Shown here in pieces: positions 1-64,000 of a stretch of DNA of 64,000 nucleotides. The notes beneath the pieces are model-generated. The model was not told the origin of the DNA, made no database searches, and worked only from the letters and a program-made list of their open reading frames with translations. The translations under genes were made by a program, and so were the position numbers. Every line of letters begins with the position of its first letter. Position 1 is the first letter of the stretch. The stretch spans positions 2,893,365 through 2,957,364 of the forward strand of contig NZ_MWQN01000001.1 of the NCBI RefSeq assembly GCF_002024165.1. The letters are read 5' to 3'. The stretch is from Embleya scabrispora. GTDB lineage: Bacteria; Actinomycetota; Actinomycetes; Streptomycetales; Streptomycetaceae.

Positions 1-44
1 GTGACCCGGCGACCGGGCGGCCCTCGGCGGAAGGCACGGCATGA
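1..44 (+). CDS. 3' end of an unidentified upstream gene (partial)
   Basis: One frame stays open from the window edge and stops at a TGA that overlaps the ATG of the GH65 gene as ATGA. Such 4-base overlaps are common inside actinomycete operons. In related genomes GH65 phosphorylases often follow a beta-phosphoglucomutase-type HAD hydrolase, which would make sense here. Only about 13 codons are visible, so the identity is inference and this could be non-coding. Confidence 0.3.
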   Translation, partial: DPATGRPSAEGTA

Positions 45-2425
45 GCACCCCACACCCCTACACCGTCGAGCCGTGGGGCATCACCGAACAGACCCTGGAC
101 CCGGACCACCTGCCCCAGTCGGAGTCGGTGTTCGCGCTCTCCAACGGCCACATCGGACTGCGCGCCAACCTCGACGAGGGCGAACCGCACGGCCTGCCCG
201 GCACCTACCTCAACGGCGTCTTCGAACTGCGCCCGCTGCCCTACGCGGAGGCCGGATACGGCTACCCCGAGTCCGGCCAGAGCGTCATCAACGTCACCAA
301 CGGCAAGATCATCCGGCTCCTGGTCGACGACGAGCCGTTCGACCTGCGCTACGGGCAGACCCAGGACCACGAGCGCTCGATCGACTTCCGCGAGGGGGTG
401 CTGCACCGCCGCGCGTTGTGGACCTCGCCCGCCGGCCGCACCGTCCGGGTCACCTCCAGGCGGCTGGTCTCGCTCACCCAACGCTCGATCGCCGCGATCG
501 AGTACGAGATCGAACCGATAGACGGCCCCGCCCGAATCGTGCTCCAGTCGGAACTGGTCACCAACGAGGAACTGCCGCTGCCGAACGCCGATCCGCGCGC
601 CGCCGCCGTCCTGGAGGCGCCGCTGCGCGCCGAAGAGCACACGCACAACGGCGGCAAGGCGATCCTGGTGCACCGCACCGAGCACAGCGGACTGCGCGTC
701 GCGGCCGGCATGGACCACGAGATCGACGGTCCCGAGGGCATGTACATGGAGACCGAGAGCGCCCCCGACCTGGCCCGGTTCAGCGTGACCACGGTGCTCG
801 ACCGGGGCGCCAAGCTGCGGATCGTCAAGTACATCGCCTACGGCTGGTCCTCCACCCGCTCGCTGCCCGCGCTGCGCGACCAGGTGGCCGCCGCGCTGAC
901 CGCCGCCCGCTACACCGGGTGGGCCGGTCTGGTCGCCGAACAGCGGGGCTACCTCAAGGAGTTCTGGGACAACTCCGACATCGAGGTCGAGGGCGACGTC
1001 GAACTGCAACAGGCGGTGCGCTTCGCGATGTTCCACGTGCTCCAGGCGGGCGCGCGGGCCGAGGAGCGGGCCATCCCGGCGAAGGGGCTGACCGGGCCGG
1101 GCTACGACGGGCACTGCTTCTGGGACACCGAGGTGTTCGTCCTGCCGGTGCTCACGTACGGGCTCCCGCACGCGGTCGCCCAGGCGCTGCGCTGGCGGCA
1201 CTCGACGCTGCCGCTGGCCCGCGAACGCGCCGCCCAACTGGGCCTGCGCGGCGCGCTGTTCCCGTGGCGGACGATCCGCGGCGAGGAGTGCTCGGGCTAC
1301 TGGCCCGCGGGCACCGCCGCGTTCCACATCGGCGCGGACATCGCGGTCGCCGTCGCGCGCTACGTCCGGGCCACCGGTGACCGGGACTTCGAGCGCGACT
1401 TCGGCTTGGAGATCCTGGTCGAGACCGCGCGGATGTGGCGCTCGCTGGGCCACCACGACGCGGCGGGCCTGTTCCGGATCAACGGGGTCACCGGCCCGGA
1501 CGAGTACAGCGCGCTCGCCGACAACAACGTCTACACCAACCTCATGGCGCAGTCGAACCTGCTCGCCGCCGCCGACGCGGTGGGACGGCACCCGCACGAG
1601 GCCCGCGCCCTGGAGGTGAACACCGAGGAGGCGGCGAGTTGGCGCGACGCGGCGAGCGCGATGTACATCCCCTATGACGAGGACCTGGGGGTGCACCCGC
1701 AGGCCGACGGCTTCACCAAGCACCGGATCTGGGACTTCGAGAACACCCCGCCGGACCACTACCCGCTGATGCTGCACTACCCGTACTTCGACATCTACCG
1801 CAAACAGGTCGTCAAGCAGGCCGACCTGGTGTTGGCCATGCAGGTGCGCGGGGACGCGTTCACCGACGAGCAGAAGCGGCGCAACTTCGACTACTACGAG
1901 GCGCTGACCGTACGCGACTCGTCCCTGTCGGCCTGCACCCAGGCGGTCATGGCGGCCGAGGTCGGCCATCTCGAACTGGCCCTGGACTACACCGCCGAAG
2001 CGGCCCTGATGGACCTGCACGACCTGGCCAAGAACACCAAGGACGGCCTGCACATGGCCTCCCTGGCGGGCACCTGCGTGGCGCTGGTCGCGGGCTTCGG
2101 CGGGCTGCGCGACCACGGCGAGCGCATGTCCTTCAAGCCGCGCCTGCCGGTCGGGCTGACCGCGCTGCGCTTCTCGTTGTCGGTGCGCGGTGCGCGGCTG
2201 CGGGTGGAGACCACCCACGAGCGCACCACATACACGCTGCGCGAGGGCGCCGAGATCCCGTTCCTGCACCACGGCGAGGAGCACACGCTGGTCCCCGGCA
2301 AGCCGCTGACGCTCGACATCCCGGAGCTCACCCGGGACACCCCGCCGGGACAGCCCGCGGGCCGGGTCCCGGTGCGCCGCCAGGGCGTCCCGGACGCCCA
2401 CCCCACCGGGCCCAGCCCGGGCTGA
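41..2425 (+). CDS. Glycoside hydrolase family 65 protein (maltose/trehalose/kojibiose phosphorylase type)
   Basis: This 794-residue protein belongs to GH65, cytosolic enzymes that split alpha-linked glucosyl disaccharides with phosphate to give beta-glucose 1-phosphate. The family layout is visible: an N-terminal beta-sandwich, an (alpha/alpha)6 barrel and a small C-terminal sheet domain. The barrel carries FWDTE at 360-364 and GPDEY at 485-489. Glu488 of the latter is the expected general acid, close to Glu487 of Lactobacillus maltose phosphorylase. KQADLVLAM and DSSLSACTQAV are the usual segments around the sugar and phosphate sites. The start has a GGAAGG ribosome site and may overlap the upstream stop. 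The last 30 residues are a Pro/Arg-rich tail. Substrate choice cannot be read from sequence alone, so no symbol is given. Confidence 0.9.
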   Translation: MSTPHPYTVEPWGITEQTLDPDHLPQSESVFALSNGHIGLRANLDEGEPHGLPGTYLNGVFELRPLPYAEAGYGYPESGQSVINVTNGKIIRLLVDDEPFDLRYGQTQDHERSIDFREGVLHRRALWTSPAGRTVRVTSRRLVSLTQRSIAAIEYEIEPIDGPARIVLQSELVTNEELPLPNADPRAAAVLEAPLRAEEHTHNGGKAILVHRTEHSGLRVAAGMDHEIDGPEGMYMETESAPDLARFSVTTVLDRGAKLRIVKYIAYGWSSTRSLPALRDQVAAALTAARYTGWAGLVAEQRGYLKEFWDNSDIEVEGDVELQQAVRFAMFHVLQAGARAEERAIPAKGLTGPGYDGHCFWDTEVFVLPVLTYGLPHAVAQALRWRHSTLPLARERAAQLGLRGALFPWRTIRGEECSGYWPAGTAAFHIGADIAVAVARYVRATGDRDFERDFGLEILVETARMWRSLGHHDAAGLFRINGVTGPDEYSALADNNVYTNLMAQSNLLAAADAVGRHPHEARALEVNTEEAASWRDAASAMYIPYDEDLGVHPQADGFTKHRIWDFENTPPDHYPLMLHYPYFDIYRKQVVKQADLVLAMQVRGDAFTDEQKRRNFDYYEALTVRDSSLSACTQAVMAAEVGHLELALDYTAEAALMDLHDLAKNTKDGLHMASLAGTCVALVAGFGGLRDHGERMSFKPRLPVGLTALRFSLSVRGARLRVETTHERTTYTLREGAEIPFLHHGEEHTLVPGKPLTLDIPELTRDTPPGQPAGRVPVRRQGVPDAHPTGPSPG

Positions 2426-2444
2426 TCGCGGCGGGTGTCCCTGG

Positions 2445-2464
2445 CCTTGACGTCCGCGTCAAGG
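2445..2464. promoter_or_regulatory. Inverted repeat, candidate MerR operator
   Basis: CCTTGACG and CGTCAAGG form a perfect 8-bp inverted repeat around a 4-bp centre, 15 bases upstream of the MerR start codon. MerR-family proteins bind such dyads inside their target promoters, so self-regulation of the MerR-thioredoxin pair is the simplest reading. No well-placed -10 box is obvious. Confidence 0.5.
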
Positions 2465-2479
2465 TCTACCGTTTCGAAC

Positions 2480-2983
2480 ATGCGCATCGGAGAACTGGCT
2501 GAGCGCGCGGGGACCAGCACGCGGGCCCTGCGCTACTACGAGCAACGCGGCCTGCTGTCGGCCCGTCGGACCAGCAGCGGCTATCGCGACTACGACGAGG
2601 ACGACGCCCGACAGGTGCGCGAGATCCGCGCGCTCCTGGACATCGGTTTCGACCTGGAGGAGACCCGGCCGTTCGTGGAGTGCCTGCGCGCCGGGCACGA
2701 CGCGGGCGACGAGTGCCCGGCGTCGCTGGCGGTATACCGCCGCAAACTGGCCGAACTCGACGCGTGCATCGACCGCATGCAGGCCATCCGGGCACACCTG
2801 GCCGGCCAACTCGAACAGACCGAGCGGGCGCACGCCGGCGGCGGCTCCGCCGAGCGGGCGCCCGGGCCGGCCACGCCCGCGGTCGCCGCCGCCGCGACGC
2901 TGCCCGAACCGCCGGAACCCCGCTGCACGCTGACCTCCGGGCCGCCCGCCGCGCCCACCGCGTCCACCAAGGAGTCCCGATGA
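2480..2983 (+). CDS. MerR family regulator linked to thioredoxin
   Basis: This 167-residue protein starts with a typical MerR winged helix (MRIGELAERAGTSTRALRYYEQRG, residues 1-24), followed by the second wing and a dimerisation helix to about 115. The C-terminus is Pro/Ala-rich and probably disordered. Cys68 and Cys79 sit where MerR sensors place their effector ligands, so a metal or thiol/redox input is possible, but the inducer is unknown. The ATG was chosen because homology begins exactly there; an in-frame ATG 45 bases upstream would precede the operator-like dyad. Its TGA overlaps the next ATG (ATGA), so it is probably translated together with the thioredoxin. Confidence 0.85.
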   Translation: MRIGELAERAGTSTRALRYYEQRGLLSARRTSSGYRDYDEDDARQVREIRALLDIGFDLEETRPFVECLRAGHDAGDECPASLAVYRRKLAELDACIDRMQAIRAHLAGQLEQTERAHAGGGSAERAPGPATPAVAAAATLPEPPEPRCTLTSGPPAAPTASTKESR

Positions 2984-3327
2984 GTGCTCACGTCCCCGAC
3001 GTCCGGGACGCCGATTTCGACGCCGCCGTGCTGCGTGCCGACCGGCCGACCCTGGTCGAGTTCACCGCCGACTGGTGCCCGCCGTGCCGCCAGATGGTGC
3101 CGGTGCTCGAACAGATCGCGATCGAGCGGCCGGACCTGGGCGTGGTCAAGCTCGACGTCGACCGCAACCCGGCCACCGCGGCCCGCTACGGCGTGTTGTC
3201 CATGCCGACGTTCCTGCTCTTTCGCGACGGGGAGCCGGTGAAGCAGTTCGTCGGGGCCCGCCCCAAGCGCTGGATCCTGGCCGAACTCGCCGACGTGATC
3301 GACGCCGGGCCCGCCCGCGCCCGGTAG
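2980..3327 (+). CDS. Thioredoxin family protein with CPPC active site
   Basis: This 115-residue single-domain thioredoxin is a cytosolic disulfide reductase. It has the WCPPC active site (Cys33, Cys36) and the cis-proline loop MPTF at 75-78. The central dipeptide is PP instead of the classical GP, which usually shifts redox potential and partner choice, so it may not be the main housekeeping thioredoxin. There is no signal peptide or membrane segment. It follows the MerR gene with an ATGA overlap. The pair suggests that the MerR protein senses the stress this thioredoxin repairs; that link is inference. Confidence 0.9.
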   Translation: MSAHVPDVRDADFDAAVLRADRPTLVEFTADWCPPCRQMVPVLEQIAIERPDLGVVKLDVDRNPATAARYGVLSMPTFLLFRDGEPVKQFVGARPKRWILAELADVIDAGPARAR

Positions 3328-3336
3328 ATTCCGAGG

Positions 3337-4104
3337 ATGGCCGGCGCCCCCAGGATCACCTTCACCACCGACTACGGTCTTGCCGACGGTTTCGTGGCCG
3401 CGTGCCACGGAGTGATCGCCGGCATCGCGCCGGCGGTACCGGTGGTGGATGTGACCCACCAGGTGCCGCCCGGCGACATCCGGCGCGGCGCGCTGGTGTT
3501 GGCCCAGACGGTGCCGTGGTTCCCGGCGGGCAGCGTGCACGTCGCGGTGGTCGACCCCGGTGTGGGCACCACCCGACGGGCGATCGTGCTGCGGGCGGGC
3601 GGGCACCTGCTGGTCGGGCCGGACAACGGGCTGCTGATCTGGGCCGCGCGCGAACTCGGCGGGCCGACGGAGATCCGCGAGATCGCCAATCCGGCACTCA
3701 CCCTGGCCCGGGTCTCGCGGACCTTCCACGGCCGGGACGTGTTCGCGCCCGTCGCCGCCCACCTCGCGGCGGGCACCCCGTTCGCCGAGGTCGGGCCGGC
3801 CGTGACCGACCCGGCCGCACCGGCCGAGCCCGTGCCGGGCGAGGTGCTGACCGTGGACCACTTCGGCAACGTGCAACTCGCGCACTCGACGGCCGATTTC
3901 GCCGGCGCCGACACGCTGCGGATCGAGGTCGGCGGGCGCGTGCTGACGGCCCCCCTGCGCGGCACCTTCGGCGAGGTGGCCGCGGGGGAACTCGTCGCGT
4001 ACGCGGACTCCGCCGGCTTCCTGGCGATCTCGGTCAACCGGGGCGACGCGGCCGGCCTGCTCGGGGTCCGCGCCGGTGACCGCATCGACGTCCGTCCCGG
4101 GTGA
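3337..4104 (+). CDS. SAM hydrolase / SAM-dependent halogenase-like protein (DUF62)
   Basis: This 255-residue protein matches the DUF62 family, which includes SAM hydroxide adenosyltransferases that hydrolyse S-adenosylmethionine to adenosine and methionine, and the fluorinase and chlorinase enzymes. The N-terminal ITFTTDYG, the VVDPGVGT loop around Asp73 with Arg80/Arg81, GPDNGLL, FHGRDVFAPVAAH and the C-terminal TVDHFGN segment are all family landmarks. The Asp/Arg/His set fits the ordinary hydrolase rather than a halogenase. The ATG lies 9 bases after the thioredoxin stop, so it may be co-transcribed. The physiological role of these enzymes is unsettled. Confidence 0.85.
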   Translation: MAGAPRITFTTDYGLADGFVAACHGVIAGIAPAVPVVDVTHQVPPGDIRRGALVLAQTVPWFPAGSVHVAVVDPGVGTTRRAIVLRAGGHLLVGPDNGLLIWAARELGGPTEIREIANPALTLARVSRTFHGRDVFAPVAAHLAAGTPFAEVGPAVTDPAAPAEPVPGEVLTVDHFGNVQLAHSTADFAGADTLRIEVGGRVLTAPLRGTFGEVAAGELVAYADSAGFLAISVNRGDAAGLLGVRAGDRIDVRPG

Positions 4105-4111
4105 GGACCGC

Positions 4112-4993
4112 CTACTTCAGGGTGGGCTGCTGGTTCTCGAACCAGACCTGGTCCAGCGCCGCCTTGCAGCTCTCCCCGGCGGCACAGGTGAGCGCGACGT
4201 CGTTCGAACCCTCGTTGAGCTGCACCATGTTCCAGGTGCCGGTGACGGTGTTCGTGCCGTAGTTCTTGAGCTTGGCCTTGTTGGTCGTGTCCTTGCCGTT
4301 GACCAGGATCGACAGGTTCTGCTGCTCGGAGGTCGTGTTGAGGAACTTCACCGCCAGGTAGTAGGTGCCCTTCTTCGGCACCTCCACCTTCCACGTGATC
4401 GTCGCCCCCGGGGCGGACATGTCGATCAGGCCCTTGCCCGAGGACGAGGCCACGCCGGCCACCGCGACGGCGCCGCCGGAGGGCGAGGCGTCCTCCGCCT
4501 CCACCATCGCGAACTTGCCGCCGGGCGCGGTGGTCGGAGCCGAGGACGGCGGCGCGCTCTGCGAGGGGCCCGCGGTGGTCTGCGTGCCGGCCGTCGTGGC
4601 CGGCGTCTTCGCCTTGTCGTCCTTGCCGTTGTCGCGCGTCAGCAGCAGGCCCGCCACCACGCCGATCACCACCAGGACCGCCACCGCCGCGCCGATCATC
4701 ACGCCGCGACCACCACCACCACCACCGCCGCCGCCGTGCGACTGCCGGGGCTGCTGCGGGGGCTGCGCGCCGCCGTGCTCGTGCTGGGCCGGGATCGCCG
4801 CCTGCGGCTGGGTGTGCGGGGGCGGCTGGGCGTAATTCATCTGCCCGACCTGCACATATTGCGGCATCATCCGATTGGCGGAAGAACCGTACGCACCGGT
4901 CGTCCCTGTCCCGTCGGCCGCTTCCTCACCCGGCGCCGGCCGATAGAGGTACCCGTACGGGTCTTCAGGTTCACCGTTGGTACCCGCCGTCAT
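4112..4993 (-). CDS. Membrane-anchored protein with C-terminal CBM35-like carbohydrate-binding domain
   Basis: This 293-residue protein has a disordered, Gln/Pro/Gly-rich cytoplasmic N-terminus ending in a run of glycines, one transmembrane helix at about 130-155, a Thr/Ser/Pro-rich spacer and a beta-rich C-terminal domain of about 130 residues. That domain resembles family 35/6 carbohydrate-binding modules (EAEDA start, GTYYLAVKFLN, late VWFEN strand). Two cysteines (CAAGESC) could form a disulfide outside the cell. There is no catalytic domain, so it probably binds cell-wall or extracellular polysaccharide. The ATG is preceded by a strong GGGAGGA site, so the longer in-frame extension upstream was rejected. 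The stop lies 7 bases from the convergent SAM-hydrolase gene. Confidence 0.75.
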   Translation of the reverse strand: MTAGTNGEPEDPYGYLYRPAPGEEAADGTGTTGAYGSSANRMMPQYVQVGQMNYAQPPPHTQPQAAIPAQHEHGGAQPPQQPRQSHGGGGGGGGGRGVMIGAAVAVLVVIGVVAGLLLTRDNGKDDKAKTPATTAGTQTTAGPSQSAPPSSAPTTAPGGKFAMVEAEDASPSGGAVAVAGVASSSGKGLIDMSAPGATITWKVEVPKKGTYYLAVKFLNTTSEQQNLSILVNGKDTTNKAKLKNYGTNTVTGTWNMVQLNEGSNDVALTCAAGESCKAALDQVWFENQQPTLK

Positions 4994-5376
4994 CGGGTAG
5001 TCCTCCCTACGTGCGCCAGGCCAGGCTTTGTCAATACCAGGCATCACACTAACGGGCGACGGGTGCGACAAGTGGTGGTGTCCGCGTGACGGGACTGTCA
5101 CGAAAACGCCCTACCGAGGCGTACGGCAGCCGACCACCCCCGAAACACGGCCGAGCCGCCGACCGCACAAAACCCACCCATCAGGTGACCGAATTCACCC
5201 ACAATGACCAAAACCGCAAGGAAGCGAGCGACACGGCACGGCGCCCGGCCGCGGGGCCGTACCAATCCGGCCGATGCCTGCGAACCCCAGCCTGTACGCC
5301 CCACGGCCGAGCGGGCGGGCAGCGCCGAACCGAGCCGACCACAGCGCACCCGCAACCCGCGCGACGAACGCCGCCC
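4994..5376. other. Intergenic region between the CBM35 gene and the cyclase gene
   Basis: No gene is supported here. Open frames exist on both strands but have no family features and biased composition. The part next to 4993 must hold the promoter of the CBM35 gene. No clear terminator hairpin for the upstream cyclase gene was found. Confidence 0.5.
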
Positions 5377-6996
5377 CTACCCGGCCCGCCGCTGCGCACG
5401 ATCCCGCCGACGCTTGTTCGCGTACATGTGCTCATCGGCGATCCGCAGCAGATCCTCGGGCTCGGCCGCCTCCTCGGCCCAGCCGATCCCGAAGCTGGCC
5501 CCCTCCAGCGGCACCGCCAACCCCTCGGCCGGAATCGGCACGGACAACGCACGGCGCAACCGCACCGCCATCTCCTCCGCCTCCTCCCGTCCGATCCCGT
5601 CGGCCAGCACCACGAACTCGTCGCCGCCGAGCCGGGCCACCGTGTCCCCCTCGCGCACCGCGGCCGTCAACCGCTCGGCGACCGCCTTGAGCACCACGTC
5701 GCCGATGTGGTGGCCGAAGTTGTCGTTGATGTGCTTGAACCCGTCCAGGTCGCAGAACAGCAGCGCGACGCCGCGACGCTCGGCGGCGGGCGGCTCGTCG
5801 ACGACCACCACCGCGCCCTCGGGCATGCTCAGGATCGCGCCGGCGGGTACGGCCCACTCGTCCGCGTACGGCTCGTGCACGTCGCCGCCCGGGCCGGCGG
5901 CCGGGAGCCCGGCCTTGAGGCCGAACCGGGCGGCGAGCCGGGCTCGCAGCTCGCGCCCGTTCGGCAGCCCGGTGAGCGGATCGTGGCTGGCCTCGTGCAC
6001 CAGCGCCTGCTCACGCTGCTTGCGGTCCTCGATGTCCTCCACGTGGGTCAGCCCGAACCGCAGATCGCCGAGCCCGTCGGCCACCTGGGAGGTGCGCAGC
6101 GAAACCCACCGGTACGTTCCGTCGCTGCGGGCCAGCCGCAGCTCGGTACAGCCCGCCACCGGCACCGTCCCGCCCAGGTGCCCGCCGAGCAGCGGCCGAT
6201 CCTCCGGATGCGCCAACGCGCCGAGCCCGAGCCGCTTGAGCACCGGCGCCGGGTAGCCCAGCATCCGGCACAGCGCGTCGTTGGCGCGCAGCAGCTGGCC
6301 CTGCTCGTGGCCGCGCACGCCGGTCATCACCATGCCGCTGGGCGCGTACTCGAATGCCTGCCGGAAGCTCTCCTCGCTGGCCCGCAGCGCGAGCTGCTCG
6401 CGCTCCAGGCGGGCCACCGCGCGCTGCATGTCGCTGCGCAGACGCGCGTTGTCCACCGCGATCGCCGCCTGTGCGGCGAACATGCCCAGCACCTCGCGCC
6501 GCCACGGGGCGGGCCGCAGGCCGTCCACCGGCAGGTCCACCGACAACACGCCGACCAGGTCGCCCTCGGGCGTGTGCAGCGGCGCGAGCAGCGCGTCGCG
6601 CGGATGCCACGCCTCGGGGTGGTCGGGAATCGGCAGGTCGGGTATCCAGCTCGGGATGTCGCCCACGTCGGCCTGCCCCGAGCGGTGCCCGAGGAAGCGC
6701 AGCGGCCCCCAGGGCTCGGCGGCGGCCAGGATGCGGTCCCAGCCCTCGCGCGAGCCGATCTGGCCGGCCATCGCCTTGCGCAACTCGTCGTTGCCGGCCA
6801 CCGCGGCGACCTCCAGATCGGCGTCGGCGCGCACGAGATTGACCGCTGCCACGCCGAACCCCAGGCCCGAGACCACGCCGTCGACGACGGCCTGCAGGGT
6901 GTCCTTGAGGTCACGCGTGGCGTTGAGGTCGGCGACGACGCGGTTCAAAAGGCGCAAAGTCGCCAACCGGACGTGGGTCTCCGTCTCGGCTGTCAT
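5377..6996 (-). CDS. cdgB: Diguanylate cyclase, GAF-PAS-GGDEF (CdgB type)
   Basis: This 539-residue soluble protein has a GAF domain (about 15-190), a PAS/PAC domain (about 205-335) and a GGDEF domain (about 345-530). It makes c-di-GMP from two GTP. The intact GGDEF signature is at 457-461, and RxxD (REGD, 448-451) lies five residues before it, so product inhibition is expected. There is an insertion of about 55 residues between DPLTGLPNG and the catalytic VALLFCDLDGFKHIN strand. There is no membrane helix, so the GAF and PAS domains probably sense intracellular ligands. The architecture and length match CdgB (SCO4281) of S. coelicolor, a BldD target affecting aerial development. That assignment is from memory and is likely but not proven. 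Confidence 0.75.
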   Translation of the reverse strand: MTAETETHVRLATLRLLNRVVADLNATRDLKDTLQAVVDGVVSGLGFGVAAVNLVRADADLEVAAVAGNDELRKAMAGQIGSREGWDRILAAAEPWGPLRFLGHRSGQADVGDIPSWIPDLPIPDHPEAWHPRDALLAPLHTPEGDLVGVLSVDLPVDGLRPAPWRREVLGMFAAQAAIAVDNARLRSDMQRAVARLEREQLALRASEESFRQAFEYAPSGMVMTGVRGHEQGQLLRANDALCRMLGYPAPVLKRLGLGALAHPEDRPLLGGHLGGTVPVAGCTELRLARSDGTYRWVSLRTSQVADGLGDLRFGLTHVEDIEDRKQREQALVHEASHDPLTGLPNGRELRARLAARFGLKAGLPAAGPGGDVHEPYADEWAVPAGAILSMPEGAVVVVDEPPAAERRGVALLFCDLDGFKHINDNFGHHIGDVVLKAVAERLTAAVREGDTVARLGGDEFVVLADGIGREEAEEMAVRLRRALSVPIPAEGLAVPLEGASFGIGWAEEAAEPEDLLRIADEHMYANKRRRDRAQRRAG

Positions 6997-7376
6997 GGGT
7001 CTCCCCCAGGGGTCGACGCCGGTGTCTTCTGAACAGATATCGTCCGTTTACCAGAGAAACTGAATCACAGCGGGCTTCGCGTTGGCGACGTTCCGTCATC
7101 GATCAGACTGTCACTGTGAGCCACCTCACGCTTCATACCGTATCGAGTCGGACCGCCGAACCGCCCCGGAATCGCGTCCTCCGCCGGCATCCAAGGCGCA
7201 TCGTACGAGGCCGGCGCCCATTTACGGGAAATAACCCCAGGGTTCGCGGGATATACCTGACGACCAATCAGAAACCAATCGGAAACCGATCGGGCGCTCC
7301 GGTGTGCGTCAGCACATTGATGCACAGCACATCCGGGTCCGCTCGGGTGCGCTCCGACGCCGCATACCCTTGATCC
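6997..7376. other. Divergent promoter region, cyclase / flavin reductase
   Basis: No gene is seen. The region holds a 13-bp dyad at 7086-7098 (CGAC-N5-GTCA) that differs by one base from the BldD consensus TNAC-N5-GTNA, a GTGAG/CTCAC inverted repeat at 7116-7129, and three tandem 11-bp repeats at 7261-7293. The G+C content is visibly lower than in the flanking genes, as expected for regulatory DNA. Confidence 0.5.
7261..7293 (+). repeat. Three tandem 11-bp direct repeats, candidate operator
   Basis: CGACCAATCAG, AAACCAATCGG and AAACCGATCGG follow each other without gaps. The shared core is ACCRATC. An 11-bp period puts every copy on the same DNA face, as with response-regulator sites. The array ends 83 bases upstream of the flavin reductase start. 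It does not fit the PHO-box consensus, and the binding protein is unknown. Confidence 0.45.
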
Positions 7377-7907
7377 GTGTCCCCGCCACTCCCGCCTCCC
7401 GTCGATCCGGCCGACTTCAAGGCCGCGATGTCCCGATTCGCCGCCGGCGTGGTGCTGATCACCGCGATCGAGGGCGACCTCGACGACGGCGGGCCCGTGG
7501 ACGACGTGGGCATGACCGCGACCGCGTTCATGTCGGTCTCCCTGGAACCCCCGCTGGTGCTGATCAGCCTGCGCCGCGAGGCGCGGATGCGCGACGTGCT
7601 GGACGAACAACCGCTGTGGGCGGTGTCCCTGCTCTCGCAGAGTCAACGCCACGTCGCCGGCCGCTTCGCCATCCCCGGCCGGATCAGCGACCGGCTGATG
7701 TTCGCCGACATCCCGCACCGCCGCGGCCCGGTGTCCGGCGCGGCGCTGGTCGGCGGCGCGCTGGCGACCCTGGAGTGCCGCACCGACCAGGTCGTCGAGG
7801 CGGGCGATCACATCCTGTACGTCGGCGAGGTGCTGCGCGTGGACCTGCCCAGCCCCGAGGGCCTGCCCCTGGCGCACTTCCGGGGCCGCTACCGAAGCCT
7901 GGGCTGA
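7377..7907 (+). CDS. Flavin reductase-like, FMN-binding domain protein
   Basis: This 176-residue protein matches the flavin reductase-like/FMN-binding split-barrel family, which supplies reduced flavin to two-component monooxygenases or acts as a stand-alone oxidoreductase. Landmarks are FKAAMSRFAAGVVLITA near the N-terminus, the FMN-binding strand MTATAFMSVSLEPPLVL, WAVSLLSQSQRHVAGRFA, GDHILYVGEV and the closing PLAHFRGRY. The GTG start has no good ribosome site and follows a TACCCT-like -10 box at close range, which suggests a leaderless message. The partner oxygenase is not next door. The convergent neighbour lies only 8 bases away. Confidence 0.8.
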   Translation: MSPPLPPPVDPADFKAAMSRFAAGVVLITAIEGDLDDGGPVDDVGMTATAFMSVSLEPPLVLISLRREARMRDVLDEQPLWAVSLLSQSQRHVAGRFAIPGRISDRLMFADIPHRRGPVSGAALVGGALATLECRTDQVVEAGDHILYVGEVLRVDLPSPEGLPLAHFRGRYRSLG

Positions 7908-7915
7908 CCGCGTCG

Positions 7916-8836
7916 CTACGCACCCGGCCGCGGTCCCGGGCGCATCAGTCCGTCCGCCGTCACGGAGGCGACCGGTCGGCCGGCCCGGGTGAACACCCGG
8001 ATCCGCCCGTGCATGCGCCCGTCGCCCGCGTACTCGCTCGCGCAGCGCAGCAGCAGCCACTCGTGCGCCGAGAACGGCTCGTGGAAGGTGATGTTCTGGG
8101 ACAGCGCCACCGACATCGACCGCCCACCGCGCCGCTCCAGTTCGGCGCGCGAGTACGGCCGCAGCGCGACCGGGCCCAGGAAGCCCTCGGTGGACCAGGC
8201 CAGGATCGCCCGGGCCGTGGTCACGGTGTCCGGGACCGCCGTACAGCGCGTCCACAGGTCCAGGCGTGGCGGCCCCACCGACTCCGGCGCCAACGCCGCC
8301 GCGCCGCCGGCCGTACGCACCTCCCACGGCAACATCGGCACCGACACCTCGGCGCACTCCTCCGGCCCGGGCACCCCGGCCGGCAGGGCATCGGCGTGCC
8401 GCACCAGTTCGGGGCCGGCCACACCCAGCGTCACGAACGCCCGGTAGTGCTCGGCGGCGCCCTGCCGGAAGCCCACCTGGAGGATCGCCGCCGACCGCCC
8501 CTCGTGCAGCCGCTCGACCCGGACGTCCACCGGCGCGGTCGGATCCCCGGCCCGGGGGAAGACCCCCTGGAGGGTCTGCACCGCCATGTGGGGGACCACC
8601 CGCTCGGCGGCCACCACCGTCTGCGCGAGCACCTGCGCGCCGAGCGTGCGCGGGATCGGGGTCACCAGGTTGCGCGCCCGGAACCGGGTGAGCGCGGCGT
8701 CCGGGGCGACGCATTCCCCCGGATCCCCCGGATCCCCCGGATCCCCCGGATCCGCCGCCGCGAGCCGGTCCAGGTCCAGCACGTCCACCAGGTCGGCCGC
8801 CGCGATCGTCGGCCATGTCGCCACTCCACCGGTCAT
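7916..8836 (-). CDS. Acyl-CoA thioesterase II (TesB)-like double hot-dog protein
   Basis: This 306-residue protein has the two tandem hot-dog halves of acyl-CoA thioesterase II. The second half is clearest: SMSVALSQNITFHEPF followed by HEWLLLRCASEYAGDGRMHGRIRVFTRAGRPVASV. In classical TesB the first segment reads SLDHxxWFH and its Asp helps catalysis; here it is SLSQNITFH, so the catalytic Asp is missing. The protein may hydrolyse by another residue or only bind acyl-CoA. An acidic Asp-Pro-Gly repeat from a 9-bp minisatellite sits near residues 29-40. Specificity is unknown. Confidence 0.75.
   Translation of the reverse strand: MTGGVATWPTIAAADLVDVLDLDRLAAADPGDPGDPGDPGECVAPDAALTRFRARNLVTPIPRTLGAQVLAQTVVAAERVVPHMAVQTLQGVFPRAGDPTAPVDVRVERLHEGRSAAILQVGFRQGAAEHYRAFVTLGVAGPELVRHADALPAGVPGPEECAEVSVPMLPWEVRTAGGAAALAPESVGPPRLDLWTRCTAVPDTVTTARAILAWSTEGFLGPVALRPYSRAELERRGGRSMSVALSQNITFHEPFSAHEWLLLRCASEYAGDGRMHGRIRVFTRAGRPVASVTADGLMRPGPRPGA
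8721..8756 (+). repeat. Four tandem 9-bp repeats within the thioesterase gene
   Basis: Units of GGATCCCCC follow one another; the last is altered to GGATCCGCC. On the coding strand they give the repeated Asp-Pro-Gly tract. The unit is a whole number of codons, so copy-number changes would keep the frame. The near-identity suggests recent slippage. Confidence 0.85.
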
Positions 8837-8893
8837 CCGCGCATGATCGCAGTCCGCGGCCGGATCTGATAGACCGTCAGATGTACGGAACGA

Positions 8894-9157
8894 TCACCGC
8901 GTGGCGCCCTTCCCGGTGAACTTGACCACCAGCGAGACCAGGAACGCCGCGACCGCGATGCTGATGATCCAGCGAAGCCAGTCGACCCCCTTGGTCTCCT
9001 CGACGCCGAGCCCGGCGGCGATGCCGTAGCCGATCAGGGTGCCCACGATGCCGACCGCCATCGTGGCCAGGAAGCCGATCTTCTGTTTGCCGGGCAGAAA
9101 CAGCCGGCCCAGCGCGCCGATGATGATGCCGGCGATGATCAGACCTACGAACGTCAT
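8894..9157 (-). CDS. GlsB/YeaQ/YmgE family small membrane protein
   Basis: This 87-residue protein has three hydrophobic segments (about 3-17, 28-47 and 60-78) and the Gly-rich pattern FVGLIIAGIIIGALGRLFLPGKQ of the GlsB/YeaQ/YmgE group. These are small integral membrane proteins often induced by general or envelope stress; their biochemical role is unknown. The ATG has a GGAGGA ribosome site. An in-frame upstream extension lacks hydrophobic character and was rejected. The gene stands alone between the thioesterase and the tRNA. Confidence 0.85.
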   Translation of the reverse strand: MTFVGLIIAGIIIGALGRLFLPGKQKIGFLATMAVGIVGTLIGYGIAAGLGVEETKGVDWLRWIISIAVAAFLVSLVVKFTGKGATR

Positions 9158-9329
9158 GGGATTCCTCCAGCCGGCCGCAGCCGTACAAAGTACGACTACC
9201 CGGACTTTTCCGGGCAGGTGTCTCCTGTTCCCCACGTTCCCCGCGCGTTAACGCGAACGCACCCACGTCACAAAGCTCTAAGGTGGTTGCGTCCGCCGGG
9301 TGGCCACGGTGCAAAATGGTCCGGTACAC

Positions 9330-9403
9330 GCCCCGATAGCTCAGTTGGCCAGAGCACGCGCCTTGTAAGCGCGGGGTCGTCGGTTCGAACCCGACTCGGG
9401 GCT
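9330..9403 (+). tRNA. tRNA-Thr (anticodon TGT)
   Basis: A complete cloverleaf can be drawn: acceptor stem GCCCCGA/TCGGGGC, a D arm with AGCTCAGTTGG, an anticodon stem CGCGC/GCGCG with loop CTTGTAA giving anticodon TGT (threonine, ACA codons), and a T arm GTCGG-TTCGAAC-CCGAC. The 3' CCA is not encoded: after the discriminator T the sequence reads CCCAGG. Confidence 0.93.
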
Positions 9404-9498
9404 CCCAGGGGCCGTCCTCCGTGCGATCGCCGGATGGCGGCCCGCTTTCGTCGGTCCGGTAGGTGCGGCCGGGCCCGCTCGCCGGTCGGCGGCGGGGC

Positions 9499-10518
9499 TC
9501 AGCGGCGGCGGTCCGGCGCCGGACCGGTCGAGCCGCGGACCACCAGTTCGGGGCGGTAGATCAACTCGGTGCGCGGCGCCCGCCCGCCGCCGATCTCGTC
9601 GAGCAGCGCGCGCACCGCCGCCGCGCCCATCGCCTGCACCGCCTGCCGCACCGTGGTCAGCGGCGGGTCGGTGAAGGCCACCAGCGGCGAGTCGTCGTAG
9701 CCCACCACCGAGACGTCCTGCGGCACCCGCAACCCCCGCTGGCGCGCGGCCCGTACCGCGCCGAGCGCCATCAGGTCGCTGCCGCACACGACCGCGGTCG
9801 CCCCCCGGTCGAGCAGCGCGCCCGCCGCCGCCTGGCCGCCCTCCACCGAGAACAACGACCGCTCGATCCAACCGTCGGCCTCCGTCACCCCGAACCGCTC
9901 GGCGAGCCCGCGCCGAAAACCCGCGATCTTGCGCGCGGTGGGCACATACCGCTCGGGCCCGACCGCGAGCCCGATCGCGGAGTGCCGCAGCGAGGCCAGG
10001 TGCCCTATCGCCAACTCCACCGCGACCGCCTCGTCGCTGGAGATGAACGGCGCGTCCACACCCGGGGCGAAGCCGTTGACGAACACCATCGGCAGGCCGC
10101 GCTCGACCAGCCGCAGATAGCGCGACATGTCCGCGCCCGAGTCCGAGTGCAGGCTGGAGACGAAGACGATCCCCGACACCCCGCGCTCCAGGAGCAGTTC
10201 GGTGTAGTCGTCCTCGGTGACCCCGCCCGGGGTCTGCGTGCACAACACCGGGGTGTAGCCGTGATGGGCCAACGCCCGCTCGATGACCTGCGCGAACGCC
10301 GGGAAGATGGGATTGTCCAACTCCGGGAGCAGCAGCCCGACCAGGCCCGCGCTGCGCCGGCGCAGCCGGGCGGGCCGCTCGTACCCGAGCACGTCGAGAG
10401 CGGTCAGGACGGCCCGCCGAGTGTCGTCCGCAACCCCGGGTTTGCTGTTCAGAACCCGACTCACGGTCGCCTCGCTGACCCCTGCCTGCGTTGCGATGTC
10501 CGCCAGCCGAGCCTTCAT
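9499..10518 (-). CDS. LacI family transcriptional regulator, divergent from msiK
   Basis: This 339-residue protein has the LacI-type helix-turn-helix at the N-terminus (LADIATQAGVSEATVSRVLN, about 5-24), the hinge helix, and a periplasmic-binding-protein-like sugar domain to about 325 with the late VPQDVSVVGYDDSPLVAFTDPPLTTVRQ strand. Such proteins normally repress sugar uptake genes and are released by a sugar. It is divergent from msiK, which powers several sugar ABC importers in Streptomyces, so control of msiK and of itself through the palindrome between them is likely. The inducer cannot be named. Confidence 0.88.
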   Translation of the reverse strand: MKARLADIATQAGVSEATVSRVLNSKPGVADDTRRAVLTALDVLGYERPARLRRRSAGLVGLLLPELDNPIFPAFAQVIERALAHHGYTPVLCTQTPGGVTEDDYTELLLERGVSGIVFVSSLHSDSGADMSRYLRLVERGLPMVFVNGFAPGVDAPFISSDEAVAVELAIGHLASLRHSAIGLAVGPERYVPTARKIAGFRRGLAERFGVTEADGWIERSLFSVEGGQAAAGALLDRGATAVVCGSDLMALGAVRAARQRGLRVPQDVSVVGYDDSPLVAFTDPPLTTVRQAVQAMGAAAVRALLDEIGGGRAPRTELIYRPELVVRGSTGPAPDRRR

Positions 10519-10559
10519 ACGCAGAGCCTAGTGACACTTTCAGCAGGATTTCGCAGGGG

Positions 10560-10576
10560 TTTGCGGGTCCCGCAAA
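10560..10576. promoter_or_regulatory. Perfect palindrome, candidate LacI operator
   Basis: TTTGCGGGTCCCGCAAA is a perfect 8-1-8 inverted repeat between the divergent LacI and msiK genes. It is flanked by similar but weaker elements (TTTCGCAGG on the left, TTCGGGCGAA at 10581-10590). Length and symmetry fit a LacI-family dimer site, and its place 42 bases from the LacI start suits autorepression. Confidence 0.6.
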
Positions 10577-10751
10577 ACATTTCGGGCGAAGCCGACTGCT
10601 GACAGATCACGTGCGCCCGGGTACGGTGAAGCGCAGTCCGTCCTCGAATGGACTAGACCACTGTCCGCCGTCACGGACAGGCACCGCACGGGTACTTCAC
10701 CCTCCACTCGGATCGTCCGGCACGTTCCTGCCGGTGGAAGGACACATCACC

Positions 10752-11861
10752 ATGGCCACGGTCAGCTACAAGCAGGCGACCTGTACCTACAAGGGCGCCG
10801 AGCGCCCGTCCGTCAACGCGCTCGACCTGGAGATCGCGGACGGCGAGTTCCTGGTCCTGGTCGGCCCCTCCGGTTGCGGCAAATCCACCTCCCTGCGCAT
10901 GCTCGCGGGTCTCGAGGAGGTCACCGGCGGCTCGATCCACATCGGCGACCGCGAGGTCACCAACCTGGAGCCCAAGGACCGCGACATCGCGATGGTGTTC
11001 CAGAACTACGCGCTCTACCCGCACATGACGGTCGCCGAGAACATGGGCTTCGCGCTGAAGATCGCGGGCGTCGACAAGAAGCAGATCCGGGCCAAGGTCG
11101 AAGAGGCCGCGAAGATCCTCGACCTCACCGAATACCTGGACCGCAAGCCGAAGGCCCTCTCCGGCGGTCAGCGCCAGCGTGTCGCGATGGGCCGTGCGAT
11201 CGTCCGCGAGCCCCAGGTCTTCCTGATGGACGAGCCGCTGTCCAACCTCGACGCCAAGCTCCGTGTCCAGACCCGCACCCAGATCGCCGGCCTCCAGCGC
11301 CGCCTGGGCATCACCACCGTCTACGTCACGCACGACCAAGTCGAGGCGATGACCATGGGCGACCGCGTGGCGGTGCTCAAGGACGGCCTGCTCCAGCAGG
11401 TGGACACCCCGCGCAACATGTACGACCGCCCGGCCAACGTGTTCGTGGCCGGCTTCATCGGCTCGCCCGCGATGAACCTGATCGAGGTCGACCTGGCCGA
11501 GGACGGCATCCGCTTCGGCGACGCGGTCGTCCCGGTCTCGCGCGAGGCCCGCGAGGCGGCGGTGGCCGAGGGCGCGGCCAAGGTGACCCTGGGCGTGCGC
11601 CCCGAGCACCTGAAGATCAACTCGGCCGAGGGCCTGAGCAAGGGCGGCAAGGGCCTCGCGGTCTCCGTCGACGTGGTCGAGGAACTCGGCTCCGACGCCT
11701 TCGTCTACGGCTCGGTCACCCTCGACGGCACGGAAAAGCCCCTGGTCGTCCGCGTCCCGGGCCGCAGCGTCCCGGAAAAGGGCTCGGTCCTGCACGTGGT
11801 CCCGACGGTGGGCGAGACGCACCTGTTCTCCACGAAGAGCGGCGAGCGACTGCACGACTGA
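10752..11861 (+). CDS. msiK: MsiK-type sugar ABC transporter ATPase
   Basis: This 369-residue ATPase belongs to the MalK/UgpC group. It shows Walker [10 protein letters not shown] at 38-46, the Q-loop VFQNYALYPHMTV, the signature LSGGQRQRVAMGRA, Walker B VFLMDEPLSNLDAKLR, the switch VTHDQVEAMTMGD, and a C-terminal TOBE/MalK regulatory domain with LGVRPEHL. MsiK is a shared ATPase that serves several sugar permeases (maltose, cellobiose, chitobiose) at the inner face of the membrane, so it need not sit next to permease genes, and none are here. The ATG is supported by GGAAGGA. Codon use is strongly biased, as in well-expressed genes. A strong terminator follows. Confidence 0.88.
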   Translation: MATVSYKQATCTYKGAERPSVNALDLEIADGEFLVLVGPSGCGKSTSLRMLAGLEEVTGGSIHIGDREVTNLEPKDRDIAMVFQNYALYPHMTVAENMGFALKIAGVDKKQIRAKVEEAAKILDLTEYLDRKPKALSGGQRQRVAMGRAIVREPQVFLMDEPLSNLDAKLRVQTRTQIAGLQRRLGITTVYVTHDQVEAMTMGDRVAVLKDGLLQQVDTPRNMYDRPANVFVAGFIGSPAMNLIEVDLAEDGIRFGDAVVPVSREAREAAVAEGAAKVTLGVRPEHLKINSAEGLSKGGKGLAVSVDVVEELGSDAFVYGSVTLDGTEKPLVVRVPGRSVPEKGSVLHVVPTVGETHLFSTKSGERLHD

Positions 11862-11871
11862 CCGATCCGGC

Positions 11872-11911
11872 ACACTCGCCGGCGGCGCCCGACGGCGCCG
11901 CCGGCGAGTGT
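11872..11911 (+). terminator. Terminator hairpin after msiK
   Basis: A perfect 18-bp stem (ACACTCGCC...GGCGAGTGT) closes a 4-base loop, 10 bases after the msiK stop. No T-run follows, which is normal for actinomycete terminators. Confidence 0.8.
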
Positions 11912-11951
11912 CGTCCCGGACCGGGGGGCCGTCAGGGGTGAGACTCGGTCC

Positions 11952-12383
11952 ATGGAGCGTATGACCGAGACCGAGTGGCGGGGCTTTTTGTTGGCGGGGC
12001 CGCCGCGCACCGGAAAACTTGCCACCGTACGTCCCGACGGTCGGCCGCACGTGGCGCCGGTCTGGTTCGACCTGGACGATCGCGGCGACACGGTGGAGTT
12101 GGTGTTCACCACGTTCGCGTCCTCGGTCAAGGGGCGCAACCTCGCCAACGATCCGCGCGTGAGCCTGTGCGTGGACGACGAACGGCCGCCGTACGCCTAT
12201 GTGGTGGTCGAGGGCGAGGCCCGACTCTCCGTCGACCCGGTCGACCTGCGCGTCTGGCCGAGCCGGATCGCCGCCCGCTACATGGGCGCCGACAAGGTGG
12301 TCGAGCGCGAGCCCGTGAAGGGCGAGCAGGTGGTGCACGTGCACATCCACCACGTGGTGGCGGACCGGAACATCACGGGCTGA
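11952..12383 (+). CDS. PPOX-class F420/FMN-dependent oxidoreductase family protein
   Basis: This 143-residue split-barrel protein fits the PPOX class (pyridoxamine 5'-phosphate oxidase-like), where many actinomycete members use F420 or FMN. Landmarks are GKLATVRPDGRPHVAPVWF, the strand TVELVFTTFASSVKGRNLANDPRVSLCVDD, and VVVEGEARLS. There is no membrane segment or signal peptide. An alternative ATG lies three codons further in; the first was kept because homologues usually have a few residues before the TETEW-like segment. The substrate is unknown. The gene is monocistronic and converges on the DoxX gene. Confidence 0.8.
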   Translation: MERMTETEWRGFLLAGPPRTGKLATVRPDGRPHVAPVWFDLDDRGDTVELVFTTFASSVKGRNLANDPRVSLCVDDERPPYAYVVVEGEARLSVDPVDLRVWPSRIAARYMGADKVVEREPVKGEQVVHVHIHHVVADRNITG

Positions 12384-12462
12384 GCCGGCCTTTCGCGCGT
12401 TCATGCCGGCGGAGGTCTTCGACGACCGCAACGCGCGCCGCCCGCACATCCGGTATGCCATG

Positions 12463-12497
12463 CCACAGGACCCGCACATGTCGTGCGGGTCCTGTGG
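12463..12497. terminator. Bidirectional terminator between the PPOX and DoxX genes
   Basis: A perfect 15-bp stem (CCACAGGACCCGCAC/GTGCGGGTCCTGTGG) around the loop ATGTC stands between two convergent genes. Confidence 0.8.
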
Positions 12498-12541
12498 GTG
12501 GCGTGGGGGTGGCCGGGTGGCTCCCGATGCCCAAGGGGCGG

Positions 12542-13840
12542 TCAGCCCAGCAGGCCGCCCAGGGGCTTGGTACCGCTGCCGTTGGACTTGGGGGAGCCAC
12601 CGGAGCCGCCGGTGTTCGAACCCGTCGAACCCGTCGAACCCGTCGAGCCCGTGGGGCCGGACGCGGCCGGGGCCGAGGCCGGAACCGGCTTCCTGTCCGT
12701 GGCGTCGGCCGGGGTGGATTTGGCCGTGCCGGCGCGGGCGCTCGGCTGCGGGGTGGTCGCCGCGCGCGGGGTGGTCTGCGCGGCGGTGCCCTCCTTGACC
12801 GGACCGGCCGCCGCCGAGGGTTCGACCACCGGCGGTCGGGGCTGACCGGGCACCGCGCCGGCCGGCTGTCCGGCGGCGGGGGCGACCGGGGCCGAGGATC
12901 CGGCGGGCCGACCCGGCTCGCCGATCCGGCCGGTGTCCGACTCGTCGGGGTGCCGGTGGCCGCCGCCGAGCAGTGAGCCCGCGAGCAGCGTCGCGCCGAC
13001 TCCGGCGAACGCCAGCATCGAGCCGTAGCCGAGCTTGCGCCGCCGGGCCCGGACGGGGGTGACGATGGGACCGCGCCAGGTCCGCAGCGACAACCACGCG
13101 TCCGCCGAGTACATCGGCGCGCCCGCGAGGGCCAGCGGGCTGAACGCCGCCAGGAAGACCAGGTAGGGCGCGTGGTACGGCGAGGAGCCGGTGCCCACCG
13201 CGATCAGCACGCCCAGCGAGAGCAACATCCCGAGCAGTCCGGCCAGCCGGGTCCACAACCCGAGCACCACCGCGAAGCCGACCACCACTTGGCCGAAGGC
13301 GAACAACAGGCCCGCCCCGATCGCGTGGTCGGCGGCCAGGTCCATCACCGACGGCGACAGACTCCCGTCACGCAGCACGCCGATGCGATGCCCGAACGAG
13401 TCGCTCGACCCCGGATCCAGGAAGCCCGGCGCGTAGAGCTTGCGCAGCCCCTCGACCAGGAACGCCCCGCCCAGGAACAGCCGCAACGGCAACAACACGG
13501 TGCCGGCCTGCACACTCCCTCGGCGCGCATGCGTGGCCGCCGCGACGGTCCCGTCCCGCTCACGCACATCCGTCCCCGGACCGCGCCGGGCAGGCGCCAC
13601 GCGCCGCCGGGACCCGTCGTCACGAATCACCGGGAGCCGCGTGGTCGCGTCGTCGTCCGCCCGGTCACGCGGCCCGGGCACAGGTTTGGGGGCGGTGCCG
13701 ATCCGGGGGCCGGCGATCACCACCCGCAGGGTCTTCGTGGGGGTGGCGACCGCCGCCGGATCGCCGGGATCACGCACCGCCGCGGGCGAGGGCAACAGCC
13801 CGACAGCACCGCCGAAGCTGCCTTCCGATCTGGTGTCCAC
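12542..13840 (-). CDS. DoxX family membrane protein with long disordered tails
   Basis: This 432-residue protein has a DoxX-type membrane core at about 110-260 (LLPLRLFLGGAFLVEGLRKLYAPGFLDP, then three further helices) and one more helix at about 285-305. The first 105 residues are charged and Arg/Pro-rich; the last 120 are Pro/Ala/Thr-rich and end in Thr-Gly-Ser triplets encoded by 9-bp repeats around 12615-12650. DoxX proteins are linked to membrane redox balance in actinobacteria, but the reaction is not established. The start is GTG. The unusual repeat-filled region lies immediately upstream. Confidence 0.75.
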   Translation of the reverse strand: MDTRSEGSFGGAVGLLPSPAAVRDPGDPAAVATPTKTLRVVIAGPRIGTAPKPVPGPRDRADDDATTRLPVIRDDGSRRRVAPARRGPGTDVRERDGTVAAATHARRGSVQAGTVLLPLRLFLGGAFLVEGLRKLYAPGFLDPGSSDSFGHRIGVLRDGSLSPSVMDLAADHAIGAGLLFAFGQVVVGFAVVLGLWTRLAGLLGMLLSLGVLIAVGTGSSPYHAPYLVFLAAFSPLALAGAPMYSADAWLSLRTWRGPIVTPVRARRRKLGYGSMLAFAGVGATLLAGSLLGGGHRHPDESDTGRIGEPGRPAGSSAPVAPAAGQPAGAVPGQPRPPVVEPSAAAGPVKEGTAAQTTPRAATTPQPSARAGTAKSTPADATDRKPVPASAPAASGPTGSTGSTGSTGSNTGGSGGSPKSNGSGTKPLGGLLG

Positions 13841-14084
13841 GAACCACTAACCGCCCAAGCCCCCCCAAGGATGCGGCCCACCACGTAATACCCCATGCAA
13901 CCCACAAACCCCCAAACCTCCCGCTACACTCCGCCCCGCACCCCAACACGGCAACGCAAGCGGGAAGCCCACAACCCCCCGAAACACAGACCTCCCACCA
14001 AAACAACCACGCTGCCCAACACAACCTCCGACCACCGGCAGCGGCGCAAGAGAACACTCGAACCGACCCCACCGGCAAGCCTCT

Positions 14085-14720
14085 TCGAGCGGGCCGGGCG
14101 TTTTCGGCAGGCGTTGCGCCTGGGTCGGGCGGGCCGGTCCGGGGCTGGTCCGAGTCGATGGCGGGCCACCGCCGGCGCTCGGAGCTCCGAGCCCCGGGAC
14201 TCTCGACGAGACGCGCGTATGGCTCGGCGAAAACCGGCCGGCAGCGGCGGGCGCTCGGGTCGAGTCCCCCGGGGAGGCTTCCCGAGTGGGCCGGGCGTTT
14301 CCGCCGGACGTGGCGTTTGTGGCTGCGGGCCGGCCGGTCCGGGGCTGGTCCGAGTCGATGGCGGGCCACCGCCGGCGCTCGGAGCTCCGAGCCCCGGGGC
14401 TCTCGACGAGACGCGCGTATGGCTCGGCGAAAACCGGCCGGCAGCGGCGGGCGGGGAGGGCGCTCGGGTCGAGTCCTCCGAGGAGGCTTCCCGAGTGGGC
14501 CGGGCGTTTGCGGCGGACGTGGCGTTTGTGGCTGCGGGCCGGCCGGTCCGGGGCTGGTCCGAGTCGGTGATGGGCCGCCGCCGGCGTTCGGGGCTCCAAG
14601 CCCCAGGGCTTTCCGCGAGACGCGCGTATGGCTCGGCGAAAACCGGCCGGCAGCGGCGGGCGAGGAGGGCGCTCGGGTCGAGTCCCCCGGGGAGGCTTCC
14701 CGAGTGGGCCGGGGCGCTTC
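14085..14720 (+). repeat. Direct repeat block, three copies of a 200-209-bp unit
   Basis: Units begin with GGCCGGTCCGGGGCTGGTCC at 14132, 14332 and 14541; a partial unit lies upstream from about 14085 and the third is cut at about 14720. Copies one and two are almost identical over their first 130 bases. Length differences come from a GGGAGG-type insertion. Each unit carries a 16-bp palindrome or derivative (GCTCGGAGCTCCGAGC in the first two), the segment TATGGCTCGGCGAAAACCGG, and a two-level hairpin CTCGGG...CCCGAG enclosing CCTCC/GGAGG or a variant. No target-site duplication or transposase is seen. Confidence 0.9.
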
Positions 14721-15079
14721 GAGGGTGTTTGGAGAGGAGTACGGGCTCGAAACCGGATCGCGATGGGTGGTTGTGGGCTTCGAGCTTCGGTGACCTGCGG
14801 TTTTGTGGGGGCGGGGTGAAAAGTCGGGCGTCGAGTGCCGGTTTCGTGCGCACCCACCCCCTCAGCGCCCGTGGGGAGACCGAAATCGCCATGTCGGGGT
14901 CGGCTTGGAGCGCTGTGACCTCGCATAGGCCGTCGAGGAGACGGAAAGTGCCCAGCGGGAGTCGAAACCGGATCCCGAGGCACCCGAAACCGCCGCCGCT
15001 GGCGCTGACCTGCGGTTTTCTCTCACGTTGAGGCTCCGGCACCCCACGCAATCCGGCTTCGCAACCCTTCGTCATCCAC

Positions 15080-15545
15080 ATGCCACCGCCCGCCGGAAAC
15101 GCCCGACCCACTCAGGAAGCCTCCCCGGGGGACTCGACCCGAGCGCTCTCCCTGCCCCCCGTTGCCAGCCGGTTTTCGCCGAGCAACACGCCCGTCTCGC
15201 CGGGACCGATGTCTCGGAGCCCCGAACGCCGGCGGCGGCCCATCATCGACTCGGACCAGCCCCGGACCGGCCGGCCGCAGCCACACACGCACCGCCCACC
15301 GCAAACGCCCGACCCACCCGGGAAGCCTCCTCGGAGGACTCGACCCGAGCGCCCTCCCCGCCCGCCGCTGCCGGCCGGTTTTCACCGAGCGATGCAGCCG
15401 TCTCGCAGAGAGGACCGAGCCTCGGAGCCCCGAACGTCGGCGGCGGGCCACCATCGACTCGGACAGACCCCGGACCGGCCGGCCGCAGCCACAAGCGCAG
15501 CGCTCGCCGAAAACAGCCGGCCCACTCGGGGAGGGGCCAGTGGGC
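15080..15545 (-). repeat. Inverted copies of the same ~200-bp unit
   Basis: The same unit occurs in reverse orientation. One copy ends with GGACCGGCC at 15272 and a second 208 bp later at 15480. A shortened third remnant, with AAACAGCCGG, runs to about 15545. Copies here are more diverged than the direct ones, yet the hairpin segment (15111-15143 and 15317-15349) and the GGTTTTCGCCGAGC-like segment remain recognisable. With the direct block this forms a very large imperfect palindrome. Confidence 0.88.
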
Positions 15546-15593
15546 CCGGCCCGGGCGGCCTCGAGCGCTCGTCTCGGTCGGCTGGTTCCCTGC

Positions 15594-16574
15594 CTACTTC
15601 GCTCCCCGCCTCCGGGCCACCTCGTAGAGCACGATGCTTGCCGCCACGCCCGCGTTCAGGGACTCGTTGCCGCCGGCCATCGGGATTCGGACCGTGATGT
15701 CGCACGTTTCCTGGACCAACCGGCCCAGGCCCTTGCCCTCGGAGCCGACGACCACCACCAGGGGGTCCGTGGCCGCGGCCAGTTCGTCCAGGGTGATGTC
15801 GCCGTCGGCGGCCAGGCCGACCACGGTCAGGCCGGCCTTCTTGTACGCCTCGAGGGCTCGGGTGAGGTTGGCTGCTCGGGCCACCGGCATGCGGGAGGCC
15901 GCGCCTGCCGAGGACTTCCAGGCGCCGGCGGTCATGCCGGCCGCGCGGCGCTCGGGGACGACCACGCCGTGGCCGCCGAAGGCCGCCGCGGAGCGGATCA
16001 CCGCGCCGAGGTTGCGCGGGTCGGTGACGCTGTCGAGCGCGACGACGAGGGGCGTTTCGGCGCGGTCGTGCGCCTCCACCACGAGGTCGTCCGGGTGGGC
16101 GTACTCGTACGGCGGCATCTGGAGCACCAGGCCCTGGTGGATCGCGCCGTCGGTCATCCGGTCCAGCTCGGGACGCGGGATCTCCATCAGCGGGATGCCC
16201 CGCGTGTTGGCGATCTTCATCGCCTCGCGCACCCGGTCGTCGCTGTCGATGTACTGCGCGATGAACAGCGACGTCGCCGGCGCGTCGGCGCGCAGCACCT
16301 CGAGCACCGAGTTGCGGCCCGCGACCAGCTCCGACGCGCTCTTGCCGCCGCGTCCGGGACGCCCGCCCGCGGGACGCCTGGCCGCGGGCGCGGCGGCCTT
16401 GCGCTTGGCCGCGGCGTTGGCGGCGCGCTGCTTCGCGTGCCCCTTGCGCATCTCCGCGGGCGGTGTCGGCCCCTTGCCCTTCAGCGCCCGGCGGCTGTGC
16501 CCACCAGTACCGACCGAGGGCCCCTTCTTGCTTCCCTCGTTGCGCTTGTTACGGCGCTCCGTGTTGCCGGCCAT
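15594..16574 (-). CDS. rlmB: 23S rRNA (guanosine-2'-O-)-methyltransferase, TrmH/RlmB family
   Basis: This 326-residue SPOUT methyltransferase uses SAM to methylate the 2'-OH of a guanosine in 23S rRNA. A Lys/Arg-rich tail fills residues 1-80. The substrate-binding domain starts at LVAGRNSVLEVL, followed by the knotted domain with motif 1 LDSVTDPRNLGAVIRSA, motif 2 VVVGSEGKGLGRLV and motif 3 IPMAGGNESLNAGVAASIVLYE. The order cysS-rlmB is conserved in actinomycetes. The guanosine 2251 target is inferred from the family. The basic N-terminal tail is longer than in E. coli and typical of Streptomyces. Confidence 0.9.
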   Translation of the reverse strand: MAGNTERRNKRNEGSKKGPSVGTGGHSRRALKGKGPTPPAEMRKGHAKQRAANAAAKRKAAAPAARRPAGGRPGRGGKSASELVAGRNSVLEVLRADAPATSLFIAQYIDSDDRVREAMKIANTRGIPLMEIPRPELDRMTDGAIHQGLVLQMPPYEYAHPDDLVVEAHDRAETPLVVALDSVTDPRNLGAVIRSAAAFGGHGVVVPERRAAGMTAGAWKSSAGAASRMPVARAANLTRALEAYKKAGLTVVGLAADGDITLDELAAATDPLVVVVGSEGKGLGRLVQETCDITVRIPMAGGNESLNAGVAASIVLYEVARRRGAK

Positions 16575-16649
16575 GACGGGTACATCCCTTCGATTGCTTC
16601 ACGTTGCGATCCCCGGTCGCCCGAGGGGCAACCGCTCCAGCCGTTACAA

Positions 16650-16692
16650 CCGTACGGCCGGTCCGCCACCTCGTGGCGTTCCGGCCGTACGG
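16650..16692 (-). terminator. Terminator hairpin after cysS
   Basis: A 12-bp outer stem (CCGTACGGCCGG/CCGGCCGTACGG) encloses a second 6-bp stem (CGCCAC/GTGGCG). On the minus strand it is followed by TTGTAACGG. It lies about 35 bases beyond the cysS stop and before rlmB. Confidence 0.7.
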
Positions 16693-16728
16693 CGCGTTCT
16701 CGTCGGGCCCTTCCGGGCCCTTGTCGAC

Positions 16729-18138
16729 TCAGTCCCGGTGCAGCGTCCACCGGGGCCCGTGCGGTGTGTCCTCCACCACGATCCCGGCCGCCGTGAGGCT
16801 GTCCCGGACCGCGTCGGCGGCCGCGTAGTCCTTGCGCGCCCGCGCCGCCTCGCGCTGCCCGAGGGCGAGCTTGACCAGGTGGTCGACCACCCCGCGCAAC
16901 TCGTCGGAGCGACCGCCGGCGGCGCCCGCCGTCCACTGCTCCGACAGCGGGTCCATGCCGAGCACGCCCAGCATCGCCCGTACGTCGGCCGCGTGCCGGA
17001 CCACCGCGTCCTTGTCGCCCGCCGCCAGCGCGGTGTTGCCGTCGCGCACGGTGTTGTGCACGACCGCCATCGCCTGCGGCACACCCAGGTCGTCGTCCAT
17101 CGCGGCGGCGAACACCGCCGGCACGTCGGCCGTCGGCTCGATCGCCCCGGTCTGTTCGCCGGCCCGCTCCAGGAAGCCCTCGATCCGCCCGAAGGAGACC
17201 TCGGCCTCGCGCAGTGCCTCCTCGCTGTACTCGATCATCGACCGGTAGTGCGGGGTGGCCAGGTAGTAGCGCAGGACCAGCGGCGACCAGCGCTTGAGCA
17301 TCTCGGAGACGAGCACCGAGTTGCCGAGCGACTTGCTCATCTTCTCACCGCTGAGGGTGACCCAGGCGTTGTGCATCCAGTAGGCGGCGAACGCGTCGCC
17401 CGCCGCCTTGGACTGGGCGATCTCGTTCTCGTGGTGCGGGAACACCAGATCCAGCCCGCCGCCGTGGATGTCGAACGCCGCACCCAGGTACTTGTGCGCC
17501 ATCGCGGAGCACTCCAGGTGCCACCCCGGACGACCGTGTCCCCACGGCGTCTCCCACGACGGCTCGCCGGGCTTGGCCGCCTTCCACAGCGCGAAGTCGC
17601 GCCGGTCCCGCTTGCCCGCCGCGCCCGTGCCCGCGTCCTCCGCCTCGCGCATCGCGTCGGGCTTCTGGCCGGACAGCGCCCCGTAGGCCGGGAACGAGGA
17701 GACGTCGAAGTACACGTCGCCACCGGACGGATAGGCGTGCCCCGTGGCGATCAGCCGGTCGATCATCGCGACCATCTCGGGGATGTGCCCGGTCGCCCGG
17801 GGCTCCACGGTCGACGGCAGGCAGCCGAGCGCGGTGTACGCGTCGGCGAAGGCCCGCTCGTTGGTCTGCGCGACCTGCCAGTAGGGCACGCCCTCCGTGC
17901 AGGACTTGGCGATGATCTTGTCGTCGATGTCGGTGACATTGCGGCAGAACACGACGTCGTTGCCGCGGTGGGCGAACCACCGGCGCAGCACGTCGAAGTT
18001 CAGCCCCGATCGGATGTGCCCGATGTGCGGAGGTGCCTGCACAGTGGCACCACACAAGTAGATCGAGACCTGTCCCTCGACAAGCGGCACGAAGTCCCGG
18101 ACCGTGCGGGTGCTGGTGTCGTACAGGCGCATGCTCAC
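16729..18138 (-). CDS. cysS: Cysteinyl-tRNA synthetase
   Basis: This 469-residue class I aminoacyl-tRNA synthetase charges tRNA-Cys in the cytosol. It has the HIGH signature in [10 protein letters not shown], the zinc-binding Cys of YLCGATVQ with further ligands in LECSAMA and HHENE, the [14 protein letters not shown] cysteine pocket and the KMSKS loop EKMSKSLGN. Length is normal. The GTG start gives MSMRLYD, matching the usual MTIRLYD beginning; an ATG two codons later is possible. It should not be confused with mshC, a paralogue of mycothiol synthesis that lacks the C-terminal tRNA-binding domain present here. Confidence 0.93.
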
Positions 18139-18213
18139 ACGCGCAAGCTTAGAGCGTCGGGACGGCGCGGCGTGCGCCGTTATCCCTCGGTTCCACCGGG
18201 GGTCGCCGCCCGG

Positions 18214-18717
18214 TCACCGCCCGACCGGCACCACGAGCGCGGTGGCGATCGCGGCCACTCCCTCGGCCCGCCCGGTCAGCCCCAGACCGTCGGTGGTGGT
18301 CCCGGACACCGACACCGGCGCGCCGGCCGCGGCCGACAGCGCGGCCTCCGCCTCGGCCCGCCGCCGCCCGACCTTCGGCCGCACCCCGATCACCTGCACC
18401 GCGATGTTGCCGATCTCGAATCCGGCCGCGCGCACCAGCCGCGCGGCCTCGGTCAGCAGCGTCACCCCCGACGCTCCGGACCACTGCGGCCGCGAGGTGC
18501 CGAAGTGTGCGCCCAGATCGCCGATGCCCGCCGCCGAGAACAACGCGTCGCACGCGGCGTGCGCGACCACGTCGGCGTCGGAGTGCCCGGCCAACCCGGT
18601 CTCCCCGGGCCAGAACAGCCCGGCCACCCACAACTCGCGCCCCGCCTCGAAGGCGTGGACGTCCACCCCGATCCCGGTACGGGGCAGGACCACCCGAGCC
18701 GCGTGCTCACCGGACAA
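18214..18717 (-). CDS. ispF: 2-C-methyl-D-erythritol 2,4-cyclodiphosphate synthase
   Basis: This 167-residue trimeric enzyme of the MEP isoprenoid pathway converts CDP-methylerythritol 2-phosphate to the cyclic diphosphate. Zinc ligands are visible in GVDVHAF and [19 protein letters not shown] and the C-terminal [17 protein letters not shown] complete the family pattern. The frame opens with TTG and overlaps the end of ispD by 11 bases; a GTG eight codons later is an alternative start. It is part of the carD-ispD-ispF-cysS block, as in S. coelicolor. Confidence 0.9.
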
Positions 18718-19482
18718 CGTCGATCTCCGAACTCTCCGCGGCGCCGTCCGCCCCGTCGACGCGCGCCTGCGCGGCCCGCTCCGCCCGGCGCTCCAAAAGC
18801 GCGCGGGCGAGCAACAGGTCGAACGGCCGGGTCACCTTGAACGCCTCTTCGGAACCGGGCACCACCACGACCGTGCCGCCGGTGCGCTCGACCATCCCGG
18901 CGTCGTCGGTCGCGCCCTCGGCGCCGAACCCGTCGGCCTCGGCGTGGGCACGCGCCAATACCGCCCGCCGAAAGCCCTGGGGGTCTGTACGGCGCGCAAC
19001 AACGATCGATCGACCGTGCGCACCACGGTCTCCGCGCCGTTCGCCGCGGCGACCTCCTTGACCGTGTCGACCACGGGCAACGCGGGCACCACCGCGTCGG
19101 CCCCGTCGGCGACGGCGGCGATCACCGCCTCGACCACGTGGGCCGGCACGAACGGACGCGCGGCATCATGCACGAGCACGATGTCGTGATCGGCCGGCAC
19201 CGCCGCGAGGGCGAGCCGTACCGATTCCTGGCGTGTCGCACCGCCCGCGACCACCCACACGGGTGATTCCACGGGCAGTTGCGCACGCAAAAGCTCCCGG
19301 ACACCGGCGACACCGTCCGGCGGTGCGGCGACCACGACCGCGGTTACCCCGCGGGCGGCCAGCAGCGACCGGACGGCGTGCACCAGCATCGGGATGTCCC
19401 CAAGCTCACGCAACGCCTTGGGCGCACCGGGACCGAGCCGTTCACCACGCCCTGCAGCGGGCACAAGGACCGCAGTGTTCAA
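18707..19482 (-). pseudogene. ispD: 2-C-methyl-D-erythritol 4-phosphate cytidylyltransferase, frameshifted
   Basis: IspD joins CTP and methylerythritol 4-phosphate in the MEP pathway. The N-terminal frame shows VLVPAAGRGERLGPGAPKAL, LVHDAARPFV and RTVDRSLLRAVQTP. After VQTP this frame degenerates (GRYWRVPTPR), while the next frame gives LARAHAEADG, ATDDAGMVER and [16 protein letters not shown], all standard IspD sequence. The switch maps to a run of five G (C on the coding strand) at 18979-18983; six would restore a continuous 258-residue protein. Because ispD should be essential, a sequencing or assembly indel is the likely cause, though a real mutation or frameshifting is possible. The TTG start with a GAGGGG site was chosen; a GTG 12 codons upstream is possible. 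Confidence 0.85.
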
Positions 19483-19575
19483 CGAAGTCCCCTCAAACCA
19501 CCCGGGCGCCGACGCCACATGGCGCCGACACCGCACCGGCGGATCCGTCCGTCATCGACGGGCGGATCCTACGGC

Positions 19576-20058
19576 TCAGGAAGCCAGGACCTCGTCGAGG
19601 ATGGCCTCGGCCTTGTCCTCGTTCGTGTTCTCGGCGAGCGCCAACTCGCTCACCAAGATCTGCCGAGCCTTCGCCAGCATGCGCTTTTCGCCTGCCGACA
19701 GGCCGCGGTCACGCTCGCGGCGCCATAGATCGCGCACGACCTCCGCGACCTTGATAACGTCACCGGAGGCGAGCTTTTCCAAGTTCGCCTTGTAACGTCG
19801 TGACCAGTTCGTCGGTTCCTCGGTGTGCGGAGCACGCAGTACCTCGAAGACGCGGTCGAGCCCTTCCTGGCCCACCACGTCCCGAACACCGACGAATTCC
19901 GCGTTGTCCGCAGGCACGCGGACGGTCAAATCACCCTGGGCGACCTTCAACACCAAATAGGTCTTGTCCACACCCTTGATCGTGCGCTGCTCGATCGCCT
20001 CGATCAGCGCGGCCCCGTGATGGGGGTAGACCACGGTGTCGCCAACCTTGAACGTCAT
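19576..20058 (-). CDS. carD: CarD/CdnL family RNA polymerase-binding regulator
   Basis: This 160-residue protein starts with the Tudor-like RNA polymerase interaction domain ([25 protein letters not shown]) and continues with the helical DNA-binding domain ([34 protein letters not shown], ending in [15 protein letters not shown]). CarD binds the beta subunit and stabilises open complexes at rRNA and housekeeping promoters. The match to actinomycete CarD is nearly residue for residue. The ATG at the [10 protein letters not shown] start was preferred over an in-frame codon 15 residues upstream. It stands upstream of ispD with 93 bases between. Confidence 0.95.
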
Positions 20059-20442
20059 GTGACAGGTACCCCTTCCGTGGCTTTCTAGGGTAACACGGGA
20101 CACGCCCCTACTGAATGACGTTTCCGCAGGTCAGGGCCTTAGTCGGGGCTTGACAAGCGGCCTGTGGGCGTGCTGGGACAGGGAACCCCACACCTGTAGG
20201 ACTCGAACAAACGGGGCAAACGACGCGTCCCGGGGGTGCGTCGGCCGCTCTCGCACAACCCATATGTCCCACCCGCCTCACCGGAGTCGGGCCGATCCCG
20301 GCGGCATCCGCCGACTCCGCCCCGGCGAAGCCGCCGCTCGGCGCGGTGAGCCGCGTACGAGTCGTCCTCCCGGCCTGAGTACGCTGTCACCGGTCATCGT
20401 GACCGGTCCAGGATCCGAGATCTTCAAGGAGATGCCGCCGCC
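20059..20442. other. Divergent regulatory region between carD and the lipoprotein gene
   Basis: No gene is seen. A TACCCT-like -10 box lies about 30 bases upstream of carD on the minus strand. On the plus strand TACGCT at 20380-20385 is a likely -10 for the lipoprotein gene, followed by the inverted repeat listed separately. Confidence 0.45.
20389..20407. promoter_or_regulatory. Inverted repeat just after a -10 box
   Basis: ACCGGTCA and TGACCGGT form a perfect 8-bp inverted repeat around TCG. It begins 3 bases after the TACGCT -10 box and ends 35 bases before the GTG of the lipoprotein gene. It could be a repressor site over the transcription start or a short 5' leader hairpin. Confidence 0.45.
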
Positions 20443-21108
20443 GTGAGCCGCAGCCTTCGACGCGGCGCCCTCGCCGCCACCGTCGCCGTCGTCCTTCCCC
20501 TGGCCGCGGGCTGCGCCAGTGGCAAGGAAGCCGAGACCAGCAAGGTCAAACCCGACACGGCCAATACGGCGTTCGGTTCGCTCAAGATCCAGAACATCCA
20601 GCTGGTGACGAGCGACCCGGGCAAGAACCTGGTCGCGCTCGGTGGCGCGCTGTTCAACGAGGGCTCCGCCCCCGAGACGATCACCAAGGTGACGGTCGAC
20701 GGCGCGGGACAGGCCCTCGGCGGCCCGCTGACCATCCCGGCCGGCGGCGCCGCGTACCTGGTCGACCGCCCCCAGGGAATGGCCGCCGACGACCCGCAGG
20801 GGCGCGTCTACCTCGGTCCGCTGGTCTTCCCGAACGCCGCCAAGGTCGAGGCCGGCTCGTTCCGCCGGGTGACCTTCGCGTTCGGCACCGCCGGCGAGAC
20901 CTCGCTGGACGTCTCGGTACACGCCCCATCGGGCTACTTCGCGCAGCTGAAGCCGACCCCGGCCTTCACCCCGCCGCCGCCCGCGCCGCCGACCTCCTCG
21001 GCGCCGACCACCGCGCCGCCGAACACCGCGCCCGCCACGGCCCCGGCAGGCGGCAACGGCGCCTCCGGTACCCCGCGCAACAGCGCGTCGGCCCCGGCCG
21101 GCGGCTGA
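20443..21108 (+). CDS. Secreted lipoprotein (DUF461-like)
   Basis: This 221-residue protein has a lipoprotein signal peptide with lipobox LAAGC (Cys24), an immunoglobulin-like beta domain at about 45-165 (GSLKIQNIQLVTSDPGKNLVALGGALFNEGSAPETI...), and a Pro/Thr/Ala-rich tail of about 50 residues. It fits the small DUF461 lipoprotein family found next to phoP-carD in Streptomyces; some relatives resemble copper-chaperone folds, but the Met/His copper motif is not evident here. The GTG has an AAGGAG site. Function is unknown. Confidence 0.75.
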   Translation: MSRSLRRGALAATVAVVLPLAAGCASGKEAETSKVKPDTANTAFGSLKIQNIQLVTSDPGKNLVALGGALFNEGSAPETITKVTVDGAGQALGGPLTIPAGGAAYLVDRPQGMAADDPQGRVYLGPLVFPNAAKVEAGSFRRVTFAFGTAGETSLDVSVHAPSGYFAQLKPTPAFTPPPPAPPTSSAPTTAPPNTAPATAPAGGNGASGTPRNSASAPAGG

Positions 21109-21140
21109 CGCCGTACCCGCGACGCGGGACACGGGCACAT

Positions 21141-21194
21141 ACGACGGCGCCCGCGCCGCCTCCCGGACACCGGGGGCGGCGCGGGCGCCGTCGT
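21141..21194. terminator. Bidirectional terminator between the lipoprotein gene and phoP
   Basis: A 20-bp perfect stem (ACGACGGCGC...GCGCCGTCGT) encloses a 14-base loop between two convergent genes. Confidence 0.85.
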
Positions 21195-21225
21195 CGTACG
21201 GGGGGCCGGAGCGGCCCCGGCCCGA

Positions 21226-21906
21226 TCAGGGCTCGAACTTGTACCCGAGACCGCGCACGGTGACCAGGTAGCGCGGGGCGCCCGGGTCCGGCTCGATCTT
21301 GGCTCGCAGCCGCTTCACGTGTACGTCCAGCGTCTTGGTGTCGCCCACATAGCCGACGCCCCAGACCCGGTCGATCAACTGCATCCGGGTGAGCACCCGG
21401 CCCGCGTTGCGCAGCAGCACCTCGAGCAGGTCGAACTCCTTGAGCGGGAGATCGATCCGCCGACCCTCCACGGTGACCCGGTGTGCCTCGACGTCGAGCC
21501 GGACCGGACCCGCCTCGATCGCGCGCGGCTCGTCCGTCTCCACCCCGCCCTGGCGGCGCAGCACGGCACGGATCCGGGCGATCAGCTCGCGGGTCGAGTA
21601 CGGCTTGGTGACGTAGTCGTCGGCGCCGATCTCCAGCCCGACCACCTTGTCGACCTCGCTGTCCTTGGCGGTCACCATGATGACCGGCACGTTGGACTTG
21701 GCCCGCAGCCCGCGGAAGACCTCGGTGCCCGGCAGGCCGGGCAGCATCAGGTCGAGCAGGACCAGATCGGCGCCGCCCTGGTCGAACAGCTCCAACGCCT
21801 CGGGGCCGGTGGCGGCCACGGCCACCTCGAAGCCTTCCTTGCGAAGCATGTACGACAGCGCGTCGCTGAAGGACTCTTCATCTTCGACGACGAGCACACG
21901 GGTCAT
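21226..21906 (-). CDS. phoP: Phosphate response regulator PhoP
   Basis: This 226-residue OmpR-type regulator has a receiver domain with acidic pocket Glu8/Asp9, phospho-acceptor Asp52 and Lys in DYVTKPYS, and a winged-helix DNA-binding domain with RVWGVGYVGDTKTLDVHVKRLRAKI. It binds 11-bp direct repeats (PHO boxes) and controls phosphate uptake, polyphosphate and secondary metabolism. Its ATG overlaps the phoR stop (ATGA). Likely PHO boxes appear in this window before phoR, ppk and pstS. PhoP is assigned rather than another OmpR paralogue because of the SenX3-like kinase partner and the carD neighbourhood. Confidence 0.9.
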   Translation of the reverse strand: MTRVLVVEDEESFSDALSYMLRKEGFEVAVAATGPEALELFDQGGADLVLLDLMLPGLPGTEVFRGLRAKSNVPVIMVTAKDSEVDKVVGLEIGADDYVTKPYSTRELIARIRAVLRRQGGVETDEPRAIEAGPVRLDVEAHRVTVEGRRIDLPLKEFDLLEVLLRNAGRVLTRMQLIDRVWGVGYVGDTKTLDVHVKRLRAKIEPDPGAPRYLVTVRGLGYKFEP

Positions 21907-23093
21907 CGTGATGCCTCCATGGATGGGGTCGACGATGTCATCGACATCGATTGAGAGGTACTGGACTTGAAGGGCAGCACCAGGGTGAAGGTGGATCCCA
22001 CACCCTCCAGGCTGCGCACGGTTACCTCTCCCCCGTGGCCCGCCGCGATGTGCTTGACGATGGACAGGCCCAAGCCGGTACCGCCGGTGGCCCGCGAGCG
22101 GGCCGGATCGACGCGGTAGAACCGCTCGAAGATGCGATCCAGGTCACGCTGGGGAATTCCCAGGCCCTGGTCGGAAACGGTGATGACGGCCATCCGCGCC
22201 TCTGCTCTGACCTCGATGTCGACCCTCGTCCGCGCAGGACTGTAGTTGACGGCGTTCTCGACCAGATTGCCCAGGGCCATCACCAGTTGATTGTGGTCCC
22301 CCGGCACGATCAGCTCCCGATCGCCCCCGATCGCGAGGGTGATCTGCTTCGACTCCGCCGCCTGTCGGCAGCGATCGGCGGCCTCGGCCACGAGGTCGTC
22401 GAGCGGGACCGGGCCGACATGGTGCAGCGGATGGTCGTTCTGCACCCGGGACAGGTCGATCAGCTCCTGGACCAGATTGGTCAGCCGGGCCGACTCGATC
22501 TGCATCCGACCCGCGAAGCGGATGATCGCCTCGGGGTCGTCGCTGGCGTCCATGACCGCCTCGGCCAGCAGCGACAGCGCGCCGACCGGGGTCTTGAGCT
22601 CGTGGCTCACGTTGGCCACGAAGTCACGGCGCACCGCGTCCACCCGGCGCGCCTCGGTACGGTCCTCGACCAGCAGCAGCACCAGCCGAGAGCCCAGCGG
22701 CGCCACGCGCGCGGACACCTCGAACTCGTGCGCCTCGCCGTCGGCCCGGGCGAGCAGCAGGTCGCGCTGCCTTATCTCGCCGTCGCGCCTGGTCTCCTTG
22801 GCCATCGCCAGCAGGTCCTCGGGCACCAGTTGGTCACCGCGCACCAGACCGAACTTGTAGGCCGCGGAGGACGCCTTCACGACGGTGTCGAACTCGTCGA
22901 GGACCACGGCGGAGGAACGCAGCACCGACAGCACGGTGGCCACTCCGGGCGGCAGGGAAGGGGCCGCGGCGGGCGCCGCGGCCGTACCTCTGCCCTGGGC
23001 CCGCTCACTCCAGCGGAAGGCCAGGGTGCCGGCCACACCGACGGCCAATCCGGATACAGCGGCCAAAGCGGCGGCGGCAACGTTCACGTCCAC
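21903..23093 (-). CDS. phoR: Phosphate sensor histidine kinase PhoR (SenX3-like)
   Basis: This 396-residue kinase has one N-terminal transmembrane helix (about 5-26), a PAS-like domain (about 55-150), a HisKA domain with His164 in FVANVSHELKTPVG, and an HATPase domain with NLVENAVNYSP, VSDQGLGIP and GTGLGLSIVKHI. It autophosphorylates and passes phosphate to PhoP when phosphate is scarce. It lacks the large extracellular sensor of E. coli kinases, so the signal probably comes through the Pst machinery or PhoU. The start is GTG. The usual divergent phoU neighbour is absent; a Cys-rich peptide gene stands there. Confidence 0.88.
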   Translation of the reverse strand: MDVNVAAAALAAVSGLAVGVAGTLAFRWSERAQGRGTAAAPAAAPSLPPGVATVLSVLRSSAVVLDEFDTVVKASSAAYKFGLVRGDQLVPEDLLAMAKETRRDGEIRQRDLLLARADGEAHEFEVSARVAPLGSRLVLLLVEDRTEARRVDAVRRDFVANVSHELKTPVGALSLLAEAVMDASDDPEAIIRFAGRMQIESARLTNLVQELIDLSRVQNDHPLHHVGPVPLDDLVAEAADRCRQAAESKQITLAIGGDRELIVPGDHNQLVMALGNLVENAVNYSPARTRVDIEVRAEARMAVITVSDQGLGIPQRDLDRIFERFYRVDPARSRATGGTGLGLSIVKHIAAGHGGEVTVRSLEGVGSTFTLVLPFKSSTSQSMSMTSSTPSMEASR

Positions 23094-23154
23094 ATGTTCC
23101 AGGGTAGAGCTGACCCGAACGGGTGAAACCGTCCAGAGGGTCCGTCGTGCAGAT

Positions 23155-23187
23155 CTTCATGTGTCGTTCATCCGTGCGCCACGCCCG
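23155..23187 (+). promoter_or_regulatory. Candidate PHO box between phoR and the metallothionein-like gene
   Basis: CTTCATGTGTC and GTTCATCCGTG are adjacent 11-bp units matching the PhoP direct-repeat consensus (GTTCAYYYRGG), followed in phase by the weaker CGCCACGCCCG. Two strong units plus a weak third is the usual PHO-box form. The site lies between divergent starts, so PhoP could control its own operon and the Cys-rich peptide gene. Confidence 0.55.
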
Positions 23188-23213
23188 TCACCGGTGATCG
23201 TTCGGAGGTCGTC

Positions 23214-23339
23214 ATGTCCGACCCGCAGACCCCGCCTCAGCCGAGGGCCCCCGTGCCGGGCTGTAACTGCCCGTCCAGTTGCGGCTGCGGCTGTAAGTCC
23301 GGTTCCGCGTGCAATTGTGGCGGCAGCTGCGGCCGCTGA
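23214..23339 (+). CDS. Metallothionein-like Cys-rich peptide (41 residues)
   Basis: The ATG has a strong GGAGG site 6 bases upstream. The product has 41 residues: a Pro/Gln-rich start and a C-terminal half with eight cysteines (17, 19, 23, 25, 27, 33, 35, 39) as CNC, CGCGC and CNC clusters. There is no signal peptide and no aromatic residue. This is typical of a small cytosolic metallothionein able to bind several zinc, copper or cadmium ions by thiolates. It is divergent from phoR behind a possible PHO box and followed by a strong terminator, so it is probably monocistronic. It stands where Streptomyces usually has phoU. Assignment rests on cysteine pattern alone. Confidence 0.75.
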   Translation: MSDPQTPPQPRAPVPGCNCPSSCGCGCKSGSACNCGGSCGR

Positions 23340-23370
23340 ACCGGCGCTCGGGCCGATGAGCCCGGCCCGT

Positions 23371-23411
23371 GCGGAGCGCCCGACCCCTTCCGTGACAGGT
23401 GGGCGCTCCGC
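23371..23411. terminator. Bidirectional terminator between the Cys-rich gene and gpmA
   Basis: GCGGAGCGCCC pairs perfectly with GGGCGCTCCGC across a 19-base loop, 31 bases after the Cys-rich gene and 35 beyond gpmA. Confidence 0.75.
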
Positions 23412-23446
23412 GCGGAGCCGATCGGGCCTTCACCCGATGTTCGGAA

Positions 23447-24205
23447 TCACTTCCGGCCCTGGTTCTTGACCGCTTCGATCGCGGCCGCCGCGGCCTCGGG
23501 GTCGAGGTAGCGGCCACCCGGGGTGACGGGGCGCAGATCCGCGTCCAGTTCGTACAGCAGCGGGATGCCGGTGGGGATGTTCAGGCCGGCGATGTCCGCG
23601 TCCGAGACGCCGTCCAGGTGCTTGACCAGCGCGCGCAGCGAGTTGCCGTGCGCGGCCACCAGGACCGTGTCGCCGCCGAACAGATCCGGCACGATCGCGT
23701 CGTACCAGTAGGGGAGCATGCGCTCCACGACGTCCTTGAGGCATTCGGTGCGCGGGCGGATCTCCACCGGCAACGACGCGTAGCGCCGGTCGGCGAACTG
23801 CGAGTATTCGTCGTCGTCGGCCAGCGGCGGCGGCGGGGTGTCGTAGGAGCGGCGCCAGAGCATGAACTGCTCCTCGCCGAACTCCTCCAGGGTCTGCTTC
23901 TTGTCCTTGCCCTGGAGCGCGCCGTAGTGCCGCTCGTTGAGCCGCCAGGAACGCCGCACGGGCAGCCAGTTCAGGTCGGCCACGTCCAGCGCGAGCTGGG
24001 CGGTGCGGATCGCGCGGCGCTGGAGCGAGGTGTGCAGCACGTCGGGCAGCACCCCCGCGTCGAGCAGCAGCTGCCCGCCGCGCGCGGCCTCCTTCTCCCC
24101 CTTTTCGGTCAGGTCGACGTCGACCCAACCGGTGAACAGATTCTTGGCGTTCCATTCGCTTTCGCCGTGGCGAAGAAGTACCAGTTTGTACGGAGCATCA
24201 GCCAT
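23447..24205 (-). CDS. gpmA: 2,3-bisphosphoglycerate-dependent phosphoglycerate mutase
   Basis: This 252-residue cytosolic enzyme interconverts 3- and 2-phosphoglycerate in glycolysis. The phospho-accepting His13 lies in [10 protein letters not shown], followed by [14 protein letters not shown], the specificity loop [14 protein letters not shown] and the second catalytic His in [15 protein letters not shown]. All are intact and the length is normal. It lies between the phosphate sensor genes and mshA, the arrangement known from S. coelicolor. Confidence 0.95.
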
Positions 24206-24235
24206 GGCAAGGAGCGTAATCCACCCCCGGCAGCC

Positions 24236-24757
24236 CTACGGCGCGCGGTTCTCCGGGGCCGCGAAGCGGGCGAAGGCCTCCAGGTTGCGCAGGGATTCGC
24301 CGCGTTCGACGCGCCAGTCCCATTCCCGGCGGATCGAGGTCGCGAAGCCGATCTCCAGGAGGGTGTTGAAGCTGTCGTCGGCGGTCTGGAGCACCACGCC
24401 CAGGATCCGGTCGATCTCCTCGGCGCTCACCGCGGCCAGCGGGAGCCGGCCGTTCAGGTACACGTCGCCGAGTTTGTCCACGGCGAAGGCCACCCCGTAC
24501 ATCCGCACGTTGCGCTCGAGCAGCCAACGGTGGAAGGCGGCGTGGTTCTCGTCCGCGTGCCGGATCACGAAGGCGCTCATGGCCAGGCTGTGCGCGCCCA
24601 CCGTGAGGGCGAGCGCCGTCTTGAGCTTGCGGGTGCCCGGCAGCACCGCGACGAACGTGTACGGCGCGGACTGCTCCCACTCGACGCCGGCGTCCTCCAG
24701 GGCCGCGCGCACGGTGTCCGCGGCCCGCTCTCGTTCGGCTTCCACGCCCTGCCCCAT
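24236..24757 (-). CDS. YbjN domain protein (type III chaperone-like fold)
   Basis: This 173-residue protein has the YbjN/type III secretion chaperone-like fold: an N-terminal helix with alternating charge, a beta sheet (YTFVAVLPGTRKLKTALALTVGAHSLAMSAFVIR) and a C-terminal helix ending in LLEIGFATSIRREWDW. It has no enzyme motif and no membrane segment. The gene lies 30 bases before gpmA in the same direction and downstream of mshA, so the three may be co-transcribed. Its role is unknown; related proteins are thought to bind partner proteins. Confidence 0.75.
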   Translation of the reverse strand: MGQGVEAERERAADTVRAALEDAGVEWEQSAPYTFVAVLPGTRKLKTALALTVGAHSLAMSAFVIRHADENHAAFHRWLLERNVRMYGVAFAVDKLGDVYLNGRLPLAAVSAEEIDRILGVVLQTADDSFNTLLEIGFATSIRREWDWRVERGESLRNLEAFARFAAPENRAP

Positions 24758-24787
24758 TCGTCGCCCGTTCGCCTCGATACCCCGACG

Positions 24788-26107
24788 CTACTGCCCGCCC
24801 ACGACCCGCCCACGCGGGGCCGCGCTGCGGGCCAGGGTGTCGGCGTACACCTCGGCCATCGAGGCCGCCGCCGCCGCCCAGCCGAAGGAGGCCGCGTGCC
24901 GGACCGCGCCCTCGGCGTAGTCCTCGCGCAGCCGGGGGGCCCGGATCAGGTCGCGCAGGGCCAGGCCGTAGTCGACCGGGTTGTGGCCCCGGACCAGGGT
25001 GCCGGAGACGCCGTCGCGCACGGCGGTGGGCAGTCCGCCGACCGCCGCCGCGACCACCGGCGTCCCGCACGCCTGGGCCTCGATGGCGACCAGGCCGAAG
25101 GACTCGTTGTAGGAGGGCACCACCGCGACGGTGGCCGCGCGGTACCAGTCGGCCAGCACGTCCTGGCGGACCGGGCGCTGGAAGCGGACCACGTCGTGGA
25201 TGCCCAGCGTCGCGGCCAGCTTGTGCAGGTGCTCGGGCGCGGCCATGCCGTTTCCGCTGGGGCCGCCGACCACCGCGACCACCAGCGAGTGGCGCAGCGC
25301 GGGGTCGGCCTGGAGCAGGTGGGCGATCGCGTACAGCAGCACGTCGGGGGCCTTGAGCGGTTGGATCCGCCCGGCGAACAGGATCACCGTGGCGTCCTCG
25401 GGCACGTCGAGGCGGCGGCGCGCGGCGGCCATGTCGCCGGGGCAGAACGTCTCCAGGTCCACCCCGGGGTTGACCACCGCGACCTGATCGGGCTCCGCGG
25501 CGTAGAGGTCGATCAGCTGGTCGGCCTCCTCGACGGTGTTGGCGACCAGCCGATCGGCCGCCTCGACCACCTGGGACTCGCCGATCACCCGGGCCCGGGG
25601 CTCGGGGGCGTCGCCGCCCGCGAGGGAGGCGTTCTTGACCTTGGCCATCGTGTGCATCGTGTGCACCAGCGGCACGCCCCAGCGTTCCTTGGCGAGCCAG
25701 CCCACCTGGCCGGAGAGCCAGTAGTGCGAGTGCACCAGGTCGTAGTGACCGGGGTCGCGCATCGCCTCGGTGCGCAGCACGCCGGAGGTGAAGGCGCACA
25801 GCTGGGCGGGCAGGTCCTCCTTGGACAACCCCTCGTAGGGCCCGGCGGTGACGTGCCGCACCAGGACGCCCGGGGCCATCTCGACGACCGGCGGCAGATC
25901 GCTGCCGGTGGCTCGGGTGAATATCTCCACCTCGATGCCGAGCGCGGCCAGCCGCTTGCTCAGCTCGACGATGTAGACGTTCATCCCCCCGGCGTCGCCG
26001 GTGCCGGGTTGGTGCAGCGGGGAGGTGTGAACGCTGAGTGTCGCGATTCGACGAGGTGCCCCCCGGCGCGCTCCCCATGTGATCGCGCGCTGGACGTGGT
26101 GGCTCAC
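24788..26107 (-). CDS. mshA: Mycothiol glycosyltransferase MshA
   Basis: This 439-residue GT4 (GT-B fold) enzyme performs the first step of mycothiol synthesis, joining UDP-N-acetylglucosamine to inositol 3-phosphate. It has [25 protein letters not shown] at the acceptor site, HSHYWLSG, the donor-domain start [17 protein letters not shown], and the nucleotide-sugar Glu pair in [23 protein letters not shown]. The GTG was chosen because a GGGAGG site lies 7 bases upstream; the frame stays open far beyond but that sequence has no family features. The final enzyme of the pathway, MshD, is encoded 20 kb away. Confidence 0.9.
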
Positions 26108-26314
26108 TCGTTGACCTCCCTGGCCGGCCCCGTGCCCTGTCGTTCTGTTGTGCGGAACTACCAGTTGTACCGAGCCGTCGCGGACGAGGTCCGCCCGGCC
26201 CGCCGTCGCGGCCCAACTCAAGTCCCAACCCATCGTGGTCGGACCGGATTCCCGGCCGGGGTGTGATCCACGCCCCGGCGGGGGCGTACGGGGGTGTTCG
26301 CCTACCCTGCGAGC

Positions 26315-27178
26315 ATGGGCACGCGCGGCAAACCGGGCATCGGCACCCCCGGAGCGGGGACGGGAGCGGGAGCCCGGTCGCGGCCGGCCGGGGTGATCAC
26401 CCGGGGTACCACCAACGCGAACCGGCTGCGCCGGGTCGACCGGTGGCTGACCGGCGTACACGGGCGGCTGCTGCGGGCCGCGGCCGATCCGCTGGTGGTC
26501 GACGTCGGCTACGGCGCGTCTCCGGTGACCACGGTCGAGTTGGCGCGCCGGCTGCGCACGGTGCGGGCCGACGTCGCGGTGGTCGGCTTCGAGATCGACC
26601 CGGAGCGGGTGGCCGCCGCGCTGCCGTACGCCGGGAACGGGTTGACCTTCGCGCGGGGCGGCTTCGAGGTGCCGCTGCCGGCCGGCCGCTCGGCGACCGC
26701 GATCCGGGCGTTCAACGTGCTGCGGCAGTACGACGAGGACGCGGTGCCGGCGGCCTGGGCGCGGATGTGCGCCCGCCTCGCGCCGGACGGGGTGCTGGTC
26801 GAGGGCACGTGCGACGAGTTGGGTCGGCGTGCGGTGTGGCTGGGCATCGGGTCGGACGCCCGGCCGCGCACGGTCACCTTCGCCGCCCGGTTGGCGGGTC
26901 TGGGGCGGCCGTCCGAGTTGGCCGAGCGGTTGCCGAAGGCGTTGATCCACCGCAATGTGCCGGGCGAGCCGGTGCACGCGTTCCTGACCGCGTTCGACCG
27001 GGCCTGGGACCTGCACGCGCCGCTGGCCGCGTTCGGCGCGCGCCAGCGCTGGCTCGCGGCGACCGCGACGCTGGCCCGGGACTGGCCGGTATGCGACGGC
27101 CCGGCGCGCCGGCGGCAGGGCGAGGTGACCGTGGCGTGGTCGGCGGTGGCGCCCCGGGTGCGTGTCATCACGTCTTAG
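26315..27178 (+). CDS. Class I SAM-dependent methyltransferase-like protein
   Basis: This 287-residue protein contains a Rossmann-type methyltransferase core: [22 protein letters not shown] (motif I), [14 protein letters not shown] (motif II acidic residue) and [16 protein letters not shown] (post-motif region). It has a Gly/Arg-rich N-terminal tail and an extra C-terminal domain of about 90 residues with two tryptophans. The ATG lies 7 bases downstream of a TACCCT -10 box, so the message is probably leaderless. It is divergent from mshA. The substrate is unknown. Confidence 0.7.
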
Positions 27179-27507
27179 GACGGATGTCGGCCATACCCGG
27201 CCGACTGTATTGATACATTCTGGTGACTCGTGTCCGATCCGAAACGGCACATGAAATCTTGAACACACCGCGTTGATCCGAACGTGGAACAGCTCGGCGT
27301 GTCGTCCGGGATTGGCCTGATACGCCCGTTCCGATATCCGGACGATCTCGAATAGTCCCCTGCCGATCGCAGCCGGAACATGCAAGGATCCGACGCTGAA
27401 CCGGTCCTCGGGAACTGCCGTCCCGAAAGCGCGGGTTCCGGTCGGCGTCGCCGCATGAAATCGTCCGCAGCGTCTCAGGACAAGCCGTTTTCCGAAAGGG
27501 CGAAAGC
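27179..27507 (+). other. Long leader region upstream of the NlpC/P60 gene
   Basis: No gene is supported. Base composition is less GC-rich than the neighbours, with TATTGATACATT near 27210. A small hairpin TCGGGA/TCCCGA lies at 27408-27426. Secreted cell-wall hydrolases of Streptomyces are often controlled by long leaders such as the c-di-AMP (ydaO) riboswitch, but I could not recognise its conserved core here. Confidence 0.4.
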
Positions 27508-28881
27508 ATGGTGAAACTCGGGGGCCGGATCGGTCTGCGAACCCGGGCCGTGACCAGCTGCGGAGCGGCACTGCTGTGCGCGGTCCTGTTCGGCGGCAAC
27601 GCGTGGGCGGCTCCCGACGCGCCGCCGGTGCCGCCGCCCGCCGACACCGCGATCACCTCGGTCCAGGATCTGCTGGCCGCCCAGGCCCGGGTGCAGGAGT
27701 TGTACCGCCAGGCCGAGCAGGCCACCGAGCGGTTCAACGCCACCACCGAGCAGTTGGGTCGCACCCAGCTCAAGGCCAACGACGTGAACGCGGGCGTGGT
27801 GTGGGCCCGGCAGAACGTCGAGAAGGCCAAGGAGGATCTGGGCCGACTGGCCCGACTCCAGTACACGACGCGGGGCATGGACCCGCTGCTGACCCTGATG
27901 TTGTCCGCGGATCCCGCGCAGTTCCTGCGCGACGCGCCCACGTACGAGCGTGTCTCGCAGTCGCAGCTGGACACCATCGCCCGCGCCAAGCAGGCCGAAC
28001 TCCAGCTCACCGCGATGCAAAAGAGCGCGGACGCCCAGCTCGCCGAGAGCCGTCGGCTGGAGCAGGAAGCCGCCACGACCCGGACCGACATCCAGTCCCG
28101 GATCACCGAGGCCGAGAAGATACTGGCCGGCCTCACCCCCGAGCAGCTGGCCGAACTCGCCCGGATGGAGGCGCTGTCCGCGGAGGCCGGTCAGGCCCAG
28201 CTGAACACGCTGATCGGCAAGCCCGACCAGCAGACCACGCCCAAGGCGGCGTTGGCCATCGCGTTCGCGATCGACAAGATCGGCAAGCCGTACATCTGGG
28301 GCGGCGTCGGCCCCGAAGGCTACGACTGCTCGGGCCTGACCTCGAAGGCGTGGGCGTTCGCGGGCGTGCCGATCCGCCGCACCTCCCAGGAGCAGTGGGC
28401 GTCGCTGCCGCGTGTACCGCTGGCCGACATGCGCCCCGGCGACCTGATCGTCTACTACTCCGACGCGAGCCACATCGGCATGTACCTGGGCAACGGCAAG
28501 ATCGTGCACGCACCCCGGCCGGGCCGCACGATCACCGTCGCCAACGCCGGTTCGATGCCGATCCTGGGCGTGGTACGACCCGACGCGGGCGCGGGGACGG
28601 TGAACGCCCCGGCGATCCCGAACGTCCCGGGCCCGCCGCCCACCAAGCCCCCCGTGACCACGCCTCCGGTGACCACACCGCCCGTGACCACGCCACCCGT
28701 GACCACACCCCCGGTGACCACGCCTCCGGTGACGACACCGCCGGTGACCACACCGCCCGTGACCACACCTCCGCCGAGCACGGCTCCGCCGTCGACGCCG
28801 CCGGCGACGGGCACGGGGACCCCGAGCGGCTCGAAGTCGGGAACGCCGGCGAAGGGGTCGGGGACGCCTTCGGGCGGGTGA
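27508..28881 (+). CDS. Secreted NlpC/P60 peptidoglycan hydrolase with PPVTT-repeat tail
   Basis: This 457-residue protein has a signal peptide ending at NAWA-AP (about residue 34), a long coiled coil (about 48-235), an NlpC/P60 cysteine peptidase domain (about 245-357) and a Pro/Thr-rich tail. Catalytic residues are Cys274 in GYDCSGLT, His322 in ASHIGMYLG and probably His334 in KIVHAPR. Such enzymes cut the D-Glu to diamino acid bond of wall peptides; the coiled coil resembles those in RipA-like proteins, where it restrains the active site. The tail begins with eight PPVTT repeats and may anchor or space the protein in the wall. No other wall gene is nearby. Confidence 0.9.
28648..28767 (+). 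repeat. Eight 15-bp repeats coding PPVTT
   Basis: Eight consecutive 15-bp units encode PPVTT without a single amino-acid change. Third codon positions vary freely between units (CCC/CCT/CCG/CCA, ACG/ACA), so the array is not a fresh expansion and the peptide repeat is under selection. Unit size preserves the frame. Confidence 0.9.
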
Positions 28882-29088
28882 TCGTCGGTTGTGAAAGAGG
28901 TTGGTGAACGGGTCTCGGGAGCGGGATCCCGTGCACGGACCGAAGGGGCCGGGCCTGCGGGCTCGGCCTCTTCACGTGGCGGTCGGGTGTGGGCGCGGGA
29001 CGGGGCGGCAAAGTCGCGAGGAGAGCCAACCGGGTCCCGGGGTTCGCGCGGTGCGCGCCTCCGGCGACGCGACGGGCTCGCCGTGGAC

Positions 29089-29604
29089 CTACAGCGCGGC
29101 CACCGCCGCCTCGAAGGCGATGTATGCCCGGGCCTCGAACAGCACGAAGCGGGCCTCCGTCACGGCGGACGGTGTGCCGTGGACCGTCTCCACGGCGATA
29201 CGCGCCGCGTCGTCCATCGGCCAGCCGTAGATGCCCGCCGAGACCGCCGGAAAGGCCACCGTCGACGCGCCGAGGTCGTCGGCCACCCGCAGGGACTCGC
29301 GGTAGCAGGAGGCGAGCAGCGCGGAGCGGTCCTCGGCGCGGCTGTACACCGGGCCCACCGTGTGGATGACCCAGCGGGCCGGGAGGCGGCCGGCGGTGGT
29401 GGCCACCGCGGCGCCGGTGGCCAGGCCGCGGCCGAGTTTCGCCGCGCGCAGCGCCCGGCACTCGGCCAGGATCTCCGGACCGCCCCGGCGGTGGATCGCC
29501 CCGTCGACACCGCCGCCGCCCATCAGGGAGGAGTTGGCCGCGTTCACGATCGCGTCCGCGTGTTGCTCGGTGATGTCGCCGCGAACCAACGTGATCCGTG
29601 TCAT
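29089..29604 (-). CDS. Macro domain protein (ADP-ribosyl / O-acetyl-ADP-ribose hydrolase type)
   Basis: This 171-residue stand-alone macro domain binds ADP-ribose. Landmarks of the MacroD/YmdB class are [45 protein letters not shown] and [14 protein letters not shown]. Enzymes of this class remove ADP-ribose from acidic residues or hydrolyse O-acetyl-ADP-ribose. No ADP-ribosyltransferase or toxin gene lies beside it, so a toxin-antitoxin role is not supported here. The ATG at [10 protein letters not shown] was taken; the ribosome site is weak. Confidence 0.88.
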
Positions 29605-29746
29605 GTCTACCAGCCTGCCGGCCGGCGTCTCGGCGCCGCCGGCGCATTTCCCCGCAAGGGCGGCGCCGCGAACCGGCGGCGGTCCGGGGTCCGGGCCGGG
29701 AGGCCGTACGGTTATCGGCTCGGGCCGGCCCGCGCTATCGTCCCTT

Positions 29747-29774
29747 TTCGATTGCCGAACTTCGATTGCCGAAC
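29747..29774 (+). repeat. Two perfect tandem 14-bp repeats, candidate operator
   Basis: TTCGATTGCCGAAC occurs twice without a gap, 42 bases upstream of the phosphatase start. Each copy is a small dyad (TTCG...CGAA). Perfect identity in an intergenic region suggests a binding site for an unknown regulator. Confidence 0.55.
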
Positions 29775-29816
29775 GACGCCGCGTCCGTGCGGCGGCATCA
29801 TTCCGGAGGTGGTGGC

Positions 29817-31145
29817 GTGCGCCCCGCGTACGGCGGCGACGGCGGAGCGGTCGAACGGACCGGCTACCGCGCGGGGCCGGTGTCCGTTCCCTCGGCATCG
29901 GGTCCGGTCGCCCACGTGGCGCGTCCGCTGCGCGTCCTGCTGATCGAGGACGACGCCGGGGACGCCTTCCTGGTCGAGGAGCTGCTGGCCGACTCGCCGG
30001 ATCCGATGGAGATCGTCTGGGCGCGCTCGATGGCCGAGGCGATCGCCGGGCTCGGCGAGGACGTCGGGTGTGTACTGCTCGACCTCGGGCTGCCCGACGC
30101 CGAGGGGCTGAACGGACTGCATCGGCTGTTGGCGTTCGCGCCGCGGACCGCGGTGATCGTGTTGACCGGGTTGTCCGACGCGCACCGCGGGTCGGACGCG
30201 GTGGCCGCCGGCGCCCAGGACTACCTGGTCAAGCAGGAGATCGACGGCTCGCTGCTGTCCCGGGCGATCCGCTACGCCCTGGAGCGCAAGCGGGCCGACG
30301 AGTCGCAGCGCCGACTGGTCGAGTCGGAGCTGCGCGCCCAGGAGAACGCCCGGCTCGAACGCGGACTGCTGCCCGCCCCGATCCTGCGCGACCCGTCGCT
30401 GGACTTCCTCGCCCGCTACCGCCCCGGTCGCCGGCGCGCGCTGCTCGGCGGAGACCTGTACGACGCGGTGCAGACCGCCGACGGGCGGGTGCACGTGATG
30501 ATCGGCGACGTCTGCGGGCACGGCCCGGACGAGGCCGCGCTCGGGGTCAACCTGCGGATCGCCTGGCGCTCGCTGATCTTCGCCGGACTCACCGGCGGCG
30601 ACCTGCTCACCACGCTGGAACGAATCTTCGAACACGAGCGGCGCTCGGACGAGATGTTCGCCACACTGTGCATGACCATCATCGAGCCGGACCGCCGCCG
30701 GGGTCGGGTCTACCTGGCGGGCCACCCCGCCCCGCTGCTGATCACCCCCGAGGGGGTGGCGCCGCTGTCCGAGGGCGCCACCGGACCGGCGCTCGGGTTG
30801 TTCCCCGAGGGCCGGTGGGGGTACGAGCCGATCGACCTCGGCCCGGACTGGTCGCTCCTGCTCTACACCGACGGGCTGATCGAGGGCCGGATCGGCCGGG
30901 GCCCGGAACGCCTGGGCACCGACGGCCTGTTGCCGCTGATCACCCGCCTGCTCGCGGCCGGGGCCACCGGCTACGACCTGATCGACTCCGCCGTCGCCGC
31001 GGTGGAGGACCTGCACGGGGACAGCCTCAACGACGACGTCGCGGTGTTGCTGCTCCGGCACGATCCGCATCATCCGCCGCACGGCGCCCCGGGCGAACAC
31101 CCGGTGCTGCCCGGTCCGGCGACCGGTGAGGGCAGGACGGCGTGA
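29817..31145 (+). CDS. Response regulator fused to PP2C/SpoIIE-type serine phosphatase
   Basis: This 442-residue protein has a receiver domain (about 36-157; acidic Asp45/Asp46, phospho-acceptor Asp89, Lys139), a helical linker (about 158-182) and a PP2C-type phosphatase domain with metal motifs GGDLYD (211-216), [11 protein letters not shown] (230-240) and [11 protein letters not shown] near the C-terminus. Such proteins dephosphorylate anti-sigma antagonists or other Ser/Thr-phosphorylated partners when their receiver is phosphorylated. The GTG start has a GGAGG site 7 bases away. The stop overlaps the kinase start as GTGA, so the following kinase is the obvious phosphodonor. Confidence 0.87.
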
Positions 31146-32701
31146 GTCGACGCGAGCCACGAAAGCGGCCCACCGGCCCCCGTATGCGCCAGGTCGTCGG
31201 CCTGGGACTGGGCCTGCTCGCGCTCGTCATCGTGATCTCCGCGGTGATCGGCGCACTGGCCATATCCCGGCTGAACGACTCCCGACACACGGTCCTGGAG
31301 CAACTCGAACCGGCCGCCAACGCCGCGCTGCGCCTGGAGAACGCGCTGGTCGACCAGGAGACCGGGGTGCGCGGCTGGATCCTCAGCGGCGACCCGAGCT
31401 TCCACGAGTCGTACACACAGGCACGGTCCGAGGAGGATCGGGCCTACGCGGCGCTGGACCGGCTGCTGCCGAACTCGGCCGAGGGGGACCGGCTGCGGGC
31501 CGACCTGGTCGAGGTGGGCGCGCGGGCCCGAGCCTGGCGGACGGGGTACGCGGAGCCGGCCTTCGCCGATCGCCCGGGCATCGCCTCCGTGCCCGACCAG
31601 GGCAAGGGGCTGTTCGACGCGGTGCGCGCGAAGAGCGCGGTGCAGCAGGCCGATCTGGGCGACGAGCGGGCCGCGGCGCGGCACAACCTGTCGCGCGACG
31701 CCACCATGCTGACCGCGACGCTGATCGCGGTGGCGGTGTTGTTCGCCGGGCTGCTGATCGCCATCGCGATGTTGTTCCGTCGCATGGTCACCCGCCCCCT
31801 GGAGCATCTGGGCGAGCAGGTCCGGCGGGTCACCGAGGGCGAGTACGACCACGCGCTGACCGGGCGCGGCCCGGCCGAGATCGCCGCGCTCGCACAGGAC
31901 GTGAACTCGATGCGCGACCGCATCCTGGAGGAGTTGCACAGCACCGAGGCGGCCCGCGTGCTGATCGACGAGCAGGCCGAGGACCTGCGCAGATCCAACG
32001 CCGAGTTGGAGCAGTTCGCCTACGTGGCCTCGCACGACCTGCAGGAACCGCTGCGCAAGGTGGCCAGCTTCTGTCAGCTTTTGGAGAAGCGCTACCAGGG
32101 CCAACTGGACGAACGGGCCGACCAGTACATCGCCTTCGCGGTGGACGGCGCCAAGCGTATGCAGACGCTGATCAACGACCTGCTCGCGTTCTCCCGAGTG
32201 GGGCGGTTGGACACCGAACCGGGCGAGGTCGATCTGCGGGAGAGTCTGGATCGCGCGCTGCACGCGCTGGCCACGGCCCGCGAGGAGAGCGGCGCGCGGA
32301 TCACCGCCGATCCGCTGCCCACCGTGCCGGGCGACGGGGTGCTGCTCGGGCAGCTGGTGCAGAACCTGGTCGGCAACGCGATCAAGTTCCGCACCGAGGA
32401 GGTCCCGAGGGTGCATGTGGGCGCCCGCTGGGACGGCGAGCAGTGGGAGTTCGCCTGTGCCGACAACGGCATCGGGATCGACCCGCAGTACGCCGACCGG
32501 ATCTTCGTGATCTTCCAGCGCCTGCATCCGAAGGACGCCTACGGCGGCACCGGCATCGGCCTGGCGATGTGCAAGAAGATCGTCGAGTATCACGGCGGTC
32601 GGATCTGGCTGGACACCGAGGTCGCCGCCGGCACCACGATCCGCTGGACCCTGCCGGGCCCGCCGCCCGCCTCGGACGAGGCGACTCACCAGGGGCCGTA
32701 G
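31142..32701 (+). CDS. CHASE3-HAMP sensor histidine kinase
   Basis: This 519-residue membrane kinase has two transmembrane helices (about 18-40 and 190-212) around a helical CHASE3-type sensor with the typical NALVDQETGVRGWILSGDPSF segment, then HAMP, a HisKA domain (phospho-His in FAYVASHDLQEPLRKV) and an HATPase domain with NLVGNAIKFR, CADNGIGIDP and GGTGIGLAMCKKIVEYHGG. It probably phosphorylates the receiver of the phosphatase encoded just upstream, with which it overlaps by 4 bases. The sensed signal is unknown. Its 3' end overlaps the convergent DUF2516 gene by 16 bases. Confidence 0.88.
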   Translation: MSRREPRKRPTGPRMRQVVGLGLGLLALVIVISAVIGALAISRLNDSRHTVLEQLEPAANAALRLENALVDQETGVRGWILSGDPSFHESYTQARSEEDRAYAALDRLLPNSAEGDRLRADLVEVGARARAWRTGYAEPAFADRPGIASVPDQGKGLFDAVRAKSAVQQADLGDERAAARHNLSRDATMLTATLIAVAVLFAGLLIAIAMLFRRMVTRPLEHLGEQVRRVTEGEYDHALTGRGPAEIAALAQDVNSMRDRILEELHSTEAARVLIDEQAEDLRRSNAELEQFAYVASHDLQEPLRKVASFCQLLEKRYQGQLDERADQYIAFAVDGAKRMQTLINDLLAFSRVGRLDTEPGEVDLRESLDRALHALATAREESGARITADPLPTVPGDGVLLGQLVQNLVGNAIKFRTEEVPRVHVGARWDGEQWEFACADNGIGIDPQYADRIFVIFQRLHPKDAYGGTGIGLAMCKKIVEYHGGRIWLDTEVAAGTTIRWTLPGPPPASDEATHQGP

Positions 32702-33036
32702 GGCCCCATGTTGTTGCGGCCGCCGCCGCGTCGGCCGCCGACCTCCTTGAGCGCGGGGCGCACGTCGACCATGTAGACGATCGCCGCGACCAGGCCCGCG
32801 AGGGTGAACATCAGGCCCAGGCCGCCGGTCGGCAGCACGTCGACCACGACCGCGATGCCGAGCAGGATCAGCCAGAAGGACTTCTTCTTCTTGTCGGCGG
32901 CGCGGTACGCGTCCTCGCGGCGGAAGGCCGCGTCGAACAGGCAGAAGACCTTGAGCAGGAGAATGCCGAGGAAAAGCCAGGTCAGCGCCTGGTCGAACTT
33001 GGCCGTCAGCAGTCCATCGGCCATGTCCATGCCCAT
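32686..33036 (-). CDS. DUF2516 family small membrane protein
   Basis: This 116-residue protein has about three hydrophobic segments (17-35, 50-68, 70-90) and a Gly/Arg/Asn-rich C-terminus. The spacing AFRREDAYRAADKKKKSFW between the first two helices is typical of DUF2516. The ATG has GGAGG. It follows the HbhA-like and XRE genes on the same strand, an order also known from mycobacteria (Rv0474-Rv0476). No function is established. Confidence 0.8.
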   Translation of the reverse strand: MGMDMADGLLTAKFDQALTWLFLGILLLKVFCLFDAAFRREDAYRAADKKKKSFWLILLGIAVVVDVLPTGGLGLMFTLAGLVAAIVYMVDVRPALKEVGGRRGGGRNNMGPYGPW

Positions 33037-33156
33037 CGATCCTCCTCTGCGCGGCCGCCGGGTGCCGCCACGTCGTGCGGGGGATTCCAGTCTGGCACGC
33101 CGGGCACGGCCTCGGGGGTCCCCGGGCCGCGCCCCGACGATCGTGACGCGGACGGA

Positions 33157-33606
33157 TCAGGCGCCGGAACCGGTGGTCGGCTCGGTGCCGGTCTCGGTGG
33201 CGGGCTTGGTCCGCGGCTTGGCGTTGGCCCGCTTGGTCGCGGTCGCGCCGTTCTTCGCCCGGCTCGCGGCCGGTGCGGCAGGGGGTTCGGCGACGGGTGT
33301 GGTGTCGTCGTGCCGGTCGCCGCGCTTGACCAGCTTTTCGCCGCGGGCGGCGAGGTCGTCGTAGATCCCCCGGGCCCGGTCCACCTGCGACCTGGCGAAG
33401 TCCACCCGGGCGCGGGCGAAGGTCTGGGTGCGGTCGGGCAGCGCCTGGATGCGCTCGCGGAGCACCTTCGGGTCGGTGACGACCTCGCTCCGGAACCGCT
33501 CGGGCAGCTCGCGCAGCTTCTCCACCACCAGGTCGCTCGCGCCGGCGACGGCGTAGAACGGGGTGGTCTCGGTCAGGGTCTTCCGCAGTTCCGTGGCGAT
33601 TGCCAT
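33157..33606 (-). CDS. HbhA-like coiled-coil protein with basic/Pro-Ala tail
   Basis: This 149-residue protein starts with FYAVAGASDLVVEKLREL, then a long amphipathic helix to about residue 95, and ends in a Lys/Ala/Pro/Thr-rich tail. This layout is that of mycobacterial heparin-binding haemagglutinin HbhA, though the basic tail here is shorter. In a soil actinomycete an adhesin role is unlikely; related proteins have been connected with lipid or polar structures. It has a GAGGAAC site and lies 8 bases after the XRE gene stop. The name is a resemblance, not proof of function. Confidence 0.65.
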   Translation of the reverse strand: MAIATELRKTLTETTPFYAVAGASDLVVEKLRELPERFRSEVVTDPKVLRERIQALPDRTQTFARARVDFARSQVDRARGIYDDLAARGEKLVKRGDRHDDTTPVAEPPAAPAASRAKNGATATKRANAKPRTKPATETGTEPTTGSGA

Positions 33607-33614
33607 GGTGTTCC

Positions 33615-34061
33615 TCACTCCTCGTGCCCGGAAATCGAGGTATCGGTGCCGGCCCGGCCGGGCTTGCCGTTTTCGGTTCCGTCGGCGGCGCCCGGTACGT
33701 CCCGCACGGCGCCGTCCTGTGCGTTCTCCTTGCGGAATGCCTCGTAGATCTCCACGAGCACCCGCTTCTGACGGTCGTTGATCGCCGGATCCGCCATGAT
33801 CGCGGTGCGCACCTCGCGGTCGCCCTCCTCGCGTTCGTCGAGGATGCCCGCCTGCACGTAGAGCGTTTCGGCGGAGATGCGCAGCGCCTTGGCGATCTGC
33901 TGGAGGATCTCCGCACTCGGCCGCCGCAGACCGCGCTCGATCTGGCTCAGGTAGGGGTTGGACACCCCGGCGACCTCGGCGAGTTGCCGAAGCGAATATT
34001 GCGCGTTGCGGCGTTGCTCCCGGATGTATTCACCCAGCGAGCCGACGTTCAGACCTGCCAT
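33615..34061 (-). CDS. XRE family helix-turn-helix regulator
   Basis: This 148-residue protein has an N-terminal Cro/CI-type helix-turn-helix (IREQRRNAQYSLRQLAEVAGVSNPYLSQIERGLRRPSAEILQQIAKALRIS, about 14-64), a short conserved helical segment (TAIMADPAINDRQKRVLVEIYEAFRKEN), and an acidic disordered tail. It matches the regulator that precedes hbhA in actinobacteria and probably controls its own operon. The ATG at MAGLNVGSLG was used because homology starts there. Confidence 0.85.
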   Translation of the reverse strand: MAGLNVGSLGEYIREQRRNAQYSLRQLAEVAGVSNPYLSQIERGLRRPSAEILQQIAKALRISAETLYVQAGILDEREEGDREVRTAIMADPAINDRQKRVLVEIYEAFRKENAQDGAVRDVPGAADGTENGKPGRAGTDTSISGHEE

Positions 34062-34164
34062 GTCCCCAGCATGCACACATCGCGCTTGCTCTTGCAAGCA
34101 CGCCGCTAACAACCGCGAGCGCGCCCCGGGCCGGGCCGACCGGCTTCGCCGGTCCTGGGGCGGG

Positions 34165-34695
34165 TCAGCGCCCGGACAGCAGGTCCTCGACCTTGGCCTC
34201 TCCCTCGCGGTAGCGCCGGGTGATCTCGGCGGCGCAGTCGTCGGCCGTGCGCTGGAGGCGGTGCCGGCGGGAGGAGACCTCCTGCTCGTGGCCGGCGAGC
34301 TTGTCCAGCGCCTCGCCCAGCTCCGCGTCGGTGTGCGCGGCGAGGTCGGACAGGCCCACGTCGGCGAGCAGTCGCTCGATCCAGCCGCGGTATCGGTCGG
34401 TGCGCGGCGGCTGCACGTTGACGTGCCGGGCGCCCCGGGCGGGCGGTCTGGATTCGGACAGGATCTCGGGCAGCCGGCCGACCACCGGCGATTTCGGCTC
34501 GGCGCCGTCCCCACCGGACCGCCGGGCCAGTTCGGCGCGCAGGATGTCGATTCGCCCCTGGAGCAACCTCCGCAGATAGGACAGATCGTTCTCCTCGCGC
34601 TGGGCGTCACGCATGAGTTCGCGAACCCGACTCAGCGTGAGGGCACGGATGGCCTCCGGGGCCACTCCGTCGGGAAGATCCACCATGAGACGCAT
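34165..34695 (-). CDS. rsiG: RsiG-type c-di-GMP-responsive anti-sigma factor
   Basis: This 176-residue helical protein carries the RsiG c-di-GMP-binding motif E-x3-S-x2-R-x3-Q-x3-D twice. The first copy is in the first long helix ([17 protein letters not shown]), the second in the C-terminal helix ([17 protein letters not shown]). In Streptomyces, RsiG binds a c-di-GMP dimer through these two antiparallel helices and then holds the sporulation sigma factor WhiG inactive, so falling c-di-GMP permits sporulation. The protein has no membrane segment. Either of two nearby ATGs (34695 or 34686) may be used; neither has a clear ribosome site. A c-di-GMP-producing CdgB-type enzyme is encoded in the same window. 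The identification rests on both motifs and length. Confidence 0.85.
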
Positions 34696-34768
34696 CGTGT
34701 CATGTCGGGCAGACCGTCGCGTGCCACATGGCGCGGAATCGATCCGGACGGGTGTGCAGAATGGGCAC

Positions 34769-35206
34769 ATGCGTGCCGTCCTGCAAGTGGTGACCGAGGC
34801 TTCCGTGACCGTCGACGGGGACGACGGGGAGGTGACGGTCGGTTCGATCGCCGGCCCCGGGCTGTGCGTCCTGGTCGGCGTCACCCACACCGACACCCCG
34901 GAGATCGCCCGCCGACTGGCCGCCAAGCTGTGGAGTCTGCGGGTGCTCGACGGCGAGAAGTCCTGCTCCGATCTGGCCGCACCGTTGCTGGTGATCAGCC
35001 AATTCACGCTTTACGGCGACGCGCGCAAGGGTCGTCGGCCCACCTGGAACGAGGCCGCGCCCGGGCCGGTGGCCGAACCGCTGGTGGCCGAGGTGGTCGC
35101 GGCGCTGCGGGCGCTGGGCGCCGAGGTGGCCACCGGCGTCTTCGGCGCCGACATGCGCGTGGCGCTGGTCAACGACGGCCCGATGACCCTCGTCGTCGAC
35201 ATGTGA
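34769..35206 (+). CDS. dtd: D-aminoacyl-tRNA deacylase
   Basis: This 145-residue homodimeric enzyme removes D-amino acids (and glycine from tRNA-Ala) from mischarged tRNAs. It has the signature SQFTL at 77-81, the KGRRPTW segment and the NDGPMT motif at 135-140, with the Gly-cisPro of NxGPxT. The ATG is at the family start MRAVLQVV; a longer frame upstream was rejected. It is divergent from rsiG with 73 bases between. Confidence 0.92.
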
Positions 35207-35336
35207 GCCCGGTCGCGACGCCGACCCCGGGAAATACCGGGGTCGCGAACCCCGCTTCCCGGGGGTTCTCCCCATGTTCCCGGGCTTCGCGGGGAAGGAG
35301 AATGGCGACAGGTTCACCGACCGGAGGGGGTTGACC

Positions 35337-35525
35337 ATGTCGCATCGCGGACCGTACATCGCGGCCGGGATCGTCGTCGCCATCATCGCGCTGATCGTGC
35401 TGCCGTCGTGGATCGCCTGGACCATCGTGGCGGTCGCGATCGGCCTGCCCGTCGTCGCCTACTTCACCCTGGACCGCTCGCAGCGGCGGCGCCTGCACCG
35501 CATCCGCCGCCGCGAGATCCGCTAG
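35337..35525 (+). CDS. Small two-helix membrane protein
   Basis: This 62-residue protein has two hydrophobic helices (about 8-26 and 30-48) separated by a Trp-containing turn and a strongly basic C-terminus (RSQRRRLHRIRRREIR). The ATG follows a strong GGAGGGGG site; an in-frame ATG 21 codons upstream lies before it and was rejected. I do not recognise a family. The basic tail should be cytoplasmic. Confidence 0.65.
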   Translation: MSHRGPYIAAGIVVAIIALIVLPSWIAWTIVAVAIGLPVVAYFTLDRSQRRRLHRIRRREIR

Positions 35526-35572
35526 CACCCGACCCCGCCCGGTCCCCCGCGGGGCATGGGCGGAGGGGCGCG

Positions 35573-36517
35573 CTACGCGGGGACCACGATCTCCTGCGTC
35601 GCCGGCACCCCGCCGGCCAGGAGTTCGGCGTCCACGGCGGTGTTGCGCTTGATCAGCGCGAGCGCGATCGGGCCGAGTTCGTGGTGGCGCGCCGCGCTGG
35701 TGACGAACCCGACCTGGCGGCCCGCGAGTTCCACCGGCGCGCCGTGCGCCGGCAGCGTCTCCTGGGTGCCGTCCAGGTGCAGGAAGACCAGGCGCCGCGG
35801 CGGGCGGCCCAGGTTGTGCACCCGCGCGACCGTCTCCTGCCCCCGGTAGCAGCCCTTGTCCAGGTGCACGGCGGTGTCGATCAGGCCCAACTCGTGCACG
35901 ATCGTGCGGTGGTCGGTCTCCAGGCCGCGCCGGGGTCGGTGTGCGGCGATCCGCAACGCCTCGTATGCCCACATGCCCGCCGGATGCGCGTGCTCGCGCC
36001 CGTACGCGGCCAACCGCTCGCGGGGCAGGAACACCTCGCGGCCGTACCCGGTCGTCCGGACCAACACTCCGTCGGGGGCGTCCCCGCCGGCCTCGTGCAC
36101 GACGGCGAAGTCGGCGGACACGTCGGCGACCTCGACCCGCAGCATGAAGCGCATCCGGTCCAGGAACTCGACCAACGTGGGCGCCTCGCCGGGTTCGACG
36201 TGGGCCCGGAACGCCTCGCCGTCGTCCACCCCGTACAGCGCGTGCTCGATGTGCCCGTGCGGGCTCAGCACCAGCGTCTGCGTGGCCTCATGCGGCTTCA
36301 GGTCGGTCAGGTGTTGCGTGGTCAGCGAGTGCAGCCAGCTCAGCCGGTCGGGGCCGGCCACCCGGATCACGTCGCGGTGCGACAGGTCGACGAAGCCCTC
36401 GCCCGCCTCCAGCCGACGTTGTTCGCGCAGGGGGTCGCCGTAGTGCGCGGCGACGCCGGCGTCGGGGGCTTCCGCGGCGACCGCGCCGGGCAGGGTCAAC
36501 AAAGGGCTCGTGGGCAT
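35573..36517 (-). CDS. ygfZ: YgfZ/GcvT-like folate-binding protein
   Basis: This 315-residue protein belongs to the YgfZ group of tetrahydrofolate-binding proteins that help assemble or repair iron-sulfur enzymes. It has the hallmark K-G-C-Y-x-G-Q-E motif (LDKGCYRGQETVARVHN), an N-terminal GcvT-like part with DLSHRDVIRVAGPDRLSWLHSLTTQ, and a C-terminal barrel. The ATG at MPTSPLL matches the normal start. It shares a strand with nur and lies 32 bases downstream of it. Confidence 0.88.
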   Translation of the reverse strand: MPTSPLLTLPGAVAAEAPDAGVAAHYGDPLREQRRLEAGEGFVDLSHRDVIRVAGPDRLSWLHSLTTQHLTDLKPHEATQTLVLSPHGHIEHALYGVDDGEAFRAHVEPGEAPTLVEFLDRMRFMLRVEVADVSADFAVVHEAGGDAPDGVLVRTTGYGREVFLPRERLAAYGREHAHPAGMWAYEALRIAAHRPRRGLETDHRTIVHELGLIDTAVHLDKGCYRGQETVARVHNLGRPPRRLVFLHLDGTQETLPAHGAPVELAGRQVGFVTSAARHHELGPIALALIKRNTAVDAELLAGGVPATQEIVVPA

Positions 36518-36549
36518 GTCCCCACAGTACGAGACCCGTCGGGTGAACC

Positions 36550-36975
36550 TCAGTTCGCCCGGGCCGCCGTGCACTCCGCGCAGCGGCCGAAGATCGCGAA
36601 GTGCGCGAGGTCGATGTCGAACCCGTGCTCGACGCGCAGCCGCTCGCCCATCCCCGCGGCGACCTCCGTACCCACCTCGATCACCCGGCGGCAGTCCCGG
36701 CAGACCAGGTGCAGATGGCCGCCGGCGTCCGCCGGGTGGTAGGTCGGCGCACCGTGCCCGAGGTGGGTGTGGGTGACCAGGTCGAGCTGTTCGAGCAGTT
36801 CGAGGGTGCGGTAGACGGTCGAGATGTTGATCCCGCCGGCGGTCTTGTGCACCTCCACCAGGATCTCGTCCGGTGTCGCGTGGCCCAGGGCGTTCACCGC
36901 TTCGAGGACGAGTTGGCGCTGCGGCGTGAGCCGGTAGCCCTTCTCGCGAAGCTCGTGCTTCCAGTCAGTGCTCAC
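36550..36975 (-). CDS. nur: Fur family regulator, Nur (nickel) type
   Basis: This 141-residue Fur-family repressor has the winged helix (GYRLTPQRQLVLEAVNAL, then GINISTVYRTLELLEQLDLV) and the dimer domain with structural zinc pairs Cys92/Cys95 and Cys132/Cys135. It resembles S. coelicolor Nur (SCO4179) very closely: the nickel-site histidines I recall as 70, 72 and 126 correspond to His69, His71 and His125. Of the second metal site (33, 86, 88, 90), His32, His87 and His89 are present, but the residue for His86 appears to be Gly. Nur represses nickel uptake and Fe-superoxide dismutase genes. No nickel transporter lies here. The symbol rests on memory of the S. coelicolor protein. Confidence 0.8.
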   Translation of the reverse strand: MSTDWKHELREKGYRLTPQRQLVLEAVNALGHATPDEILVEVHKTAGGINISTVYRTLELLEQLDLVTHTHLGHGAPTYHPADAGGHLHLVCRDCRRVIEVGTEVAAGMGERLRVEHGFDIDLAHFAIFGRCAECTAARAN

Positions 36976-37026
36976 GCGGGAAGTTTACGAGTGCGCGGCG
37001 CCCGCCGGGCCGGGCCGAGCGGGCGG

Positions 37027-37542
37027 CTACTCCGCCGCGAGTTCCGCGTCGACCCGCTTGAGCTGCGCGGAGACGTGCGCCTGGAGCGGGTGCCCCATGG
37101 CGGCCATGTCGTAGGCGTACATCAACTCGCCCTTGACCAGGCCGTAGAGCCGGTGTCCGGCGGTGTACTCCTTCGCGTCCTCGGTGCGCGCGACCACGTC
37201 GGTGCGCATCTCCAGGCGCGGGCCCTCCACCTTGCCGAGCCAGATCTCCACGATGCCGGTCGGGTGGGCGAGCGTGACGTCGACCGAACCGTCCAGCTTG
37301 GAACGCCAGAAGCCGGTCTCGGTGGCCAGCGGGCGCACCCGCTCCCCCGCGTCGTCGAGCAGCCAGGTCCGCGACGTGTAGGTCAGGAACGGCTTGTTCG
37401 CGATGTAGCCGAAGGTGACCTGCTGGCCGAAGCGGAACGCCTCGATCGTCGGGTAGTCGCCGACACCGGCGCCTTCCCAGGTGCCGAGCAGGAACGCGAG
37501 GGGGACGGCGTCGAAGTGCAGGTCGTCCGGGATTTCGATCAT
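37027..37542 (-). CDS. Nitrobindin-like heme-binding beta-barrel protein (FABP family)
   Basis: This 171-residue protein has the nitrobindin signature G-x-W-x-G-x-G-x-G-x-YP (LGTWEGAGVGDYPT, about 20-33) and the C-terminal helix with the probable proximal heme ligand (MAAMGHPLQAHVSAQLKR). Nitrobindins bind ferric heme in a ten-stranded barrel and react with nitric oxide or peroxynitrite. There is no signal peptide. It lies upstream of nur on the same strand, with about 50 bases between. Confidence 0.85.
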   Translation of the reverse strand: MIEIPDDLHFDAVPLAFLLGTWEGAGVGDYPTIEAFRFGQQVTFGYIANKPFLTYTSRTWLLDDAGERVRPLATETGFWRSKLDGSVDVTLAHPTGIVEIWLGKVEGPRLEMRTDVVARTEDAKEYTAGHRLYGLVKGELMYAYDMAAMGHPLQAHVSAQLKRVDAELAAE

Positions 37543-37600
37543 GGTGGGGAGGGCCGCTTCCGAGGGTCGGGTACGGCCGGTCAGCCTACCGGGCGTCGGC

Positions 37601-37699
37601 TCAGTTCTGGCCCTTGTACAGCTTGGACACGGTCAGCGCGGCGAACCACGCGACGAGGACGCCGACCACGGCAAGGAGCGCAATGAAGAAGATGTGCAT
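37601..37699 (-). CDS. 32-residue single-helix membrane peptide
   Basis: The ATG is preceded by GAGGAG with suitable spacing. The product has one transmembrane helix (about 3-24, rich in Ala/Val/Leu with a central AWFAAL) and a basic C-terminus SKLYKGQN. Peptides of this form and ending occur at this place in Streptomyces genomes, so it is probably real. It may act with the neighbouring nitrobindin gene, for which it lies immediately upstream on the same strand. Function unknown. Confidence 0.65.
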   Translation of the reverse strand: MHIFFIALLAVVGVLVAWFAALTVSKLYKGQN

Positions 37700-37785
37700 C
37701 GCCCGGGTACTCCTCGTGCTTCGTGCGGGGCGGCCGGATCGCCCCGGCCGGGTGCCAAACGGCCTCAGTGTATAGGCTGCGAGCC

Positions 37786-38148
37786 GTGAAGCGATCTCTC
37801 GTGGTCAAGGTCACCGCAGGTCAGGACGCGCCGGAGCGCTGCTCCCAGGCGTTCACCGTGGCGTCGGTGGCGCTCGCGTCGGGGGTCGAGGTGTCGCTGT
37901 GGCTCACCGGCGAGTCGTCCTGGTTCGCGCTGCCCGGGCGGGCCGCCGAGTTCGAACTCCCGCACGCCGCGCCGCTGCCGGATCTGCTCGACGCGCTGCT
38001 CGCGGGCGGGCGGGTGACGCTGTGCACGCAGTGTGCGGCGCGGCGCGAGATCACCGGGGACGACGTGCTGCCGGGGGTGCGGATCGCGGGCGCCCAGGTG
38101 TTCGTGCAGGAGGCGCTCGCCGACGGGGCCCAGGCGCTGGTGTACTGA
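37786..38148 (+). CDS. DsrE family protein
   Basis: This 120-residue protein fits the DsrE/DsrF-like fold: SLVVKVTAGQDAPERCSQAFTVASVALASGVEVSLWLTGESSWF, then LLDALLAGGRVTLCTQCAARREIT with two conserved cysteines, and AGAQVFVQEALADGAQALVY. Members relay or hold sulfur on the conserved Cys. The GTG lies 7 bases after TAGGCT, a -10 box in TATAGGCT, so the message is probably leaderless. A rhodanese operon lies 1 kb away, but a functional link is only a guess. Confidence 0.82.
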   Translation: MKRSLVVKVTAGQDAPERCSQAFTVASVALASGVEVSLWLTGESSWFALPGRAAEFELPHAAPLPDLLDALLAGGRVTLCTQCAARREITGDDVLPGVRIAGAQVFVQEALADGAQALVY

Positions 38149-38178
38149 CCGGCCGGGCGCGGGCCCGACGCGCCGGTG

Positions 38179-38502
38179 TCAGTGGCTGATCCCGGAGATG
38201 TTCAGGCCGATCACGCCGAGCAGGACCAAGCCGATCGAGATCAGCTTGAGCGGGGACGAGCTCTCGCTCAGCAGCCAGATGCCCACGAGCGCGGTGCCCG
38301 CCGCGCCGATTCCGGTCCACACCGCGTAGGCGGGGCCGACCTCCAGCGACTTGAGCGCGTAGGTGAGCAGTCCGAAGCTGCCCAGCGCGCACGCCGCGAA
38401 GCCGATGGTGGGCCACAGCCGGGTGAATCCGTGACTCTGCTTGAGCAAGATGGCGAAGCCGGTCTCCAGGATTCCCGCGATGATCACAATCGCCCATGCC
38501 AC
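38179..38502 (-). CDS. Small multidrug resistance (SMR) transporter, SugE/Gdx-like
   Basis: This 107-residue protein has four transmembrane helices and the essential membrane-embedded Glu13 (GILETGFAILLKQSHG), together with SLEVGPAYAVWTGIGAAGTAL of the SMR family. The segment around Glu13 and the lone gene favour the SugE/Gdx branch, which exports guanidinium, over the QacE/EmrE drug branch; the distinction is inference. I saw no recognisable guanidine riboswitch upstream. Confidence 0.85.
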   Translation of the reverse strand: MAWAIVIIAGILETGFAILLKQSHGFTRLWPTIGFAACALGSFGLLTYALKSLEVGPAYAVWTGIGAAGTALVGIWLLSESSSPLKLISIGLVLLGVIGLNISGISH

Positions 38503-38624
38503 GTGTTGCCTCCCGGCGTCGCGCCTTGCTCCGGTGCCCCGATGCGCCGGGCGGTTCCCCCGACGATACGGAAACCTTTCTGCCCCGATGACGGGCGGGA
38601 CACACCGGGCGCACGACCGAACGA

Positions 38625-38661
38625 CTGCGCCCCTCCCCCGAGCACGTGGGGAGGGGCGCAG
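38625..38661 (-). terminator. Terminator of the sulfurtransferase operon
   Basis: CTGCGCCCCTCCCC pairs perfectly with GGGGAGGGGCGCAG around a 9-base loop, about 70 bases after the DUF1416 stop. Confidence 0.75.
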
Positions 38662-38729
38662 CCGTATCGCACCGAGCGGTGGCGGATTCCGCGGGTGTAC
38701 GTCCGAAGGAGATCCGCCCCGTCGGCGTG

Positions 38730-39023
38730 TCAGACCGCGATCTCGACCTCGGCGACGGTGCCCTTCTCGGACACCACCACGCTGCGGTCCACGGTCGCGC
38801 CGGGCACGAGCGCCCGGACGGTCCAGTTGCCGGGTGCCGCGAAGAACCGGAACTCGCCGGTCGCGGACGTGGGCACCTCGGCGGTGAAGTCGCCACCCGC
38901 GTCGAGCAGGCGCACGTAACCGTTGATCGGCTGCCCGCCCTTGGTCACCGCCCCCTGGATGATGGTTTCCTTCGCCACGTCAACTCCTGCCAGATCCGGG
39001 CCGCCGGCCTTCGCACCGCACAT
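38730..39023 (-). CDS. DUF1416 family protein
   Basis: This 97-residue protein is a small beta-rich domain (GAVTKGGQPINGYVRLLDAGGDFTAEVPTSATGEFRFFAAPGNWTVRAL) of the DUF1416 type, resembling carboxypeptidase regulatory-like folds. A conserved Cys stands at position 2 (MCGAKAGGPDL). It follows the thiosulfate sulfurtransferase gene by about 40 bases in the same direction, a pairing kept across actinobacteria, and may act as a sulfur acceptor or partner. Its ATG has an AGGAG site. Confidence 0.85.
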   Translation of the reverse strand: MCGAKAGGPDLAGVDVAKETIIQGAVTKGGQPINGYVRLLDAGGDFTAEVPTSATGEFRFFAAPGNWTVRALVPGATVDRSVVVSEKGTVAEVEIAV

Positions 39024-39062
39024 CGTTCCTGCTCCCTGCGTTCGGGTGGGTGTAGCCGTCGG

Positions 39063-39902
39063 TCACTTGCCGTCGCCGAGCTCGATCGGCACGCCGACCA
39101 GCGCGCCGTACTCGGTCCACGAGCCGTCGTAGTTGCGCACGTTGCCCTGCTCCAGCAGCTCGTGCAGGACGAACCACGTGTGCGCGGAGCGCTCGCCGAT
39201 CCGGCAGTAGGCGATGGTGTCCTTCGCCAGGTCCACACCCTCGCCCTCGTACAGCGCGGTGAGCTCCTCGTTGGTCTTGAAGGTGCCGTCGTCGTTGGCG
39301 GCCTTCGACCACGGGATGTTCTTCGCGGTCGGCACGTGGCCGGCCTTCTGCGACTGCTCCTGCGGCAGGTGCGCCGGGGCGAGCAGCTTGCCGGAGAACT
39401 CGTCGGGCGAACGCACGTCGACCAGGTTCAGCGAGCCGATCGCGGCCAGCACGTCGTCGCGCCAGGCGCGGATCGAGGTGTCCTGCGGCTTGGCCGTGTA
39501 GGTGGTCGCGGCGCGCTCGGGCACCTCGACGACCAGTTCGCGGGAGTCGAGCTCCCACTTCTTGCGGCCGCCGTCGAGCAGCTTGACGTCGCCGTGGCCG
39601 TAGAGCTTGAAGTACCAGTAGGCGTAGGACGCGAACCAGTTGTTGTTGCCGCCGTACAGGACGACGGTGTCGTCGTTGGCGATGCCCTTGGCGGACAGCA
39701 GCGCCGAGAAGCCGGCCTCGTCGACGAAGTCGCGCTTGACCGGGTCCTGCAGGTCGTCGCGCCAGTCGATGCGCACCGCACCGCGGATGTGGTTCTTGAC
39801 GTAGGCGCTGGTGTCCTCGTCGACCTCGACGAGGACGACCTTCGGGTCGTCCAGGTGGGCCTGGACCCAGTCGGCGTCTACCAGAACGTCGGAGCGGCTC
39901 AT
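39063..39902 (-). CDS. sseA: Thiosulfate/3-mercaptopyruvate sulfurtransferase (two-domain rhodanese)
   Basis: This 279-residue cytosolic enzyme has two rhodanese domains. The first (about 5-125) has a degenerate loop (YGGNNNWFAS) and the second carries the catalytic Cys in the loop CRIGERS, followed by HTWFVLHELL. It transfers sulfane sulfur to cyanide or a biological thiol. The CRIGERS loop is usual for the actinobacterial CysA/SseA type. The ATG has GGAGG. A cysteine-rich leader peptide lies about 250 bases upstream, indicating control by cysteine supply. Confidence 0.9.
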   Translation of the reverse strand: MSRSDVLVDADWVQAHLDDPKVVLVEVDEDTSAYVKNHIRGAVRIDWRDDLQDPVKRDFVDEAGFSALLSAKGIANDDTVVLYGGNNNWFASYAYWYFKLYGHGDVKLLDGGRKKWELDSRELVVEVPERAATTYTAKPQDTSIRAWRDDVLAAIGSLNLVDVRSPDEFSGKLLAPAHLPQEQSQKAGHVPTAKNIPWSKAANDDGTFKTNEELTALYEGEGVDLAKDTIAYCRIGERSAHTWFVLHELLEQGNVRNYDGSWTEYGALVGVPIELGDGK

Positions 39903-40104
39903 GGGATACCTCCGGTGCAGAAGTGCGCGGGATCTCGCGGATGTCGGGATGCACGTACGCGACACACGTTCGCGACACACCCGGGCATGCCGCGGCGCCG
40001 CCGCATGCGGGGATGTACGTGTGTCAGGGGTGTTTCACGCGGGAGCCGGGTGCCCGTTCCGCCGTGTCGTCACACGGCTCGGGTCCCGGGGCCGACGGTC
40101 GGTC

Positions 40105-40127
40105 GCGATCCACCGGGGGTGGATCGC
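40105..40127 (-). promoter_or_regulatory. Hairpin downstream of the leader peptide, possible attenuator
   Basis: GCGATCCACC and GGTGGATCGC pair perfectly over 10 bp with a 3-base loop. It starts 21 bases after the leader peptide stop and about 200 bases before sseA. It has no T-run, so a Rho-linked or antiterminator role is as likely as classical termination. Confidence 0.5.
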
Positions 40128-40148
40128 CGAACGACGACTGTCGACAAG

Positions 40149-40232
40149 TCAGTCAGCGCAACACAGGCAGGTCTGCGTGCGGCACAGGTCCACTGCGCGC
40201 CGCTTGGTGAGGTCATCCGCCTGTCGCTTCAC
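40149..40232 (-). CDS. Cysteine-rich leader peptide (27 residues)
   Basis: A GTG start gives a 27-residue peptide beginning with KRQADDLTKRRAVDLCR and ending in TCLCCAD. This is the form of Streptomyces leader peptides that precede sulfur genes: a basic start, LCR in the middle and clustered Cys codons near the stop (four Cys, two adjacent). Ribosome stalling at the Cys codons would report low Cys-tRNA and open the downstream operon, here sseA-DUF1416. The ribosome site is weak. The encoded peptide itself probably has no function. Confidence 0.7.
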   Translation of the reverse strand: MKRQADDLTKRRAVDLCRTQTCLCCAD

Positions 40233-40335
40233 ATCACGATCGTAGGGACGGATGACCGCCGCTGTCATGCATGTCCCACAATGCGAGACAAATATGTCCG
40301 CATCGCGAGATGACCGTGGGATTGATCCCTGTTTG

Positions 40336-41187
40336 TCATGGTTGTGCGGGTGGAATCTCCAGGAGTTGTTCGCCACCGCCGACGGTCCTGACGCTGAAGC
40401 GGGTGATCTCGCCGACGGGAATGCTGGTCGCGCCCCGGATCGGATCGGCCGGGGGGTACTCGCCGTCGGGCACCACCCACGAGGACGCGGTCTCCACCCG
40501 GCCCTTGGTGCCGTAGACGTCCAACCGGCAGCGGGTGCCGGGGCGGATCCCGGACAGCGACAGGTCCACGCTGCTGCCCCACGCGGTCGCCGCGTAGCGC
40601 AGTTCGGCGCCCGCGCCGGAGCGCGGATCGCCCGCGCGCACGGTACGGCCGCCCGATTGCGCGGGCGACGGCGCGGTGCCGGGCGGGGTGGCCGGCGCGG
40701 TCGGCGTGCCCGGGACCGCGCCCGTCGGCGCCGCCGCGGTGTCCCCGTCGCCGCCGGTGTCGCCGAGCGCCCAGCCGGTGAGGCCCGCCAGCAGCACCAG
40801 CACCGCCGCGGCCGCGGCGGCCAGCGAGCGCAGCCGCCGACCCCGGTCGGCCCGCACGGCGGCGGCGGACAACAGCCGCGCGGGGGCCGCCCCCTGTGCC
40901 GCCGCGCCGCTGGCCCGCGCCTCCGGCTCGCTCAGCCGGGCGAGCATTCGGGGCAGGCCGGCCAGTTCCTCGTACTCGGCTCGACAGCGCGGGCAGCGGG
41001 CCACGTGGGTGCGCACCCGGGCGGCCTCGTCCTCGTCCAGCGCGCCGACCACGAACGCCCCGAGGTCCAGGCGCGCGACCGCACAGCCCAGCGGGGCGGG
41101 TGTTCCCGGCGGCCGGGCGGGCGGCGGCGGGTTCGTGCCGGGAGTGGTGCCGTTCGTCGTCGTGCCCTCGTCCCCGATGTCCGTCAC
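40336..41187 (-). CDS. Zinc-associated anti-sigma factor
   Basis: This 283-residue protein has a ZAS-type N-terminal domain with His61-x3-Cys65-x2-Cys68 (RTHVARCPRC) and Cys35, one transmembrane helix at about 140-160 (RSLAAAAAAVLVLLAGLTGWALG) and an extracellular beta domain (ELRYAATAWGSSVDLSLSGIRPGTRCRLDVY). It should bind and silence the ECF sigma factor encoded upstream, whose stop overlaps this GTG as GTGA. The extracellular part may sense an envelope signal. RskA/RslA-type regulation by proteolysis is possible but not shown. Confidence 0.87.
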   Translation of the reverse strand: MTDIGDEGTTTNGTTPGTNPPPPARPPGTPAPLGCAVARLDLGAFVVGALDEDEAARVRTHVARCPRCRAEYEELAGLPRMLARLSEPEARASGAAAQGAAPARLLSAAAVRADRGRRLRSLAAAAAAVLVLLAGLTGWALGDTGGDGDTAAAPTGAVPGTPTAPATPPGTAPSPAQSGGRTVRAGDPRSGAGAELRYAATAWGSSVDLSLSGIRPGTRCRLDVYGTKGRVETASSWVVPDGEYPPADPIRGATSIPVGEITRFSVRTVGGGEQLLEIPPAQP

Positions 41188-42017
41188 GGGACCAACCCCC
41201 TTTCCTCCAAGGCCACGCGCAGCGCTCGCAGCGCGTAGTACGTCCGTGATTTGACCGTGCCCTCCGGCACGCCGAGGGTCTTGGCCGCGTCGGCCACCGA
41301 ACTGCCCCGGTAGTAGGTCTCCAGCAGCACCGCGCGGTGCTCGGGGCTCAGCGCGGCCATCGCGTCGGCGACGTCCCAGGCGAGCACGGCCCGGTCGAAC
41401 TCCGCCTCCGCGCCCTCGTCGGGCACCGTCGCGAGCACCGCGTCGCCGGTCTCGGGAGGCCGGGCACGGCGGGCGCGGCCGACGTCGATCACCACGTTGC
41501 GGGCCACGGTGCACAACCAGCCGCGCACCGAGCCCCGGCCCGGGTCGAGCGCCTCGGGGTGACGCCAGGCCCGCAGCAGGGTCTCCTGCACCACGTCCTC
41601 GGCCCAGGCCCGGTCGCCGCCGGTCAGCCGGAGCGCGAATCCCAGGAGCGGGCCGCCGTGTTCGAGGTAGAGGGTGCGGATGACCGCCTCGTCGGCGGTG
41701 GATATTCGGGTCGCCGAGTGCAGCGGGTCGGCAGTGTGCAGCGGGTCGGCAGTGTGCGGCAGGTCGGCAGTGTGCGGCGGGTCGGCGGCCGGCAACCGGT
41801 CGGCGCCGGGCAGCGCGCCGCCCGCGTGCGGCGGGTCGGCGGCCGGTCGGTCGGCCTCGGGGGCGGTGCGCGCGAGGAAGGCGCGAGCCGCCGCCGGGTC
41901 CGCCTGCGCCTCGGCGCCGAGCACGTCCGAACGTTGCAACACACCCGCTTCACGAGCGGACGGGCCCGGCGGTTCATCCCGCGTCCCGGGACGGGACCGG
42001 CGGCGTATCCACGGCAT
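41184..42017 (-). CDS. ECF RNA polymerase sigma factor with extended N-terminus
   Basis: This 277-residue protein has sigma region 2 (VIRTLYLEHGGPLLGFALRLTGGDRAWAEDVVQETLLRAWRHPE) and region 4 (ALSPEHRAVLLETYYRGSSVADAAKTLGVPEGTVKSRTYYALRALR). About 100 extra residues precede region 2; they are Ala/Asp/Pro-rich and include a repeated His-Thr-Ala-Asp stretch from an 18-bp minisatellite. The ATG was chosen for its GGGAGG site. Translational coupling with the ZAS anti-sigma gene fixes the pairing. The target regulon is unknown. Confidence 0.87.
   Translation of the reverse strand: MPWIRRRSRPGTRDEPPGPSAREAGVLQRSDVLGAEAQADPAAARAFLARTAPEADRPAADPPHAGGALPGADRLPAADPPHTADLPHTADPLHTADPLHSATRISTADEAVIRTLYLEHGGPLLGFALRLTGGDRAWAEDVVQETLLRAWRHPEALDPGRGSVRGWLCTVARNVVIDVGRARRARPPETGDAVLATVPDEGAEAEFDRAVLAWDVADAMAALSPEHRAVLLETYYRGSSVADAAKTLGVPEGTVKSRTYYALRALRVALEERGLVP
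41714..41788 (-). repeat. 18-bp minisatellite in the sigma factor gene
   Basis: About four 18-bp units (plus-strand core CAGTGTGCRGCRGGTCGG) encode Pro-His-Thr-Ala-Asp repeats in the N-terminal extension of the ECF sigma factor. The unit is six codons, so length changes keep the frame. Confidence 0.75.
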
Positions 42018-42058
42018 GGCCGCATCCTCCCGTGACGAGGCCGCCGATGCACGGTTAA

Positions 42059-43624
42059 TCAGCCGATCATGACCCGGCCCAACAGATACGCGGCCGGCGC
42101 GGCGAGCGCGAGCGGCAGGGACACACCGGCGGTGAAGTGCACGAATCGGGACGGATGGTCGTAGCCGGCCACCCGCCGACCGAGCAGCGCGAGCGCCGCG
42201 GCACCGGCCCCGAGCAGCGCGGCGTACGGCGCCTCGCCGCCGAGCGAGACCGCCGCGGCGGCCCCCGCCGCGGCGCCGAGCAGCCAGGACGGGATCGGCG
42301 CGATCGCCGGAGGCAGCGGAACCGCCCGGACCAGCGTCGCGACACCCGCCGCCAGCACCGCCGGCACCACCGCCGCGCCCGCGTCGATCGGCCCGCCCGA
42401 CAGATCGCCCGCGACCAGATAGGCCACGTCGAAGGCGGTGATCAGCGCGGCGGAGGTGGTCACCGTCAGCGCGGGCAACAACTCCCCCGGTCGGGCCCCG
42501 CTCCGAACCTGTAGGGCCAGCGTCACCAACAACGCGCCGGCGAGCACCGCCGGCACACTCGCCAGCCCCTGCTCGCCCTTGGCATAGACCGCCGCGTCGG
42601 TACCGAACGCGACCAGCACCACCAGCGCGATGCCCTGACGCGCCGGCCACATGCCGTTCAGCCGGAACCACCCGACGGCGGTGAGCACCTGGAGGAACGC
42701 GACACCGAGCAGGAGAGCGGGCTTCCCGGCGATCGCGGTGACCGCGAGCACGCCGGCCAGTCCGACCGTGCACAGTCCCGGGAGCAGGCCGGGCGGATCC
42801 CAGATCGGCGTGCCGGTCGAGCGCGACGCGCGCGTGGGCGAGTCGCCGCGCCGGGGCGCGGGCACCGGAAGCGACGCACGGTCCGGATCGGACCGCGTCC
42901 CGACCCGGCGGTCGAGTTCGGCCGCGTAGTCGACGCCCTGATCGAACTCGACACCGGAATCGAAGTCGGTGTCCGCGGCGAAGTCGGTGTCCGCGGCGAA
43001 GTCCGTGCCGGCGGCGAACTCGGTGTCTGAGGCGAAGTCGGTGCCGTACTCGACTCCCGGCTCGAACTCCGGTGCGAATCCGGTCCCGTAGCCGCCGTGC
43101 CCGCCCGCGTCGTCCACGATCGCCGGCATCACCTCGGTCGCGCCGGCGTACTCGGCCCGACCGTGCTCGCCGTGGTGGGGCTCGCCCTGGTGCGGCGCCC
43201 CGCCGTACCCGTCGCCGCCGTAGGCCCCGAATCCGGGATCGGGAATCGCGGGCAGTACGTCGGTCGCGCCGTCGTAGCCGTAGCCGCCGCCCGGAGCCGG
43301 CACACGCGGCGGATCCGGGTAGCCGTACCCGCCGCCGGCCGCCTGGCCCGCCATCGGGTCCCGGTAGTCCTGGGGATACTGCTCCGTCTGATAGCCGTAG
43401 GCCCCGTGATCGGCCTGCTGCGGGTGCGGCTGCCCGTACTGCGCCCCCTGCGCCGGAACACCGCCGTAGGACTCGACGGGCTGCCCGCCGTACGGCTGCC
43501 CCACATCGCCGGGGTGCCCCGGATACCCCTGGGCGACCTGCTCCCCCGGGTATCCGGCGGCCGGGTCGTAGCCGCCCCGCTCCTCGTATCGGCCGCCCAC
43601 CGGGCGCCCGTCCGGGCCGCTCAT
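42059..43624 (-). CDS. Membrane protein with long Tyr/Gly/Pro-rich cytoplasmic tail
   Basis: This 521-residue protein has a disordered N-terminal half rich in Gly, Tyr, Pro and Gln (PGEQVAQGYPGHPGD...), an acidic Phe/Asp stretch with repeats of DFAADT at about 205-235, and a C-terminal half of about eight to nine transmembrane helices starting near residue 285 (LLPGLCTVGLAGVLAVTAIAG). The ATG overlaps the stop of the MoaD-like gene (ATGA). I do not recognise a functional family; similar proteins occur near glnR-mshD in Streptomyces. The low-complexity tail could mediate condensation or partner binding. Confidence 0.65.
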   Translation of the reverse strand: MSGPDGRPVGGRYEERGGYDPAAGYPGEQVAQGYPGHPGDVGQPYGGQPVESYGGVPAQGAQYGQPHPQQADHGAYGYQTEQYPQDYRDPMAGQAAGGGYGYPDPPRVPAPGGGYGYDGATDVLPAIPDPGFGAYGGDGYGGAPHQGEPHHGEHGRAEYAGATEVMPAIVDDAGGHGGYGTGFAPEFEPGVEYGTDFASDTEFAAGTDFAADTDFAADTDFDSGVEFDQGVDYAAELDRRVGTRSDPDRASLPVPAPRRGDSPTRASRSTGTPIWDPPGLLPGLCTVGLAGVLAVTAIAGKPALLLGVAFLQVLTAVGWFRLNGMWPARQGIALVVLVAFGTDAAVYAKGEQGLASVPAVLAGALLVTLALQVRSGARPGELLPALTVTTSAALITAFDVAYLVAGDLSGGPIDAGAAVVPAVLAAGVATLVRAVPLPPAIAPIPSWLLGAAAGAAAAVSLGGEAPYAALLGAGAAALALLGRRVAGYDHPSRFVHFTAGVSLPLALAAPAAYLLGRVMIG

Positions 43625-43881
43625 CCGCCGGCGAAGGGGGGCAGGACCTCCACGGTGCCGCCCTCGGTCAGGACGACCGCCGCGTGGTCGCGACGGCCGA
43701 CCGGGTCCCCGTCCACCACGAACGAGCAGTTCGCGACGACCGCCTCGAAGCGGGTCGAGCCGCCGTGGAGCTCCCGCGCCCGGCGCAGCGCCTCGGCGAG
43801 GGTGGCCGCGTCGTACGGCTCCTCCGGCGTGCCCGCGGCCTCCTTCGCCGCGGCCCAGTACCGCATGGTGCCGACCGCCAT
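43621..43881 (-). CDS. MoaD/ThiS-like sulfur-carrier protein
   Basis: This 86-residue beta-grasp protein ends in PPFAGG, with the C-terminal Gly-Gly that is adenylated and thiocarboxylated in MoaD and ThiS. The start MAVGTMRYWAAAKEAAGTPEEP and VVANCSFVVDGDPVGRRD...VEVLPPFAGG fit MoaD better than ThiS. It may serve molybdopterin synthesis or another sulfur-transfer path; no moaE or moeB lies nearby. The ATG has GGGAGGG. Its stop overlaps the next gene. Confidence 0.82.
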   Translation of the reverse strand: MAVGTMRYWAAAKEAAGTPEEPYDAATLAEALRRARELHGGSTRFEAVVANCSFVVDGDPVGRRDHAAVVLTEGGTVEVLPPFAGG

Positions 43882-44036
43882 CGCGCGCCCTCCCGTGTAT
43901 CTGCGTCGTGTGTGGGTCCGCCGGTGTGCCGGTGCCCGGTGTGTCGATGCGCCGTCCCGGTGCCGACCGGCGCCGAGGCGTGCAGCATCCATGATGACGC
44001 CTCGGGACGAGCCCTTCGGTCCGCCCGGCGCGCGGA

Positions 44037-44891
44037 TCACCCTTCGGTGTGCGCCCGGGCCCACCGGCCGATCCGGTCCACCAGCTCGGCGTCGACCGCG
44101 TTCTCGGCGTGTCCGAGGCCGGGTTCGATCCACAACTCCTTCGGCGGCCGGGCCGCGGCGTGGATCTGCCGGGGGTGGTCGAGCGGGAAATAGGGGTCGC
44201 GATCGCCGTGCACCACGAGCAGTGGCGTGGGCGCGAGCGCGGCGGCTGCCTCGAACGGGGCGAGCGGGACCGGATGCCAGGGCTCGGCGGAGATCCGGGT
44301 GCCGAGCGCGAGCCGGGCGAGCACCCGGCCGGCCGGTCGTTCGATCGCGAAGTGCACCCGCCGCATCGGCGCGGTCCCCCGGTAGTACCAGCGGGCGGGC
44401 GCGCTGACCGCGACCACCGCCGCCGGTCCGGGGTACAGCGCCGCGTGCCGCAGCACGACCCCGCCGCCCATCGAGAAGCCGACGGTGACCACTCGGCGGT
44501 AGCCGAGCCGGCGGCCCCAGCCGATCGCCGCCTCCAGGTCGCGCACCTCGCGGTCGCCGACCGTGCTCAGCCCGGTGGACGCGCCGTGTCCGCGAAAGTC
44601 GAACCCGATCACCCCGCCGTGCCGGCCCAGGCCGCGCAGCACCGCGCCGACCGCCGGCCGCCGCCACGATCCGGTGAACCCGTGGGCGACCACGAAGACC
44701 CGATCGAGTGCCCCGGAACCCGCCGCGGCATCGGTCGCGGGCCCGTGTACCGCGCTGATCCGCACGTCGTCCTCGGTGCACAACACGGCCCGTTCGGATG
44801 CGGGCATTCCGGTGACCGGCGGGTCGCCGAAGGTCGGATGGGGTGTCCGCAGTGCGGGAAGATCCCCGGGTGGGTCGGTTCCTCGAGACAT
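44037..44891 (-). CDS. Alpha/beta hydrolase
   Basis: This 284-residue protein has the alpha/beta hydrolase pattern: [10 protein letters not shown] for the oxyanion hole, DFRGHGAS, the nucleophile elbow GFSMGGGV, a late acid in [11 protein letters not shown] and the catalytic His in [10 protein letters not shown]. There is no clear signal peptide. The substrate is unknown. An alternative start lies at an internal Met about 28 codons in; the first ATG is divergent from glnR with about 170 bases between. Confidence 0.82.
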
Positions 44892-44998
44892 GTTCGCTAT
44901 CCTGGCCCCGCAGGCTCTCCTCCGACGACGGGCACACCCCAGGGACCCCGGTAGTGGTTCCCCGACGGTTACGGAATCGGACGAGTCGGCGACCGATG

Positions 44999-45029
44999 AA
45001 GGATCCGGGCGACGATGCCCCGGGTCCTT
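44999..45029 (+). promoter_or_regulatory. Terminator-like hairpin in the glnR leader
   Basis: AAGGATCCGGG pairs with CCCGGGTCCTT (11 bp, one G-T pair) and is followed by the T-rich stretch TTCGTGTTTTGTGCCTGTTTTT, ending just before the glnR ribosome site. It looks like an intrinsic terminator in the 5' leader and could attenuate glnR, or could end a transcript from further upstream. Confidence 0.5.
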
Positions 45030-45063
45030 TCGTGTTTTGTGCCTGTTTTTGGGAGGTGTCCCG

Positions 45064-45777
45064 TTGAGTGCCCTGCTGCTGCTCACGAACGCGCTCCAGC
45101 CGTCTGCCGAGGTGCTGCCCGCGCTCGGACTGCTGCTGCACCAGGTACGGGTGGCCCCGGCCGAGGCCTCCGCCCTGGTCGACGCGCCCGCCGCCGACGT
45201 CATCCTGGTCGACGGCAGGCGTGACCTCCCCCAGGTGCGCAGTCTGTGTCGGGTCCTGCGGACCACCGGGGTCGGCGCCCCCCTGGTCCTGGTGGCCACC
45301 GAGGGCGGTCTGGCCGCGCTGACCGCCGACTGGGGCGTCGACGACGTGCTCCTGGACACCGCCGGGCCGGCCGAGGTCGAGGCCCGTCTGCGGCTGGCGA
45401 TCGGCCGGCTCCAGGCGGCGCAGGGCGCGGAGGACGAGCCCACCGAGATCCGCAACGGCGACCTGAGCATCGACGAGGCCACCTACAGCGCGAAGCTGCG
45501 CGGGCGGGTGCTCGATCTGACGTTCAAGGAATTCGAGCTGATCAAGTACCTCGCGCAGCACCCGGGCCGGGTGTTCACCCGGGCCCAGCTGTTGCAGGAG
45601 GTGTGGGGATACGACTACTTCGGCGGCACCCGCACGGTGGACGTGCACGTGCGCCGGCTGCGGGCCAAACTCGGGCCGGAGCACGAGTCGCTGATCGGCA
45701 CCGTGCGCAACGTCGGCTACCGGTTCGTGGTGCCCGACCGGGGCGTCGGGGACGTCGCGGTCGCCGAGCGGGTGTGA
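45064..45777 (+). CDS. glnR: Nitrogen regulator GlnR
   Basis: This 237-residue OmpR-type regulator matches S. coelicolor GlnR (SCO4159) almost throughout: [25 protein letters not shown] at the start, the [17 protein letters not shown] segment and the winged helix [56 protein letters not shown]. The receiver-like domain lacks the usual acidic pocket, so it is an orphan regulator not controlled by ordinary Asp phosphorylation. It controls ammonium assimilation genes. The TTG start has a GGGAGG site 7 bases upstream. The C-terminus is about 30 residues shorter than I recall for S. coelicolor. Confidence 0.92.
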
Positions 45778-46009
45778 GCCCGCGCACCCGGGCGACCCGC
45801 GTCCGCGCCCCGGGGCAACCGGCGTCCGGTGACCGCCGGCGGCGGGCATCGGCAAGTGAACCCCGCCCAGTCGGCCGACGGGGCGGCACATCCGGCTCCT
45901 ATGCCTACAAAGCAGACTTATCCGGAAGAACGCGGAGGACCGTCCCGTCCTCGCGTCCAGGTTGTGAACTCCCGTGAGCCGCGCCGGTCCCCGTCCCTAC
46001 AATGACCGC

Positions 46010-47029
46010 GTGCCCAAAGTGACCCGCGACGACGTCGCCCGCCTCGCGGGGACCTCCACCGCGGTGGTCTCCTACGTCGTCAACAACGGCCCGCGCCCGG
46101 TCGCTCCGGCCACGCGCGAGCGTGTGCTCGCGGCCATAGACAAGCTCGGCTACCGCCCCGACAGCGTGGCCCAGGCGATGGCCAGCCGCCGCACGAACCT
46201 GATCGGACTGGTGCTGCCCGACGCCCGGCAGCCGTTCTTCGCCGAGCTCGCGCACACCGTCGAGCAGGCCGCGTTCGAGCAGGGCCGGCTGGTGCTGATC
46301 GGCAACTCCGACTACGAGGACGACCGCGAACTGCACTACGTGCGCGCGTTCCTCGGCATGCAGGTGTCCGGCCTCGTGCTGGTCAGCCAGGGCCCCTCGG
46401 AGCGCGCCGCGCGCGAGATCGCCACCCGCGACGTGCGGGTGGTGCTGATGCACCGCCAACCCGACGCGCTGGGCGGTGACGCGGTCATCCTGGACGACGT
46501 CCAGGGCGCCTACACCGCGGTCCGGCACCTGGTGGACACGCACGGCTTCACCCGGGTGGACTGCCTCGGCGGGCCGCCCACCACTCCCGACTCGGGCGAC
46601 CCGGTCACCGACCACGTCACCGGCTGGCGGCGGGCACTGGCCGAGCGCGGGCTGCCCACCGAGGGCCTGCTGCACGAGGCGCCCTTCGGCCGCTTCGGCG
46701 CCTACCAGGTCGCGCTGTCCCTGCTGTCCGGACCGGACCGGCCCCGGGCGCTGTTCTGCTCGACCGACGACCAGGCGATGGGCGTGCTGCACGCGGCGCG
46801 CGAGGTGGGCCTGCGGGTGCCGGACGACCTCGCGGTGGTCGGCTTCGACGACATCGCCGAGGCGGCCATCGCCGACCCGCCGCTGACCACGGTCACCTCC
46901 GACCGGCCGGGCATGGCCCGCGCCGCGGTGGAGCTCGCCCTGGAGCGCGAACCGGCCGCGGCCGGCGACCCGCGCGTGCGTACCTTCCCGTCCACGCTGG
47001 TGGTCCGGCGCAGCTGCGGCTGCGGCTGA
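46010..47029 (+). CDS. LacI family transcriptional regulator
   Basis: This 339-residue LacI-type repressor has the helix-turn-helix ([28 protein letters not shown]), the hinge region and a ligand domain ending in LPLTT-like [24 protein letters not shown]. The C-terminus RRSCGCG has three clustered Cys. A TACAAT -10 box at 45998-46003 places the transcription start at this GTG, so the message is leaderless and an in-frame GTG 12 codons upstream is excluded. The same gene lies between glnR and mshD in S. coelicolor (SCO4158). Ligand and targets are unknown. Confidence 0.88.
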
Positions 47030-47098
47030 CCGCCCCCGGCTCGGCCGCGGCCGACGGCCTTGGGACGGCTCCCGGCATCGCTCAGTACCGTGGACGTC

Positions 47099-48040
47099 AT
47101 GGACCTCGCGGATGTGTCGATCGAAACGGTGAACCGGGCCTCGGCGGATGACGCCGCCGCCGTACTGGCCCTGGCGGAGGCGGCGGCCGGCGTCGACGGC
47201 GCGGCGCCGTTGTCCGAGCAGTCCCGGCTGGAGCTGCGCCACGGCGCGCCCTCGGCCCGCGAACTGCTGGCCCGCGACGCCTCCGGGATCGTCGGCTTCG
47301 CGCACCTCGACGGCGCGGACCCCGTGGACGGACCCGCCGCCGAACTGTTCGTGGCTCCGGCCGCCCGCGGCGCGGGCCTGGGCCGGGCGCTGCTGGAAGC
47401 CGTGCTCGCCGAGGCCGCGCGGGTCGACGAGCGGGGCCGGCTGCGGGTCTGGGCGCACGGCAAGCTGCCGGCGGCCGGGCGCCTGGCCGAGGCGCTGGAC
47501 TTCACCGCCTTCCGCGAGTTGTGGCAGATGCGCCGGGTGGCCGACACCCCGGTGCCCGAGGTCGCCACGCCCGCCGACGTGCGGCTGCGCACCTTCCGCC
47601 CGGGCGTGGACGATCGGGCCTGGCTCGCGTTGAACGCGAAGGCGTTCGCCCACCACCCCGAGCAGGGCGCGTGGACGACCGAGGACCTGACCCGGCGGTT
47701 CGCCGAGCCGTGGTTCGACCCGGCCGGCTTCTTCCTCGCCGAGGACGCGAACACCGGCGAGCCGCTCGGCTTCCACTGGACCAAGACGCATCCCGCGACG
47801 GCGGACTCGGGCCCGCTGGGCGAGGTGTACGTGGTCGGCGTCGACCCGGCCGCGCAGGGTCGCGGCCTGGGCGCGCTGCTGACCGCGGTGGGCCTGCGAC
47901 ACCTGGCCGAGCGCACCGTCGACGGCGTGCCGGTTGCCGAAATATTGTTGTATGTGGACGCGGACAACGAGCCGGCGGTCAAGGTCTATACCCGTTTGGG
48001 CTTTCGCGTGCATACAGTCGATGTGATGTACCGACGTTGA
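47099..48040 (+). CDS. mshD: Mycothiol synthase MshD
   Basis: This 313-residue enzyme has two tandem GNAT acetyltransferase domains. It acetylates cysteinyl-glucosaminyl-inositol to complete mycothiol. The acetyl-CoA loop of the C-terminal active domain is VVGVDPAAQGRGLGALLTAVGL; the N-terminal domain keeps VAPAARGAGLGRALLEAVL. LYVDADNEPAVKVYTRLGF near the end is typical. A TACCGT -10 box 8 bases before the ATG suggests a leaderless message. With mshA in the same window, first and last steps of mycothiol synthesis are covered. Confidence 0.92.
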   Translation: MDLADVSIETVNRASADDAAAVLALAEAAAGVDGAAPLSEQSRLELRHGAPSARELLARDASGIVGFAHLDGADPVDGPAAELFVAPAARGAGLGRALLEAVLAEAARVDERGRLRVWAHGKLPAAGRLAEALDFTAFRELWQMRRVADTPVPEVATPADVRLRTFRPGVDDRAWLALNAKAFAHHPEQGAWTTEDLTRRFAEPWFDPAGFFLAEDANTGEPLGFHWTKTHPATADSGPLGEVYVVGVDPAAQGRGLGALLTAVGLRHLAERTVDGVPVAEILLYVDADNEPAVKVYTRLGFRVHTVDVMYRR

Positions 48041-48064
48041 ACACCGTGTGAAACCTGGCGAACA
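48021..48064 (-). promoter_or_regulatory. Candidate PHO box at the mshD-ppk junction
   Basis: On the minus strand TTTCACACGGT, GTTCAACGTCG and GTACATCACAT follow in exact 11-bp phase and fit the PhoP unit GTTCAYYYRGG moderately; a weak unit precedes them. The site overlaps the last codons of mshD and ends about 60 bases before ppk. PhoP control of ppk is known in Streptomyces, which makes the site plausible. Confidence 0.4.
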
Positions 48065-48124
48065 ACTGTTTCGGGTCGCCTCCGTACAGGTGCACATAGA
48101 CCAGCGCGAAAAGACAATGGTCGG

Positions 48125-50299
48125 ATGAACGCCGAGACTCCCGCCGCACGATCCTCCCGACACCTCACCGTGGCCGTGCCGCCGGCGAAGACCGGCGGCG
48201 CCACCGTCACCGCGGCTCCGGCGCACGCGGAGTCCGAGCTGCCCCTGGACCGGTTCCTGGACCGCGAGGGCAGCTGGCTGGCGTTCAACGAGCGGGTGCT
48301 CGAACTCGCCGAGGATCCGAGCACCCCGCTCCTGGAGCGGGCTCGCTATCTGGCCATCTTCGCGTCCAACCTCGACGAGTTCTTCATGGTCCGGGTGGCC
48401 GGCCTCAAACGCCGGATCGCCACCGGTCTGGCCGTACGCGCGGCGAGCGGACTCCAGCCGCGCGAGGTGCTGGAGAACATCTGGTCGCGCAGCCGCGCCC
48501 TGATGGCGCGCCACTCCACCTGCTTCCACCACGACGTGCTGCCCGCGCTCGGCGAGGCCGACATCCAACTGCTGCGCTTCGACGACCTCACCGACGGCGA
48601 GCGGCAGTCGCTCTACGCGCTCTTTCGCGAGCGGGTCTTCCCGGTGCTCACCCCGTTGGCGGTCGACCCGGCGCACCCCTTCCCGTACATCTCCGGCCTG
48701 TCGCTGAACCTGGCCGTGATCGTGCGCAATCCGCGCTCGGGCAACGAGCACTTCGCCCGGGTCAAGGTGCCGCCGCTGCTGCCGCGCTTCGTGGAGACCT
48801 CGCCGGCCCGCTTCGTGCCGCTGGAGGAGGTGATCGCCGAGTTCCTGGGCGATCTGTTCCCGGGCATGGACGTGCTCGGCCACCACGCGTTCCGGGTCAC
48901 CCGCAACGAGGACCTGGAGGTGGAGGAGGACGACGCGGAGAACCTGCTCCAGGCGCTGGAGCGGGAGCTGATGCGCCGCCGGTTCGGCCCGCCGGTGCGG
49001 CTCGAGGTCGAGGAGACCATCGACCCGCACGTGCTCGACCTGCTGGTGCGCGAGTTGGGTGTGGGCGAGAAGGAGGTCTACCCGCTGCCGGGGCCGCTGG
49101 ACCTGACCGGACTGCACGCGATCGCCGACCTGGACCGGCCGGAGCTGAAGTTCGGCCGCTTCGTCGCCGGCACCCACCGCGACCTGGCCGAGGTGGAGAC
49201 CGCGCAGGCCGCCGACGTGTTCGCCGCGATGCGCAAGCGCGACATCCTGGTGCACCACCCCTACGACTCGTTCGCGACCTCGGTCCAGGCCTTCCTGGAG
49301 CAGGCCGCGGCCGATCCGAACGTGCTCGCGATCAAGCAGACCCTGTACCGCACCTCGGGCGACTCGCCGATCGTGGACGCGCTGGTCGACGCGGCCGAAT
49401 CGGGCAAGCAGGTACTGGTCCTGGTCGAACTCAAGGCCCGCTTCGACGAGCACGCCAACATCACCTGGGCGCGCAAGCTGGAGCAGGCCGGCTGCCACGT
49501 CGTGCACGGCGTGGTGGGCCTGAAGACGCACTCCAAGCTGTGCCTGGTGGTGCGCCAGGAGGGCGACGCGCTGCGCCGCTACTGCCACATCGGCACCGGC
49601 AACTACAACCCGAAGACCGCCCGCCTCTACGAGGACCTGGGCCTGCTGACCGCCGACCCGCAGGTCGGCGAGGACATGTCGAACCTGTTCAACCGGCTGT
49701 CCGGCTACTCGCGCGCGCAGTCCTTCCGGCGCCTGCTGGTCGCGCCGCACTCGCTGCGCAACGGACTGGTCGAGCGGATAGAGCGGGAGGTGGCCAACCA
49801 CGAGGCGGGCCTGCCCGCCTACGTCCGGCTGAAGTCCAACTCGCTGGTTGACGAGCTGGTGATCGACGCGCTGTACCGCGCCTCGCAGGCGGGCGTGCCG
49901 GTGGACCTGTGGATCCGGGGCATCTGCGCGCTGCGGCCGGGTGTTCCCGGGTTGTCCGAGACCATCCGAGTGCGCAGTATTCTCGGCCGATTTTTGGAAC
50001 ACTCGAGGGTGTGGGTCTTCGCCGGCGGCGGCGAGCCCGAGGTGTGGATCGGCAGCGCCGACCTGATGCACCGCAATCTCGACCGCAGGGTCGAGGCGGC
50101 GGTGCGGCTGCGCGGCGATCGACACCGCGACGAGATGACGTCCTTCATGGACCTGGGGATGAGCGCGGAGACCGCGTCCTGGCACCTCGACCGGGACGGT
50201 ACCTGGACCAGGCACGCGACGGCGGCCGACGGCACCCGGCTTCGCGACGTGCAGGAGCACCTCATCGAGAGCCGGAGGCGCAGACGTGGGCCGGAGTAG
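48125..50299 (+). CDS. ppk: Polyphosphate kinase 1
   Basis: This 724-residue enzyme reversibly builds polyphosphate from ATP. The N-terminal domain starts with [24 protein letters not shown] and [16 protein letters not shown]. The phospholipase-D-like catalytic domains contain the phosphohistidine segment [15 protein letters not shown] and [24 protein letters not shown], and end in [13 protein letters not shown]. All motifs are intact. An extension of about 40 residues precedes the core. The ppk-CHAD-mutT1-pst order is that of S. coelicolor, and the CHAD gene overlaps the end of ppk. Confidence 0.95.
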
Positions 50300-51278
50300 C
50301 AAGCAGGCGACGATCATTCCCCGACCGCGCGCGGCGGCCGAGGACACCTCCGCCGGCGAGATCCTGCTCGCCCATCTGGTCGGCGAGGCGGGCGCGTTCA
50401 TCGACCAGCTGCCCCGCCTGGGCGCGGGCGAGGAGGACGCCGCGCACCAGGCCCGGGTGGCCGCCAGACGCATCCGCAGCGCGCTGGCCACCTGCGCGCC
50501 GCTGCTCGACCCGGAGCCCGCCCAACGCCTGCGCACCCGGCTGCGCGAGGCCGCGGACGCGCTGGCCGGCGAGCGCGACTCCGAGGTACTGCTCGAGCGG
50601 CTGCTCGCGGACCTGGACGCGCTGCCCGAGCGGCCGGGGACGGTCCGGGCCCGGGCGCTGGCCGAGCGCCGACTGCGCGGCGACCTGGGCTCCGGACGGG
50701 CCCGGGCGCTGGCCGCGCTCGACTCGGGACTGTTCACCACGCTGTCCGCCGCGTTGGTGGAGCCGGCCCTGGGGTTGACCTTCACCGCGCGGGCGGCGGA
50801 CCCGGGCGCCGAGGTGGTGCCGAAGCTGGTGGCCCGCACGCTGCGCCGACTCGACCGGGCCGCCGACGCGCTGCCGCTGGTCGCGGCGGGGGTGCCGTAT
50901 CCGGATCCCGTGGACGGCCCCGGCTTCTCCCCGTACGCCGGCACCGACGACGACGCGTGGCACCGGGTGCGGATCCTGGCCAAGCGGGCCCGCTACGCCG
51001 CCGACATGTGCGTGCCCGCGTTCGGCGCGCCCGCCGCCCGGCTGGCCCGGCGGCTCAAGGCGGTCACCGAGGTCCTGGGCATCCACCAGGACGCCTGCAT
51101 CGCGGCCGACGCGGTGGCCGAACTGGCGGCCGCGCCCCGGATCGGCGGGCCCGCCTCGTTCGTGCTCGGCGAGTTGTACGCCCGCGAGCGGTGGGCGGCG
51201 ACGGCGCAGCGCCACGCCTTCACCCGGGTCTGGCCCGGGGCCTACGCGCACGACGTCAGGTCGTGGCTCGATGGATGA
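50286..51278 (+). CDS. CHAD domain polyphosphate-binding protein
   Basis: This 330-residue all-helical protein has the CHAD fold with its conserved basic and His residues: [41 protein letters not shown] and [19 protein letters not shown] domains bind polyphosphate in a basic groove and are found on polyphosphate granules. The GTG overlaps the ppk stop by 14 bases, so translation is coupled to ppk, supporting a shared role. Confidence 0.9.
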
Positions 51279-52083
51279 TCCCCCCGGGGCGGCGGAGCCC
51301 GCGCACGGTCCGGTGCTCGCCGCGGGTGGGGTGTTGTGGCGGCGGACCCCCGAGGGGACGCAGGTGGGGTTGGTGCACCGGCCGCGCTACGACGACTGGT
51401 CCTTCCCCAAGGGCAAGCTGGAGCCCGGTGAGCCCGCGGTGGTCGCCGCGGTGCGCGAGATCGCCGAGGAGACCGGTTTCCGGGCGGTGCTGGGCCGGGA
51501 GTTGGGGGTGCGCAGTTATCCGATGCGCTCGCGCGACCGGATCAAGATCAACCGCTACTGGGTGGCGGAGGCGGTGTCGGGCGGGTTCGCGCCCAATGCC
51601 GAGGTGGACCGGATGTGGTGGGGCACGCCGGAGGAGGCCGCGGAGCGGAGCGGGACGCCGGATTACACCGCGTCGTTGACCGAGGCGTTTCGCACCGGGC
51701 CGCCGCCGGCGACGGTGCCGGTCGTGGTGTTGCGCGCGGGCCCGGCGTTCGCCCTCGACCTGGTGCCGATGCTGGCCGCGTTCGCGCCGGTCGAGGTGTA
51801 CGGGTGCGCGGAGCCGGACGCCGCCGCGACGGTGGCGCCGTATGCGGCGGCGGCGGGGGCGCGGGTGCACACCGCCGCCGCGTCGCCCGCCGAGGCGGTG
51901 CGCGCGGGTCGGCCCGCGCTGCTGTGTACGCCCGTCCCGGACCTGCACACGATCGTCGCCGGGGCCGGCTCGCCCCGGCTGCCGGCGGAGCCGTTGCTGC
52001 CCGGCGAATTCGCCGTGTTGCACACGTGGGCGGGGCGGGTGGTGGCCGTGGGCCGATACGCCCCCTATCCGACGGGAAGCTGA
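51271..52083 (+). CDS. MutT1-like Nudix hydrolase with degenerate histidine phosphatase domain
   Basis: This 270-residue protein has an N-terminal Nudix domain with an intact box G-x5-E-x7-REUxEExGU (Gly48 to Phe70; REIAEETGF) after FPKGKLEPGEP. The C-terminal half (about 148-265) aligns in order with the histidine phosphatase domain of mycobacterial MutT1, but the active residues are gone: the RHA start reads LRAG, and the CTHRP segment reads CTPVP. The second domain should therefore be non-catalytic. Such enzymes hydrolyse 8-oxo-dGTP or diadenosine/inositol polyphosphates. It overlaps the CHAD gene by 8 bases. Confidence 0.85.
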   Translation: MDDPPGAAEPAHGPVLAAGGVLWRRTPEGTQVGLVHRPRYDDWSFPKGKLEPGEPAVVAAVREIAEETGFRAVLGRELGVRSYPMRSRDRIKINRYWVAEAVSGGFAPNAEVDRMWWGTPEEAAERSGTPDYTASLTEAFRTGPPPATVPVVVLRAGPAFALDLVPMLAAFAPVEVYGCAEPDAAATVAPYAAAAGARVHTAAASPAEAVRAGRPALLCTPVPDLHTIVAGAGSPRLPAEPLLPGEFAVLHTWAGRVVAVGRYAPYPTGS

Positions 52084-52107
52084 GCGCTTGGTCAAGCCGT
52101 CATCACG

Positions 52108-52151
52108 GTTTACCGAACGTCACTCGGCGTCCATCTGAACGCGGGATGAAC
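52108..52151 (-). promoter_or_regulatory. Candidate PHO box, minus-strand orientation
   Basis: On the minus strand GTTCATCCCGC and GTTCAGATGGA are adjacent 11-bp PhoP-type units, followed in phase by a weak unit and GTTCGGTAAAC. The site lies about 220-265 bases upstream of pstS. No minus-strand gene starts here, so it probably serves pstS as a distal site. Confidence 0.5.
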
Positions 52152-52252
52152 GTCGTTCGGGCGTCACCGCAAAGCCCCAGTTCGCGGGTGGTAAATGGCT
52201 ACATGAACGGACAATTCATCCAGCGGTCGGCTTATCTGACTCGACCGTTCGA

Positions 52253-52296
52253 GTTCACCCTCGGTTCACTTTCCGCGGCGGATCGCTTCATTCACA
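52253..52296 (+). promoter_or_regulatory. PHO box of the pst operon
   Basis: GTTCACCCTCG and GTTCACTTTCC match the PhoP consensus closely and are adjacent; a degenerate unit and CTTCATTCACA follow in exact 11-bp phase. A TAACTT -10-like box lies at 52302-52307. This is the arrangement expected for PhoP-activated pstS. Confidence 0.75.
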
Positions 52297-52372
52297 CGGC
52301 CTAACTTCGTGCATGACGACGACCGCTCGGGTCGTCGCGACCACGAGCAGAGTTCGATCGAAAGGGAGCGCC

Positions 52373-53518
52373 GTGACCATTCGGCCCCGCAGTGTCCGTC
52401 GCGGTATCGGCTTCACCGGCCTGGCACTCGCCGGCGCGCTCACGCTGGCCGCGTGTGGCTCCGACGACAACAGCTCGGGTGACGACAAGAAGTCGTCCAC
52501 GAAGGCTGCGTCCGCCCCCGGCGCGGAGGCCCCCAAGGGTGACTGCGGCACCGGCAAGCTCGCCGCCGCCGGCTCCAGCGCCCAGAAGAACGCGATGGAC
52601 GAGTGGATCAAGGCGTACCAGGCCAAATGTTCCGGGGCCACGATCGACTACGCGTCCTCGGGTTCGGGCACCGGCCGCCAGTCGTTCTTCGACAAGCAGG
52701 TCACCTTCGCGGGCTCCGACTCGGCGCTCAAGCCGGAAGAGGTCGCCAAGGCCGCCGCCGCGTGCGCGCCGGGCCAGGCGATCAACCTCCCGATGGTGAC
52801 CGGCCCGATCGCCGTCGCGTACAACGTCTCCGGCGTCAAGGACCTGGTCCTGGACGCGAAGACGATCGCCGGCATCTTCTCCGGCAAGATCACCAAGTGG
52901 GACGCCGCCGAGATCAAGGCGCTGAACCCGAACGCGCAGCTGCCCGGCACCGCGATCCAGCCCGTGCACCGGTCCGAGGCGTCCGGCACCACCGAGAACT
53001 TCACCAAGTACCTCAAGGCCGCCGCCGGCGCCGACTGGACCTACGACTCGGCCCAGGACTGGAAGGCCCCGAACGGCCAGGGCGCCAAGGGCAGCGAGGG
53101 CGTCGCGCAGATCGTGAAGTCGACGCAGGGCGCGATCACCTACGTGGAGCAGTCCTACGCGGAGAACGCCGGCCTGGGCATGGCCGCGATCAACACGGGC
53201 GCGTCGGCCCCGGTCAAGCTCACCCCCGAGGCCGCGGGCAAGGCCGTCGAGGCGGCCAAGATCGCGGGCGAGGGCAACGACCTGAAGCTGTCGGTCGACT
53301 ACGCGACCAAGGCCGAGGGCGCCTACCCGATCATCCTGGTGACCTACGAGATCGTCTGCGAGAAGGGCACGGCGGCGGACAAGCTCCCGCTGATGAAGTC
53401 CTTCCTCACCTACACCTCCAGCGCCGAAGGCCAGAAGGTCCTGGCGGGCATCGGCTACGCGCCGCTCCCGACGACCGTCGCGGACAAGGTCCGCGCCGCC
53501 GTGGCCGGTCTGTCCTAG
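52373..53518 (+). CDS. pstS: Phosphate ABC transporter substrate-binding lipoprotein
   Basis: This 381-residue lipoprotein captures phosphate outside the cell for the PstCAB importer. The signal peptide ends in lipobox LAAC (Cys28), followed by a Ser/Lys/Ala-rich linker. The binding domain shows AAGSSAQKNAMDEWI, YASSGSGTGRQSF, VTFAGSDSAL, the dipole segment HRSEASGTTENFTKYL and TYVEQSYA, which form the phosphate pocket. The GTG with GGGAG was chosen over an upstream ATG because the lipoprotein signal begins there. Strong PHO boxes precede it. Confidence 0.95.
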   Translation: MTIRPRSVRRGIGFTGLALAGALTLAACGSDDNSSGDDKKSSTKAASAPGAEAPKGDCGTGKLAAAGSSAQKNAMDEWIKAYQAKCSGATIDYASSGSGTGRQSFFDKQVTFAGSDSALKPEEVAKAAAACAPGQAINLPMVTGPIAVAYNVSGVKDLVLDAKTIAGIFSGKITKWDAAEIKALNPNAQLPGTAIQPVHRSEASGTTENFTKYLKAAAGADWTYDSAQDWKAPNGQGAKGSEGVAQIVKSTQGAITYVEQSYAENAGLGMAAINTGASAPVKLTPEAAGKAVEAAKIAGEGNDLKLSVDYATKAEGAYPIILVTYEIVCEKGTAADKLPLMKSFLTYTSSAEGQKVLAGIGYAPLPTTVADKVRAAVAGLS

Positions 53519-53555
53519 TCCGAGCCCGCTGAGCGACCGACTCGTACGGAGAGAG

Positions 53556-54551
53556 ATGTCCACCACCACTCCCACCGCACCGGCGGACCCCGAGCGCAAG
53601 GCCCCCGCGGCCAAGCGCGTCAAGGTCCGGCCAGGCGACCGGATCTTCTCCGGTGCCGCCCGCGGCGCCGGCATCAGCCTGCTCGCCATCATGGCCGCGA
53701 TCGCGATCTTCCTCGTGGTCAAGGCGACGGACGCACTGTCGAAGAACCAGGGCAGCTTCCTGACCGACCAGGACTGGGACCCCAACGTGGCCAAGCCCGC
53801 GTTCGGCGTCGTCACCCTGGTGTTCGGCACGGTTGTCAGCGCCACCATCGCGATGGTCATCGCGGTGCCGGTCGCGGTGGGGGTGGCGCTGTTCATCACG
53901 CACTACGCACCCCGGCGGATCGCCCAGACGCTCGGTTACATCGTCGACCTGCTGGCCGCGGTGCCCAGCGTGGTCTACGGCCTCTGGGGCTACATCTTCC
54001 TGGCTCCCAAGCTGCTCGGCCTGCACACCTGGCTGGCCGACTACCTCGGCTGGATCCCGATCTTCGACAAGGAGCAGCCGGGCGCCACCGCCCGCACGCT
54101 GTTCACCGTCGGCATCGTGCTGGCCATCATGATCCTGCCGATCATCGCGGCGGTCACCCGTGAGGTCTTCCTCCAGGTGCCCCGCGCCCACGAGGAGGCC
54201 GCGCTCGCGCTCGGCGCCACCCGCTGGGAGATGATCCGGGTCGCGGTGCTGCCCTACGGCAAGCCCGGCATCATCAGCGCGTCGATGCTCGGCCTCGGCC
54301 GCGCGGTCGGCGAGACCATCGCGGTCGCGATGGTGCTCTCGCCCAGCTTCGACCTCTCGATCCACATCCTGGACCCGGGCAACACCACGATCGCGGCGAA
54401 CATCGCGAACCAGTTCGGCGAATCCAACGACATCGGCCGCGGCGCGCTGATCGCCTCCGGTCTGGTCCTGTTCATCATGACGCTGCTCGTCAACGGCGCC
54501 GCGCGCGTCGTCATCAACCGGCGCAAGGCGTTCTCTGGAGCGAACTCATGA
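53556..54551 (+). CDS. pstC: Phosphate ABC transporter permease PstC
   Basis: This 331-residue permease has six transmembrane helices and the EAA loop [27 protein letters not shown] that contacts PstB. The N-terminal 35 residues are basic and cytoplasmic. [13 protein letters not shown] is a PstC hallmark. It lies 37 bases after pstS and overlaps pstA by 4 bases. Confidence 0.93.
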
Positions 54552-55657
54552 CCGTCCTGGACACGGGCGACAAGCGCCCGGGCATCGGTACGGACACGGC
54601 CGAGGCCGGTCGCGGGGGCCCGGCCGATCCGCGCGCGGCGTCGCTGACCCGGCGGACCCTGCCGCGTCAGGTGCCGTGGGCGATCGCCGGCGGCGGCGTG
54701 CTGCTGACGATCGTGTTCAAGCTGACCCTGGACAACTGGGCACTCGCGGTCTTCCTCGCCGGCGTGATCTTCATCGTCGCGCTCTCCGCCGTCTCGTGGC
54801 GCTTCGAGGACGCCCGGCGGGCCCGGGACCGGTTCGCCACCAGCCTGATCTCCACCACGTTCGTGCTCGCCGTGCTGCCGCTGGTCTCGCTGCTCGGCTA
54901 CACGATCCAGCGCGGCGTCGACAAGCTCACCCCGTACTTCCTGTCCCACTCGATGCGCGGCGTGGGCGCCCGGGACGACACCGGCGGCGTGTACCACGCG
55001 ATCATCGGCACCCTGGAGCAGGTCGGCCTGGCCACCCTGATCGCGGTCCCGATCGGGCTGCTCACCGCGATCTACCTGGTCGAGTACGGGCGCGGCCGGC
55101 TGGCCAAGACGGTGACCTTCTTCGTCGACGTGATGACCGGCCTGCCGTCGATCGTCGCGGGTCTGTTCATCTACGCCTTCTGGATCCTGATGCTCGGCTT
55201 CGAGGCCTCCGGCTTCGCCGGGTCGCTGGCGCTGATGATCCTGATGTTGCCCACGGTGGTGCGCTCCGCCGAGGAGATGCTCAAGCTCGTCCCGAACGAG
55301 CTGCGCGAGGCCAGCCTGGCGCTCGGCATCCCGAAGTGGCGCACCGTGCTCAAGGTCGTGCTCCCCACCGCCTTCGGCGGCATCGTCACCGGCGTGATGC
55401 TCTCCATCGCCCGCGTGATCGGCGAGACCGCCCCGCTGCTGCTGCTCGTCGGGCTCACCCAGTCGATCAACACCGACCCCTTCTCGGGGTGGCAATCGGC
55501 GCTGCCGCTGTACGTGTTCGACCAGAACCACGCCGGCAACAAGTTCGCCGAGGAGCGGGCCTGGGCCGCGGCGCTCACGCTGATCCTCATCGTGATGATC
55601 CTCAACCTGGCGGCGCGGCTGATCGCCCGCTGGAAGGCACCGAAGGCGGGCCGATGA
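54548..55657 (+). CDS. pstA: Phosphate ABC transporter permease PstA
   Basis: This 369-residue permease is the partner of PstC. It has an N-terminal cytoplasmic extension of about 35 residues, two extra hydrophobic segments (about 38-75) and the six-helix core with [14 protein letters not shown] and the EAA loop [28 protein letters not shown]. Both flanks overlap their neighbours by ATGA-type junctions, so the operon is tightly coupled. Confidence 0.93.
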
Positions 55658-55722
55658 AGGCCACGACGAGGACCCGTACGGCCGACCGCGGCACCGACAT
55701 CCGCACCGATCCAGAGGCAGGA

Positions 55723-56499
55723 ATGACCAAGCGCATCGAAGTTGCCGGACTCAACGCCTACTACGGCTCGCACAAGGCCGTCGAGGACATCTCGATGACC
55801 ATGGAGCCGCGTTCGGTCACGGCCTTCATCGGTCCCTCCGGCTGCGGCAAGTCCACCTTCATCCGCACCCTGAACCGGATGCACGAGCTGATCCCGGGCG
55901 CCTCCGTGGACGGCTCGGTCGCGCTCGACGGGCAGGACCTGTACGGCAGCGACATCGACCCGGTGGCGGTGCGCCGCACGGTCGGCATGGTGTTCCAGCG
56001 GCCCAACCCCTTCCCGACCATGTCGATCTACGACAACGTCGCGGCCGGGCTCAAGCTCGCCGGGATCAAGCGCAAGGGCGACCTGGACGCGATCGTCGAG
56101 CGGTCGCTGCGCGGCGCCAACCTGTGGACCGAGGTCAAGGACCGGCTGAACAAGCCCGGCGCGGGCCTGTCCGGCGGCCAGCAGCAGCGACTGTGCATCG
56201 CGCGCGCGATCGCGGTCGAGCCGCAGGTGTTGTTGATGGACGAGCCGTGCTCGGCCCTGGACCCGATCTCCACGCTGGCGATCGAGGACCTGATCGCGCT
56301 GCTCAAGGAGCGCTACACGATCGTGATCGTGACGCACAACATGCAGCAGGCGGCCCGCGTCTCGGACAAGACCGCGTTCTTCAACCTGGCCGGCCCGGGT
56401 CAGCCCGGCAAGCTGGTGGAGATCGGCGACACCGAGACGATCTTCTCCGCGCCGACCGAGGAATCCACCGCCGACTACATCGCCGGCCGGTTCGGCTGA
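55723..56499 (+). CDS. pstB: Phosphate ABC transporter ATPase PstB
   Basis: This 258-residue ATPase powers phosphate import. It has Walker [10 protein letters not shown], the Q-loop [13 protein letters not shown], the signature [14 protein letters not shown], Walker [14 protein letters not shown] and the switch [13 protein letters not shown]. The second ATG (AGGCAGGA site) gives the normal length and the usual beginning [15 protein letters not shown]. An ATG at 55654 that overlaps the pstA stop would add 23 residues and is a possible alternative. Confidence 0.93.
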
Positions 56500-56548
56500 C
56501 GGATCGACGCACCGAGCGACGAGTCGACGGACCGCCGACATGGACACG

Positions 56549-56586
56549 CGACAGGGCCCGCACCGGATTCGGTGCGGGCCCTGTCG
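56549..56586. terminator. Bidirectional terminator between pstB and pit
   Basis: A perfect 17-bp stem (CGACAGGGCCCGCACCG/CGGTGCGGGCCCTGTCG) encloses a 4-base loop between convergent operons. Confidence 0.88.
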
Positions 56587-56656
56587 TCCGTTATGCGACA
56601 CCTCTGCCGGATGCCGCGTACGTCCCGCATCGCGCACGCGGCGTGCGGCGCCGGGG

Positions 56657-57652
56657 TCAGCCCACGATCAGGTGGGCAATCCCGTAGGTGCCCGCCGCGA
56701 CCAGACCCGCGGCCGGCATCGTGGTGAACCAGCCGATCAGGATGTTCTTGGCGACGCCCCAGCGCACCGCCTTGACCCGCTTGGTCGCGCCCACGCCCAT
56801 GATCGCCGAGGTGATGATGTGCGTGGTGGAGATCGGCGCCTTGAAGACGTAGGCCGTGGTGTACAGGATCGACGCGGCCGTGGTCTCGGCGGCGAAGCCC
56901 TGCGGCGGATCCAACTCGATGATCTTGCGGCCGAGGGTGCGCATGATCCGCCACCCGCCCGCGTAGGTGCCGGCCGAGAGCGTGATGGCGCAGGCGAGCT
57001 TGACCCACACCGGAATGCCGTTGCCCTCGTGGTGGCCACTGATCACCAGCGCCATCACCACGATGCCCATCGTCTTCTGGGCGTCCTGGATGCCGTGGCC
57101 GAGCGCCATGCCGGCCGCCGAGACGGTCTGGGCCAGCCGGAATCCGCGCTTGGCCTTGTGCGGATTGGACTTTCGGAACAGCCAGATGATCGCGACCATC
57201 ACCAGATAGCCGGCGACCAGGCCGATCACCGGCGACAGGAACATCGGGATGACGACCTTTTCCAGCACACCGTCCCAGTGGACGGTGCTGGAGCCCGCGA
57301 GCGCGGCGCCGACGAGGCCGCCGAACAGCGCGTGCGACGAGGACGACGGCAGCCCGAAGTACCAGGTCAACAGGTTCCAGAAGATCGCGCCGACCAGCGC
57401 CGCGAACAGGATGACCAGACCTTGATGGCCTTCGGGGGTGGCGATCAGCCCCTTGCTGACGGTCTTGGCGACGCCTTCGCCGAGGAAGGCGCCGGCGAGG
57501 TTCATCACCGCGGCCATGGCCAGCGCCGCCCGCGGGGTCAGTGCCCGGGTGGACACCGAGGTGGCGATGGCGTTGGCCGAGTCGTGGAAGCCGTTGGTGT
57601 AGGTGAAGAAGAGCGCGACGCCGATGACGATGATCAGACCAGTGAGTTCCAC
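56657..57652 (-). CDS. pit: Low-affinity inorganic phosphate transporter Pit
   Basis: This 331-residue protein has about ten transmembrane helices and the two inverted Pit/PiT signatures (YTNGFHDSANAIATSVSTRAL and GLPSSSSHALFGGLVGAAL; then KAPISTTHIITSAIMGVGATKR). It imports metal phosphate with protons when phosphate is plentiful. It lies 4 bases after the DUF47 gene and corresponds to S. coelicolor pitH1 beside pstB. The start is GTG, with the DUF47 stop just before it. Confidence 0.93.
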   Translation of the reverse strand: MELTGLIIVIGVALFFTYTNGFHDSANAIATSVSTRALTPRAALAMAAVMNLAGAFLGEGVAKTVSKGLIATPEGHQGLVILFAALVGAIFWNLLTWYFGLPSSSSHALFGGLVGAALAGSSTVHWDGVLEKVVIPMFLSPVIGLVAGYLVMVAIIWLFRKSNPHKAKRGFRLAQTVSAAGMALGHGIQDAQKTMGIVVMALVISGHHEGNGIPVWVKLACAITLSAGTYAGGWRIMRTLGRKIIELDPPQGFAAETTAASILYTTAYVFKAPISTTHIITSAIMGVGATKRVKAVRWGVAKNILIGWFTTMPAAGLVAAGTYGIAHLIVG

Positions 57653-57656
57653 TGGG

Positions 57657-58277
57657 TCAGGACTCCTTGACGGCGATCGTCTCGACCGTGTTCGCCACGT
57701 GCTCGAACCCGTCGGCGGCCTCTTCGAGCACGTCGACGATGCCCTTGAGCTTGAGCACGGTCAGCGCGTCGTACGCGCCGCTGAACAGGTGCGCCAGCAG
57801 CTTGCGGTGGATCTGGTCGGCCTGGTTCTCGAGGCGGTTGATCTCGATCCAGTACTCGGTCAGGTCCTTCATCGTGCGCAGCCGGGGCATCGCCTCGGCG
57901 GTCAGCTCCGAGGCGCGCACGAGCACCTCGATCTGGTCCGCGACCTGGGGCGGGAGTTCGTCGAGCTGGTACAGCACGACCAGGTCGACCGCCTCTTCCA
58001 TGTAGTCCATGACGTCGTCGAGTTGCGAGGCGAGCGCGTAGATGTCCTCGCGGTCGAACGGCGTGATGAAGGAGGCGTTGAGCTGGCGCATGATCGCATG
58101 CGTGGTGTCGTCACCGGCATGCTCGGCCGCGCGCATCCGTTCGGCGATCTCCGGACGAGCGGAGACCTCTGCGCCGAGCAACTCCGTCAGGAGCTTGGAT
58201 GCGGTGACCAGGTTGCTCGCCGCTGCGGCGAACATGTCGTAGAAGCTCGTCTCCCTGGGGGTCAGACGCAATCGCAC
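57657..58277 (-). CDS. PhoU-like DUF47 accessory protein of Pit
   Basis: This 206-residue all-helical protein (RLTPRETSFYDMFAAAASNLVTASKLLTELL, then FITPFDREDIYALASQLDDVMDYMEEAVDLV) is a DUF47/PhoU-like protein. Such genes are almost always paired with pit and are thought to regulate it, perhaps by metal binding through the conserved Asp/Glu (FDREDI, DDVMDY). It is not the classical PhoU. The GTG has a GGAG site. Confidence 0.9.
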   Translation of the reverse strand: MRLRLTPRETSFYDMFAAAASNLVTASKLLTELLGAEVSARPEIAERMRAAEHAGDDTTHAIMRQLNASFITPFDREDIYALASQLDDVMDYMEEAVDLVVLYQLDELPPQVADQIEVLVRASELTAEAMPRLRTMKDLTEYWIEINRLENQADQIHRKLLAHLFSGAYDALTVLKLKGIVDVLEEAADGFEHVANTVETIAVKES

Positions 58278-58704
58278 TTGAGGTCTCCGGGATAATGAAG
58301 GTGGTCGGCGTCGATGCTAGGCGCTCTTGCGGTCTTGCACGCAAACCGGGGAGTCGACGCGAACCCCGACCGTACCCAGCGGTGATGAGTCACACGCGCA
58401 CAGCGACGAACGGGCATGCGGAGCCGCCCGTTCCGCCGTCGAGGACGCCCGTCACACGGCCAGAGTATGGGTCCGCGCACCATTCGAATGACAGAGCGGC
58501 CTACCCTCGATCCATGTCGCCCACATCACACGAACCGGATCCGGGGATCGACCGGTACGGCGCCGGCCGGGGCGGGTCCGCCGCGGGCGGGGCGATCGGA
58601 GCGCTTGCCGGATATACCCCCGGGGGTAAATTCGACATCGTGGACGGTCACCCGATCGGGCCATGGACAGGTGGGAAACGGCCGCACGGACACGGGAGAC
58701 GACG
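58278..58704. other. Divergent region between the pit operon and csoR
   Basis: No credible gene is present. On the minus strand TAGCAT (58314-58319) is a likely -10 for the DUF47-pit operon. On the plus strand a TACCCT box at 58502-58507 stands 7 bases before an ATG whose 97-codon frame overlaps csoR and has no family features. The CsoR operator-promoter is listed separately. Confidence 0.5.
58605..58632 (+). promoter_or_regulatory. csoR promoter with CsoR-type operator
   Basis: TACCCCCGGGGGTA (58615-58628) is a perfect palindrome of the CsoR operator class (TACCC-GGGTA). It lies between TTGCCG (-35) and TAAATT (-10), which are 16 bases apart, so a bound repressor would block RNA polymerase. 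Autoregulation of csoR is expected. Confidence 0.75.
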
Positions 58705-59052
58705 GTGGAACAGGATCCGCAGACACCGGACACGAAAGCGACACCCGGCACATCGGGGCACGAGACCTCGGGACACGGCTACAGCGGGCGCAAGGACGAG
58801 CACCTGAAGCGGCTGCGTCGGGTCGAGGGGCAGATCCGCGGGTTGCAGCGCATGGTCTCCGAGGACGAATACTGCATCGACATCCTCACCCAGGTCTCGG
58901 CGGCGACCAAGGCGCTGCAGTCCTTCGCGCTCAGCCTGCTGGAGGAACACCTCGGGCACTGCGTGGCGAACGCGGTGGAAAAGGGCGGTCCGGAGGCGGA
59001 GGAGAAGGTTAAGGAGGCGTCCCAGGCGATCGCACGCCTGGTGCGCTCCTGA
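58705..59052 (+). CDS. csoR: CsoR family metal-sensing repressor
   Basis: This 115-residue four-helix protein has the CsoR core KDEHLKRLRRVEGQIRGLQRMV and the metal-site pattern Cys...His-x3-Cys (EYCIDILTQVSAATKALQSFALSLLEEHLGHCV), which fits copper(I) sensing. Metal binding releases it from GC-rich palindromes. The GTG with a CGGGAG site was chosen; an upstream in-frame ATG would add 14 residues. No copper ATPase or chaperone is adjacent, so other targets should be elsewhere. RcnR- or FrmR-like specificity is less likely because of the ligand set. Confidence 0.88.
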   Translation: MEQDPQTPDTKATPGTSGHETSGHGYSGRKDEHLKRLRRVEGQIRGLQRMVSEDEYCIDILTQVSAATKALQSFALSLLEEHLGHCVANAVEKGGPEAEEKVKEASQAIARLVRS

Positions 59053-59245
59053 GCCCGCGGCGACGGGGACCGGCCCTGCCGTGCGCGCCCGGCCCCCGGC
59101 CGCCGGCCAGGCCGAGCACGGCGTCGATCTGCGCCTGGGTGAGCGGTCCCTCGCTCGCCGAGGCCGCGATCATCAGGTCTCCGTAGAGCTCGATCTCGTC
59201 GAGGACGACGTGGTCGTGCACGCGGCGATCGGAGAATCGTGACAC
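59009..59245 (-). CDS. Small conserved-looking protein of unknown function
   Basis: This 78-residue protein begins SRFSDRRVHDHVVLDEIELYGDLMIAASASEGPLTQAQIDAVLGL, a compact helical segment, and ends in a Gly/Arg-rich tail that overlaps the end of csoR by 44 bases. A GTG start with GGAGG supports translation. Small proteins of this type, with the EIELYGDLMIAASA segment, are common in Streptomyces. Function unknown. Confidence 0.6.
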   Translation of the reverse strand: MSRFSDRRVHDHVVLDEIELYGDLMIAASASEGPLTQAQIDAVLGLAGGRGPGAHGRAGPRRRGLRSAPGVRSPGTPP

Positions 59246-59386
59246 TCCCACCACCTCCTCGCGGCACGCCTCGGACGGTCCTTCGGCCCATCCAGCGTAG
59301 GGGCGGCTCCTCGGCGCGACCATGACACGCCTGGGTCATTTGGGGACCGCCCGGAACGACGCCGCGGAGGTGACCGGGGCCGTCCG

Positions 59387-59411
59387 CCGGACCGGGCCCG
59401 GCCCGGTCCGG
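59387..59411 (-). terminator. Terminator-like hairpin after the lipoprotein gene
   Basis: CCGGACCGGGCC pairs perfectly with GGCCCGGTCCGG across a very short loop (10 bp if the tip opens), 16 bases after the stop. Confidence 0.55.
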
Positions 59412-59427
59412 CCGATCCCGGCCGGGT

Positions 59428-60315
59428 CTAACCGCGTTTCGCCGTGGCGCTCGGTGGGGCGGCGGGCGGAGCCGGTGCCACGTAGAGGTCCTTGGCCTCG
59501 GGTGGCCTGACGTCGACCACGACGCCGAAGTCGTACAGCTCCGCGGCGGAGAGCACCTTCGTCGTCGCCGCGGTCCTGGCCTCGTCGGGGCCCATCACGA
59601 AGACGAACGACTCCTCGACCTTGCGCAGTCGACCGGCGTCGTCGAGGTAGGCGTCGAACGGGATCGGCGCGCCGTCGAAGGTCTTCAGCGCGGCGGCCAG
59701 CGGGCCGCGCACCTCCGGCGCGGTCAGGTCGTGCGCCTTGCGGATGTCCAGGGTGCCCTTGTAATGCCGCACGGTGTCCGGGCCCAGCTTCTCGGTGCCC
59801 ACCAGGACCACGTCGTCGTTGACCCCGCGCAGTATCTCGAAGGACGTCCCGGGATCGGTGCCGCCGCCGCTGACCAGGTTGCCGTCGGCCAGCCCGTCGA
59901 TCGCGAGGCGCACCCACTTGTCCTTGGGGACGCCGGGCGAGCCGTTCTTCATGTAGAGCGCTTGGGGGGTCAGGATCTCCTGGAGCGGCCCGGCGATGCC
60001 GGAATCCTTGGGCGCGTCCACCGTGAGCGTGCCGATGTGCCGGACATAGTCGAACATGCCCTGGCCGGTGAGCTTCACGACCCGGTTGTCGCTCTGCATC
60101 GTCATCGTGGTGCGGGTGCGCGAACTCTTCGCGCCCGTGGTGACGTCGGCCGCCTTGCGCACGGCGGCGACCGCGTCCGCGGGGCCGCCGCTCGCGGCCC
60201 CGCCACTGCCCTTGACCTGCGCTCCCTGCGGTTGCACGTCGTCGCCCTGACAACCGGCGACCCCGGCCAGGACGAGGGCGCAACAGGCACCCGTGAGCGC
60301 GGTGCGGACCAACAT
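59428..60315 (-). CDS. LppX/LprAFG-like lipoprotein
   Basis: This 295-residue lipoprotein has a signal peptide with lipobox VAGC (Cys22), a Gly/Ala/Ser linker and a beta-rich domain with the pattern of LppX/LprAFG proteins: AVRKAADVTTGAKSSRTRTTMTM, QGMFDYVRHIGTLTV, and a late DAYLDDAGRLRKVEESF strand. Such LolA-like folds carry lipids or lipoglycans across the envelope in mycobacteria. Here the cargo is unknown. The ATG has GGGAG. Confidence 0.8.
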   Translation of the reverse strand: MLVRTALTGACCALVLAGVAGCQGDDVQPQGAQVKGSGGAASGGPADAVAAVRKAADVTTGAKSSRTRTTMTMQSDNRVVKLTGQGMFDYVRHIGTLTVDAPKDSGIAGPLQEILTPQALYMKNGSPGVPKDKWVRLAIDGLADGNLVSGGGTDPGTSFEILRGVNDDVVLVGTEKLGPDTVRHYKGTLDIRKAHDLTAPEVRGPLAAALKTFDGAPIPFDAYLDDAGRLRKVEESFVFVMGPDEARTAATTKVLSAAELYDFGVVVDVRPPEAKDLYVAPAPPAAPPSATAKRG

Positions 60316-60404
60316 GTGGGGTTCTCCCGGATGCTCGGAATCCTCGCGTGACGGCCGGCCACGCGGCGGCGGCTCGTCGGGACAACGAGCGAGGCGACGC
60401 CGGG

Positions 60405-61112
60405 TTACGGCCGTTCGGGGGATGTCGGGGCAGCGGGTGCGTCCGCGAGGGCGGGCGGGCGCGATCGGGCCAGCCGGCGCCGGGTCAGTTCCTCGGCGCC
60501 CGCCACGTCGCGGGCCTCGATCAGGTCGAGCAGTCGGTGCAACTCGACCGCGATCGAGCCGTGTTCGGCCTCGTCCGGCGCCGGGAGCGGGCCGTACAGC
60601 CGGGCCTGGGCCCGCAGTTCGGCGACCACCTTGACCAGGCGCGCGTTCTTGGCCAGGCCGAGCAGGTGCGCGTGGAAGCGGTCCTCGGCGTCCACGCGGT
60701 CCGCCACGTCGGCGCGCTCCAGCGCGTCGGCGAGGTCGTCGACCAGAGCGCGCAGGCGCGGCAGTTCGTCCGCGCAGCCGTCCCGGGCGAGCCCGGCGAC
60801 GGTCGGTATCTCCAGGAGTTCGCGCAGGTGGTGCACGTCGGCCAGGTCCGCCGCGGACATCGCGCGCACCCGGAAGCCCTTGTTGCGGACCGGTTCGACC
60901 AGGCCGTCCTTGGCCAGGTCGAGCAGTGCCTCGCGCACCGGTGTGGCGGACACCCCGAACCGGCCGGCCAGGGCGGGCGCCGAGTAGACCACCCCCGGCC
61001 GCATCCGGCCGGTCACCAGCGCGGCCCGAATCGCCCGTGCGACCTGTTCGCGCAGGCTCAGCCGCTCGCCCAGTCGGCCCGCGTCCCGGCCGCCCTCGGT
61101 GTCGCTTCCCAT
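60405..61112 (-). CDS. GntR family regulator (FadR/FCD subfamily)
   Basis: This 235-residue protein has a GntR winged helix (VARAIRAALVTGRMRPGVVYSAPALAGRFGVSATPVREALLDLAKDGLVE) and an all-helical FCD effector domain with HHLRELLEIPTVAGLA and EDRFHAHLLGLAKN, where His and Asp residues usually hold a metal next to the ligand. It probably responds to an organic acid. It lies on the same strand between PAP2 and lipoprotein genes; its target is unknown. Confidence 0.87.
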   Translation of the reverse strand: MGSDTEGGRDAGRLGERLSLREQVARAIRAALVTGRMRPGVVYSAPALAGRFGVSATPVREALLDLAKDGLVEPVRNKGFRVRAMSAADLADVHHLRELLEIPTVAGLARDGCADELPRLRALVDDLADALERADVADRVDAEDRFHAHLLGLAKNARLVKVVAELRAQARLYGPLPAPDEAEHGSIAVELHRLLDLIEARDVAGAEELTRRRLARSRPPALADAPAAPTSPERP

Positions 61113-61139
61113 CGTGTCCGCCCCTCGGCCGCGCCGCCG

Positions 61140-61775
61140 TCATCCCGCCGGGCGCGGCTCGGCCGTGACCAGTGGCCGCAGCGGTCCGCGTTCGACCATC
61201 CGCACCACCGGCTCCAGGAGGCGGCCCACGAACATCGAGCCGACCAGCGCGACCAGCGCGCCGAGCGCGAATCCGGCGAGCACGTCGGTCGGGTAGTGCA
61301 CCCCCACGTAGAGCCGGGCGAAGCCGGTGAACACCGCGGCGAGCACCGCGAGGGCGCCGATCCGGCGGTCCACCAGCAGGATCCCGACCGCGAGCGCCAT
61401 CGTGGTCAGCGCGTGGTCGGAGGCGAAGGACGGGTCGGTCTTGCCCTGCACGAGCACGTGCAGCCCGTCGTGGCTCAGGAAGGGGCGCGGCCGGTCCACC
61501 CAGTCGCGCAGCGGCGCGTTCGCCAACTCCGCCACCAGGGCCGCGAGCGGGGCCCATACGAGGCCGGCCACGGCCGCGACGTGGTCCGGCCGGGAGCGTA
61601 CCCGCCACCACGCGAGCAGGCCGAGCACGGCGAGTACGGCGAACATGCCGTACTCGCCCATGAACTCCATGCCGCCGTGCGCCCAGGAGGTGTGTTCGGT
61701 GAGTCCGTTGACGTCCCGCAGGACCTCGATGTCGAGGTTGTCGTCGGTACTCTCCGCCAGGACCTGCAAGGACAC
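61140..61775 (-). CDS. PAP2 superfamily membrane phosphatase
   Basis: This 211-residue protein has about five transmembrane helices and the three PAP2 motifs: RDWVDRPRPF, PSFASDHALTT (usually PSGH; here SDH keeps the His) and RLYVGVHYPTDVLAG. It dephosphorylates lipid phosphates such as undecaprenyl pyrophosphate or phosphatidate with its active site facing outside. The GTG has an AGGGG site. It lies downstream of a polysaccharide ABC exporter, which suggests a role in cell-envelope lipid carrier recycling. Confidence 0.85.
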   Translation of the reverse strand: MSLQVLAESTDDNLDIEVLRDVNGLTEHTSWAHGGMEFMGEYGMFAVLAVLGLLAWWRVRSRPDHVAAVAGLVWAPLAALVAELANAPLRDWVDRPRPFLSHDGLHVLVQGKTDPSFASDHALTTMALAVGILLVDRRIGALAVLAAVFTGFARLYVGVHYPTDVLAGFALGALVALVGSMFVGRLLEPVVRMVERGPLRPLVTAEPRPAG

Positions 61776-61892
61776 CGGTGAACCCCTTTGCGTGGTGCTG
61801 TTGGTGCTGGTGGAACCAGTGGAACCGGTAGTGCTTTTGCTGCCTGTGGTGCAGGACGTGCCCGTGGGGCCGGTGGTTCTTCCGCCGCGCCG

Positions 61893-62753
61893 CTACTTGC
61901 CCTCGTAGGCGTTGACGACTTCCTCCATCGGCCCGTCCATCTTGATCACGCCCTGGTCGAGCCAGATCGCCCGGTCACAGGTGTCGCGGATCGACTTCAT
62001 GCTGTGGCTGACCAAGAAGACCGTGCCGGCCTCCTTGCGCAGTTCGCGGATCCGGGCCTCGCTCTTGAGCTGGAACTCCCGGTCGCCGGTGGCCAGCGCC
62101 TCGTCGATCATCAGCACGTCGTGCGAGCGCGCCGCCGCGATGGAGAACCGCAGCCGCGCCGCCATGCCGGACGAGTAGGTCCGCATCGGCAGCTTGGTGA
62201 AGTCCTTGCCGTTGTAGTTGTTCAGGCCGGAGAAGGTGGCGATCTGCTCGTAGTTGGCCTCGGCCTCGCGCTGGGTCATGCCCATCGCCAGGCAGCCCAG
62301 GATGATGTTCCGCTCTCCGGTGAGGTCGTTCATCATCGCCGCGTTGACCCCGAGCAGCGACGGCTGGCCGTCGCTGTAGATCTTGCCGGTGGTCGGCGGC
62401 AGCAGGCCGGCGATGCAGCGCAGCAGCGTGCTCTTGCCCGAGCCGTTGCGCCCGATCAGGCCGATCGCCTGACCCTTGTAGGCGACGAAGCTGACGCCGC
62501 GCACGGCGTGCACCTCGGTGACGCCGGTGGCCTTCTTGCGCAGCGCCAGCCGCGACAGTGCGGAGGTGGCGCTGCCCTTGCCGGAGGAGGCGCCGTGGAC
62601 CCGGTAGACCAGGTGCACGTCGTCGACGACGACGGTCGGCGGCACTTCCTCGCCGACCTGCTGCGGTTGTTGCGGAACGCCTTGTTCGGGCACCTCGACC
62701 TCGGCCTTCGCGCCGGCTTCGGCCAGACTCATGATCGCGGGTTGCTCAGCCAC
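61893..62753 (-). CDS. Polysaccharide/teichoic acid ABC exporter ATPase (TagH/Wzt-like)
   Basis: This 286-residue ATPase has Walker A GRNGSGKST at 101-109, a Q-loop region, the signature variant YSSGMAARLRFSIA, Walker B VLMIDEALATGD and VSHSMKSIRDTCDRAIWLDQG. SSGM and DEALATGD are typical of O-antigen/teichoic-acid exporters rather than of importers. About 40 Pro/Gln/Glu-rich residues precede the domain. It overlaps the permease gene by 8 bases. No Wzt-type carbohydrate-binding C-terminal domain is present. Confidence 0.88.
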   Translation of the reverse strand: MAEQPAIMSLAEAGAKAEVEVPEQGVPQQPQQVGEEVPPTVVVDDVHLVYRVHGASSGKGSATSALSRLALRKKATGVTEVHAVRGVSFVAYKGQAIGLIGRNGSGKSTLLRCIAGLLPPTTGKIYSDGQPSLLGVNAAMMNDLTGERNIILGCLAMGMTQREAEANYEQIATFSGLNNYNGKDFTKLPMRTYSSGMAARLRFSIAAARSHDVLMIDEALATGDREFQLKSEARIRELRKEAGTVFLVSHSMKSIRDTCDRAIWLDQGVIKMDGPMEEVVNAYEGK

Positions 62754-63666
62754 GGCCGTACCTCTCTTCCGCCTTCCAGAAGTACATGTAACCGCCGAGG
62801 CCCATCAGCAGCGCCCAGCCGATCGCGTAGGCCCACGTGTGCGCGGGCACCGTGGAGTGGCTGTCGATGAGCGCGTCGCGCACCAGCTCGATGTACACCG
62901 CCCCGGGGTTCGCCTCCAGGACGCGGGCCACCCAGGTCGGCGCCGTCTTGGTGTAGTTGTCCAGGCTGTAGAAGACGCCGCTGATGTACAGCCAGGTGCG
63001 CAGGATGAACGGCAACAGCTGCTTGATGTCGACCATCACGGCGCCGATGCGGGCCAGGACCAGGCTCAGGCCGACGTTGAAGACGAACTGGAGGACCAGC
63101 GCGGGCACGATCAGCAGCCATTTGAGGCTGAGCGGCTCACCGGTGCCGAGCACGATCGCGCACAGCACGACCATCGAGAAGAGCAACTGCTGGAGCTGGA
63201 CGATGGTGAACGAGATCGGCAGGCACGCCCGGGGGAAGTGCAGTGCCCGGATCAGGTTCAACTGGTCGCTGATCGCCCGGCTGCCCGCGAGCACCGCGCT
63301 CTGGGTGAAGGTGAACACGAAGACGCCGGTGACCAGGAAGGCGACATAGTTGTCGATGCCGCCCTTGGTCTTCACGAGGTAGCCGAAGATCAGGTAGTAC
63401 ACGGCCGCGTTCATCAGCGGCGTGAGCACCTGCCAGACCTGGCCGAGTTTGGCGGTGCTGTAGGTGGCCCGGGTCTTGGCGTTGGCGAAGGCCACGATGA
63501 AGTGGCGCCGGGCCCAGAGCTGCTTGGTGTACGAAAGCAGCCCGGGGCGGGCTCCACTGACCGTCAGCTTGTAGCGGGCGGCGAGGTCCGCCAATGGTTC
63601 GGTGGAACCGGGGGGTGCCGACGTCCCCTGTGGGCTCAGGGTGTCGGCCTGCACGCTGTTGGCCAC
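62746..63666 (-). CDS. Polysaccharide ABC exporter permease (TagG/Wzm-like)
   Basis: This 306-residue ABC-2 permease has a cytoplasmic N-terminus of about 65 residues and six transmembrane helices; KTRATYSTAKLGQVWQVLTPLMNAAVYYLIFGYLV and the IRALHFPRACLPISFTIVQLQQLLFSMVV segment are typical of TagG/Wzm. It forms the membrane channel for the ATPase encoded next to it and probably exports a cell-wall glycopolymer. The glycosyltransferase fragment upstream fits the same cluster. Confidence 0.88.
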   Translation of the reverse strand: MANSVQADTLSPQGTSAPPGSTEPLADLAARYKLTVSGARPGLLSYTKQLWARRHFIVAFANAKTRATYSTAKLGQVWQVLTPLMNAAVYYLIFGYLVKTKGGIDNYVAFLVTGVFVFTFTQSAVLAGSRAISDQLNLIRALHFPRACLPISFTIVQLQQLLFSMVVLCAIVLGTGEPLSLKWLLIVPALVLQFVFNVGLSLVLARIGAVMVDIKQLLPFILRTWLYISGVFYSLDNYTKTAPTWVARVLEANPGAVYIELVRDALIDSHSTVPAHTWAYAIGWALLMGLGGYMYFWKAEERYGRG

Positions 63667-63724
63667 GTTGACACTTTCATATGCGTCGGGTCGAGATCGA
63701 AAACGTACGGGGGTTTCCAGCCTG

Positions 63725-64000
63725 TCAGATCACGGGCGGGCGGCCGAGTTTGGTCATGCGCCAGACCGTTCGCCAGGACATCGGTCGGCGCGGGCCGCTG
63801 GGGGTCTTCCAGCCTTCGCGGAAGCCCGCGAGCCACGCCTGGGCGTTCTCCCTGGACGGCCTGCGGGCGGCGGTGAGTACCACCCAGGTGCCCAGATAGG
63901 CGGGCACGATCGGCCAGGGCAGGTTGCGTCGGGCCAGGTAGACGCGGTTGCGCGCGTTCATCCGGAAGAAGGCCGCGTGCCGGGCCGGGCTGGTCCTGGG
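63725..64000 (-). CDS. C-terminal part of a family 2 glycosyltransferase (partial)
   Basis: The frame enters from beyond the window edge and encodes the last 91 residues. SPARHAAFFRMNARNRVYLARRNLPWPIVPAYLGTW and the closing PMSWRTVWRMTKLGRPPVI are typical of the membrane-proximal tail of GT2 glycosyltransferases in actinomycete wall-polysaccharide clusters. The catalytic DxD part lies outside the window. The internal ATG at 63961 is not the start. Confidence 0.7.
   Translation of the reverse strand, partial: PRTSPARHAAFFRMNARNRVYLARRNLPWPIVPAYLGTWVVLTAARRPSRENAQAWLAGFREGWKTPSGPRRPMSWRTVWRMTKLGRPPVI

Follow-up and report, generated by a model that had tools for sequence, protein, structure and literature searches.

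Long inverted arrays of tandem units around a conserved core form a dispersed family in Embleya scabrispora

The window analysed here, a 64,000-nt stretch of the Embleya scabrispora genome (assembly GCF_002024165.1, contig NZ_MWQN01000001.1), contains a repeat array flanked by a DoxD/DoxX-domain gene and an rlmB-like gene. A sequence-only reading had described an imperfect palindrome of ~200-bp repeats at this place, and the array is indeed found there. Three direct units lie in a 209-nt register (spacing 200 and 209) and face inverted copies of the same unit that are spaced 206-208. The locus is composed of the following features, given in window positions.

12542-13840, minus strand: neighbouring gene with a DoxD/DoxX domain
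13924-13939, plus strand: candidate left copy of a diverged ~16-bp target-site duplication, judged by eye against the single copy in Embleya genome G002
13940-15593: whole segment, present here; the orthologous site in G002 has a few tens of bases instead
14036-14124, plus strand: outermost left partial unit, degenerate (unit positions ~116-207; nhmmer, L039 5401-5489)
14131-14321, plus strand: left-arm unit most distant from the core
14329-14530, plus strand: middle unit of the left arm
14538-14731, plus strand: left-arm unit adjoining the core, stopping at unit position ~182-199
14711-15084, plus strand: core of ~374 bp with weak dyad symmetry and two copies of GACCTGCGGTTTT
15082-15279, minus strand: right-arm unit adjoining the core
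15283-15487, minus strand: second unit of the right arm
15490-15587, minus strand: outermost right partial unit, degenerate
15594-15609, plus strand: candidate right copy of the ~16-bp duplication, at the 3' end of the rlmB-like gene, judged by eye
15594-16574, minus strand: neighbouring rlmB-like gene for a SpoU-type rRNA methyltransferase

The limits first given for the array, 14085-15545, are too narrow, as degenerate partial units reach ~14036 and ~15587. Orthology with relatives breaks off near 13939 and picks up again near 15594. The longest inverted arms span 225 nt at 84% complementarity and the best 64 nt at 97%, while a 22-nt block of the unit matches five times in the window (three on the plus, two on the minus strand) versus 0.01 matches expected from shuffles. 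At this locus, E. hyalina carries a shortened version that has lost the core. Rfam matches near the array are an msiK RNA at ~10692-10749 (plus strand; L039 2057-2114) and a tRNA at ~9330-9403 (plus strand; L039 695-768).

The array is non-coding as far as tested, in line with the initial view that it holds no gene. Three long ORFs run across it without a Pfam match, and a coding reading was rejected on these ORFs and on a unit length of ~208, which is not a multiple of three. CRISPR had likewise been dismissed, rightly so, given contiguous units of ~208 bp where a CRISPR array would have short, nearly identical repeats separated by unique spacers. Structured non-coding RNAs, an earlier suggestion, are very improbable. 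Multiple copies and conserved blocks would suit a family of RNAs. With RNAalifold, applied to both strands of 60 of the 174 units and of 38 cores and to 12 column-shuffled alignments of each, consensus energies fall below every shuffle for the reverse unit (-19.1), the forward core (-17.8), and the reverse core (-13.3), with the forward unit (-14.7) inside its shuffle range. However, for alignments of 208-454 columns such energies are very small, the covariation terms are unfavourable in all four cases (+0.7 to +1.3), and Rfam returns no match to the array in window positions 13500-16600 even at a permissive threshold (E up to 5). The low energies might reflect leftover inverted-repeat complementarity.

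What had appeared as a ~360-bp spacer between the arms is a conserved core of ~374 bp present at about 45 places, and the presumed single array is one of ~45 copies. The unit had been proposed as a query against the same genome, and this search of 10.96 Mb yielded 138 matches; the core search found about 40 copies and four more later (L129-L132). An interspersed element without a name, one of the original options, is thus borne out by about 45 dispersed copies (44 loci and a second element in L069). Alignments were built from 38 of 43 core matches and 174 of 225 unit matches that passed length filters. Throughout the family, the layout is units on the plus strand, core, and units on the minus strand, so that tandem ~208-bp units point inward from both sides. 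This holds for 250 of 251 unit matches at the 44 loci (E below 1e-3 and at most 2300 bp from a core; the neighbouring element's matches are excluded in L068 and for the most part in L069); the sole exception belongs to the second element of L069, in its right arm. Both arms are present in 42 of the 44 loci, with up to 7 unit matches per arm. Element lengths range from 587 to 3082 bp (median 1502), and the core itself forms a weak palindrome.

Gene context was derived with a simple codon-score gene caller, setting aside calls that overlap an element by at least 30% (one, in the L047 insert) and leaving out L134, which repeats L067 and had been counted twice. By these calls the elements lie between genes, with L064 overlapping its neighbour by 18 bp. 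Flanking genes are convergent at 13 loci, divergent at 6, and on the same strand at 23, with one side uncalled at 2. Compared with control gaps (36/58/122), convergence is weakly enriched (p = 0.05) and divergence weakly reduced (p = 0.12). Two elements, L130 (C1:841000-848500) and L131 (C1:4256500-4263500), are located directly downstream of the 5S rRNA of rRNA operons.

The same layout recurs in E. hyalina NBRC 13850 (G001), where at least ten copies occupy the same loci as copies in this genome (G000). Among 20 distinct E. hyalina loci examined, 12 were searched in this genome, of which 10 match and 2 are absent; E. hyalina holds further copies. Flanks at the ten shared loci are 88-98% identical, three of them compared on one flank only. 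A tree on 681 bp of the rlmB region groups this genome and E. hyalina as sisters (support 0.993) and leaves G002 and the third Embleya genome G003 outside, in a poorly supported order (0.646). Because of the copy number here and the shared layout and loci in a separately deposited genome, it is very unlikely that the window repeats arose by chance or as an assembly artefact. N gaps inside several E. hyalina elements and contigs that end in elements would be expected of an artefact, to which we nevertheless assign a practically negligible probability, as layout and loci agree between the two separate deposits. The gaps lie inside or beside L102, L104, L107-L109, L111, L114, L116, and L120, and several contigs end in elements; since both coincide with elements, the family may limit Embleya assemblies.

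While positions are conserved between the species, sequences are not. Core identity is 75.8-79.2% at seven of the nine shared loci with alignable cores, compared with a mean of 75.0% (sd 3.4) over all cross-species core pairs (54 cores kept from 63 loci, seven of nine shared loci used). Cores at shared loci thus differ by ~22%, whereas divergence at four-fold sites of genes flanking the window copy is 10.2% in the rlmB-like gene, 5.5% in cysS, and 8.6% in the DoxD gene. Consequently, judged by this flank (5.5-10%), the copies evolve at several times the rate of the sequence around them. The true counterpart core ranks 15th, 9th, 7th, 13th, 3rd, 15th, and 2nd of 39, better than the middle, and therefore a weak orthology signal survives and the rewriting is incomplete.

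Comparison of units locates most of this exchange inside single elements. Adjacent units of one arm are 83.7% identical, units farther apart in the same arm 79.4%, units of opposite arms 80.6%, and units of different elements 75.9%; since units are more alike within than between elements, exchange occurs mostly inside one element. Moreover, left and right units of equal rank exceed off-rank pairs by 0.033 over all ranks and by 0.047 from rank 2 outward, differences that were each reached in 0 of 5000 permutations (21 elements with at least two full units in both arms; L068 and L069 left out). The innermost pairs taken alone show no mirror effect (0.793 versus 0.801 off-rank). Left and right arm sizes correlate at 0.47, and at two of the nine shared loci the core lies flipped with respect to the flanking sequence, one of these E. 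hyalina cores being partial. Mirror-wise likeness of the arms together with core flips is what hairpin or arm-to-arm exchange would produce; arm homogenisation and spacer inversion are among the outcomes reported for template switching in inverted repeats in the accessible text of PMC8604942. The idea that the array is kept or repeatedly homogenised gains support from the within-element likeness, the mirror-rank effect, and the retained positions.

Exchange between loci is suggested by sequence likeness in two cases: two E. hyalina cores are 95.8% identical over 497 bp, and L035 and L038 share 92% identity over 820 bp. Because L114, the near-identical core in E. hyalina, lies at a contig end common to contigs 57 and 58, that case may stem from assembly.

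Other Streptomycetaceae had been named as a further place to search, and with a profile of the unit, matches were obtained there within Embleya but not beyond it. The unit profile matches three of 150 family genomes, all Embleya (one of 17 genera). G003 shows a single unit match at a contig end, and further copies may be lost among its 1650 contigs. G002 gives no match genome-wide with the unit profile and is empty at three element loci, without detectable remnant. The place of the L059 element, ~1.7 kb here, is taken in G002 by ~3.4 kb of different sequence (L153, G002 C116:45000-50000). BLAST of 61 genomes returned, besides this genome, G001, and G003, short matches in seven genomes of other genera (23-61 bp of 818, E 1e-6 to 8e-4), which we take as chance; the unit profile, whose stricter filters lose weak matches, scores in none of those seven that it also covered. 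Similarly, a 20-bp core pattern finds 16 stretches in a contig database. E. hyalina supplies 11 of them; the other 5, which come from four Bacteroidales and one Sinorhizobium, are again taken as chance. Among 50,697 phage and 72,556 plasmid records no relative matches at E 0.01. In IMG/VR, one viral contig carries an exact 19-bp core-pattern match (L160, 3998-4016), and the 22-bp unit pattern matches no contig. In the genomes searched, short weak matches aside, the family is thus restricted to Embleya.

Within the element, conservation is clustered. The longest run of columns at ≥90% spans 17 columns versus at most 14 in 1000 shuffles, and the conserved blocks are GACCTGCGGTTTT and AAACCGGATC in the core and GAAAACCGGC in the unit. 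Exact copies of GACCTGCGGTTTT number 58 in this genome, elements and half-elements accounting for 55 of them, and the reversed control has no match. Five of the 58 lie outside known loci in four regions, two with half-elements and two (three matches) without. The inward strand is G- and T-rich (GC skew +0.23), and 62% of 174 units carry a G-quadruplex-type run, compared with 30% (at most 37%) in 30 dinucleotide-shuffled sets.

The clustered conservation may reflect binding by a past mobiliser or a host protein, and it fits a site in use as well as it fits a decaying element. Host-used DNA sites are a possible though rather unlikely explanation. On this view, the elements would be arrays bound by a protein for chromosome organisation, segregation, replication forks, or a transcription barrier, and selection would maintain them at their ~45 positions. 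Invariant blocks clustered across copies diverged by ~25%, the near confinement of GACCTGCGGTTTT to elements, positions kept while sequence changes, the strand bias and quadruplex-type runs above shuffles, and the placement between genes all argue for it. The protein itself remains putative, however, half and degenerate copies are tolerated, and G002 does without the element both at the three loci and genome-wide. Density is also very uneven, with 28 copies on C1 (7.0 Mb), 13 on C2 (1.25 Mb), 3 on C3 (1.13 Mb), and 1 on C4 (0.97 Mb); the other large contigs carrying elements are probably a secondary replicon. The accessible part of the Embleya genome paper reports that chromosome-like parS sites were not found on the secondary chromosome (PMC13152386), and the family could be a putative binding-site system in a genus with such a replicon. 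The extended proposal of a new class of chromosome-organising locus, in which bipolar arrays and a dyad core at ~45 places would be bound by a lineage-specific protein, held by selection, and rewritten by hairpin exchange, is unlikely.

The origin of the copies can be approached from their ends and empty sites. At the window site, G002 has one rlmB-stop sequence, while here similar 16-bp sequences lie on both sides of the element. This suggests that the window copy is an old insertion with a target duplication, in one case judged by eye, and the earlier statement that target duplications are absent has become uncertain on account of this diverged candidate. Nothing clear was seen by eye at two other empty sites. 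Outer ends fall within 10 positions of a unit boundary in 49 of 120 cases and are otherwise scattered. For E. hyalina L102, the corresponding site here (L128) keeps a core remnant (27.5 bits, E 5e-10) and therefore represents loss in this genome rather than recent insertion, the one clear case of an element lost with a remnant left behind. For L103, the site here (L127) holds no element, only a trace (2.2 bits, E 0.13) that is too faint to be counted, and a gain in E. hyalina is possible.

These sites bear on a family of non-autonomous transposons that is still active and moved by a transposase elsewhere in the genome, which we regard as quite unlikely. The suggestive duplication at the window site, the foldback layout, and a possible recent gain at L103 agree with ongoing movement, but the ends are ragged and the core remnant at L128 marks a loss. 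Furthermore, near-identical E. hyalina copies sit at positions occupied in this genome, and therefore exchange explains them better. No transposase was seen in the element pieces examined. As an autonomous partner we considered 2.3 kb of 99.3% identity beside two elements, which turned out to be rRNA operons. Gene-sized inserts occur in or beside the core of L047 (7490-9243; single-copy in this genome) and L105 (4574-5756), their ORFs giving no significant Pfam or NCBIfam match (one Pfam match below the cut-off, E 0.23).

With moderate confidence, we favour the reading that the window copy belongs to a long, non-coding, foldback-type interspersed family in Embleya that is mostly fixed in place. 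Its architecture, copy number, restriction to Embleya among the genomes searched (short weak matches aside), shared positions with diverged sequence, mirror-wise arm similarity, occasional core inversion, and, in one clear case, loss with a remnant are directly observed. The family would have spread before the two Embleya species split, presumably as a non-autonomous element that depended for its movement on machinery that did not come to light in this analysis. Since the split, template switching in hairpins or cruciforms, with one arm of a copy serving as template for the other, may have rewritten copies where they stand; tandem units may in addition have exchanged unequally, and sequence may now and then have passed from one locus to another. 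The conserved blocks of the core (GACCTGCGGTTTT and AAACCGGATC) and of the unit (GAAAACCGGC) would be putative binding sites of the past mobiliser or of a host protein. Counted against the foldback reading are the ragged ends, the one duplication judged by eye, the lack of a mirror effect in the innermost pairs, the residual orthology, and the lack of a visible transposase or autonomous partner in the pieces examined. As long inverted repeats are expected to be unstable according to the accessible text of PMC8604942, it is surprising that a bacterial family of ~45 giant non-coding near-palindromes persists at shared positions in two species. The family thereby offers a natural experiment on how palindromes are tolerated, arms homogenised, and cores inverted.

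Bacterial interspersed repeats such as REP/REPIN, Correia, BOX, and RUP, as well as MITEs, measure tens to a few hundred base pairs and have simple ends. BOX and RUP are treated as small interspersed repeats in the accessible portion of PMC3049150. Like these, the Embleya elements are intergenic, non-coding, present in tens of copies, and found in few species; they differ by their length of 0.6-3.1 kb and their compound tandem arms. In particular, instead of the short, simple terminal inverted repeats and target duplications of MITEs, they have long compound arms and no common terminus. Minisatellite and VNTR arrays consist of head-to-tail units that vary in copy number. The Embleya units share this trait but form two opposed arrays facing a conserved core at about 45 loci.

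In eukaryotes, foldback elements whose arms are compound tandem arrays have been described. In Tetris of Drosophila virilis, the inverted arms consist of tandem ~220-bp units in variable number around a non-coding middle, as given in the accessible text of PMC4079207. Both elements, to the extent of that description, have long inverted repeats of tandem units, a middle without apparent coding capacity, and rearranged or partial copies. The Embleya element, in contrast, resides in a bacterial host, lacks the flanking terminal domain, the sharp termini, and demonstrated 8-10-bp target duplications of Tetris, and contains a conserved core where Tetris has a variable middle. The Galileo F subfamily of Drosophila mojavensis carries ~210-bp tandem repeats in long terminal inverted repeats and, in the sections of PMC3573991 available, likewise shows independent arm growth and chimeric copies; its 7-bp target duplications and the transposase-coding sequence of Galileo were not found here. 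The similar unit length in Tetris, Galileo F, and Embleya may be coincidence. Our literature search, of incomplete coverage, returned no bacterial foldback element with compound tandem arms. In the accessible text of the Embleya genome paper (PMC13152386) these repeats are not mentioned, its 'repeat' passages concerning telomeric inverted repeats and assembly and the string 'palindrom' being absent from the main text. Given the ragged ends (120 outer ends scattered, where foldback elements have defined termini) and a target duplication that is no more than a candidate, we do not claim foldback membership. With its inverted repeats built of internal tandem repeats, its central domain in the form of the ~374-bp core, and its dispersal at many loci, the Embleya element nonetheless resembles the eukaryotic foldback elements in architecture.
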